The translations under genes were made by a program, and so were the position numbers. Source: a virus. From it: a stretch of 32,604 nucleotides of DNA. Under the pieces are notes generated by a model, which did not search any database, was not told the DNA's origin, and was given only the letters and a program-made list of their open reading frames with translations. Where the stretch lies: positions 1 through 32,604 of the IMG/VR virus record IMGVR_UViG_3300035698_005205, one strand, 5' to 3'. Each line of letters starts with the position of its first letter. The stretch's first letter is position 1. Shown here in pieces: positions 1 to 32,604 of the stretch.

Positions 1-528
1 ATATCTTAGAGGGGTTACTCCTGCGGCTGTCCCATACAATGCCGCAAGGTCAAGGCCCACCGCCCGAATCGCCGCCGAGCCGTCAGTGGAAACAAGCTCC
101 CAACTGGTGACGCCGGTTTCATCGTCAATTTCTTCCTGCTGCATGTAGTCGTTGCCGTCGAATAGACGATAAGGGGGGGAGCCTGCGGTGATTGTCGGTT
201 GGTTCCTGGCCGTGTCCTGGGTCTGATTATTTGAGTTACCAGATATATCATCCCATGACGCCGACGTGCCCGCGCTATCGTCGTTATCTTGATCAAGCAA
301 CATAACCAAACTTGATAGCAAGGACCGATCGATACCGTAATCCTCAATGAGTTCATTGCCGGTTGTTGTCTGTAGAACATTTCTTGAAAACTTAAACCCG
401 AAACCGCTATTCGACCTGTGGGTTCCGATGTTGTCCGAGTCTAATGTCCGAAGTCGTGGGCCGCTTGCATAGTCAAACCCGAAGAATAAAACGGATACGC
501 AAAGTGCCGCTATCAGATATTTTCGCAT
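1..528 (-). CDS. Exported LamG-like virion/adhesin protein (partial, 3' end outside window)
   Basis: The frame is open from an ATG at 528 to the window edge (176 codons, no stop). The N-terminus is a typical Sec signal peptide (MRKYLIAALCVSVLFFGF, then ASG). A segment around residues 95-130 (SWDDISGNSNNQTQ, QPTITAG, RLFDGNDYM) resembles the start of a LamG/concanavalin-like lectin domain, which usually reads W-DLSGN-NN and then FDG-DY. The start lies 1 nt after the stop of the upstream tailspike-like gene, so the two are probably translated together. It is the last gene visible in the tail module and may bind a glycan or host surface. The LamG call is by motif only, and the rest of the protein is not visible. 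Confidence 0.75.
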   Translation of the reverse strand, partial: MRKYLIAALCVSVLFFGFDYASGPRLRTLDSDNIGTHRSNSGFGFKFSRNVLQTTTGNELIEDYGIDRSLLSSLVMLLDQDNDDSAGTSASWDDISGNSNNQTQDTARNQPTITAGSPPYRLFDGNDYMQQEEIDDETGVTSWELVSTDGSAAIRAVGLDLAALYGTAAGVTPLRY

Positions 529-529
529 G

Positions 530-1843
530 TCAAAATTCCTGTATTTCAATCCAAACCGCAATGTTATCCGGCCCGTTTCCAATTACACTCGCCTGGGCTT
601 CGATACGAGTGTCGGCGTTGAATATATACTCTGTACCAGATGGTGCTGCCGCGCCCTCGCGTTTTGATGCCAAAAATTGCACCTCGTCATAATATGGAGC
701 CCCATTAACTGACGTGAATCTAACCTTTGACAACTGATTCGTGATGGGTATAAAATGAACACCAACAACCCTAAACGGATTATCGATTGCATCTGCGGCA
801 ACTATATCCGTCAATGTCCCCCATGCCTCGGCTGTCCCATCTGAAGCAATCACGATACCAGCAAAATTATCTTTCGGGTATAGGTATATCGGAAACTGCC
901 CCTCGATGTTTCTCCAAATATGACCGCCGGCTTCGTCGTCTACGTTTCGGGTATTATGATGAAATGTTATATTGTCAAAATGCTGTTCGGCGCCCGAGTC
1001 AATATCTATGCCAAGCGCACACTCCCCAATATCAAGCCGGTAGAATGAATTGTATAGGCTGTCGGCGTCTTCTATGTGTATGCCCACAAGAGCTTTATGG
1101 ATATGTAGATGATTAAACTCATTAACCTTTGATTGATTGATATCTATACCTGTTGTGTATGTGATGTTCCCCTGGATCTGGATATTTTCGATTATGCCAC
1201 CACGGGTAATTGTCGTCGATCCATCTATAAAAATCGATGTCGCCGCTCCGTTTGTCTCTTCGGAGTTAAATCCACAATTACGTATACGATACCCATCGCT
1301 CGTTATTATCACACCATCAACGGCCAAGGTTTGAAATATAGCGATATCTTCAAGTGATATTTTCCCGGTAAATTTCATAACGGAGGTAGCCCCCCCGATT
1401 GTGTTCCGGACCGGAGCCCAAAGTCGATGGGTGCCTTTGAGAATATAATTTCCGGCCCATGTCGGATCCCCGGCGGTATAGATATCGTAATATGTTGAGT
1501 GTGGTCCTATCAGGATCAAAGTACATTCGTTTGTGTCCGTGCTGGCCGCATCAAGCGCCGCCTGGATGGTTTTATATGCCGTGGTCTTTGACTGACCGTC
1601 GGTCCCTGTGCCGTTCGGTGAGACGTATAAGATAGCCGTGACAGCTCGCCCTACGATAGCCGACCCCTGACCCTCTTGGATAGCATCAACCATATACGAA
1701 AGGCTGCCCGGTGTGCCCTCAAGCCCCTGAGTGGCCCTATCGTCTATCAAATACCCTTTGGTATTATTATGAGGCCGGTTTACATATTGGGCATTAACAG
1801 TGCCGACAAAAACAAACAGGATTATAAATAGGTATCGTAGCAT
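530..1843 (-). CDS. Tailspike-like beta-helix protein with signal peptide
   Basis: 437 aa. Residues 1-18 form a clear signal peptide (MLRYLFIILFVFVGTVNA, then Q). Around residues 68-105 the sequence reads AILYVSPNGTGTDGQS, then AYKTIQAALDAAS, the usual entrance of a pectate-lyase-type right-handed beta-helix (YVSPNG-G-DG, AYKTIQAAL). After it come repeated short beta-strand motifs rich in I, N and G (IRNCGF, IENIQIQGNI, FNHLHIHKAL, NSFYRLDIGEC), as expected of helix rungs. Phage proteins of this fold are commonly tailspikes that bind or cut host polysaccharide. I see no catalytic residues I can assign. It sits 4 nt after the upstream tail gene. A cleavable export signal on a virion protein is unusual. 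Confidence 0.8.
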   Translation of the reverse strand: MLRYLFIILFVFVGTVNAQYVNRPHNNTKGYLIDDRATQGLEGTPGSLSYMVDAIQEGQGSAIVGRAVTAILYVSPNGTGTDGQSKTTAYKTIQAALDAASTDTNECTLILIGPHSTYYDIYTAGDPTWAGNYILKGTHRLWAPVRNTIGGATSVMKFTGKISLEDIAIFQTLAVDGVIITSDGYRIRNCGFNSEETNGAATSIFIDGSTTITRGGIIENIQIQGNITYTTGIDINQSKVNEFNHLHIHKALVGIHIEDADSLYNSFYRLDIGECALGIDIDSGAEQHFDNITFHHNTRNVDDEAGGHIWRNIEGQFPIYLYPKDNFAGIVIASDGTAEAWGTLTDIVAADAIDNPFRVVGVHFIPITNQLSKVRFTSVNGAPYYDEVQFLASKREGAAAPSGTEYIFNADTRIEAQASVIGNGPDNIAVWIEIQEF

Positions 1844-1847
1844 AGTT

Positions 1848-2771
1848 TTATACGGCCAATATTTCAGCCGCCCTTCCAGCCGCGATTATACCGCCTGATT
1901 CGATAGCGCTGACTGCAGTAATTAATTTAGTCCACCTTAAATTTATCCTCGGTCTAATCCGGATCTGATAGAGAAACGCCTGTGCCTTGGGGTTGGTATG
2001 ACTCACAAGGGCTTCCTGTTCGTCATCGGTGAACCGTTCCCAAAAGTCGTCATTATCGATTAAGTACGGAACTGAATCGGTTTGCACCTCGCCGGAGATA
2101 ACATCGATAGCGTATTTTTTCCCATTGATGTTCTGCGAAATGGTTTTGGTTTCGGCTGATTGCTCAAATGTGTACCGTGGGCCGTTTACCGTCAAACCAA
2201 ACCCGGCTGGCTTCCAAAGTTTCCCGGCTGATAAATCCAACTTTTCAGGCTTCGGAAACTCGACTTTATTACTGATCCCGCTGCTGCCCTCAAACCACAC
2301 CAGCATAATATCAAACGGGTATGTTTTCGGCCTCGGATTCCCGGCTTGATCCGGTACCGGCTGACCGGCTGGGATGATTTCGCGTTTAAATTCTTTTGAC
2401 AAAATTCCGTATGCGCTAAACAGCTCGATATCGTTTGTATCGCCATCTCTGCGGCCTTCAACCACAAGGGAAGTTTGAAATTCAAGTGAAAACGGAAATT
2501 GCAAATGATTGGTTGTTACCACACCATTAAACATTGACAACAGACTAGTCATATTTGTTTTCAGTAGAATATGGGCATTGCCATCTGTTGTAACCCTGAT
2601 CTCTCCGGTATCAAGTGTCGTGTCAAAAAATACCGCAACTGCCATAAGCCTTCCGACCCCGGCATAACTTGTACCTTCGTACCATGTTGTGCTAACTATT
2701 GTCCCAGCATTGAGGTCGGTGTAGTCTTCTTCCCATGTCATTGATTTCATTGGTGAATTAAAATTTCCCAT
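1848..2771 (-). CDS. Hypothetical tail-module protein
   Basis: 307 aa, starting MGNFNSPMKSMTW, with a good SD (AGGAGAG) a few bases upstream. There is no signal peptide or membrane segment. The N-terminal 110 residues look like beta-rich sequence (TTDGNAHILLKT, FPFSLEFQTSLVVEG). The C-terminus has the hydrophobic, Gly/Ala-rich tail IESGGIIAAGRAAEILAV. I do not recognise a family. The position between the fibre-like gene at 2781-3350 and the tailspike-like gene makes a structural or tail-assembly role likely, but this is inferred from context only. Confidence 0.7.
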   Translation of the reverse strand: MGNFNSPMKSMTWEEDYTDLNAGTIVSTTWYEGTSYAGVGRLMAVAVFFDTTLDTGEIRVTTDGNAHILLKTNMTSLLSMFNGVVTTNHLQFPFSLEFQTSLVVEGRRDGDTNDIELFSAYGILSKEFKREIIPAGQPVPDQAGNPRPKTYPFDIMLVWFEGSSGISNKVEFPKPEKLDLSAGKLWKPAGFGLTVNGPRYTFEQSAETKTISQNINGKKYAIDVISGEVQTDSVPYLIDNDDFWERFTDDEQEALVSHTNPKAQAFLYQIRIRPRINLRWTKLITAVSAIESGGIIAAGRAAEILAV

Positions 2772-2780
2772 TGTTCTCTC

Positions 2781-3350
2781 CTATTCGTCGTAAAGCCAAG
2801 TACCGCCGATGTTTACAATTACAAGATTGTCGGCTGTCGCTTCTATGTCCACAAAGTTTCCAACCACATTAGACCTGATATATCCTTGAGCCGCGCCCTC
2901 CGTTGCAAGGTATCTGAATTTTTTTGTTGCCGGTGCGACTACTTTTAGATAATTAGCCGCCGTTCCGTCCGTTACAACAAACCGCGCCCGATGCCCCGCT
3001 ACGAGTGATGCAACCCAGGTAAATTTGCACTCCCCCACCCTGCCGTCATTTGTAAATGTATTATACCCGATCAAATCAGCCGCAAGTAATTGATACGCGG
3101 CGATGGGCTTTGCTGTTTGAGCCTGTTGAGCAGCTATATATGCCACGATGCTTTGTTGTGAACAATACTTGGCAGCACTGTTTGACACCATATCATCTTC
3201 ATCAACCGGACCCGTTATTACCGCACCAAATTTTGTATTGTGGTCGGCTACAATATTGTCCATATCGGCATCCAGCCAGAGTACAGCTTGCTTTGCTGTC
3301 TGTACTCCTGCGGCGTCTGTTATCGTATAAGTCCTTGCAAAGTTCGCCAT
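2781..3350 (-). CDS. Hypothetical tail/fibre-like protein
   Basis: 189 aa, starting MANFARTYTITDAAGVQ, with the SD GAGGT upstream of the ATG. The first half is Ala/Asp/Val-rich. The second half is predicted beta-rich and ends in VIVNIGGTWLYDE. The ending NLVIVNIGGTW is similar in style to short phage fibre and capsid-decoration proteins, whose last strand often reads like this. I cannot assign it to a named family. It is 9 nt upstream of the next gene in the tail operon. Confidence 0.68.
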   Translation of the reverse strand: MANFARTYTITDAAGVQTAKQAVLWLDADMDNIVADHNTKFGAVITGPVDEDDMVSNSAAKYCSQQSIVAYIAAQQAQTAKPIAAYQLLAADLIGYNTFTNDGRVGECKFTWVASLVAGHRARFVVTDGTAANYLKVVAPATKKFRYLATEGAAQGYIRSNVVGNFVDIEATADNLVIVNIGGTWLYDE

Positions 3351-3353
3351 AAT

Positions 3354-3866
3354 CTACCTCGTATTTGTTTCGTACCCGTAAAGTAACTGATCCTTACACA
3401 TTGAAGTTTTTACCGTTATTCCCCTGCCCCGTGCCATCCCTATGTAATATTCACAGCACGACCTCTGCTCTAAGTATGCGCCCTCGGTCATGTCTACACC
3501 GGCAAGGACTATTTCCTCGAATCCCTGGTGAATAGCAAAGGCAAGCATCCACGATATCGAGCTTGTGAAATATCTACCAAAGAAATTAATTAATGAATCT
3601 TTTGGAAATATGATAGAATCCACTCCCTTAAAAGGTACCTGAGTATAAAGCGGATAAGCTCTCTTTTCCTGCATCCATTTAAGGTGCCCCCGCTGTGTTG
3701 CAATCTTTTCCGGTGTGTGAAGGTCAAACCATGCCGTTGCGTGACTCTCTATTTCTCGCCATACAAGATACGCCTGATTCAAGGTCCATATTTCGTGCGT
3801 CTGGAAATACTGTTCAGCGTCCCGGTATGAATCGCTCATTCCGGATATGCAAAGTTTTTTATTCAT
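3354..3866 (-). CDS. MptE/DUF115-like Rossmann-fold protein
   Basis: 170 aa. The segment from residue 99 (FTSSISWMLAFAIHQG, EIVLAGVDMTEGAYLEQR, CCEYYIGMARGRGI) matches the C-terminal part of DUF115/MptE-like Rossmann proteins that recur in phage genomes. The FTSS-aaA pattern, the GVDM strand-loop and the E-YxIG-ARG helix are visible. Related cellular proteins include sugar- or nucleotide-transferring enzymes (for example flagellin-glycosylation MAF-like proteins). The substrate here is unknown. The ATG overlaps the stop of the upstream polyvalent-protein gene by 8 nt. A small-molecule enzyme inside a tail operon suggests modification of a virion protein or of the host surface, which is inference. 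Confidence 0.7.
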   Translation of the reverse strand: MNKKLCISGMSDSYRDAEQYFQTHEIWTLNQAYLVWREIESHATAWFDLHTPEKIATQRGHLKWMQEKRAYPLYTQVPFKGVDSIIFPKDSLINFFGRYFTSSISWMLAFAIHQGFEEIVLAGVDMTEGAYLEQRSCCEYYIGMARGRGITVKTSMCKDQLLYGYETNTR

Positions 3867-4659
3867 TCTTGCCTATCGCCTTTTTATATGTCTTTCCAAT
3901 CTCACCAAGTTCAACCCCGAGTCCAATTATTTGTTGCTTGATCTTTTCAATCTGATCGTCATAGTATTTTGTACCGCCCCCGAGTCTCTTGGCCGTTTGT
4001 TTTTTTAGGACCAAACTTTTTATTTTTCCTCTTAATTTTCTTGCAATTATTCCGGTTTTAGGATCTTTCATTATCTCCTGTCGTCGCATTTGCTGTGCGT
4101 AATCAACAGGATACATTTTTACACCGCCTAATACATCTGCCGCGACAACTCCAGGGGGCCGCATTTTTCCCCCGCCGCCTGGCCGGTTAAATGCCGCCCC
4201 TATTACTTTTTCAAGATCCCCGTATGGTGTCGGTTTGGCGGTATTATATGCGTGTTTCCCCCTCAATTTTAGTGCCGTTATTAGCTTGTCCTTTTTTGAC
4301 ATTCCGGCTGTGTCTTCTTCTGCTACAATCAGGCGCCTATAAAATTTATCAAAATTCATTGACTGTGAAACGACTTCATTTGTTAGTGGGTGCGAAAAAG
4401 GCATAATTCCACCAGGGATTCCACCCACTCCCCCGGCTTCCGCTATATCGCCCCACGGTGACATATATGTAAGGTTAAGGAAGTATTCCCGGCCTGAGTC
4501 ATCTGAAACCGGCACTCTCGGGAAGTTCTGCATACCAAACATTTTACCCTGCATCCAATCTGGCCGCAGCTTGTTTTTTGCCTCTGCCTGTTCTGGCGTG
4601 TCCTTGAAATGCTCAGATGCTTTGTCCTCAAGTTTACTTATAAGATACGCCGGCAACAT
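3859..4659 (-). CDS. Large internal/polyvalent protein, C-terminal part (separated by frameshift)
   Basis: This reading frame encodes 266 aa from the first in-frame ATG (MLPAYLISKLEDKASEHF). The same frame is open and protein-like back to about 4770, where it reads RFQDAYRQKLWGAPF and then FTFKVIPRIAETAIKYPW. That is the natural continuation of the protein encoded at 4709-7348 (LFNWQADK, then FQDAYRQ). In related phage polyvalent proteins the block FDYS..VP..R....PF.TFTYK..P..AEA...P is continuous. I therefore read this as the C-terminal third of one protein of about 1,160 residues, cut off by a one-base shift near 4764-4774. The C-terminus is rich in Lys and Gln and is probably helical. The stop overlaps the next start by 8 nt. 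Confidence 0.75.
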   Translation of the reverse strand: MLPAYLISKLEDKASEHFKDTPEQAEAKNKLRPDWMQGKMFGMQNFPRVPVSDDSGREYFLNLTYMSPWGDIAEAGGVGGIPGGIMPFSHPLTNEVVSQSMNFDKFYRRLIVAEEDTAGMSKKDKLITALKLRGKHAYNTAKPTPYGDLEKVIGAAFNRPGGGGKMRPPGVVAADVLGGVKMYPVDYAQQMRRQEIMKDPKTGIIARKLRGKIKSLVLKKQTAKRLGGGTKYYDDQIEKIKQQIIGLGVELGEIGKTYKKAIGKNE

Positions 4660-4708
4660 TAACCGCCACGGGTATTTTATGGCTGTTTCGGCTATCCTTG
4701 GTATGACC

Positions 4709-7348
4709 TTAAACGTAAAAGTAGAGAATGGCGCACCCCATAATTTTTGCCGGTATGCATCTTGAAACCTTGTCAGCTTGCCAATTGAACAACCATTGCT
4801 CCGCGTCTTTTACCGCCGCCCCGGTGTCCATTCCGTTTCTTTCAATGCTGTGGATCATCTTGGCTAATTTGAAAACACCTTCCTCTGCCTGATACGCATT
4901 TGCTAATTTGTTGCCCACTTTTGTCCCGCGCATATCGAAAAGCATTTTACCAACACGTCCAATTTTACCAGCCATTGAAGTCGGTAATTTTTTACCAAGT
5001 TGTTCCTCAACCGATCCGTATAACTCCCTCAGTTCCTTATTAAGAAATGTCGAATCTAACAAACCTGATTCGTTCGCCATCCTCCAATAACTTCCCCCTG
5101 TTTTCATTTCTTTTGCCGCCCTTGCAAGATAATAGGGCTGCATCGGTAGCGGCATTCCTCCCATATGTGCAAGCATTGAATTTGATAATATGTTCCGTGC
5201 GTGTGTTTTCGGTGACATAATTACTTTGTGATATTTCCACCATCCCAAGGCTTCGGCTGCAAACTTATCTCCCTGCGTGCGCGTTTTGACAACCGCGTTT
5301 AATTCTTTATGAATCTCAGGATGAACATACGCCCCATTTAACACACCAAGTTTCTTTGTTTCAGGTAGCTTTATAAAACCATCAGGGACAACTTCCGGGT
5401 CAATCCATTTATGAACAGTTTCACCGGTTTTTTTGTCCTTATAAATTCTTTTTGTCCTCGGTGCTGACCATTCTTTATTGTTTGATATTCCGCTAAACCA
5501 TTTGGCCATCTCAATATCTTGTGTAAGTTGTGATATCCCCTTTGCCACCGGATAGCCTGGGGTCAAAATCTCCCCCATTTCTTTTCTTATTGCTTTGGGA
5601 ATGTCCTTTCTTTTCTGAAATCTTGATAGGTCCAATCTATTCGGTTTTGAAAGACCATATCTTGTCATTAATGTTTGATACTCTTTTGACTGGTAAAGCC
5701 TGGGCATGTATTTACCGATGTTTGCAAAAAATGTTTTCTCTGACAACAACCCAAGATCAACGGCTTGCTTTCCAAGTACCGTCATGGCGTTTCTGGCTTC
5801 ATCGCCTGCGCCTTTGATTGTTTCGGGTAATTCTGAAATCTCCCCCCGGAGATATTCGCCAACCTTTAGCTGATCGGCATCATCAAGATTGTTCAACCGC
5901 TTTCCAAGATCGATAGCATACGATTGACCCCTGGAAGTGCCTTGCTTCATAGCATCGACCATGGATTGATATTCTTCGTTGTTTGGCATGTCACGGTAGC
6001 CGTACCATAGCCCTTTTTTGGGATAGTGCGCCGCTTTCTGGTACCCCTTAAAAGCCGTATCCATACCGGGCACTTTTTGTAAAAGTTTCGGCAAGTTCTT
6101 TGCCAATGCCATATCCCATATTGGAGTCCCTATGTATTTTCCATATGTTTTTGTGAAAACCTTCCACATCTGAGGAATAGGATTTGAATAAAATTGTGTC
6201 GGATCAAAATCTGATGGTGCTGACTTTTCATATGGCACTTTCCCTTCTGATGATATATTCCCATACTTATCAAGAGGCGGTTCTTCGGGCTCATATTCCA
6301 TTTCTTTTTTGAGTTTCTGCGCCTGTTTTGTCCTGAATGTCTCTCCCAATACCTTTGTATGCCCCATTCCTAACCGGTCGGAATTTTTCAGTGCTTCAGA
6401 TAATGATTCTGATTTTAATAACCACCCCTCTGCTTTCAAACTATCTTCAAGGGTATCTACTGATTCGCCGGTTTTCCTTGCAAGTTGCTGTTCTCCCTTC
6501 GCAAGGTCTTTGAATTTTCCCTCTAAATTTTCTGACTTTACGCCCCCGCTTTGTATAATTCTTTGCCGCAATGTGGTTGGTATTGTTGATGCTTTCGATG
6601 GTACTATTTTTGGTTTTACTATTCTCGGTTTTGTGAATGTTGCCACTGACGGTATCGGCTCTTCTGTTTTTGCAAATCCCCATGGTTCCATGGTCTTTAT
6701 TTGTGACGCATCTGTAGGATCGCCAACCAGTTTAAACCCCTGCTCAGCTTCTCCAGCTGCTGATAAATTTTTCGGGTTATATTCTAACATTCTTGGGTCC
6801 GCTTCAATTTTCGGGAAATTTTGAAGAACATCAAGCCCACCGAATTGTTTTTCAAACAGTTCTCGGTTAACGGCTGTTTTCGCGGCGCCCCCTGCGCTCA
6901 TCAATCCTTTTTGCAAAGGACGTTCAACCAACTTATTTGATAATCCACCGACTGCAAACCCGGTGGCCAAATTTATCGGCAACCGTGCCCAATTTGGTAA
7001 CCCCCCTGCCAGTTCATCAACCTTCCCCTGCACGGCTCCGACTCCAGGTTCGGCCATGGTTGCGGTTAAAGCTCCAAGTGCGGCCCTGCCAGCTTTCCCG
7101 GCTAACTTTGTACCCATTTTCCATCCTGCCGCGCCCCCGCCTGTGACTGCGACTGTCGGATCTATCCATGGATTCGCTTCAATGCCAGAATCTTCCTTTT
7201 TCGTCTCGTATAACCACCTGTCAGAGTGCAAGGTTTCTTTAGTCTCCCCTTTAACAATCCCACGGTTAACCGCCTCGACATAGGCCGCTTCTATTTTCGG
7301 TGGCATTAACCCGCGAACGTATGCTTCTTTTAAGGCTTTCTTGTTCAT
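4709..7348 (-). CDS. Large internal virion / polyvalent protein, N-terminal part
   Basis: About 879 aa starting MNKKALKEAYVRGLMPP, chosen because its ATG overlaps the upstream stop as ATGA. The first 60 residues resemble the short helical start common in phage internal proteins. A Gly/Ala-rich hydrophobic stretch follows around residues 70-130. The later half (residues 400-860) is helical, with the block YHKVIMSPKTHARNILSNS, which is typical of large polyvalent proteins of podoviruses that are packaged and ejected with DNA. The last 20 residues of this frame (after NWQADK) are not protein-like, because the true frame continues at +1 (see the entry at 3859). No lysozyme or protease motif is evident. 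Confidence 0.8.
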   Translation of the reverse strand: MNKKALKEAYVRGLMPPKIEAAYVEAVNRGIVKGETKETLHSDRWLYETKKEDSGIEANPWIDPTVAVTGGGAAGWKMGTKLAGKAGRAALGALTATMAEPGVGAVQGKVDELAGGLPNWARLPINLATGFAVGGLSNKLVERPLQKGLMSAGGAAKTAVNRELFEKQFGGLDVLQNFPKIEADPRMLEYNPKNLSAAGEAEQGFKLVGDPTDASQIKTMEPWGFAKTEEPIPSVATFTKPRIVKPKIVPSKASTIPTTLRQRIIQSGGVKSENLEGKFKDLAKGEQQLARKTGESVDTLEDSLKAEGWLLKSESLSEALKNSDRLGMGHTKVLGETFRTKQAQKLKKEMEYEPEEPPLDKYGNISSEGKVPYEKSAPSDFDPTQFYSNPIPQMWKVFTKTYGKYIGTPIWDMALAKNLPKLLQKVPGMDTAFKGYQKAAHYPKKGLWYGYRDMPNNEEYQSMVDAMKQGTSRGQSYAIDLGKRLNNLDDADQLKVGEYLRGEISELPETIKGAGDEARNAMTVLGKQAVDLGLLSEKTFFANIGKYMPRLYQSKEYQTLMTRYGLSKPNRLDLSRFQKRKDIPKAIRKEMGEILTPGYPVAKGISQLTQDIEMAKWFSGISNNKEWSAPRTKRIYKDKKTGETVHKWIDPEVVPDGFIKLPETKKLGVLNGAYVHPEIHKELNAVVKTRTQGDKFAAEALGWWKYHKVIMSPKTHARNILSNSMLAHMGGMPLPMQPYYLARAAKEMKTGGSYWRMANESGLLDSTFLNKELRELYGSVEEQLGKKLPTSMAGKIGRVGKMLFDMRGTKVGNKLANAYQAEEGVFKLAKMIHSIERNGMDTGAAVKDAEQWLFNWQADKVSRCIPAKIMGCAILYFYV

Positions 7349-8085
7349 TTCCACCCCAAAAATTCGGACAATTCTGCATCGGTCATTTTTGACGGGTCTT
7401 TTTGTGACACATTTTTTGCTGAAACTGCTCCGGGGGCTTCGGCAAATGCCCCCGGATCGATTCCGAGTGTATTTATGCCGTATTGTTTCACCTGTTCTGC
7501 CATGGCGGTTAGTTTTTCAATAGCAGGGCTTTTCCCTGGGTCAAGTTCTGGGGCTATTCCCTCCCCGGACCTTATTGACTGCGCCTTTACGATGAGCCGA
7601 AAGTAATTTGAAATAGCTTTTTCCTGTGGAGCAGTATATTTACCGGTTCCAAGTGTTTTCTTTAGTTTTGCAAGTGCCGCCTGTGTCTTAATATTGTTTT
7701 CAGTTTTTATTCTTTCTTGTTCGGCAAAGGGTAGCTTTTTTGGAGTTGAAAGCGTTTTAGCTAAAGATACTTGCTGCGGAACGGGCATTCCTGATAACTG
7801 CTGTGCGGTAACTTTATCGCCCATCAGTCCCGTACCCGTAAGAGTTTCAGCGGAGCTTATCCTACCCCGCATATTTCGCATTGTATCGGCAAGATTTTTT
7901 TCCTGTTTGAATTTTTGCTGTTCAACCTGCCGCGCCGCCGCCGCTTGCTGCATCTTGAGCATTTCGTCCATTCGGTCTTGATATTGCTGTCGCTCGCCCC
8001 TCTGGGTTCTCCGTTGCATACCGGTATTAAACCCACGCATCAGACCGCCGACCCCTGAAAGTGCTGCTATTCCTGCGTTTGCCAT
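7345..8085 (-). CDS. Internal virion protein-like, coiled coil
   Basis: 246 aa from MANAGIAALSGVGG, with AGGTGAT 5 nt upstream of the ATG. The first 20 residues are hydrophobic and small (Gly/Ala), followed by GFNTGMQRRTQRGERQ and a Gln/Lys-rich coiled coil to about residue 80. The arrangement (short hydrophobic start, then long charged helix) is that of small podovirus internal/ejection proteins. No enzymatic motif is seen. It overlaps the downstream polyvalent gene by ATGA and follows the repeat-rich gene at 8094-9170. The three adjacent genes probably form the internal or ejection set. Confidence 0.7.
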   Translation of the reverse strand: MANAGIAALSGVGGLMRGFNTGMQRRTQRGERQQYQDRMDEMLKMQQAAAARQVEQQKFKQEKNLADTMRNMRGRISSAETLTGTGLMGDKVTAQQLSGMPVPQQVSLAKTLSTPKKLPFAEQERIKTENNIKTQAALAKLKKTLGTGKYTAPQEKAISNYFRLIVKAQSIRSGEGIAPELDPGKSPAIEKLTAMAEQVKQYGINTLGIDPGAFAEAPGAVSAKNVSQKDPSKMTDAELSEFLGWK

Positions 8086-8093
8086 AATATCAC

Positions 8094-9170
8094 CTATTTC
8101 CACCACTCCATGAGTCCACCAGTTAACCCCCGCCCGATATTACCAAGGGCACCGTAGATTGCTGAGTTTTCCGCTGAGTCTGACGCCATCTGTGCCGTCC
8201 TACCAGGCATCGATCCGGTTGCCATAGCCATAGATTTATCGAACAGTGAATCCTCAAGCGCCCGGTCATAATCTCTCTGCATCAATCCGTATTGATAATC
8301 CTGGCCGGCAATTTGATTTCCGTATCCTCTTGATCGTTCCTGCTGGGCGTCATCCCACGCCGATCGGTTTGCACCGTATTCGTCATCCCGCAAAGAGCTG
8401 GCAAGGTTAGACCTGAATATATCACCCTCTTGCCCCATCTGCATTCCGGCAGACTGCAAGCCAAATTGGTTTTTCATGTTTGCCGAATTATACGCATTGG
8501 TATCGCCCCTCAATGCGCTCTGCATCGAAGTATCGAACATTCCGCGCTCCTGGCCTAATTCCATTCCGGTCGTCTGTAAACCGAATTGATTGCGATTTGC
8601 AAGATCCTCGGCCTGGAATCCGTACCGCTGGGCAATGCCTCGATTGATAGCGTCTGATTCTGCCATCCCCTGGCCCCGGGTTCGTTCGTCCATCATGTCC
8701 TGACCGATAGAGGATCCATAAAGACCACCGGCGCCCATCCGGGCATCCTGGGCGGTATTGCCCTTCTGGTATCGCTCGGATATCTGTTGAAGTGCAGGGT
8801 CGGTCAATGCAGACTGCAATTTGTCATAATCCCCGCCCATGAGGCCTTTATATGACGGCATTTCAGTCCGGTTTAAGGGGTTGACCGCGCCTGAATACTG
8901 AGCGCCTTCAACCCGGTTTAAGGGGTTGACCGCGCCTGAATACTGAGCGCCTGTGTATGACGGCATTTCAGTCCGGTTCATGCCTTGGAGGTCGCCCTGT
9001 TTATAATAATCCGTTTGAGCTGGCCCGGTCATGCCTGCCGTTGGGTTTGCCGGGAAATCAATGGTCCGATCCCCGAAACTCTGAAGCAATCCCTTGGCCT
9101 GCCCAAGTCCGTACTCTGCGGCGTTTTTTGGATTCTCACTTTGAAAACCTAATGCGGGTAATGTCGGCAT
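8094..9170 (-). CDS. Repeat-rich internal/tail protein
   Basis: 358 aa, starting MPTLPALGFQSENPKNAAEY, with SD GGTGAGG. It carries two kinds of internal repeat. Residues 73-107 hold two copies of a 15-residue unit (AQYSGAVNPLNR plus three residues), bracketed by TEMPSY. Around residues 195-265 there are two copies of a unit of about 38 residues with the pattern NQFGLQ--GM-(L/M)GQE---F---(M/L)-S(A/S)LR-D. The middle (GGLYGSSIGQDMMDERTRGQ) is characteristic of a group of podovirus DNA-transfer or tail proteins. I infer a virion structural role. The DNA repeat is listed separately. Confidence 0.72.
   Translation of the reverse strand: MPTLPALGFQSENPKNAAEYGLGQAKGLLQSFGDRTIDFPANPTAGMTGPAQTDYYKQGDLQGMNRTEMPSYTGAQYSGAVNPLNRVEGAQYSGAVNPLNRTEMPSYKGLMGGDYDKLQSALTDPALQQISERYQKGNTAQDARMGAGGLYGSSIGQDMMDERTRGQGMAESDAINRGIAQRYGFQAEDLANRNQFGLQTTGMELGQERGMFDTSMQSALRGDTNAYNSANMKNQFGLQSAGMQMGQEGDIFRSNLASSLRDDEYGANRSAWDDAQQERSRGYGNQIAGQDYQYGLMQRDYDRALEDSLFDKSMAMATGSMPGRTAQMASDSAENSAIYGALGNIGRGLTGGLMEWWK
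8868..8952 (-). repeat. Tandem 45-bp direct repeat inside a virion gene
   Basis: Forty bases at 8868-8907 recur without mismatch at 8913-8952, a period of 45 bp (15 codons). A flanking 23-bp segment at 8851-8873 (starting TATGACGGCATTTCAG) recurs at 8956-8978. Identity at the DNA level, including third codon positions, points to a recent duplication or slippage event rather than old protein repeats. Confidence 0.95.
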
Positions 9171-9275
9171 ATCCTCACCTTGACTTTCTGATCATATGTG
9201 ATATCTTATTTGCATGGAAACTTTCATAATTTTGGCTCTAATCATCAGCGCCATAATAAATGTCCTAAGACCAAG

Positions 9276-10091
9276 TTAAGCCTGATTCCAATTTCCGTAA
9301 CTTGGATAATATTCTTGGTCACCCATCAAACCGGGTTTTTTCCCTTCCCTTCCACCACCGCCCCAATATCCCGCAGGCAGTTCCCCAAAATCCATAGCCG
9401 TTGATATGTCATCAGGTGACATTCCGATCTGTGCCAGCATTCCTTGATCACCTTTTAGCCGTCCTTCCACTGCCTGTTGTTTTGCAAGATAACCACCTAT
9501 CGAAGTCGGTGTTCCGGTTGCTTTTCCTGCAAGCTGACCCATTATCCCTGACCCTAAACTAAACGCAGGACCACCTAATCCAATCATTGAATTTGCAGCA
9601 CTGCCAAGCGCGTGACCGATAATATTTTCAACCATTGATGGTTTTATACCCTTATCGGACATTCCGGCAGCTCTTAGTGCCGACATAATGTCTTTCTGTG
9701 AACCCTTCTTTCCGATGGTCTTTTTTGCTATCTCGCCGTAAAGTTTCGAAAGATTCCCGGGGGTCAATGATCCAAGTCTTTGTTCCCACGATGCAATATC
9801 CCGGGCCGTGTCAGCATTCGAACGGTCGACGCCGGTCATCATCCCAACGGATCTTTCAGCATCGGTCATAACGTCGGCTGCATAGTTCCCTTCGTACCCA
9901 CCGCCTGGGATTCCACTGGAGACAACACCGCCGCCTCTATTTCTTCCGCCAGGGCCGAAACTGCTATCCATTGATGTTACACCGCGCCCGTACCCTCCTA
10001 CCTCGCCAAACTCACCCCCACCGATGTCAGCACCTACGTCGCTAAAGTCACCACCATAATCCGAGTCGTCATCCATATCGCCATAAGCCAT
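9276..10091 (-). CDS. Gly/Asp-rich hypothetical virion-module protein
   Basis: 271 aa, starting MAYGDMDDDSDYGGDF, with SD AGGAGA. The first 80 residues are of low complexity (Gly, Asp, Ser, Tyr). The middle is helical (WEQRLGSLTPGNLSKLYGE, KDIMSALRAAGM). A Gly/Ala-rich, partly hydrophobic segment (HALGSAANSMIGLGG) follows near residues 165-200. No known domain is recognised. It lies between the gp10-like tail gene and the repeat-rich gene, so a head-tail or internal-protein role is likely by position. Confidence 0.7.
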   Translation of the reverse strand: MAYGDMDDDSDYGGDFSDVGADIGGGEFGEVGGYGRGVTSMDSSFGPGGRNRGGGVVSSGIPGGGYEGNYAADVMTDAERSVGMMTGVDRSNADTARDIASWEQRLGSLTPGNLSKLYGEIAKKTIGKKGSQKDIMSALRAAGMSDKGIKPSMVENIIGHALGSAANSMIGLGGPAFSLGSGIMGQLAGKATGTPTSIGGYLAKQQAVEGRLKGDQGMLAQIGMSPDDISTAMDFGELPAGYWGGGGREGKKPGLMGDQEYYPSYGNWNQA

Positions 10092-10094
10092 GAT

Positions 10095-11696
10095 CTATTC
10101 TCCTACCAGAGCGACTACCGCCGTCATGCCGGTCAATCCGAGTCTACCGGTGATTTCTCCAACAAATGTAATATTGGGGCTTCTGAATTTTGCCCGTGAG
10201 ATCGCCTTGTTTGCCCTCTGAGTCACTTTAACAAGATCCTGCTCTGGATACGTTGCAAGGTCCGTTGATAGACCACCTAAATCATCCGTCCAGATATACA
10301 AATCAGTGTCTCCGGTGGTAAATGCTTCCGCAGACAGGGCGGTAACATCGGTTGTGCTATCGTGATCCCGGTATTTTATTGTCAAAGTTCCATCGGTCAG
10401 TGGTTCGTAAAGAGTTTCAAACCGCTTTATGATCCCCTCATATCCATAGTCAAAATTCTTGGTTTCCCAATCCGCAGCGATCGTGGTTGAAACTCCCGCC
10501 GGTGTGTCCGCATATTGATTATCAGTTCCGATCTGATAAAGATTCCCGTCAGACCCGGCAAGATAGATTTCATCATCCCACTGTGCAATGGTGTGCCAGG
10601 TGATCGTTGACAGTCCGATCCGTGTAAATCCCCCAGTGCGGTTGCCGTTTGAATCTGTCAGCCATGGAAAATATAGATGGACCTCCCTGTTTTCTTTTTG
10701 AAGTATCGCCACGGCGCCCCACTTCGGAACATAAAACAACCCCCAATATGCAGGCACGATTCTTTGCTCAAGAGCTCTGTTCACTTTTGACCCGATTTTT
10801 CTATTTGTCAGATCGGCGTATTTGTCGGTACTTGCAACCTCACAAAAGCCCTCATCAGCCATAAAATACAGATTATTGTCCGCTGAGAGCATGCACCTGT
10901 TCGTAAAAGCTGATATTTCAGGATAAAGGATCTCCGCTTTCCACTGTTGGACATTCGCAACCGCGTCAATGGTTTCGTAGGGCGAATCACCGGTGGCCAC
11001 CCGATACATGACTCTTTTACCCTTCCCGGTGTATTGCAGGGATGTTTTTGAAACAATGACGTTTCCATAAAGAGATGCCAAAGAATTGACGATCAATCCG
11101 TCCTTATATCCTGCCCGGCACATCACAGCGCCCCCGGCTGCCGTATAGGTCCATCCGGTTTCGTCCTCGACTTTTGAAAAGTTTACCTGATCCAACCCCC
11201 CAGCGGCAGCATTGTTGCAACATACTCTGTTTTCATGTTCGATTATCGCAGTTGCAACCGGGCTTGCGGCAATACGGCTGAAGGTGGTTCCGTCCCATTT
11301 TGCTATCCCTGAAGCGTTACCATCGGCTATCAATAGTGACCCATTAAACGTGAGCATCTGCGGTTCAGAACCGGACTCTAATGCATTGATCAATGTCCAT
11401 GTAGTTCCGACCAGATAATATAGAGAGTCATTTGACACGGCCATCAGGTAGGCTGTGGACGCATCTTTGATATACGCATGAAGCGCGATAATCGGCGTGG
11501 AAAAATCGTTTGTGATCGTAACCTGTCGAATCGCTGGCCTGACTATGGGTACCTGTGAGCCAACCCTGTAAAGGAAATTGAACAGCCGGGCCGCTTCGTT
11601 GTCACCTATTGAGTGGGCCGCGTCAGAAAGGTTCTCGCCCTGCGTCAAGGCAACCGCAAGGGGGAGCATGTTGCTATGTTTGGTTGATCGTCTCAA
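10095..11696 (-). CDS. P22 gp10-like tail/DNA-stabilisation protein
   Basis: About 533 aa. I prefer a TTG start at 11696: it overlaps the upstream stop as TTGA and has GAGGGTG 5 nt upstream. The alternative is the ATG of MLPLAVALTQ, 9 codons further on. The body has repeated beta-strand units typical of a propeller (IALHAYIKDASTAYLMAVS, SLYYLVGTTW, GSLLIADGNASG, WHTIAQWDDEIYLAGSDGNLYQIG). Phage gp10-like packaged-DNA stabilisation proteins have this length and layout and plug the portal after packaging. Its place after the adaptor-like gene supports this. The assignment is by pattern, not alignment. Confidence 0.7.
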   Translation of the reverse strand: MRRSTKHSNMLPLAVALTQGENLSDAAHSIGDNEAARLFNFLYRVGSQVPIVRPAIRQVTITNDFSTPIIALHAYIKDASTAYLMAVSNDSLYYLVGTTWTLINALESGSEPQMLTFNGSLLIADGNASGIAKWDGTTFSRIAASPVATAIIEHENRVCCNNAAAGGLDQVNFSKVEDETGWTYTAAGGAVMCRAGYKDGLIVNSLASLYGNVIVSKTSLQYTGKGKRVMYRVATGDSPYETIDAVANVQQWKAEILYPEISAFTNRCMLSADNNLYFMADEGFCEVASTDKYADLTNRKIGSKVNRALEQRIVPAYWGLFYVPKWGAVAILQKENREVHLYFPWLTDSNGNRTGGFTRIGLSTITWHTIAQWDDEIYLAGSDGNLYQIGTDNQYADTPAGVSTTIAADWETKNFDYGYEGIIKRFETLYEPLTDGTLTIKYRDHDSTTDVTALSAEAFTTGDTDLYIWTDDLGGLSTDLATYPEQDLVKVTQRANKAISRAKFRSPNITFVGEITGRLGLTGMTAVVALVGE

Positions 11697-11983
11697 TTAT
11701 CACCCTCATTTATGAATTTTGGATGAATTTCTGACTCCATTCCCTCGTCTGGATATGTTAAATACGGGTTTTGCTGCTTATCAAATGCCGCCTTTGGGTT
11801 CATGTCCATTGTCAGCTCACCCTTGGGCATTATCCCGCTTCCGGTGTTCATAAAAATTGTCTTTCCAAAAATAAAAATAGGATAGTTTAAATCAATCAAC
11901 CACTCTTTAAAAAAGTTCATCGGCCAGCAATTAAACGCATCGTCTTCAGGCAGTCTATCGTAAAGGATTTGATTAGATTCCAT
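11693..11983 (-). CDS. Hypothetical head-tail region protein
   Basis: 96 aa from MESNQILYDRLPEDDAFNC. The ATG shares a base with the upstream stop (TGATG). It is acidic, with a hydrophobic middle (LNYPIFIFGKTIFM), and ends EIHPKFINEGDN. I do not recognise a family. The order adaptor, this gene, gp10-like gene suggests a small connector or tail-assembly factor. Confidence 0.65.
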   Translation of the reverse strand: MESNQILYDRLPEDDAFNCWPMNFFKEWLIDLNYPIFIFGKTIFMNTGSGIMPKGELTMDMNPKAAFDKQQNPYLTYPDEGMESEIHPKFINEGDN

Positions 11984-12666
11984 CAATAAACACCGTACCT
12001 CGTATAGTTGAGCCCCCGAGCGTTCCAGCCCCTCGACTTGCGCCGGATCAACTGATTTGATTGATGCTGATCCAAGATCGCGTTTTCAAACTCCTGCCAC
12101 ATCTGAACATCTTGACCCACTTCCATTTCGTCCACGTTTTTCAACCGGAGCGCACCGTATTCGATAATCAGGTCATTCAGGGCACCACCCCATGGCGTAT
12201 CAGACGCCGTTGTCAGAGCAGACGCATCGGACTTGACCAGATATGTCAATGAACAGATTATCGTATCCGCATCAGCTGACGGCGCTTCCCTGATATGAAA
12301 AGTTGAATTATTCAAGTCCAGTTGCCAAATACTCACAACGTCTTTCGTTCCGACGACATCTTCAAAACTTTTCGCCCATGAAATCAGTTCAAGGACTTCC
12401 CCGGTGTCGCGCCGGGTCAATGCCCTGTCACCGGATATACAAAGGAAATCATCTGGTAAGTCCAGGGCGGTATAATTGGCCGATGTGATATTGTAATTTT
12501 CCGAATCAAACGCGAAGGGAAGTTGATGCCGTGCGATTAAAGCATTGCTCCGCCTGACCGCTTTCTTCACAAAGGGTAATATCTGGGAATCCGCAGTCCA
12601 CCGGGTTGACCCCGTATCGTCAAGCTCCTGCCGTATCTGGTCTATGATTTCAGATTCGATTGTCAT
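11983..12666 (-). CDS. Head-completion/adaptor protein (gp4/tail tubular A-like)
   Basis: 227 aa, starting MTIESEIIDQIRQELDDTG. The opening helix followed by W-ADSQILPFVKKAVRRSN is the usual start of podovirus adaptor and tail tubular A-type proteins (I--IR--L-D, W-D--IL-FV--A). The beta-rich middle (ALDLPDDFLCISGDRAL, VSIWQLDLNNSTFHI) and the helical end (DVQMWQEFENAIL) also fit. These proteins bind below the portal and start the tail. The start overlaps the small upstream gene as ATGA. Confidence is high for the role and moderate for the exact family. Confidence 0.72.
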   Translation of the reverse strand: MTIESEIIDQIRQELDDTGSTRWTADSQILPFVKKAVRRSNALIARHQLPFAFDSENYNITSANYTALDLPDDFLCISGDRALTRRDTGEVLELISWAKSFEDVVGTKDVVSIWQLDLNNSTFHIREAPSADADTIICSLTYLVKSDASALTTASDTPWGGALNDLIIEYGALRLKNVDEMEVGQDVQMWQEFENAILDQHQSNQLIRRKSRGWNARGLNYTRYGVY

Positions 12667-12815
12667 TTTATGATTATCCTGGGATCCCTCCCGGTATCGA
12701 TTGCGTTAACGGTCATGTATTCCGGATTGTCACGGAGATACTTTTTCACATCTGCCCCGGTCAACTCCGTGCCGGCTTCGTCCGCCTGGCGTTTCAGTTC
12801 AAAGAACTCTGCCAC
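12663..12815 (-). CDS. Small protein between capsid and adaptor genes
   Basis: 50 aa with a GTG start (MAEFFELKRQADEAGTELTG, then DVKKYLRDNPEYMTVNAID). A weak SD (GGTGA) lies about 7 nt upstream. The stop overlaps the adaptor start as ATGA, which argues strongly that it is translated. It is helical and charged, without a known domain. Similar short genes sit between the capsid and connector genes in many podoviruses. Confidence 0.6.
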   Translation of the reverse strand: MAEFFELKRQADEAGTELTGADVKKYLRDNPEYMTVNAIDTGRDPRIIIK

Positions 12816-12836
12816 CGGTATTTCACCGATATGCCT

Positions 12837-13022
12837 TTATGATCTCTGGGCGCTGAAGCCGTTCACCCCGTTGATTTTCTCCCACTCGTTTGACGTGCAG
12901 ATCGTAGCCACATCGTGTTTACAGATATGGGTTGTTTTCTTTTCCTTCTTATCGACAATGAGGGTATTCTGAATCAACCCGTCAAAGTCTTGACTTGTGT
13001 GCATCTCTATATCAGTTCTCAT
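12837..13022 (-). CDS. Small hypothetical protein after major capsid gene
   Basis: 61 aa (MRTDIEMHTSQDFDGLIQ; ICKHDVATICTSNEWEK; ending SAQRS). No convincing SD precedes the ATG at 13022, and the ATG at residue 7 (13004) is no better. The gene begins immediately after the hairpin that follows the capsid gene. Its lysine/threonine-rich middle and two cysteines do not match a family I know. It could be a head-decoration or regulatory protein. Existence is likely, function unknown. Confidence 0.55.
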   Translation of the reverse strand: MRTDIEMHTSQDFDGLIQNTLIVDKKEKKTTHICKHDVATICTSNEWEKINGVNGFSAQRS

Positions 13023-13031
13023 AAAGTTGGT

Positions 13032-13055
13032 GCCGGGGGATTGACCGCCCCCGGC
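13032..13055 (-). terminator. Hairpin after major capsid gene (probable partial terminator)
   Basis: GCCGGGGG at 13032-13039 pairs perfectly with CCCCCGGC at 13048-13055 across an 8-nt loop. It starts 17 nt past the capsid stop. On the minus strand it is followed only by ACCAACTTTAT, so the U-tract is weak. It may act as a partial terminator or as a 3' stabiliser that favours capsid mRNA. Confidence 0.55.
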
Positions 13056-13071
13056 CTACGGTCTTGTCGGG

Positions 13072-14016
13072 TTAAGTCACAGCAACTCGTGACAGGTTGG
13101 TGATTTTGCCAACACCCTTCTTGCTTCCGCACCTCAAGGACTTCGCACAAACGATGGCGTACTTGTCACCGTCGGCGGTTTTCGCCAGGAGGTTCCGTTT
13201 TACCGGTCGGAACGTAAGGGTTTTGAAAACGGACTTCTGATACAGTAAAATCGTATCGTAATACGGGTCGGTTCCGCTGGCTTCTATACGCCGATCGGTG
13301 TAGACCATCACCGTTCCGAAATCGGTTTCAATGATTCTGACTGTCATGGTGACTTTTTTCTGGTCGGCGTTGGTGTTAATCGTCAACCGGCCATCGGCTG
13401 TGAAGTCAGAGATTTTGCGTTTCTGGCGGGCCGGGGCCAGCACGGTATCCGGATCACCACCCAAGGACCAAAGTTCCTGTATCTGATCGTTCAGGATTTC
13501 TTCGGTAATATGATTTGCAGCATCCGGCGTGTCGCTGAACGTATATGTGGCATCAGCGTGCGCCCACTGAAGAGCGCCGTCCATTGCCCGGGCCGTGGTC
13601 GCGTCACCGGTCGCAATCGATGAATTGAGCAATGCAAACTCAACATCGTTGTTCAGGGACTTCGATTTGTTCCCGGTGATACGGGCAAGCTCGGAAGTTC
13701 GGGCGTACATCTTTGAAGCCTTGGCATCCTCACTCAGGAAGAACACCTTGTCCAAGTTCTGGGTTTTGTTCTGGAGTCGTGACGGAATTGTAACCGCCGC
13801 AGCCGTAAAATCTTTCCCCTCGATCTGTGCGTTTTCAGCCGCAGTATCAAGAGAGTCCTCAAGCCAGTCCGGTGTAGTCGTGACGCACTTATCCCGCCCG
13901 ATTGAACTCATAAACGGGGTCTGCACCGGATCCATGTTCGTGATTCTGTCAAGCACCTCATCGACAATGTTGTCGCTCATCCCGGAGGTGTAAGTGATTG
14001 TTTTTACATCGGCCAT
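13072..14016 (-). CDS. Major capsid protein (DUF5309, SU10-like)
   Basis: 314 aa, starting MADVKTITYTSGMSDNIVDE, with SD GGAGG close upstream. Features of the DUF5309 family are visible: ITNMDPVQTPFMSSIGR near residue 27, a segment of TPDWLEDSLDTAAENAQIEG type near residue 48, an NKTQNLDKVFFLSEDA stretch, SLNNDVEFALLNSS, and a C-terminal VYTDRRIEASGTDPY followed by VKRNLLAKTADGDKY. This family forms the shell of SU10-like phages with the HK97 fold. It directly follows the scaffold gene, as in most such phages, and is followed by a hairpin. Confidence 0.9.
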   Translation of the reverse strand: MADVKTITYTSGMSDNIVDEVLDRITNMDPVQTPFMSSIGRDKCVTTTPDWLEDSLDTAAENAQIEGKDFTAAAVTIPSRLQNKTQNLDKVFFLSEDAKASKMYARTSELARITGNKSKSLNNDVEFALLNSSIATGDATTARAMDGALQWAHADATYTFSDTPDAANHITEEILNDQIQELWSLGGDPDTVLAPARQKRKISDFTADGRLTINTNADQKKVTMTVRIIETDFGTVMVYTDRRIEASGTDPYYDTILLYQKSVFKTLTFRPVKRNLLAKTADGDKYAIVCAKSLRCGSKKGVGKITNLSRVAVT

Positions 14017-14028
14017 AATTGGCCTCCT

Positions 14029-14973
14029 TTATTGACCGACCGCATCAAAATAGTCACCAATCGCAGTAACGGATCCACTTGCCATCCTCTCGCGTATGGT
14101 TTTCAATTTCTGCTTTCGGTTCATTTCAACCGTGTCCGCATCCCCGCCGGCACCCCGTAATTTTGGCACAATCTTTTTTTCAGTCCGTGGTGCTGGCAAT
14201 GCATCCTTTTTCGGTGGCGTTTCAGGAGGTGGTGTGGAAAGTTTCGCCTTGATCTCTTTGAACTTCTTGGCGTAGAATTTGGGGTCGGTGTCAAGCTTCT
14301 GCCAAATCATCGGCCTTAGTTCTTCGTCTGAGTCCTTAACAAGCTGCACAAGACCTTCCATGACGGCTTCATAATCGGGGTCTTTCTGGTAGGCCTGAAC
14401 CGTTTCATCAATGGTATTTTTGACCCCTGCCACCTGTAGCCGCTTCCGTTCTTCCTCTCGCTCTTTCCGTGCGTCCGCCAGCACCTCCTGCTTCAGCGTT
14501 TCGATTGGATCTAATTCTGGGGGTTCGGTGGGTTTCGTACCCGGTTGATAATTTTTAAGATGATCTCTGAATGCGGGGTCGTTTTGGAGCGCCTGGCCCA
14601 ATGGTGCAAGACCTTGAAAAAACTCGCGCTCCTGTGCGATCCCCTGTGATTTCCGCGTGTAATCGCCTTCCATCGCCTTGTGACGAGCAATGATAAAATC
14701 CTGGCCGTCCCGTGGCAAAGCGTTGAAAGTTGCTTTGTCGGCATCTGACCAGTGTTCGGGGGCGGGTATCGGTTCCGGTGTTTCGACTACGGGTTCAGTT
14801 TCGGATTCCAGCTTATCTGCCGGAGGATCCTCTACGGTTTCCGTTTCCTCTTCACCTTCATCGAATAGCCCGCCTATGGATTCATCTTCAAGACTCACAT
14901 CCTCGGCGGTTACTTCCTCAACTTCTGTTTCTTCCTCGGCCTGGGCTTCTGCAAGCTGGCTTTCTTCTGGCAT
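14029..14973 (-). CDS. Scaffolding protein
   Basis: 314 aa from MPEESQLAEAQAEEETEVEE, with AAGGAAAACGGAA upstream. The first 90 residues are extremely acidic (Glu/Asp). Next comes a proline-rich hinge (EPVVETPEPIPAPEHWSDAD), then long charged helices (RKEREEERKRLQVAGVKN, MIWQKLDTDPKFYAKKFKE), and a basic C-terminus (KIVPKLRGAGG; MNRKQKLKTIRERM) that could bind the capsid protein. Composition, size and place just upstream of the major capsid gene fit a head scaffolding protein. The longer frame to 15051 would run through the terminator hairpin and is rejected. Confidence 0.8.
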   Translation of the reverse strand: MPEESQLAEAQAEEETEVEEVTAEDVSLEDESIGGLFDEGEEETETVEDPPADKLESETEPVVETPEPIPAPEHWSDADKATFNALPRDGQDFIIARHKAMEGDYTRKSQGIAQEREFFQGLAPLGQALQNDPAFRDHLKNYQPGTKPTEPPELDPIETLKQEVLADARKEREEERKRLQVAGVKNTIDETVQAYQKDPDYEAVMEGLVQLVKDSDEELRPMIWQKLDTDPKFYAKKFKEIKAKLSTPPPETPPKKDALPAPRTEKKIVPKLRGAGGDADTVEMNRKQKLKTIRERMASGSVTAIGDYFDAVGQ

Positions 14974-15019
14974 TTCCGTTTTCCTTTGTTGTGGGTTCCT
15001 TTCGGTGGACCCTGTTAAT

Positions 15020-15070
15020 AAAAAAAGCCGATTGATCCTGTGGGCATTCACCCTGGATCGAATCGGCTTT
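15020..15070 (-). terminator. Strong intrinsic terminator upstream of scaffold gene
   Basis: On the minus strand AAAGCCGATT (15070-15061) pairs with AATCGGCTTT (15033-15024). The stem continues inside as GATCC/GGATC with one bulged base, and GGG/CCC closes the loop. The 3' arm runs into a T-tract of about seven bases (15026-15020). This is a textbook rho-independent terminator oriented with the operon, 47 nt before the scaffold ATG. Confidence 0.9.
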
Positions 15071-15105
15071 CGAAAAGCTCTATACTTCAGGCGGTCGAAC
15101 CGCTC

Positions 15106-15240
15106 TTAAATTTTATTCTCGTATCCGCATTTATTACACTTAATCCGTATCAACCCGGTTATTGATGATCTTTCCCCGGTGGTTAATTTAAAAAGTAATC
15201 TACCGCATTTTTTACATCTGACTTCGATCATTTCTGTCAT
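15106..15240 (-). CDS. Com-like zinc-ribbon protein
   Basis: 44 aa: VRCKKCGRLLFKL near the start, then LIRIKCNKCGYENKI at the end. The two CxxC pairs and the RLLFK and I-IKC motifs match the Mu Com zinc-ribbon family. Mu Com binds mom mRNA and opens its translation start. Other members of the family are simply small phage zinc ribbons. Its ATG overlaps the upstream stop as ATGA, and the gene ends just before the strong terminator. No mom-like modification gene is visible here, so the target is unknown. A role in translational control of this phage is possible but inferred. Confidence 0.7.
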   Translation of the reverse strand: MTEMIEVRCKKCGRLLFKLTTGERSSITGLIRIKCNKCGYENKI

Positions 15241-15710
15241 TTATACAACCCCATAGTAACCACACAATCCGAAGCAGCCGTGATCATGACCACTCGAGTC
15301 GCACCAGATAAGAACCGCATCACCGGGTTTAGTTCGCCGGTCGTTACCTGTTCGCCGGATGCCGGAAACATTGTCGATGCCAAGGTGTCACCGCTCAAGA
15401 CCCGTTCAATATCATCCATCACCGTTTGACCGTCCGTGTCAATGCTCGGGTTGACCTGTAAGTAAAAATCCTGAGTAGACGAAAATAATACAAAGTTGGT
15501 ACCATTCGGGAATATCACCGTAGAGGCACTCGCCGCCGTCATGTCCTTGAGATACACCGCCCGGGCCTGCTGAACACCACCATCAATTAGCGATTTGTTT
15601 GAATCCCTGGATAACCTCAACTGATTCAGAAGCGTCTCCGTGTTACCAATCTGCGGACACAGGAGAAAGAACGCGATAAAAAGGGTTACTGCTGAGAATA
15701 GTTTTTTCAT
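15237..15710 (-). CDS. Exported protein of unknown function
   Basis: 157 aa. It begins with a signal peptide (MKKLFSAVTLFIAFFLL, then CPQIGNTE), with a cleavage site likely near residue 24. AGGAG lies 6-7 nt before the ATG. The mature part has beta-strand patterns (ASASTVIFPNGTNFVLFSS, DFYLQVNPSIDTDG) and ends RVVMITAASDCVVTMGLYK. The pattern resembles small trimeric or decoration-type virion proteins (strand-rich with VVMITAASDCVV), but I cannot name a family. It is one of several exported products in this region. Confidence 0.7.
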   Translation of the reverse strand: MKKLFSAVTLFIAFFLLCPQIGNTETLLNQLRLSRDSNKSLIDGGVQQARAVYLKDMTAASASTVIFPNGTNFVLFSSTQDFYLQVNPSIDTDGQTVMDDIERVLSGDTLASTMFPASGEQVTTGELNPVMRFLSGATRVVMITAASDCVVTMGLYK

Positions 15711-15719
15711 TTCAGACTC

Positions 15720-15806
15720 CTATGTCATTAAATACAATGCCACCACACAGACCGCAATCATGCCGCCCTGAACAGATATTTTATGTATCCATATTTCGGT
15801 TTTCAT
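15720..15806 (-). CDS. 28-aa single-pass membrane peptide
   Basis: MKTEIWIHKISVQGGMIAVC, then VVALYLMT. It has one hydrophobic segment over the last 14 residues. The ATG lies inside the end of the O-antigen-ligase frame, with GGAATACTGGAAT upstream. The stop (TAG) is part of the TAGGAG SD that serves the next gene. The tight fit between neighbours supports it, but it is short and could be chance. Confidence 0.45.
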   Translation of the reverse strand: MKTEIWIHKISVQGGMIAVCVVALYLMT

Positions 15807-15930
15807 ATTCCAGTATTCCAATCCATGTCACGGCTACAAACGCAGTCGTAGCCACATGAAACGGGAAGCTGTAAAGACTGTTTGTCAGAAATGCCGTCAT
15901 GGCCGCGTAAGCATGCGGTCTGTGATTTTT
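15781..15930 (-). pseudogene. O-antigen ligase-like protein, C-terminal fragment (frame 3)
   Basis: This frame reads NHRPHAYAAMTAFLTNSLYS, then FPFHVATTAFVAVTWIGIL, ending NMDT. The FLTNS-YSFPFHV motif is the last conserved membrane segment of O-antigen ligases and polymerases (Wzy_C superfamily). It has no start of its own here and continues the protein of the frame at 15803-16294 if one A is removed from the A6 run at 15926-15931. I list it as a fragment. An intact gene, a programmed shift or an assembly error are all possible. Confidence 0.7.
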
Positions 15931-16294
15931 TGTGTCGAACAAACGATCTGACCAATCCGCATATAAATCCCATAATGAGCAAAAATCCCACAATGCCCAT
16001 TTCAAACCATGTTTGAATATATTCGTTATGCGCCTGGTCATAATAGGTATATTTTGCCTCCCTGTCTTTTACGATGTATTGAAACTGTGCCTTGAAATTA
16101 CCAAGCCCACCGCCCATCCATGGATGTTGCTTTATGTAATCATAACATGCCGCCCACATTTGTACCCGTCTGGGATGGTCCTTTAAAAACTGCGCCGATG
16201 ATTCAAAGTTCATCAGTTCCGGAAGCTCTGCCGCAACCACCAGGCCAAAGCAGACCAATAGCGCAATCAATATGATTATTTTACGATTTTGCAT
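15803..16294 (-). CDS. O-antigen ligase-like protein, middle part
   Basis: From ATG 16294 this frame gives MQNRKIIILIALLVCFGLVV, a membrane segment. It is followed by the hallmark periplasmic loop of WaaL/Wzy_C proteins: HPRRVQMWAACYDYIKQHPW, then GGGLGNF, then YDQAHNEYIQTWFEMGIVGF and a further membrane segment. The conserved Arg/Trp, the G-G-G-NF turn and the His-Asn-Glu motif are all present. The sequence is convincing down to about 15932 (VRSFVRHKK). After that the frame becomes non-protein-like, and the correct continuation is at +1 (15781-15930). It overlaps the N-terminal part by 14 nt, so it could be a separate polypeptide or part of one broken gene. Confidence 0.75.
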   Translation of the reverse strand: MQNRKIIILIALLVCFGLVVAAELPELMNFESSAQFLKDHPRRVQMWAACYDYIKQHPWMGGGLGNFKAQFQYIVKDREAKYTYYDQAHNEYIQTWFEMGIVGFLLIMGFICGLVRSFVRHKKSQTACLRGHDGISDKQSLQLPVSCGYDCVCSRDMDWNTGI

Positions 16295-16892
16295 ACCAGA
16301 ACACCGCCCCCGCTGAAATCGCTGAAATAATAGCACCCATCGAACCGATCATAAAAAGACCCACCGCAGCCACCGGTATCAGCCGGCACCATGTTTTACG
16401 GAAAAAAGCCGCAATGCAGAAAGCTATCAAGGCACCGCCTATGTTCGGGTTGCTCATAATCCCCACCGGAATATCACGGCCCCCGCCTATCGTTCTGAAA
16501 AGTGGGTCCAGGTCAGCATACTGTAAAGCCGCCATAAAGCACGATATCAAAGCCACCGCGCACATCGCATTTAAAAACCACCTTACCATCTGGGCCGTTG
16601 CCGTCGAGTGCACCAGGATCAACCAGAGACACCCAAGGACAACGGCATTTAATGACATATACGAGTATTTATTGAAAAAGGGGAAATTTGCTGAAACGAT
16701 TGACCAAATCAAGAATAGCCCGATCCACGGGTTTACCCTGAAAATAATATACAACCCGGCAGCCGTTATGATACCGTACTCCATCACCAATCGAAATGAC
16801 AGTCTCATGTGCTGAGTCGGAAACCGGACCACACAGGCAAGAAAAAACATTGCGACAATTGCGCCGGGGAGTATGTTCTTATGCATTTTCAT
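16281..16892 (-). CDS. O-antigen ligase-like protein, N-terminal membrane part
   Basis: 203 aa with about seven or eight hydrophobic segments (ILPGAIVAMFFLACVV, GIITAAGLYIIF, GLFLIWSIVSANF, LNAVVLGCLWLILVH and others). The motif DIPVGIMSNPNIGGALIAF matches the G---NPN--GA-L region of O-antigen ligases and polymerases. It stops within the sequence FWYAKS, just as the next frame starts. Removing one A at 16287-16290 would join the two into one chain. Family knowledge: such proteins transfer or polymerise O-antigen on lipid carriers at the periplasmic face. In phages they are usually lysogenic-conversion genes. The start overlaps the upstream stop by 14 nt (16886 is an alternative). Confidence 0.75.
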   Translation of the reverse strand: MKMHKNILPGAIVAMFFLACVVRFPTQHMRLSFRLVMEYGIITAAGLYIIFRVNPWIGLFLIWSIVSANFPFFNKYSYMSLNAVVLGCLWLILVHSTATAQMVRWFLNAMCAVALISCFMAALQYADLDPLFRTIGGGRDIPVGIMSNPNIGGALIAFCIAAFFRKTWCRLIPVAAVGLFMIGSMGAIISAISAGAVFWYAKS

Positions 16893-17175
16893 TCAGCTTA
16901 TGATCTCCGCACCAATCGGTTACGAATACAACCGGGTAGCCGTTCATTGTTGGAGCATGACGCCGGCAGCGGCCACCTGTCGGACTTGGTTCCTTCGGCA
17001 CATAAAAGATACAGGTCTTGCATTTCATGTGATATTGCCGGTCCTTCCACGGGTCAATCTCTTGGCCGCCGGCAGCCTGTGAGCGGTAGACCTTCTGGTT
17101 TTCCATTTCAGGAGATTCGAAACATTTAGACCTGATCTTCGCTTCTAAATCACGCATCTCTTCTTGTTCGTTCAT
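16879..17175 (-). CDS. Cysteine-motif small protein (probable metal binding)
   Basis: 98 aa. An acidic helical N-terminus (MNEQEEMRDLEAKIRSKCFE) is followed by CKTCIFYVPK, then GRCRRHAPT and VTDWCGDHK. The C-x2-C, G-x-CRRxxP and DWCG(D/E)H spacing recurs in small phage proteins of unknown function and probably binds zinc or an Fe-S cluster. The ATG shares a base with the upstream stop (TGATG) and has AGGGGG upstream. The stop overlaps the O-antigen-ligase-like start by 14 nt. Confidence 0.68.
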   Translation of the reverse strand: MNEQEEMRDLEAKIRSKCFESPEMENQKVYRSQAAGGQEIDPWKDRQYHMKCKTCIFYVPKEPSPTGGRCRRHAPTMNGYPVVFVTDWCGDHKLNENA

Positions 17176-18002
17176 CAAAGCCCCCTATCCGAATAATCCT
17201 TGTGCTTATAGTACCGAATAGCCCGGATATTGATCGGAGTGTTCGCCCACACATCAAGCCGCAAAGTTTCCCCGCTGTTGATTCCCTTAATGCGGGTATT
17301 TGAAACTGAGCTTGTGGCTCTCAAAAGGGTTGACCGAATACTTGTTGCACGACTCCAGGTGTTCACCAACTGAGCAGATGACACACCGCACTTAATTGGC
17401 TTACCCCAATAGTTCGCCGTCGAAGTCGCGGCCCTGAGTCCTTCCTGATCAAACACTGAAACCTCCCAGAATATCCTGGGATCCGATGCTGCCGCAGTTG
17501 TCGTAACTCCGGAATAGTCGAACTCAAAGCCAAGGTTATCACCCTTAAACCCTTCCGGTAAAATGAATTGTCTTGAAATTTTCAGCGGATACGTCAACCC
17601 GTTATTGGCAGGGTTATCATTATCACCATACCACCCGTTTCGCTTATCGGTCGGTGTTACCGTACCAGATGTGAAAGCGATTCCGGCAAGACCATCCGTT
17701 GCAACCGCGAATCTGGGCTTCCCTGTCCCGGCGATACTCACCGTACCGGTTGCCGCTCCAATAAGTTCATTGAAATTGTCATTCAATCCTTCTGCCGTGT
17801 ACCAAAAATCTCTCAGGTTCAGGTCTTCCGAGTTATCACCGTACAACAGATAATGATCCCGTAGGCTGATCACCCGTTTGTTTTGTTTGAACCCTGTAAG
17901 GTTGTCCATACCGTATCCGGGCATGAACACAAACAGGTTGAGCACAAAGCAGAACGTCAATAGTGCTATGAGCTTAAACGCGTCTTTCATCCATTTTTTC
18001 AT
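17175..18002 (-). CDS. Exported beta-rich protein of unknown function
   Basis: 275 aa from MKKWMKDAFKLIALLTFC, with GGGGAAAG upstream. The first 34 residues form a basic, then hydrophobic, signal sequence or membrane anchor (FVLNLFVFMPGYG). The remainder looks like a beta-sandwich (TVSIAGTGKPRFAVATDG, ISRQFILPEGFKGDNLGFEF, LRLDVWANTPINIRAIRYY). This resembles jelly-roll or carbohydrate-binding-module shapes, but I cannot assign a family. It overlaps both neighbours and is in the same operon as the portal. It could be a virion decoration protein assembled on the membrane or a periplasmic protein acting on the host. Confidence 0.7.
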   Translation of the reverse strand: MKKWMKDAFKLIALLTFCFVLNLFVFMPGYGMDNLTGFKQNKRVISLRDHYLLYGDNSEDLNLRDFWYTAEGLNDNFNELIGAATGTVSIAGTGKPRFAVATDGLAGIAFTSGTVTPTDKRNGWYGDNDNPANNGLTYPLKISRQFILPEGFKGDNLGFEFDYSGVTTTAAASDPRIFWEVSVFDQEGLRAATSTANYWGKPIKCGVSSAQLVNTWSRATSIRSTLLRATSSVSNTRIKGINSGETLRLDVWANTPINIRAIRYYKHKDYSDRGL

Positions 18003-18135
18003 TGTCTTTCCCCTTTTCCTCGTATCCATGTTTGTATCCATGCACAAATTCTGTTATTAAAAGAGGCCGCATGATCTCAAGCAACCAATCAACATGAGCT
18101 TTCGCGCACTCATCCACCGCCTCACAATCAATCAT
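17974..18135 (-). CDS. Small hypothetical protein
   Basis: 53 aa from MIDCEAVDECAKAHVDWLLE, ending in a charged tail with FVHGYKHGYEEKGKD. The HGYKHG-E motif is common in very short phage proteins next to structural genes. Function is unknown. The start overlaps the stop of the coiled-coil gene by 8 nt. Codons for residues 8-16 lie in one arm of the 27-bp inverted repeat. A GTG 21 nt downstream is an alternative start. Confidence 0.55.
   Translation of the reverse strand: MIDCEAVDECAKAHVDWLLEIMRPLLITEFVHGYKHGYEEKGKDNEKMDERRV
18087..18113. repeat. 27-bp perfect inverted repeat, left arm
   Basis: The arm begins AATCAACATGAGCTTTCGCG on the plus strand and is the exact reverse complement of 18497-18523. 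Each arm contains its own short dyad (ATGAG, 10 nt, CTCAT). The 383 bp between the arms hold the coiled-coil gene at 18128-18400. Confidence 0.95.
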
Positions 18136-18400
18136 TTTCAATCCTTGCCAGCTTTGCCGATAACGCCTGATAAGCCCGGTCTTGATCGCGTTTATTAGAC
18201 CGCAGCTTTGCCAGCTCACCGGATAGCCTGTCATTCTCTGCAATTAACTTTTCGTCGCTCAATGCCTTGGGCAAATTTTCCAGCTGGTGAATCTCATTTT
18301 TCTGTTTCCGGACCTGTGTTTTTAACAGACTATTCTCGGCCCGGACTTCCTTCGCCGTCAACTGCTGCTTATCGGCCGGCGCTATCTTTATTCTTGCCAC
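18128..18400 (-). CDS. Coiled-coil protein between inverted repeats
   Basis: 90 aa with a GTG start (MARIKIAPADKQQLTAKEV). GGAGG lies 7 nt upstream. Almost the whole chain is a charged coiled coil (AENSLLKTQVRKQKNEIHQ, then IAENDRLSGELAKLRSNK and AYQALSAKLARIEND). No enzyme motif is seen. Its place just after the portal suggests a head-assembly, scaffold-like or DNA-associated helper, which is inference. It is the only complete gene lying between the two 27-bp inverted repeats. Confidence 0.65.
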   Translation of the reverse strand: MARIKIAPADKQQLTAKEVRAENSLLKTQVRKQKNEIHQLENLPKALSDEKLIAENDRLSGELAKLRSNKRDQDRAYQALSAKLARIEND

Positions 18401-18543
18401 TTGTCAACCTCCATTGTTCCATCATCTTGTTCAATTACAAGCGATTGTTCCTTGTCTCTATCTTCAAGGTATTTCAACCGCTGAAGGATGTCTTCAATGA
18501 GTGCGCGAAAGCTCATGTTGATTTGATCTTTAGGGTCGCTCAT
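18388..18543 (-). CDS. Small hypothetical protein
   Basis: 51 aa: MSDPKDQINMSFRALIEDIL, then a helical, charged stretch (QRLKYLEDRDKEQSL) and EQDDGTMEVDKWQE. The ATG overlaps the upstream stop as ATGA. The last codons carry the GGAGG used by the downstream GTG. Residues 8-16 lie in the right arm of the 27-bp inverted repeat. Function is unknown. Confidence 0.6.
   Translation of the reverse strand: MSDPKDQINMSFRALIEDILQRLKYLEDRDKEQSLVIEQDDGTMEVDKWQE
18497..18523. repeat. 27-bp perfect inverted repeat, right arm
   Basis: Exact reverse complement of 18087-18113, with no mismatch over 27 bp. The pairing stops at both edges (18524 against 18086 and 18496 against 18114 do not pair). Neighbouring coding sequences on each side are otherwise unrelated. 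Confidence 0.95.
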
Positions 18544-18701
18544 ACCATCCGACCCTTCCGGATATGCCCGTCAATTCGTTCCTGGGCTGAATTGCCCTGT
18601 GATATGTCAAAATCGATCTCACCAAGAAGCGCACCAAGGCCGGCCCGTTTTGACTGTACCTCAGAAAACTCATCCCTCTGCAATGGCTTCAGCTTTTCCA
18701 C
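18540..18701 (-). CDS. Small hypothetical protein after portal
   Basis: 53 aa with a GTG start (MEKLKPLQRDEFSEVQSKRA, then GLGALLGEIDFDISQGN). The GTG is 1 nt after the portal stop (TGA-T-GTG), with CAGGGGTGA as SD. The longer frame to 18863 would overlap the portal gene by 161 nt, which is out of keeping with the rest of this genome. The stop overlaps the next start as ATGA. No domain is recognised. Confidence 0.6.
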   Translation of the reverse strand: MEKLKPLQRDEFSEVQSKRAGLGALLGEIDFDISQGNSAQERIDGHIRKGRMV

Positions 18702-18702
18702 A

Positions 18703-20820
18703 TCACCCCTGTACCGACTGTCCAAACTGTCCACCAACGCCTGGAAGTACACTAAGCCTTTTAGCTCCTGCGCCCTGAGTCCCTTCATTACCAATTCCGA
18801 GAGCGTCTTGTGTTCTTCCTGTGAGGATCTTTTGATAGGCCTTGTTTTCGGTGTCCGATTCAATTAGTTTCTCCTGTGTTTCGACCGCTTCTTCTTGCAG
18901 TCGGTGTAATTCCTTTTGCAATGGATTGATCATTTCACCAAGTTGTTTAAGCTGACCCTTGAGTTTTTCAATGGTCTGTATTTCTTCTTCCGAATACATC
19001 AGGTCATCGTACCTGGCATCCAAGAGGGTCCCGATTCGTCTCTGTGTCTTGATTGCATGCTCGATCCCTGCGGCGCCGTTCGGTATCGCCCACTCCAGCA
19101 ACCATTTCTGATGCTGCATTAAAAATTCAGCCTGCACGACTCTGGTATTGGGAGCCAGCCCGACATCAATTTCAATGTCAAAATCTTCGTCTATATTCCA
19201 AAGATCCTTGGGTATCTCCGTACCATCCGGTAAACTCTCAATCGTCGGCGGGTACATTTGATTGATCCGGATAAACTGTCGTATGATTTCCTCTGGAACA
19301 TCACCCAACACCCGGGCCCTAAACGCCTGCATCTTCTCGCCGGCACGTTGCAAAAGAGCGGTCCCGGTGGCGGTCTTTCCGTAGGCTTCGTCATCAATGC
19401 CCTGATTCAAACTGTTGACTCCGGTTTTCCGCTCGGCGTTCTGCTGTTTCAGTTCAAGCACCCTCAATGTGTGCTCGGTCGGTGGGGAGGGTCTAACCTC
19501 GTGCCAATTATCCTTTGTAACATTCTTGGCAAGGAGGGCGTCGCTGACCTGTCTTTCGTTCCAAGCGTTTATCAGGTCAACGTCCGTTCCGATCATCGTT
19601 CCATATGTGCTTTCCGCTGCAGCATCCGTAAAAATCCGCTCAAGGTTCGTCAGTTCCCGGTGGTCGTTGTATAAAACCAGCGGCAGACACTTCCCCTCGT
19701 ATCGGTGGGCAATCTCATACACCGCACCACTCTTGAACAGAGGCTTGGCGTATGGATTCTCAATAACTTGCATCACCACATCATTTCCACCCAAGGTCAC
19801 GATGACAGATTCAAGGAGGCCGTCCCCGTCAATGTCCATCTTGACGCAAACCTCGTACCCCCAAAACTCGTTTGCTGAAAGAAGTTTCTTTTCCGTGGTA
19901 GCTCTTGATCTTCCCGTCTCAGCTTCGTCATAGGTCAAATCATCCTGCTCAAACTGATCGGCTATTTCATTGTCCAACTCAGCACTGTCAACCTGAGTTG
20001 ATCCGACTTGATCCTTGAGTTTGTCATACGTGCCTTTCTTGTATTCCCCCAAGATTTCACGCTTCTTGGCTTCATCCAAGGAGAATTTAAACATATGGCC
20101 AATCAATGGCGCCTTCGTTTCGTCATTGTACCCGCTTGAAATTAAAAACTCCCACTGAGGCACGCACTCAAACACCGGCCCTGAATACGAGACGTCCCTT
20201 TTTGCTATATGCACATTTTCAAAAAATGTATCTGTTTCCATCTGTGGTATAGACATCTGTTCATAGCCAGCATAAAGATCCGGATTGATCTGTCCCGGCC
20301 GGACCTCCTCGACCTCTATAGCAGACAACACCGTTACATTCTCATCGGCTGTGAGTTGTTCCATCTGGTCTATCGATAGCCGATCATGCGTTTCTTTTTT
20401 TACAGAATAATATGTACTATGGTAAATCTTGAAAGTTCCATTATGGTAAAGAAGGCTGTCATGGATCCAATACCGCATTTGCTTCGTGCCGTTCTGTTTC
20501 CGGAACATCTGATATTGAATAACTTTTTTCATCAACTCAGCCCGGGCCTTGTCCGGCATCTTGATTGTGAAAAAATCAGGGTGTGAGAATATTGAGACTA
20601 AATCGGGTTTGCTCCATTCAACTGTATCAAAAACGATACTCGAAACCTTCTCCGACCATCCCTCTTGCTCGTTGCCGATCTTCGCCATGTTATACAAATT
20701 GTTCGCTTTCATCCGCTCATAGGACTTTTGTGCGTTCCAGTCTATGGCATCGTCGAGAAGCGGTTTGACAATCCGGATAATCTCATCGTCTTTTATTTTT
20801 AGGTGCTCGGTTTCAGGCAT
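18703..20820 (-). CDS. Portal protein (P22/SU10-type)
   Basis: 705 aa from MPETEHLKIKDDEIIRIVK. The N-terminal helices are followed by the clip/stem region, with the typical portal sequence GIDDEAYGKTATGTALLQRA and EKMQAFRARVLGDVPEEIIR around residue 480. Before it comes the wing pattern RYEGKCLPLVLYNDHRELTNL. A long coiled coil near the C-terminus (LKQLGEMINPLQKELHRLQE) is a P22-like barrel candidate. The end is Gly/Gln-rich. It forms the dodecameric DNA gate at one capsid vertex and binds terminase. The start overlaps the preceding gene by 8 nt. Length fits the family. Confidence 0.88.
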   Translation of the reverse strand: MPETEHLKIKDDEIIRIVKPLLDDAIDWNAQKSYERMKANNLYNMAKIGNEQEGWSEKVSSIVFDTVEWSKPDLVSIFSHPDFFTIKMPDKARAELMKKVIQYQMFRKQNGTKQMRYWIHDSLLYHNGTFKIYHSTYYSVKKETHDRLSIDQMEQLTADENVTVLSAIEVEEVRPGQINPDLYAGYEQMSIPQMETDTFFENVHIAKRDVSYSGPVFECVPQWEFLISSGYNDETKAPLIGHMFKFSLDEAKKREILGEYKKGTYDKLKDQVGSTQVDSAELDNEIADQFEQDDLTYDEAETGRSRATTEKKLLSANEFWGYEVCVKMDIDGDGLLESVIVTLGGNDVVMQVIENPYAKPLFKSGAVYEIAHRYEGKCLPLVLYNDHRELTNLERIFTDAAAESTYGTMIGTDVDLINAWNERQVSDALLAKNVTKDNWHEVRPSPPTEHTLRVLELKQQNAERKTGVNSLNQGIDDEAYGKTATGTALLQRAGEKMQAFRARVLGDVPEEIIRQFIRINQMYPPTIESLPDGTEIPKDLWNIDEDFDIEIDVGLAPNTRVVQAEFLMQHQKWLLEWAIPNGAAGIEHAIKTQRRIGTLLDARYDDLMYSEEEIQTIEKLKGQLKQLGEMINPLQKELHRLQEEAVETQEKLIESDTENKAYQKILTGRTQDALGIGNEGTQGAGAKRLSVLPGVGGQFGQSVQG

Positions 20821-21082
20821 CAATCCTCTCCGCTTCCAGCTTCCCGTTGGTCTGATTCGTGCCGATACTGTATCCCGGTGACTGCTCGCCCTTTTCGATC
20901 TCATCAAACAGGTGAGAATATCCGTAATACGTTATCCGGTTGTCCGCAAGGTTCGCCCGGGCGTCCACAATTATCACCTTGGACATAATTAGCTGCATCG
21001 TGACTATGTGCGATCGGATAAAATCGATGTCTACCTGGAAATACCCGCTCCGCTTTAATATCGCTGGTCGCTTGTTATCCAT
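20813..21082 (-). CDS. Hypothetical protein between terminase and portal
   Basis: 89 aa from MDNKRPAILKRSGYFQVDID. A central block (SHIVTMQLIMSKVIIVDAR, then ITYYGYSHLFDEIEKGE) resembles small proteins encoded next to portal genes in other podoviruses, where a VRAE or VDAR strand is followed by YTA-S-HF. The family has no assigned function. Its stop overlaps the portal start by 8 nt. Confidence 0.62.
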   Translation of the reverse strand: MDNKRPAILKRSGYFQVDIDFIRSHIVTMQLIMSKVIIVDARANLADNRITYYGYSHLFDEIEKGEQSPGYSIGTNQTNGKLEAERIDA

Positions 21083-21084
21083 GA

Positions 21085-21252
21085 TTACAGCCAATCCTCA
21101 AATATGATTTCTGATTTCACCGATTTCTGATTCTTAGTTGTGAAAATGCCAATCACCCACGGGGTTAAGACCCCCAAAACACACCCGGCCGCAAACATCA
21201 AATGCTTTAGTTTTCGGATGATTGCTTGCGTTATCGTCAAAAATCGTGTCAT
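21085..21252 (-). CDS. Small single-pass membrane protein
   Basis: 55 aa: MTRFLTITQAIIRKLKHLMF, then AAGCVLGVLTPWVIGIF as one membrane segment, and a short hydrophilic tail ending IFEDWL. The ATG overlaps the terminase stop (TAATG). Basic residues before the membrane segment suggest N-in topology. Possible roles include a lysis-related or membrane-modifying peptide, with no direct evidence. Confidence 0.6.
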   Translation of the reverse strand: MTRFLTITQAIIRKLKHLMFAAGCVLGVLTPWVIGIFTTKNQKSVKSEIIFEDWL

Positions 21253-22583
21253 TATGCCGCTAACCTAGGTCTTTTCCGCTTCGGTTGCGCTATCCTGCCG
21301 GCGATATCGTTTGTCATCTGCTCCACATTGGCCGCAATATACCTGAGAGTGTCGGCACCGTGGGCGTTTGGGTCCTTTACTGGAGCAGCGGTCGCTCCGG
21401 TCTGTCGATTGATGTGTCTCCGGTATCGTTTGACGCACTCAAGGAGTCTGTGAGATAAATCAGTATGATACACCTCTTTGAACTTAGATTCAGGGGGTTC
21501 CTTTGCAGCGCATTTATCTTTGTCGAAATACATCCTCTTAAATACTATCCTGGCGTTTCTGATACCTTCCTCGACTGATAACTCAACAATTTCATTGCGT
21601 TGGGTCACGTCCCACTCCAACCCGGACATTATATCGTAAGTTGATTTCCCCCCGGTATTCAATGCCCCTGAGAAACCATCGTGCGGAAGCCAGACGCGGC
21701 CCCACCTGTAAGGTCTTTCTCTTAGATCTGCGGATATGCTCGGTAAATCGGTATGGGAAACCTCAACGTATTCAATAACCCTAACCTCTGACGTGTGACG
21801 CTGCACCAGGGCGATACCAAGAGAATCCTCCCACCCAAGATCCATGACTAAATGCACGTTCAATGCAGTGTCGTGCGGGACGTTACAAATGCGCCCCTCC
21901 TGCTCTGCCAGTTGAATTTCCTTGAAATAAATGGCACCCTCAACCGCTGGCCTGCACTCACCCTCCCATATATTCGGGTAATCATCCGGATATGCAATTT
22001 TACAGTGCTGACGCTCCCTTTCCAGTACATCGTTAAAGAACGGGTTGTCTCTCCAATTTATCAGGGCATTTACGGTATCAGGCGGGGGGTTGATTGTGAA
22101 CTGTTCGTGGGTCGGGTCGGTTTCAAGGTCGGGGTTGTATGATATCCATATCTCAGAACTCATCTTTCGAATAGTTGGAATGAGGATTTTCCACGACTGG
22201 CGGGAGATGGTTTGTCCTTCCTCCACCCAGCAAATATCATAGCCCTCAAAGGATTTAATCGTGTCTATCGTCAACGTAGACAGACCTGTAAAGGCAAACT
22301 CAGTACCGTTTGAACCTCTTATCTCTGATTCAAGCACGGTGTAGAATGCTTCAAGATTAAGGAGTTTGATTTGATCTTTCAGAAGTTTATGAACGGATTG
22401 TTTGATTGAAAGCTGAACCTCTCTTGCACATAATATTCTGGTCTGTTCGGATACGCCCTTAACAAGCAAGGCCCGGGCAAATGACCACGACTTTGCAGAA
22501 CCACGGCCACCCCGCGCAACCTTGTACCTTGCTGGCTGAAATAAGAATCCGAGTTTCTTAGGTATTTGGGCTTTCAGTATCAT
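21252..22583 (-). CDS. terL: Terminase large subunit
   Basis: 443 aa, PBSX/Terminase_3-like. Walker A is GGRGSAKS (residues 25-32) and the Walker B-type strand is ICWVEEG (117-123), with the catalytic Glu pair. The C-terminal nuclease domain shows VMDLGWEDS (D248), LPHDGF (HD 301-302) and HGADTLRY (D411), as expected for the RNase H-like metal-binding acidic set. The enzyme cuts concatemers and drives DNA into the procapsid. The start overlaps terS as ATGA. Confidence 0.93.
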   Translation of the reverse strand: MILKAQIPKKLGFLFQPARYKVARGGRGSAKSWSFARALLVKGVSEQTRILCAREVQLSIKQSVHKLLKDQIKLLNLEAFYTVLESEIRGSNGTEFAFTGLSTLTIDTIKSFEGYDICWVEEGQTISRQSWKILIPTIRKMSSEIWISYNPDLETDPTHEQFTINPPPDTVNALINWRDNPFFNDVLERERQHCKIAYPDDYPNIWEGECRPAVEGAIYFKEIQLAEQEGRICNVPHDTALNVHLVMDLGWEDSLGIALVQRHTSEVRVIEYVEVSHTDLPSISADLRERPYRWGRVWLPHDGFSGALNTGGKSTYDIMSGLEWDVTQRNEIVELSVEEGIRNARIVFKRMYFDKDKCAAKEPPESKFKEVYHTDLSHRLLECVKRYRRHINRQTGATAAPVKDPNAHGADTLRYIAANVEQMTNDIAGRIAQPKRKRPRLAA

Positions 22584-22945
22584 ACCATTTCAATCTCAAT
22601 CTTTTCGACTTTGATTTGTCCCGAGTGTTCAACCTTTTCAATGAAGTCAGCTTCCGACCGGCCAAGAAGCTTGGACCCCTCTAACCTGTTCCGCATTTCC
22701 TCATCGGTGTCATCCATTGTGTGGGTCCAAAATTGTTGCCGTTGTTCCCTTGTTGCTATCTTTTTGCCGTTGCGTTTTCCCTCACGATTTCGGATAGCTT
22801 CGGCAATGTTCGGTTTTGTTAAGTTTTCTGCCCCGATGAATCGCGCGGTTTTTTCAGAGTATCCGGCTTTCAATGCCGCTTGTGTCGCATTCCCATCATA
22901 GAAATCAACGAAGCGTTGTTGCTTTGTGGTTAATGGTTTATCCAT
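22580..22945 (-). CDS. terS: Terminase small subunit
   Basis: 121 aa from MDKPLTTKQQRFVDFYDGN. The sequence LTTKQQRFVDFY, then NATQAALKAGYSEKTARFIG and NIAEAIRNREGKRNG, is the DNA-binding helix-turn-helix of Terminase_2-type small subunits. It recognises the packaging site and loads TerL. The start at 22945 overlaps the end of the upstream 30-codon gene by 8 nt. A longer TTG start (22969) adds an unlikely hydrophobic stretch. Confidence 0.9.
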   Translation of the reverse strand: MDKPLTTKQQRFVDFYDGNATQAALKAGYSEKTARFIGAENLTKPNIAEAIRNREGKRNGKKIATREQRQQFWTHTMDDTDEEMRNRLEGSKLLGRSEADFIEKVEHSGQIKVEKIEIEMV

Positions 22946-23030
22946 GAAACCACCGATCCATAAAATCAAAAATAACCGCGCTCACAATCGTAAACCCGGA
23001 GAGTTTGTTTGCAAGCTCTTTCTTATCCAT
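22938..23030 (-). CDS. 30-aa leader protein of late operon
   Basis: MDKKELANKLSGFTIVSAVI, ending in DFMDRWFHG. The perfect SD AAGGAGG at 23049-23043 is 12 nt from this ATG and only 5 nt from another ATG at 23037. That other ATG opens a four-codon ORF (MVDG, stop TAA at 23025-23023) that overlaps the start here. So the main start may be reached by re-initiation. It is the first real ORF of the packaging operon, and its stop overlaps terS by 8 nt. Confidence 0.5.
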   Translation of the reverse strand: MDKKELANKLSGFTIVSAVIFDFMDRWFHG

Positions 23031-23042
23031 CTACCATGATTA

Positions 23043-23085
23043 CCTCCTTGTGTGGGCCGACCCGGTAAGGAGGGCACGGGCCGGC
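23043..23085 (-). promoter_or_regulatory. Predicted SD-sequestering H-type pseudoknot in late leader
   Basis: In the minus-strand RNA, GCCGGCCCG (23085-23077) pairs with CGGGUCGGC (23064-23056), nine pairs with one G-U. The 12-nt loop (23076-23065) contains CCUCCUU, exactly complementary to the SD AAGGAGG (23049-23043). The connecting loops are UGC, AC and CCACAC, sizes compatible with an H-type pseudoknot. Folding would hide the ribosome site for the first genes of the packaging operon. Confidence 0.6.
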
Positions 23086-23161
23086 GTGGGGTTGATGAAT
23101 GGGGCTTGACGATAGATGCCCCCGATCAAACGGTATTCCTGCATATTCCTACGTTATCGTG

Positions 23162-23190
23162 ACCTTACGCTATATATTGTGGCTTGTCAA
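23162..23190 (-). promoter_or_regulatory. Candidate late promoter
   Basis: Minus-strand TTGACA (23190-23185) is a perfect sigma70 -35 element. A 17-nt spacer follows, then TAAGGT (23167-23162), a weak -10 with the key T, A and final T. It overlaps the stop of the accessory gene and would give a leader of about 120 nt before the packaging genes. Confidence 0.4.
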
Positions 23191-23579
23191 GAGCTTAAAC
23201 GGATTGAGCTGAATGAATTAAATATTTCTACTTCGGGCAGACAATGGAAAACATTCTCGCGGGGTCCGACAACAATGCACCGTTTCATCAATCCCAAAGC
23301 GATACCAAACTCGACATGCCGGCCGCCCCTGGAATTTGTTGAACGTGGTATTTCTGTGAAATTAATACAGATTTCTGAGTTCATTAAATCGTCGGTGTCT
23401 TCCGTTGCAAACCGTTCTCTTTCTTCCCATTGTGCTTCAACCGATAGACCGGCATCGTCTATCTGATGGCCCCCCCATATCCACCGGGACGTTATTTCAT
23501 GCCCATCTGCAATCAACTGATATGCATATCCTTGCAATTCTTTATGTCTGCTGTACCGTGCTGCCAAGTATATTTTCAT
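23187..23579 (-). CDS. Nucleoside 2-deoxyribosyltransferase-like protein
   Basis: 130 aa from MKIYLAARYSRHKELQGYAY, with AAAGGAG and a 5-nt spacer. The YLAARYSR strand-loop, an EITSRW strand and the C-terminal GGRHVEFGIALGLMKRCIVVG, then ENVFHCLP, fit the nucleoside 2-deoxyribosyltransferase-like/SLOG clan often found in phages. The conserved E (HVEFG) could be the catalytic nucleophile. Likely roles are nucleotide salvage or base exchange, or a signalling-type nucleotide sensor. Fold-level assignment is reliable; the activity is not shown. Confidence 0.72.
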   Translation of the reverse strand: MKIYLAARYSRHKELQGYAYQLIADGHEITSRWIWGGHQIDDAGLSVEAQWEERERFATEDTDDLMNSEICINFTEIPRSTNSRGGRHVEFGIALGLMKRCIVVGPRENVFHCLPEVEIFNSFSSIRLSS

Positions 23580-23601
23580 GTCAACTCCTTTGGTTTGGGT
23601 G

Positions 23602-23964
23602 TCACGATTCAAAATCATCCAGTTGATATATTTTTATCCTCGGCACCCATCTTTTCTGTTTACCGCCGCGTTTTTTAAGCAGCTTGCGCCAACCCCATAA
23701 CTCAAGAATAGCCCCGGCTTTCAGCCATTTAACTGAAAGATCACTTTCTAAGATAGTCCGGTTGTGTTCCGCAAACGCCTGCCCGCACGACTGAACACCC
23801 CTGATTGTTTGCCCGTCCAATGCTATAATATCGATTATGCCAAAAAGATCCTTCCTGAAGCCACCGCCAGGATGCACCGGGTTTGGTATCCACCTTTCAC
23901 AGACTTCGGCAATACACCCTTGATCACGCAGGGCCTTTAGGGTTCTTTGGGTGTTCTTAGACAT
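23602..23964 (-). CDS. PD-(D/E)XK-like protein
   Basis: 120 aa from MSKNTQRTLKALRDQGCIAE. The order helix, strand with VCERWIPNP, RKDLFGIIDIIALDG, IRGVQSCG, helix (AEHNRTILES), ILELWGWRK matches a common phage family with the PD-(D/E)XK fold. D at FGIID would be the metal ligand. The usual E-x-K is QSC here (VQSCG), so nuclease activity is doubtful or uses other residues. It is translated from the CGGGGGTGCG start module shared with the upstream gene, and overlaps that gene by 28 nt. Confidence 0.6.
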   Translation of the reverse strand: MSKNTQRTLKALRDQGCIAEVCERWIPNPVHPGGGFRKDLFGIIDIIALDGQTIRGVQSCGQAFAEHNRTILESDLSVKWLKAGAILELWGWRKLLKKRGGKQKRWVPRIKIYQLDDFES

Positions 23965-24341
23965 ACCGCACCCCCGCAGATAAGTCTGCACACTTGCTGC
24001 CCGATAATATCTTTACTGAAATATCGGATATGTTTTCCAGTCTTTCCCGCATACTTGATTTCCTTTGTGGTACTGCTCCCAATATAACCATCCCAATCTA
24101 CAACAAAAATTTCGTCTGCAAGATCGATTTTACGCAAATGCAATTCATCCATTTCATCGGCGCACCCTTCATGTTCTGCCAGGTGATCCGGTGGGCAATC
24201 AGGATACCAACCAGGAAGCAGGTTCAACCCCATTGTGATTGCTAATTCATCACGTTCAATGAACCATTCAGCAACTGCCATAATTTCGACAAATTTGGAT
24301 GATCCGCACAATACTACTATTTTTGGCTTAGTCGTGTCCAT
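23937..24341 (-). CDS. Nucleoside 2-deoxyribosyltransferase-like protein (second copy type)
   Basis: 134 aa: KIVVLCGSSKFVEIMAVAEW, AITMGLNLLPGW, HEGCADEMDELHLRKIDLAD, EIFVVDWDGYIGSSTTKEI, YAGKTGKHIRYF. The CGSS opening, the LH--KIDLADEI strand and the GYIGSST-KEI-YA motif are hallmarks of a phage-widespread Rossmann-like family near nucleoside deoxyribosyltransferases. A GSST loop and E at KEI are candidate substrate contacts. It lies near another member of the same clan (23187-23579), so this region may handle modified or exotic nucleotides. It overlaps both neighbours by about 25-28 nt. Confidence 0.7.
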   Translation of the reverse strand: MDTTKPKIVVLCGSSKFVEIMAVAEWFIERDELAITMGLNLLPGWYPDCPPDHLAEHEGCADEMDELHLRKIDLADEIFVVDWDGYIGSSTTKEIKYAGKTGKHIRYFSKDIIGQQVCRLICGGAVCLRTPKEP

Positions 24342-24796
24342 TTCGCACCCCCGCAGATCCTCTTTAGGTTTTCAGACATCACCGGCATCTCAATCACCGG
24401 AAACCGATCATCAAACATCCGGCTTACCCTATCATTAAACGTGAGTTTCTTGCTGTCCCACGGCTCTATGGGCTCAAGGTTTTCTATTTTCTTTTTCTTG
24501 ATTACCGGTTTTTTAGGGCGTGGCTTCCTGGGCTTCGTGCCTGGCTTCCGCTTTCGTTCCCGGTATATCGCTTCCATTCTTACCACATGCGCTGGCCTAC
24601 AGGCAGGGCAAACCGATGTTTTCCTGTTGTAGTGACTTGAACATTCATATTCTTTTTTACAGATATCGCACCACCGGATTTTGATCTGGCTCATTTTTTG
24701 CTTATGAACCGGGCAGAGTTTTACTATTGAGCCGGGCGGGTTTATAAAATCACCGCGCCGGCAGCCGCATTTGAAAATGTATTCCTCTCTTGGCAT
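24317..24796 (-). CDS. Zinc-finger protein with basic hinge
   Basis: 159 aa. The N-terminal half has three metal-type motifs: FKCGCRRGD, IVKLCPVHKQ, and WCDICKKEYECSSHYNRK followed by VCPACRPAHV. A strongly basic stretch follows (RERKRKPGTKPRKPRPKKP, KKKKIEN). The C-terminus (KLTFNDRVSRMFDDRFPV) is ordinary. The architecture suggests nucleic-acid binding, possibly a transcription or recombination factor. SD AGGGAGGGG lies upstream. Confidence 0.65.
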   Translation of the reverse strand: MPREEYIFKCGCRRGDFINPPGSIVKLCPVHKQKMSQIKIRWCDICKKEYECSSHYNRKTSVCPACRPAHVVRMEAIYRERKRKPGTKPRKPRPKKPVIKKKKIENLEPIEPWDSKKLTFNDRVSRMFDDRFPVIEMPVMSENLKRICGGAKWTRLSQK

Positions 24797-24810
24797 CCCT
24801 TAACCCCTCC

Positions 24811-25125
24811 CTATTTACCTGCATTACTGTTTTCTTTTTGCGTTAAATGTTCGAGGTTATCAAGTCGCGGGTTCATCCTGTTTGTGTCTTTGTGGTGGAT
24901 TATTTTTCCCGGTGGTGGTGGCACCATGAAGGTCAAAGCAACCAGCATATGCACGTTTATATTTAATCTTTTCCCGTTCCGGTACAAATTAACAAAGGCA
25001 TAATTTCCACCACGTTTAGACGATTGATGTTTTAACAGCCGCCCGGTGTTTAAGTTTCTAACCCGGCCAAAAGTGCTAACTGCATAATTCCGGTATCGTG
25101 CAACTATCTGCCATATTTCTATCAT
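24811..25125 (-). CDS. NUMOD4/HNH homing-type endonuclease
   Basis: 104 aa. IWQIVARYRNYAVSTFGRVR is the NUMOD4 DNA-binding motif (usually E-W--I-G---Y-VS--GRV). The nuclease follows: VHMLVALTFMVPPPPGKIIH, then HKDTNRMNPRLDNLEHLTQK and ENS. The H-HH-D-N pattern is intact. It is a compact free-standing HNH endonuclease that may be a homing enzyme acting near its insertion or a packaging-linked nuclease. It fits within the operon without disturbing spacing. Confidence 0.85.
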   Translation of the reverse strand: MIEIWQIVARYRNYAVSTFGRVRNLNTGRLLKHQSSKRGGNYAFVNLYRNGKRLNINVHMLVALTFMVPPPPGKIIHHKDTNRMNPRLDNLEHLTQKENSNAGK

Positions 25126-25127
25126 CC

Positions 25128-25439
25128 CTAAAACCTCCGTCTGTTAGCCAGCTCAAGAAGAACGTCCGCATGACAGGCGGCATCAAGTCGACACCAGCAA
25201 ACAAGATCCTTCCCCCGCAATTCTTCCAGACTGTCAAGTATCGCGTTTTTCTTTTCCACGATGTTTGCCGTTATCCATGAGCATGTTAGCCACTGTTCGT
25301 AGGCATGAGCGGCCTCGGCGTTTGTCCGGTCCTCTACCACGAGAAACGGATTCCCCCATTTAGTTGGTCGGCCCACATAGACTGACCCCTCTGGCATCTT
25401 CCAGCCCTTGGTACGCTTTCTTTGGATTCGCTTTGGCAT
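25128..25439 (-). CDS. DUF4326 family protein
   Basis: 103 aa from MPKRIQRKRTKGWKMPEGSV. The YVGRPTKWGNPF motif after an Arg/Lys-rich start, the YEQWL segment and LRGKDLVCWCRLDAACHADV at the end define DUF4326. The family is common in phages and some bacteria. Cys/His in CWC---A-CHADVL may bind metal. Biochemical function is unknown. The start follows the junction GAGAGGGGGTAAGTATG shared with 25823. Confidence 0.82.
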   Translation of the reverse strand: MPKRIQRKRTKGWKMPEGSVYVGRPTKWGNPFLVVEDRTNAEAAHAYEQWLTCSWITANIVEKKNAILDSLEELRGKDLVCWCRLDAACHADVLLELANRRRF

Positions 25440-25441
25440 AC

Positions 25442-25609
25442 TTACCCCCTCTCACTATCCGGTTGTGGTATGTCACCACCGATATAATTAAGGCGCATTG
25501 CCATATCTCTCAAATCTGATTGAACCTGCCGTCTTTGATCCCACCGGCCACGGTGCTGCTCTTTGTCAAACCAATCCGCTAATAGTTGTAGTTTTTCTGC
25601 ATCGTTCAT
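25442..25609 (-). CDS. Small hypothetical protein
   Basis: 55 aa: MNDAEKLQLLADWFDKEQHR, then GRWDQRRQVQSDLRDMAMRL, ending SERG. Probably two helices, with no known domain. Acidic and basic residues alternate as in phage accessory peptides. The last codons overlap the SD-start module for the next gene. The start ATG follows GGGGGGTAGC, giving an SD-like GGGGGG. Confidence 0.6.
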   Translation of the reverse strand: MNDAEKLQLLADWFDKEQHRGRWDQRRQVQSDLRDMAMRLNYIGGDIPQPDSERG

Positions 25610-25610
25610 G

Positions 25611-25823
25611 CTACCCCCCTATTGGTGTTCCGTTCATTTCATCAGTCCAAGATATACCCTGCTCAATTTTGTTCCCGCAGTTTTCGCAATAAATCACCAT
25701 CCGGTCTTTGATATTCTCCGATCCCTTGTGAAAATAAACTTGAATACTCGCCACACAGCCAAGGACTTCATCTCCCAATGGGTTTTGATCGCCGCATTCC
25801 GTGCATCTCGTTATGAATTCCAT
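25611..25823 (-). CDS. Small zinc-ribbon protein
   Basis: 70 aa. FITRCTECGDQNPLGDEV, then IYCENCGNKIEQGISW, give two CxxC pairs spaced as in a zinc ribbon. No further domain. Starts from the GAGAGGGGGTAAGTATG module and has GG-rich upstream sequence. Probably a DNA- or RNA-binding or protein-interaction accessory factor. Confidence 0.68.
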   Translation of the reverse strand: MEFITRCTECGDQNPLGDEVLGCVASIQVYFHKGSENIKDRMVIYCENCGNKIEQGISWTDEMNGTPIGG

Positions 25824-25825
25824 AC

Positions 25826-26002
25826 TTACCCCCTCTCGATTTCAGCTATTCGTTTACGGTCCTCTGCGTTCTCCCCCTTCAAAATTCTTACGTGCCATTT
25901 ATCCCAAAGTTTATCTGACTCGTAGATAGCTGACATCTTAACCACTCTGTTTTGGATTCTGCGGAGGATCTCGTCTATCTGTTTATTTTTATTTGATTCC
26001 AT
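25826..26002 (-). CDS. Small helical protein
   Basis: 58 aa: MESNKNKQIDEILRRIQNRV, then VKMSAIYESDKLWDKWHVRI, ending IERG. Mostly one long helix. The ATG overlaps the ATPase stop by 14 nt. AGGAG lies upstream within the ATPase gene. No family is recognised. Confidence 0.6.
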   Translation of the reverse strand: MESNKNKQIDEILRRIQNRVVKMSAIYESDKLWDKWHVRILKGENAEDRKRIAEIERG

Positions 26003-26852
26003 TGGTTTTCTCCTGGTGCCATGTGTCCTTGTCTATGATCTTACAGCCACCAACCATTTTGAATCTTTTAAACAAGCCGTTTGGGTTTATTTTAGGATCT
26101 CTAAAATTCTTTGCCTTAGATATTTTAACCCTGCCATAATCAACCGCCAGGGCCAGTCGTGCAACCTCCATTGACCGGAAACCACCAAGCCCTGTATCAG
26201 ACCCCGGATTTTTCTGCAGGCCGATTATAGCAATACCACCGTCAAGTTTATCGTGTATCTCTTTGATCATCTTACCGACCATGTAAAATTCATCATGAAC
26301 TTCAAGGAAATCGATTATATTCAAACAGTTCTTCCCACCAAAAATAACATCTGAAAAGCCACCGGATCGATAATAAGCATTGAAATTCCACTTTGTTATC
26401 GGTGTGTATTCAAATTTTGTAAGCCTTTTCCGTAGTTCAGTCGCTGACATTTCTGAATTGAAATAATGAACGTCCCAATCCTTTTCCATATTTTCATGAA
26501 CGATATTCAGCATGATACCGGTCTTTCCTGAATTTGGAGCACCAGAAACTATCACAACAGAGTTTTCATAAAGCTCGACCATATCACTCAAATCAAATGG
26601 CAACCACAAATCAACCGGGGCACCGTCTGCAGCAAGAAAGTCCATTTTCTGCAGTTTAGTGTTTTTGGGAATATACCACCCTCGGCGTTCACCATGCCGA
26701 CCAATAATGCCTTTTTCAACAAAGTCCTCCAGCTTGCTTATCATCACCTGTTGTATTTCAGGATCTCTTGTCAGATCGGAAACCGTAAAGGCACCTGGGG
26801 CTATTCCGATCCATGCCTTGAATAGATCATCTGATTCATACCACTGGATCAT
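25989..26852 (-). CDS. RecA-fold ATPase (replicative helicase/loader type)
   Basis: 287 aa. A winged-helix-like N-terminus (residues 1-65) precedes the Walker A GAPNSGKT (104-111). HYFNSEMSATELRKRLTKFE and NIIDFLEVHD follow, with the strand IAIIGLQKNPGSDTGLGGFR. The latter looks like the Q-loop of RepA/DnaB-type RecA-fold ATPases (AAA_25-like). It lies directly after the initiator gene (17-nt overlap), the usual place for the helicase or helicase-partner. It is shorter than DnaB and may be a RepA-like helicase or a loader. Confidence 0.75.
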   Translation of the reverse strand: MIQWYESDDLFKAWIGIAPGAFTVSDLTRDPEIQQVMISKLEDFVEKGIIGRHGERRGWYIPKNTKLQKMDFLAADGAPVDLWLPFDLSDMVELYENSVVIVSGAPNSGKTGIMLNIVHENMEKDWDVHYFNSEMSATELRKRLTKFEYTPITKWNFNAYYRSGGFSDVIFGGKNCLNIIDFLEVHDEFYMVGKMIKEIHDKLDGGIAIIGLQKNPGSDTGLGGFRSMEVARLALAVDYGRVKISKAKNFRDPKINPNGLFKRFKMVGGCKIIDKDTWHQEKTNGIK

Positions 26853-27561
26853 CTGTAAATTCTCCTGTTTCCATATTTAGGCTTTGGGTTTTGGATTGTG
26901 ACTCTCTTTCGTCTTCCCACCTTCGGCCAGATATCCAACCTTGTGCCATTTTGGGAGTGCTCCCCCGCTCCTTTAGCCTGGGCCTCCGTTCAGCTTCAAG
27001 CTGCGCTGCATTGATAATCACATCCATTAGAGAATCGGTAAGGGTTTGAATGTCCATCCATGCGTCTGCAGCTTCAGCCTTGCTTGCCTTATAATCAAAA
27101 GCGTCCCAAAATAATTTAAAGGTATTTAAGCGTTTACCTTTTAATTCCCTTTTTTTCTTGGTTGTGTATATTTCTTCTTCATCTTCGGATGAAGTATGTA
27201 TCTTCTCTCCTCTTCTCTTCTCTTCTCTAGGCGGACATACTGGTTGCTGAGTGGTTACCTCTTGGTAACCTTCTGGTAACCTCTCAGCCTCCAAAAACTC
27301 TAACTCTATGAATTTGCTGATATTTGGAGGATCTGCCATAAAACACAGCCGTTGTATCATTTCGGGGTCAGCGGGAACAGTTCCGTTACGGTCGGCAGCA
27401 AGCAACCAAATGGTAACCAGTTGACCGCGTTCAGCATCTGTCAATGATACCCATTCAACGTTTCTCATTAAGCAGCGATGAAGTTTTATCCATTGGGGCG
27501 GGGATCGATCTTTACGGAATGTCTGCCAGGTGTCCCACTTTCTTATCTTCAGGTATTCCAC
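26836..27561 (-). CDS. Replication initiator-like protein (contains origin)
   Basis: 241 aa with a GTG start (GAGAGG, 4 nt spacer). The N-terminus (IRKWDTWQTFRKDRSPPQWI, then KLHRCLMRNVEW, TDAERGQLVTIWLLAAD) is the typical start of phage replication-initiator proteins with a winged helix (W--YQ-FK-R-P-WIKLH---L). A low-complexity charged linker (REEKRRGEK, DEEEIYTTKKKREL) follows, then a helical domain (LFWDAFDYKASKAEAADAWM). It probably binds the iterons that lie inside its own gene at 27242-27285 and loads the ATPase encoded next door. Confidence 0.75.
   Translation of the reverse strand: MEYLKIRKWDTWQTFRKDRSPPQWIKLHRCLMRNVEWVSLTDAERGQLVTIWLLAADRNGTVPADPEMIQRLCFMADPPNISKFIELEFLEAERLPEGYQEVTTQQPVCPPREEKRRGEKIHTSSEDEEEIYTTKKKRELKGKRLNTFKLFWDAFDYKASKAEAADAWMDIQTLTDSLMDVIINAAQLEAERRPRLKERGSTPKMAQGWISGRRWEDERESQSKTQSLNMETGEFTDDPVV
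27242..27285. repeat. Four 11-bp iterons: candidate phage replication origin
   Basis: GGTTGCTGAGT, GGTTACCTCTT, GGTAACCTTCT and GGTAACCTCTC begin at 27242, 27253, 27264 and 27275, exactly 11 bp apart. The GGTWACC core is nearly self-complementary. Because 11 is not a multiple of 3, the repeat is not a protein repeat. To the left, 27100-27235, is an A+T-rich, strand-asymmetric tract (C/T on plus, A/G on minus). This is the lambda-type arrangement of iterons beside an easily melted region inside the initiator gene. Confidence 0.75.
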
Positions 27562-27571
27562 AGGAAACCTC

Positions 27572-27688
27572 TCAAGTGCACAAAACCCCCATCGACGGGA
27601 ATAGCGGCCCACCACGCAAGGGTTGCATGGCTGTCAATGGGGGTCTTCTAAACTCAAGTGTAGTTGATTGGAATCCGCTATATTCCAT
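27572..27688 (-). CDS. Possible small leader ORF upstream of initiator
   Basis: 38 aa: MEYSGFQSTTLEFRRPPLTA, then a Gly/Pro-rich tail with GVLCT. AGAGGAT lies 10 nt upstream. The stop is 10 nt before the initiator GTG, a spacing that would suit translational coupling. No domain is recognised, so this remains tentative. Confidence 0.35.
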   Translation of the reverse strand: MEYSGFQSTTLEFRRPPLTAMQPLRGGPLFPSMGVLCT

Positions 27689-27713
27689 AAGAATTGTTAT
27701 CCTCTATCGCACT

Positions 27714-27944
27714 CTACATTTTATCGGGCGGGTTGTTAAGAAATTTTACCATCTCAACCGGAACATTCCGCATTGTTCCGTCCGGCATTTCCACGATTGC
27801 CGTTGAATAGTTGCCAGGACCTTCCTCAAATTCTTCATAGTCGACTCCGAATTGATGGAATATTCCGGTGCCATCTACCACTTTATCGTAATGGATCTGG
27901 CCTTCCGGTCTGTCGTGTTTGTAGACTGTTACTTTCCGTTTCAT
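27714..27944 (-). CDS. Hypothetical protein
   Basis: 76 aa: MKRKVTVYKHDRPEGQIHYD, then an acidic beta-rich segment (GIFHQFGVDYEEFEEGPG, AIVEMPDGTMRNVPVEMVKF). SD AAGGAGGG is 5 nt from the ATG. Looks like a small beta-barrel or SH3-like phage protein with the ending IVEMPDG---NVPVEMVKFL. Unknown function. Confidence 0.68.
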   Translation of the reverse strand: MKRKVTVYKHDRPEGQIHYDKVVDGTGIFHQFGVDYEEFEEGPGNYSTAIVEMPDGTMRNVPVEMVKFLNNPPDKM

Positions 27945-27962
27945 AGTCCCTCCTTTCAGGGG

Positions 27963-28178
27963 TTAAAACGGGTCAGGTGAAACGAAATCCTCCCAGCCTC
28001 TGCGTATTCCACTATCCCTTGGATCATATGAGCCTTGATACAGATGTTCATCATCCAGGCCATCCCGAAGTCTACCGATTAAAGTTGACGCTTCAACGCT
28101 GGTCATGTCTTCGGGTATGTCATCTTTATACCCAAGATATTCAATGTATTTTTTCTGTTTGTCCGTTACTGCTTTCAT
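27963..28178 (-). CDS. Small protein with KQ-YI-L / EAS-LI motif
   Basis: 71 aa from MKAVTDKQKKYIEYLGYKDD, preceded by GGGGGG as SD. The block TDKQKKYIEYLGYKDDIPED, then TSVEASTLIGRL, is a short repeated helical motif found in many phage and bacterial accessory proteins (T-KQ--YI--L, T--EAS-LI--L). It is thought to mediate binding, but no activity is known to me. The C-terminus is acidic (RDGLDDEHLYQGSYDPRD). Confidence 0.7.
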   Translation of the reverse strand: MKAVTDKQKKYIEYLGYKDDIPEDMTSVEASTLIGRLRDGLDDEHLYQGSYDPRDSGIRRGWEDFVSPDPF

Positions 28179-28203
28179 AGTCCCCCCATGTGGCTCTGGG
28201 CCA

Positions 28204-28383
28204 TCATTCAAACATCATTCCTCTAACCTTATCGGCGTCATAATTATCACAAAAATTTAAATCATTTTCAGAAAATCCACTTTCGTCCCAAATAATTTCT
28301 GCGTGACCCGTATCCCCCAATCTTATTAATTGGGCGATTGCGTATACAACCCCTTGTGTAAATCCCCTTTTTTCAGCCTTCAT
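28204..28383 (-). CDS. Small hypothetical protein
   Basis: 59 aa: MKAEKRGFTQGVVYAIAQLI, then RLGDTGHAEIIWDESGFSEN and DLNFCDNYDADKV. The first 20 residues form a helix with the GFTQGVVYAIAQL pattern that recurs in short phage proteins of unknown role. SD GGGAGGAT is close to the ATG. Confidence 0.65.
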   Translation of the reverse strand: MKAEKRGFTQGVVYAIAQLIRLGDTGHAEIIWDESGFSENDLNFCDNYDADKVRGMMFE

Positions 28384-28396
28384 TCTATCCTCCCTG

Positions 28397-28855
28397 TTAT
28401 GCAAAACGTAAATAAGACTCCACTATTTCATTCAGCTTTTCAGCGTCCATATCCCTGCCATAAACGTGCTTAAGTAAAACATTAAGTGTTGCACTGTAAA
28501 GCTCTGAAAATTCAGACTCTTTCATCTTTGCAAATGATATTGATTTCGGTTCAATCCTGACACTTCCGTCCAGCCGGATCGATTGTTCAAAGTACCCGGC
28601 CAGGATAGTACAATCCGCTCTGAACCGGTCAAAATTCTTTTCGGGAATACCGTATTTTGAACTGATTTCACCAGGAGCCCAATTATCATACGCCACGTTC
28701 AAGAGCGCAAAGTATTTACGGTGAAACTTTACGTTCCGGATCCCCTTTATGGTGCAGTGGGATACCTCACCGATTTTCTGACGGTTGTGCAGCTTTACCG
28801 CTTCGTCATCGGCAGGCACCCACCCGGCCATGGTCTTTTGGATTACCGCTTTCAC
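28397..28855 (-). CDS. DUF1367-like phage protein
   Basis: 152 aa. The block GEVSHCTIKGIRNVKFHRKY, then FALLNVAYDNW, strongly resembles DUF1367 phage proteins (IRNPKFHRKFFALLNLAFDYW). The rest (LAGYFEQSIRLDGSVRIEPK, then SISFAKMKESEFSELYSATL) also matches in order. Homologues lie in lambdoid recombination/replication regions, function unknown. The start overlaps the coiled-coil gene stop as ATGA. Confidence 0.8.
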   Translation of the reverse strand: MKAVIQKTMAGWVPADDEAVKLHNRQKIGEVSHCTIKGIRNVKFHRKYFALLNVAYDNWAPGEISSKYGIPEKNFDRFRADCTILAGYFEQSIRLDGSVRIEPKSISFAKMKESEFSELYSATLNVLLKHVYGRDMDAEKLNEIVESYLRFA

Positions 28856-30018
28856 CCGATTTCTCCCTGAAGGTCTCCGATAGACCGGTTTATCACATAA
28901 ACAGCGTCATCAAGATGCCCAGATAATTCATCATCTTGTATATCAGGTCTGGTAGACACAACGGACAGAATATCGTCAATCCACCCGGTCAGTTTTGCCT
29001 TGTCGGGCAGCAATGCCTTTTCACGTTCCAGCATAGCAAATTCAACTCTTTTCCGTTCCATGGCTGCAAGAGCGTCCCTCTCGACCTTTTCAGCCGCTTC
29101 CTTGACCTTGCGGTCGGCTTCGTCCTTTGCGTCCTGCTCGGCTTTGATACGGGCGTCATCTGCGGCCTTTTTGTCTGCATCCACCTTGCGCTGCATGGCT
29201 TTTTGGAACAGAGACAGATAGTCAAGCTCAGACATTACGCCCAAGTCAACATCACCGGCATAAATATAATTGATATCCTTCAGGGTTTGGAACCGGTTTT
29301 TAGACCTCTTTTTGTTGCTGGCCTTAACCGCTTTTTTGTCAGCTTCGATCTTGGCCTGGGCCGCTTTCTGGTCGGCGGCTATCTTCGCTCTGGCTTCGGC
29401 TTGCTCTGCCTCAACCTGCTCAAATCTCCGTGTCGTTTGTGCCTGCTGCCGCTTTTGTTCTTCAAGGCGTTTAGTTTCGGCTTCCTGGGCGGCGGTTTCG
29501 TCGGCACGGCGGTCCTGTTCTCTTTGCCATGCCAACCGGCTACGGGCTTCAAGACCGTCAAACTCATCGTCTGACATAAGATCAACCTTGGCAAAAGACT
29601 CGACCACATCCCAACCTTGAAGGGAATCGACCCTTATCTGGGTCTTGATACGATCCTGGCGGTCGGCTTCTTCCTGTTTCTTGGCTTCCTCGGCTTCCCA
29701 ATCGGTGACCGGTTGCCGGGTTTCGTCCCTCAATGTGTCAAGAAAGGTTCGAGCCGTTTTTCTGGCAGCGTTCCCGGCATCATATTTCTTTTTGGCTTCC
29801 GCTGTAAATGCTTTGCCGGCATCGTCAAGCAGAGTCTTTGAACGGGACACCTTGTAGGCCAGGGCGATAATATCTTTCCGGCCACCGTCTGTCTTAGAAT
29901 CCGGAACGTGCGCTTCGACCTTCTTTTTGATTTCGTCAAGTATAGGTTGCATTCCGTCACCTGAAAAAATCTTTGCCGGGTCAAGTTTTTCGATTACAAT
30001 TAGAGCAGTTTCAGCCAT
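28852..30018 (-). CDS. Long coiled-coil protein in recombination operon
   Basis: 388 aa from MAETALIVIEKLDPAKIFSG. AGGAGG is 7 nt before the ATG. After a globular start (to about 100 aa, with ALAYKVSRSKTLLDDAGKAF) there are two long Ala/Lys/Glu/Arg-rich coiled coils (EEAKKQEEADRQDR to RSKNRFQ, and FQKAMQRKVDADKKAADDAR onward). The centre has a short non-helical block with LKDINYIYAGDVDLGVMSEL. No catalytic motif is seen. Its position between Rad52-like and DUF1367 genes suggests a structural or nuclease-inhibitor-like partner in recombination. The assignment is tentative. Confidence 0.7.
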   Translation of the reverse strand: MAETALIVIEKLDPAKIFSGDGMQPILDEIKKKVEAHVPDSKTDGGRKDIIALAYKVSRSKTLLDDAGKAFTAEAKKKYDAGNAARKTARTFLDTLRDETRQPVTDWEAEEAKKQEEADRQDRIKTQIRVDSLQGWDVVESFAKVDLMSDDEFDGLEARSRLAWQREQDRRADETAAQEAETKRLEEQKRQQAQTTRRFEQVEAEQAEARAKIAADQKAAQAKIEADKKAVKASNKKRSKNRFQTLKDINYIYAGDVDLGVMSELDYLSLFQKAMQRKVDADKKAADDARIKAEQDAKDEADRKVKEAAEKVERDALAAMERKRVEFAMLEREKALLPDKAKLTGWIDDILSVVSTRPDIQDDELSGHLDDAVYVINRSIGDLQGEIG

Positions 30019-30032
30019 TTGATTCCTCCTTT

Positions 30033-30767
30033 TTAATGTATCTCTTTCGATGCCGTCCATAGTTCAAGGTAATTGTCAAAGTTTTCGATGAAGTCAGCCG
30101 CCCATGCCGTTGTGGCTATCTTTTTTGATGACAAACTCAGAACAGAATTATAAAAATCCTTGCGTTGACTCTCGTCCAGTTTAATGAGCTTCATTTTTGT
30201 GTTCAGAACCGTTCTCTGTTGTGCTGATATTGGTTTAGGTAATCCAATAGGCGATGTAGTGGTAGCCTTTTCCTTTTTGGCCTGTCCTGCGCCATCTGGC
30301 AGAGCCCATGCGGGTAAATTGGGCGGATCCCACTTGAACCATTTATCCCCACTCGGGCTTTTGATCTTTGCCCGGTTCGCGCCTTTATCACAAAAGTTGG
30401 CCCAATCCGTAGAAAGATTGTAGAGATAACGGCCGATACCCCATTGAACCGCAGCACGTTTCATAGCAGAGGAAAGACCGCCCTTGATGGATTCAACGGC
30501 CGTGTTCTCTGCGCCGTCCCATTTTGGAACCCAATCATCTCCGGTCTTTACAGATATGCAGCAAAGGATCCCACCATCCGGCCCCTTGTCGTACTTGTTG
30601 CTCCAATTATCAGGACCGCACACATCGTCAAGGCGGTCCATTATGGCTCTGTTTGTTACATACGCCAACACCAGGCCCCATGGTTTATCACCTTTCATGC
30701 CGCTGCTTTGGATGCGCCACTCAATGTCTACTGCCGGAAAAGGTGCTTTTAAATCTGCTAAATTCAT
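30033..30767 (-). CDS. Rad52-like single-strand annealing protein
   Basis: 244 aa. MNLADLKAPFPAVDIEWRIQ, then WGLVLAYVTNRAIMDRLDDV, CGPDNWSNKY, WDGAENTAVESIKGGLSSAM, and KRAAVQWGIGRYLYNLSTDW are the regular motifs of the Rad52/Rad22-type annealing proteins of phages. The GPDNWSN and A-KRAAVQWGIGRYLY elements are diagnostic. It anneals single strands during phage recombination, probably with the exonuclease encoded just upstream (ATGA overlap). The C-terminal 80 residues are less conserved and may bind partners. Confidence 0.85.
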   Translation of the reverse strand: MNLADLKAPFPAVDIEWRIQSSGMKGDKPWGLVLAYVTNRAIMDRLDDVCGPDNWSNKYDKGPDGGILCCISVKTGDDWVPKWDGAENTAVESIKGGLSSAMKRAAVQWGIGRYLYNLSTDWANFCDKGANRAKIKSPSGDKWFKWDPPNLPAWALPDGAGQAKKEKATTTSPIGLPKPISAQQRTVLNTKMKLIKLDESQRKDFYNSVLSLSSKKIATTAWAADFIENFDNYLELWTASKEIH

Positions 30768-31501
30768 ACCTCACCCCCCTCGGTATTTATTTTAATCCAG
30801 GGTTCAACCTCACCGAAAAGTTTGCACATCAGCACGACTTCCTCCCTGCAATAGTCTTTGATTTTGTCGTACTCCCCGGCTTTGAATGCATCGAATACCA
30901 TTGAACCGTCGAAATCGAACTTGCCGCCCAACTCAAATAATCTGAGGTAGAAATCGAAACTGTGCCACCGTTGCCGGTCGAAGTTCGCAAGGATTTGCAT
31001 CAAATCGAAGTGGTGCCCGTTTGAATACCGACTGACCAACCGGTCGTACATTTGTTTGTCGATCGGTACGTCCTGAATCAATGCCCTCATAAACAGAACC
31101 GGCAGATCAAAAGACAGTCCGTTAAATGTGACGATGGGGATGCGCTCTTGATAAACCTCATGGATTTTTGACCACCCCTCGCTGATCGCTTCCCAATCCC
31201 CGGTTTTGTCGGCAACATGATCACCGGTTATCTGAACAACCGTTTCTGATATGATATCTCTCTTATCGGTATCGTAAAGGATCCCAACGAATGTTACGAG
31301 TTGACACAGGGCAGGATCCAAAGACATTTTTTTGCCAAGTGATTTCTCAAACTTTGCGCGTTCTGCCAGTTCTTTATCTGCCCTCTTGTCCGGGTCTTTT
31401 GTGTTCCCGTATTTAATTTCAGACGGATCAAATGCGGGTATACATGCCTTGGGGATTAATTGATTAGGGATAGTCTCGCAATCGAATGCAAATATTTTCA
31501 T
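30764..31501 (-). CDS. DnaQ-like 3'-5' exonuclease (PolB-exo type)
   Basis: 245 aa from MKIFAFDCETIPNQ. Exo I is FDCETIP (D7, E9), Exo II is TFNGLSFDLPVL (N127, D132), and Exo III is DYCREEVVL (Y217). At Exo III the usual Asp (Y-x3-D) is Glu (E221), a conservative but notable change. Around residue 166 FDLMQIL gives a further acidic residue. The domain resembles the predicted exonucleases related to family-B polymerase proofreading domains. It probably makes single-strand ends for the Rad52-like protein. A longer ATG upstream would overlap another small gene. Confidence 0.82.
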   Translation of the reverse strand: MKIFAFDCETIPNQLIPKACIPAFDPSEIKYGNTKDPDKRADKELAERAKFEKSLGKKMSLDPALCQLVTFVGILYDTDKRDIISETVVQITGDHVADKTGDWEAISEGWSKIHEVYQERIPIVTFNGLSFDLPVLFMRALIQDVPIDKQMYDRLVSRYSNGHHFDLMQILANFDRQRWHSFDFYLRLFELGGKFDFDGSMVFDAFKAGEYDKIKDYCREEVVLMCKLFGEVEPWIKINTEGGEV

Positions 31502-31502
31502 C

Positions 31503-31658
31503 TTACCACCTTTCCGGAAACCGGCTTTTATCAAAGTCCGGATAATCCTCTGGATCAAATATGGTTTGTTCACCTGGCTGCAATGCACCAAAGCGTTCAG
31601 CTACTACATCGTCAAAGTCAGCCATTATTATGTTTAAGGCTTCATCAGGCATTTCCAT
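31503..31658 (-). CDS. Small acidic protein upstream of exonuclease
   Basis: 51 aa: MEMPDEALNIIMADFDDVVA, then ERFGALQPGEQTIFDPEDYP, ending PERW. The GGGGGAT SD lies within the preceding gene, and the stop is one base before the exonuclease ATG. Strongly acidic, without a recognised domain. The Phe/Asp-rich end (DPEDYPDFDKSRF) may be an interaction peptide. Confidence 0.6.
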   Translation of the reverse strand: MEMPDEALNIIMADFDDVVAERFGALQPGEQTIFDPEDYPDFDKSRFPERW

Positions 31659-31821
31659 CGTCATCCCCCTTCATTACTGATAAACCCGTTGCCCAATCCA
31701 GGGCCTTATCCCACGTTTCAGAGTCAACCGTGCGCGCTAATTTGCCGACAAAAAACGCGGTGAATATGGGTTGATTTGTACACTTGTCACGAATCGTATG
31801 AAGTTTCTCAATGTTGTCCAT
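31645..31821 (-). CDS. Small hypothetical protein
   Basis: 58 aa from MDNIEKLHTIRDKCTNQPIF, then TAFFVGKLARTVDSETWDKA, ending GDDDGNA. GAGGTGAG is the SD. The start overlaps the stop of the upstream membrane peptide by 14 nt. Helix-rich, no recognised family. Confidence 0.62.
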   Translation of the reverse strand: MDNIEKLHTIRDKCTNQPIFTAFFVGKLARTVDSETWDKALDWATGLSVMKGDDDGNA

Positions 31822-31909
31822 ACTCACCTCTACCAGCCACACAGAATTTACCCCACAATATAGCCAGACTGATCGAACCGATTATGTAAGCCAGAATAAT
31901 TATCCACAT
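31808..31909 (-). CDS. 33-aa membrane peptide
   Basis: MWIIILAYIIGSISLAILWG, then KFCVAGRGEYGQH. The first 18 residues form one hydrophobic segment. AGGAGGG sits 4 nt before the ATG, a perfect SD, so translation is likely. It is too short for a family call. Small membrane peptides of this kind are common in phage early operons. Confidence 0.6.
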   Translation of the reverse strand: MWIIILAYIIGSISLAILWGKFCVAGRGEYGQH

Positions 31910-31928
31910 GATTCCCTCCTTTTGAGTT

Positions 31929-31951
31929 GCCCCCGGCGACAAACCGGGGGC
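31929..31951. terminator. GC-rich hairpin, possible terminator
   Basis: GCCCCCGG (31929-31936) pairs with CCGGGGGC (31944-31951) over a 7-nt loop. On the plus strand it is followed by TTGGTGTTTTGG (weakly T-rich). On the minus strand it sits just upstream of the SD for the 33-aa peptide. It may stop antisense transcription or shape the start of the peptide mRNA. Confidence 0.4.
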
Positions 31952-31967
31952 TTGGTGTTTTGGACTA

Positions 31968-32099
31968 TTAAATATTAGCTACACTATCCGCATTTACTTT
32001 ATCACCCCCCTTCTTGAATGCGGCGGGTTACTCGCTTGCCAGCACTTGGGCTGCAACAAGTCCCTCCAATTCGACTTCTACCCTGCCCGCCGCTGTTGT
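31968..32099 (-). other. Coding-like remnant with one in-frame stop and no start
   Basis: Immediately after the upstream stop the frame reads GRVEVELEGLVAAQVLASE, then TAA (32030-32028), then PAAFKKGGDKVNADSVANI and a stop at 31968. Both halves look protein-like, but there is no ATG or good SD. It may be a decayed small gene or chance. It fills most of the 190-bp interval between genes. Confidence 0.25.
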
Positions 32100-32330
32100 T
32101 TAGCAAGCCATCGCCTCTACAAAATCATAAAGGTCAACAGCGCTTGCATCAATCGACATTTTAACAAACTCACCCCCGCAGTATTGACATTTTACGTGGT
32201 CTTCATCTTCAACATTGCCGCAGCCGGTACAGACAAATTGATCCATGATAGCCCTCCTAATGAGTTCGATCGTTAGTCTTTTCAACGCCTTGGGTAATTG
32301 CCGCTGTCGAAATGCCTCCTGGTTTCGCAT
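32100..32330 (-). CDS. Small zinc-ribbon protein
   Basis: 76 aa. A basic helix (MRNQEAFRQRQLPKALKRLT) precedes FVCTGCGNVEDEDHVKCQYC and GGEFVKM, a zinc ribbon with two CxxC pairs. The ATG at 32330 overlaps the upstream stop (TAATG) and has AAGGA as SD. A second in-frame ATG at 32246 follows the very strong AGGAGGG and would give a 48-aa form starting MDQFVCTG. Two products from one gene are possible. Confidence 0.62.
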   Translation of the reverse strand: MRNQEAFRQRQLPKALKRLTIELIRRAIMDQFVCTGCGNVEDEDHVKCQYCGGEFVKMSIDASAVDLYDFVEAMAC

Positions 32331-32563
32331 TACTGTTCCTTGGTAATCAATTCAATTATTCTGTTTATTGCATCATCTGACTTTTCTACAGCCCACACAC
32401 TCCACCCGATCTCATCATCAACATCATCATCAGGGCATTCGGGAAGCCCCTCGAAATAGGTTGCCAATGCGATTGCTATATTGTCGTCAGTTACACACCC
32501 ATCGTCAAAGGCCGGAATGCTTCCTACTTTATTCTGCAATATTTGTAAGTCGTTTTTATGCAT
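32330..32563 (-). CDS. Acidic hypothetical protein
   Basis: 77 aa from MHKNDLQILQNKVGSIPAFD, with GGGGGGTG 4-5 nt upstream. The middle is very acidic (LPECPDDDVDDEIGWSVW), and the end is helical (EKSDDAINRIIELITKEQ). No recognised family. The start overlaps an upstream stop as TAATG. Confidence 0.6.
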   Translation of the reverse strand: MHKNDLQILQNKVGSIPAFDDGCVTDDNIAIALATYFEGLPECPDDDVDDEIGWSVWAVEKSDDAINRIIELITKEQ

Positions 32564-32604
32564 TACACCCCCCATTTTAAAACCATCCAAATTCCAATGG
32601 CCTC
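32563..32604 (-). CDS. 3' end of an upstream gene (partial)
   Basis: The last 13 codons read EAIGIWMVLKWGV before TAA. The stop overlaps the next ATG as TAATG, the junction style used elsewhere in this operon. The gene body is outside the window. The hydrophobic tail suggests a membrane segment near the C-terminus. Confidence 0.4.
   Translation of the reverse strand, partial: EAIGIWMVLKWGV

Follow-up and report, generated by a model that had tools for sequence, protein, structure and literature searches.

A pseudoknot with the potential to cover the ribosome-binding site at the head of a phage packaging operon, read as a candidate translational dimmer

The leader of the packaging genes in a 32,604-base virus record (the whole of which is referred to here as the window) was found to have the potential to form an H-type pseudoknot in which the Shine-Dalgarno (SD) sequence is itself one strand of a helix. 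Three results come directly from the analysis: the leader can form the pairing, chance is an improbable source of it, and other phages carry a family of leaders of this design in which the pairs covary. Formation of the knot in vivo, a lowering of initiation by it, and low dosage as its purpose are what we infer. Judged from sequence, the element probably acts, though with no great confidence, as a built-in translational dimmer that needs no ligand and governs the start from which p30, terS, and terL would be translated in a coupled manner.

The predicted genes of the window lie mostly on the minus strand, and all elements of the knot are on that strand. The 9-bp stem S1 was present as originally predicted, with the 5' arm GCCGGCCCG (23077–23085) pairing with the 3' arm CGGGUCGGC (23056–23064) and including one G-U pair; its pair probabilities in the nested ensemble were 0.83–0.98. 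The S1 loop contains CCUCCUU (23067–23073), the 5' strand of stem S2, which was unpaired with probabilities of 0.75–0.98 in the same ensemble. This anti-SD is the exact complement of the SD AAGGAGG (23043–23049), which forms the 3' strand of S2 and lies 5 nt before the AUG. With the following T, the SD extends to AAGGAGGT (8 nt), the longest SD in the window, so that the 3' segment of the predicted knot would be the SD of a start codon, directly before its AUG. The linkers of 3, 2, and 6 nt were likewise found where they had been described, and a hairpin loop that pairs with a segment 3' of its own stem across such linkers has H-type geometry; linker feasibility was judged by the covarying phrog_11299 family described below, in which the third linker measures 4–7 nt.

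S1 alone was calculated at −16.4 kcal/mol, and its stacks sum to −22.1 kcal/mol. The stacks of the 7-bp S2 amount to about −13.6 kcal/mol, while a nested alternative hairpin is also possible for the S2 pairing, at −12.8 kcal/mol. Taking a loop penalty for both crossings of approximately 7–10 kcal/mol, which is our estimate and not a computed value, these stack sums indicate that the knot should be favored over S1 alone by several kcal/mol.

The knot lies in the stretch that separates a 143-aa ORF (23187–23618) from the packaging genes. Both overlapping starts attributed to the SD were present: a four-codon ORF, MVDG* (23037–23023, minus strand), read directly from the sequence, and a 30-aa ORF, p30 (23030–22938, minus strand), with a codon score like that of coding frames. 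The stop of MVDG* overlaps the start of p30 as ATGGATAA, and the stop of p30 overlaps the start of terS in the same way. The terS gene (22580–22945, minus strand) was identified as Terminase_2 (PF03592, 3.4e-20; phrog_51, 3.1e-24) and is followed by terL (21252–22583, minus strand; phrog_3717, 3.3e-59), the start of which overlaps the terS stop, and by the portal gene (18703–20907). Since the SD matches of terS and terL comprise only 4 and 3 nt, respectively, p30, terS, and terL would draw their ribosomes through these overlaps.

Tiny ORFs directly before terS, of about 20–36 aa and often with one hydrophobic stretch, recur across several phages; besides p30 (22938–23030), which carries the ATGGATAA overlap at both ends, they were seen in L012 (251–361), L004 (2910–3008), L047, L058, and L020. 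Upstream of the knot, the promoter-like pair TTGACA-17-TAAGGT (23162–23190, minus strand) exists as described, but its −10 element is weak, with only three of six positions matching TATAAT, and it was missed by a stricter scan. For the pattern TTGACA-N16-18-TANNNT, 0.9 occurrences are expected in the window.

The pairing was compared with that obtained in dinucleotide shuffles of the leader. With the SD held fixed, a combination of S1 of at least 7 and S2 of at least 6 was reached in 0 of 20,000 shuffles, and at least 6 for both stems in 3 of 20,000. When the SD and anti-SD were both fixed, an S1 as good as the observed one arose in 41 of 200,000 flank shuffles; 1% of the shuffled leaders contained CCTCCTT itself. 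These nulls and thresholds were chosen with the feature already known. Approximately 40 starts in the window were open to inspection, and with these taken into account the chance result is still well below 1%. A chance origin of the pairing is thus unlikely, even with an ordinary minimum free energy for the leader as a whole (z = −0.74). A second H-type match in the window, at 7428 on the plus strand, was rejected as a plain palindromic hairpin; this hairpin, CCGGGGGC...GCCCCCGG (7428–7456), is strong and lies within a minus-strand gene.

Relatives of the leader were sought by several routes. In blastn comparisons with the retrieved relative loci, nothing alignable to the leader was obtained, and the pseudoknot part gave no significant match. 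Among the relatives from scans of viral contigs with TerL, TerS, and portal, neither an alignable leader nor a similar knot was seen; identities reached 66% for TerL and, with bacterial genomes included, 53% for TerS. The best TerS matches in bacterial genomes (53% and 49%) had no knot upstream, and a similar knot was absent from all retrieved TerS loci. The search of a phage collection by DNA and protein likewise returned nothing alignable to the leader, and the only exact 17-mer match in viral contigs (L097) proved unrelated. Against Rfam, no riboswitch or other family matched the leader at the gathering threshold or at E ≤ 5, and lacking a covariance-model match the leader is not assigned to the SAM/SAH, SAM-II, or preQ1 riboswitches. 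The open-access literature on pseudoknots associated with terminase, tail chaperone, or major tail protein contained nothing on this element.

The same design was then sought in viral contigs irrespective of homology, as an SD that precedes an ATG and has its complement at a comparable distance, after which the enclosing stem was scored; a third search pattern also required C and G/C just after the complement. An S1 score of at least 8 was obtained for 18 of 194 distinct CCTCCTT...AAGGAGG...ATG sites, compared with 0.6 expected from shuffled flanks, in a count that includes a few sites from protein-fetched relatives and ten non-independent sites of one family. The window site, which stands outside this count, scores 8.5, and its linkers fall within the range of the others. 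At this score, the false-positive share is about 0.6 of 18 sites, or approximately 0.6 of 7 when families are counted once. The SD-hiding knot design in phages is real and recurrent.

Ten of the 18 strong sites form one family, located in the leader before a protein of 145–155 aa (phrog_11299 in the two tested). The knots of L343, L211, and L117/L122 lie one or two genes after the major head protein (for L122, by likeness to L117), and that of L340 precedes the tape-measure protein, in the tail-chaperone position, before a gene unlike phrog_11299. L131/L138 and L344 do not follow this pattern of positions after capsid or tail genes. L131/L138 are weak examples because an alternative hairpin can form through CCTCCTAAAGGAGG at the SD. 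L113 was left out of the families, since its 5' flank is itself a terminator-like hairpin (GGCCGGAC-AAAA-GTCCGGCC). L344 has an SD-hiding knot whose S2 appears to reach 11 bp (AACACCTCCTT/AAGGAGGTGTT); the ORF that follows it starts at reverse-strand position 1712 and encodes 25 aa, including a hydrophobic stretch.

The most valuable by-product of the analysis is the family of covarying leaders that precede phrog_11299 genes. The phrog_11299-type gene follows a gene for a phrog_3099 protein, and by position the two products look like a tail-assembly chaperone and a major tail protein, respectively. Eighteen leaders, taken from relatives and pattern matches, made up the comparison set. Pairs 4 to 8 of S1 (five of nine) vary, and 124 of 126 cells are nevertheless paired. 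Double-change comparisons in S1 numbered 114, against a mean of 29.6 in shuffles, and this value was reached in 0 of 2000; the control consisted of dealing out the 3' arms anew and leaves shared ancestry in place. Two members, L257 and L260, carry AAAACGAAGG in place of AAGGAGG at the SD and CCTTCGTTTT in place of CCTCCTT in the loop, which is a concerted change in S2. Compared at the sequence level, the base pairs of this predicted knot have clearly been kept by evolution. Leaders of the knot family, together with L340, lie directly upstream of the start (L246–L248, L251, L253, L255–L257, L259, L260, L262, L265, L268, L304, L325, L330, L331, and L340). Where related leaders lack the knot, most of them have a simple hairpin in its position, in many cases followed by a U-tract. 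No Rfam family fits the phrog_11299 leader knot. The gene downstream of the window leader is terS and not phrog_11299, and the window leader does not belong to this family.

For the window, the mechanism would run as follows. The leader RNA would fold into the H-type pseudoknot with S1 of 9 bp and S2 of 7 bp, covering the only strong SD heading the packaging genes. Ribosomes would then enter at MVDG/p30 at a low rate, and terS and terL would be translated from this entry by start-stop overlap, a dimming that would serve proteins needed in few copies. Because such knots recur after abundant capsid or tail genes elsewhere, a fixed down-tuning seems more likely than sensing. What the sites have in common is a strong SD held down by a knot where copy number would have to drop, and it is on this basis that the window element is read as a fixed dimmer. 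The translational role put forward in the original prediction is partly supported: SD hiding is well supported for the class by covariation and the 18 of 194 sites, and statistically for the window copy by the shuffles. The covariation evidence comes from the non-homologous phrog_11299 family and not from the window copy. Besides the failure to find a homologous leader in any TerS or TerL relative, or such a knot in the retrieved TerS loci, two points count against a dimmer: the window knot stands at the head of its operon and not behind a gene for a major capsid or tail protein, and a very strong SD could simply be where ribosomes enter an operon that is well expressed.

Among the other explanations, a regulated switch, in which TerS, p30, the Com-like protein, a host factor, or a metabolite stabilizes or opens the knot and so times translation of the packaging genes, is considered unlikely. 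Known H-type pseudoknots that hide an SD are under ligand control, the SAM/SAH riboswitch being one of them (PMC7367207), and a pseudoknot in the gene 32 leader takes part in autoregulation in phage T4 (PMC3014915). A 44-aa CxxC...CxxC ORF is indeed encoded in the operon, between structural genes (15109–15240, minus strand), but its likeness to Com is weak, with the match to Zn_ribbon_Com (PF10122) at 18.3 bits falling below the cutoff of 22.9. With this, with no Rfam match, with no demonstrable extra conserved aptamer-like region, and with an S2 stable enough to form alone, no evidence was found for the suggested opening by a ligand, a Com-like protein, or ribosome pausing. The main mechanical rival to the dimmer, and a live one, is a translated leader, to which we assign a slightly smaller probability than to the switch. 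Here a ribosome on a 34-codon ORF (23144–23040, minus strand) would melt S1 and S2, stop at the SD, and feed MVDG, p30, and terS, the knot enforcing the coupling. This ORF spans the entire knot, its UAA directly follows the SD, and the downstream cistrons form an overlapping chain. Its codon score of 0.054 is borderline: it exceeds the off-frame 95% point (0.036), is close to the lower quartile for true frames (0.06), and is equalled by 5% of open shuffles. Against this reading, the ORF has a poor SD (only AGGA, two bases from its AUG) and a GC3 of 0.74 compared with 0.49 in the window's genes, and no homologous peptide was found among the retrieved relative loci.

A GC-rich leader that happens to hold complements and has no function is improbable, more so than either of these. 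The window copy has no comparative support of its own, the nulls were defined post hoc, and the folding energy of the whole leader is unexceptional; against this stand the absence of any equal among the 20,000 shuffles and the small empirical false-positive share at the window's S1 score. Cos and pac sites are often located at or near terS, and in this GC-rich region with inverted repeats such a packaging site or an operator could be the functional element, the RNA fold being a by-product. This DNA-level explanation is the least probable of all, since the two repeats interleave in pseudoknot fashion, one arm is exactly the SD, and no repeat family of the packaging-site type was found in 22560–23260.

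The dimmer reading can be extended to a broader proposal, which we put forward tentatively and with less confidence than the reading for the window itself. SD-hiding H-type knots may have arisen repeatedly and independently as fixed dimmers in late operons, in most cases separating an abundant capsid or tail gene from the low-copy gene downstream of it and sometimes replacing a leaky terminator hairpin, with the window leader as one case. Understanding is still partial of how phages obtain very different protein amounts from a single late transcript. If the proposal is true, a compact RNA knot that lowers translation of one gene, recurs in unrelated phages, and is supported by covariation in one family would provide a general and testable answer, and the knot would also be a useful part for expression tuning.

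Several known systems can be compared with the window knot. In phage Mu, a stem-loop hides the start region of mom and is opened by the small zinc-ribbon protein Com. The likeness lies in a phage RNA structure over a start region; in contrast to the window, the structure is a stem-loop and not a pseudoknot, and the Com-like candidate of the window remains under the Pfam cutoff. In the SAM/SAH riboswitch, also an H-type pseudoknot, the SD is part of the PK helix, and pairing hides the ribosome site (PMC7367207). Its OFF state resembles the window knot in that the loop pairs with the 3' end and the SD is hidden. However, its PK helix has 5 bp and is unstable without SAM or SAH (PMC7367207), whereas the window S2 has 7 bp, with no recognizable ligand pocket; being longer than this ligand-dependent helix, S2 should form without help. 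The gene 32 knot of T4, T2, and RB69 is also a phage mRNA leader pseudoknot affecting translation initiation. In T4, the knot is located some 67 nt upstream and seeds the binding of gp32, which then extends across the ribosome site; as described, and unlike in the window knot, its pairing does not involve the SD (PMC3014915). Alike in anatomy are the phrog_11299 leader knots (among them L246/L152, L259/L123, L262/L194, L248, L304, L257, and L260), which share with the window an S1 of about 9–11 bp, an anti-SD in the loop, short linkers, and an SD hidden directly before the gene; they differ in being non-homologous to the window leader and in preceding a gene in the tail-chaperone position rather than terS. 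The window knot is thus a new, non-homologous version of the known SD-hiding pseudoknots.
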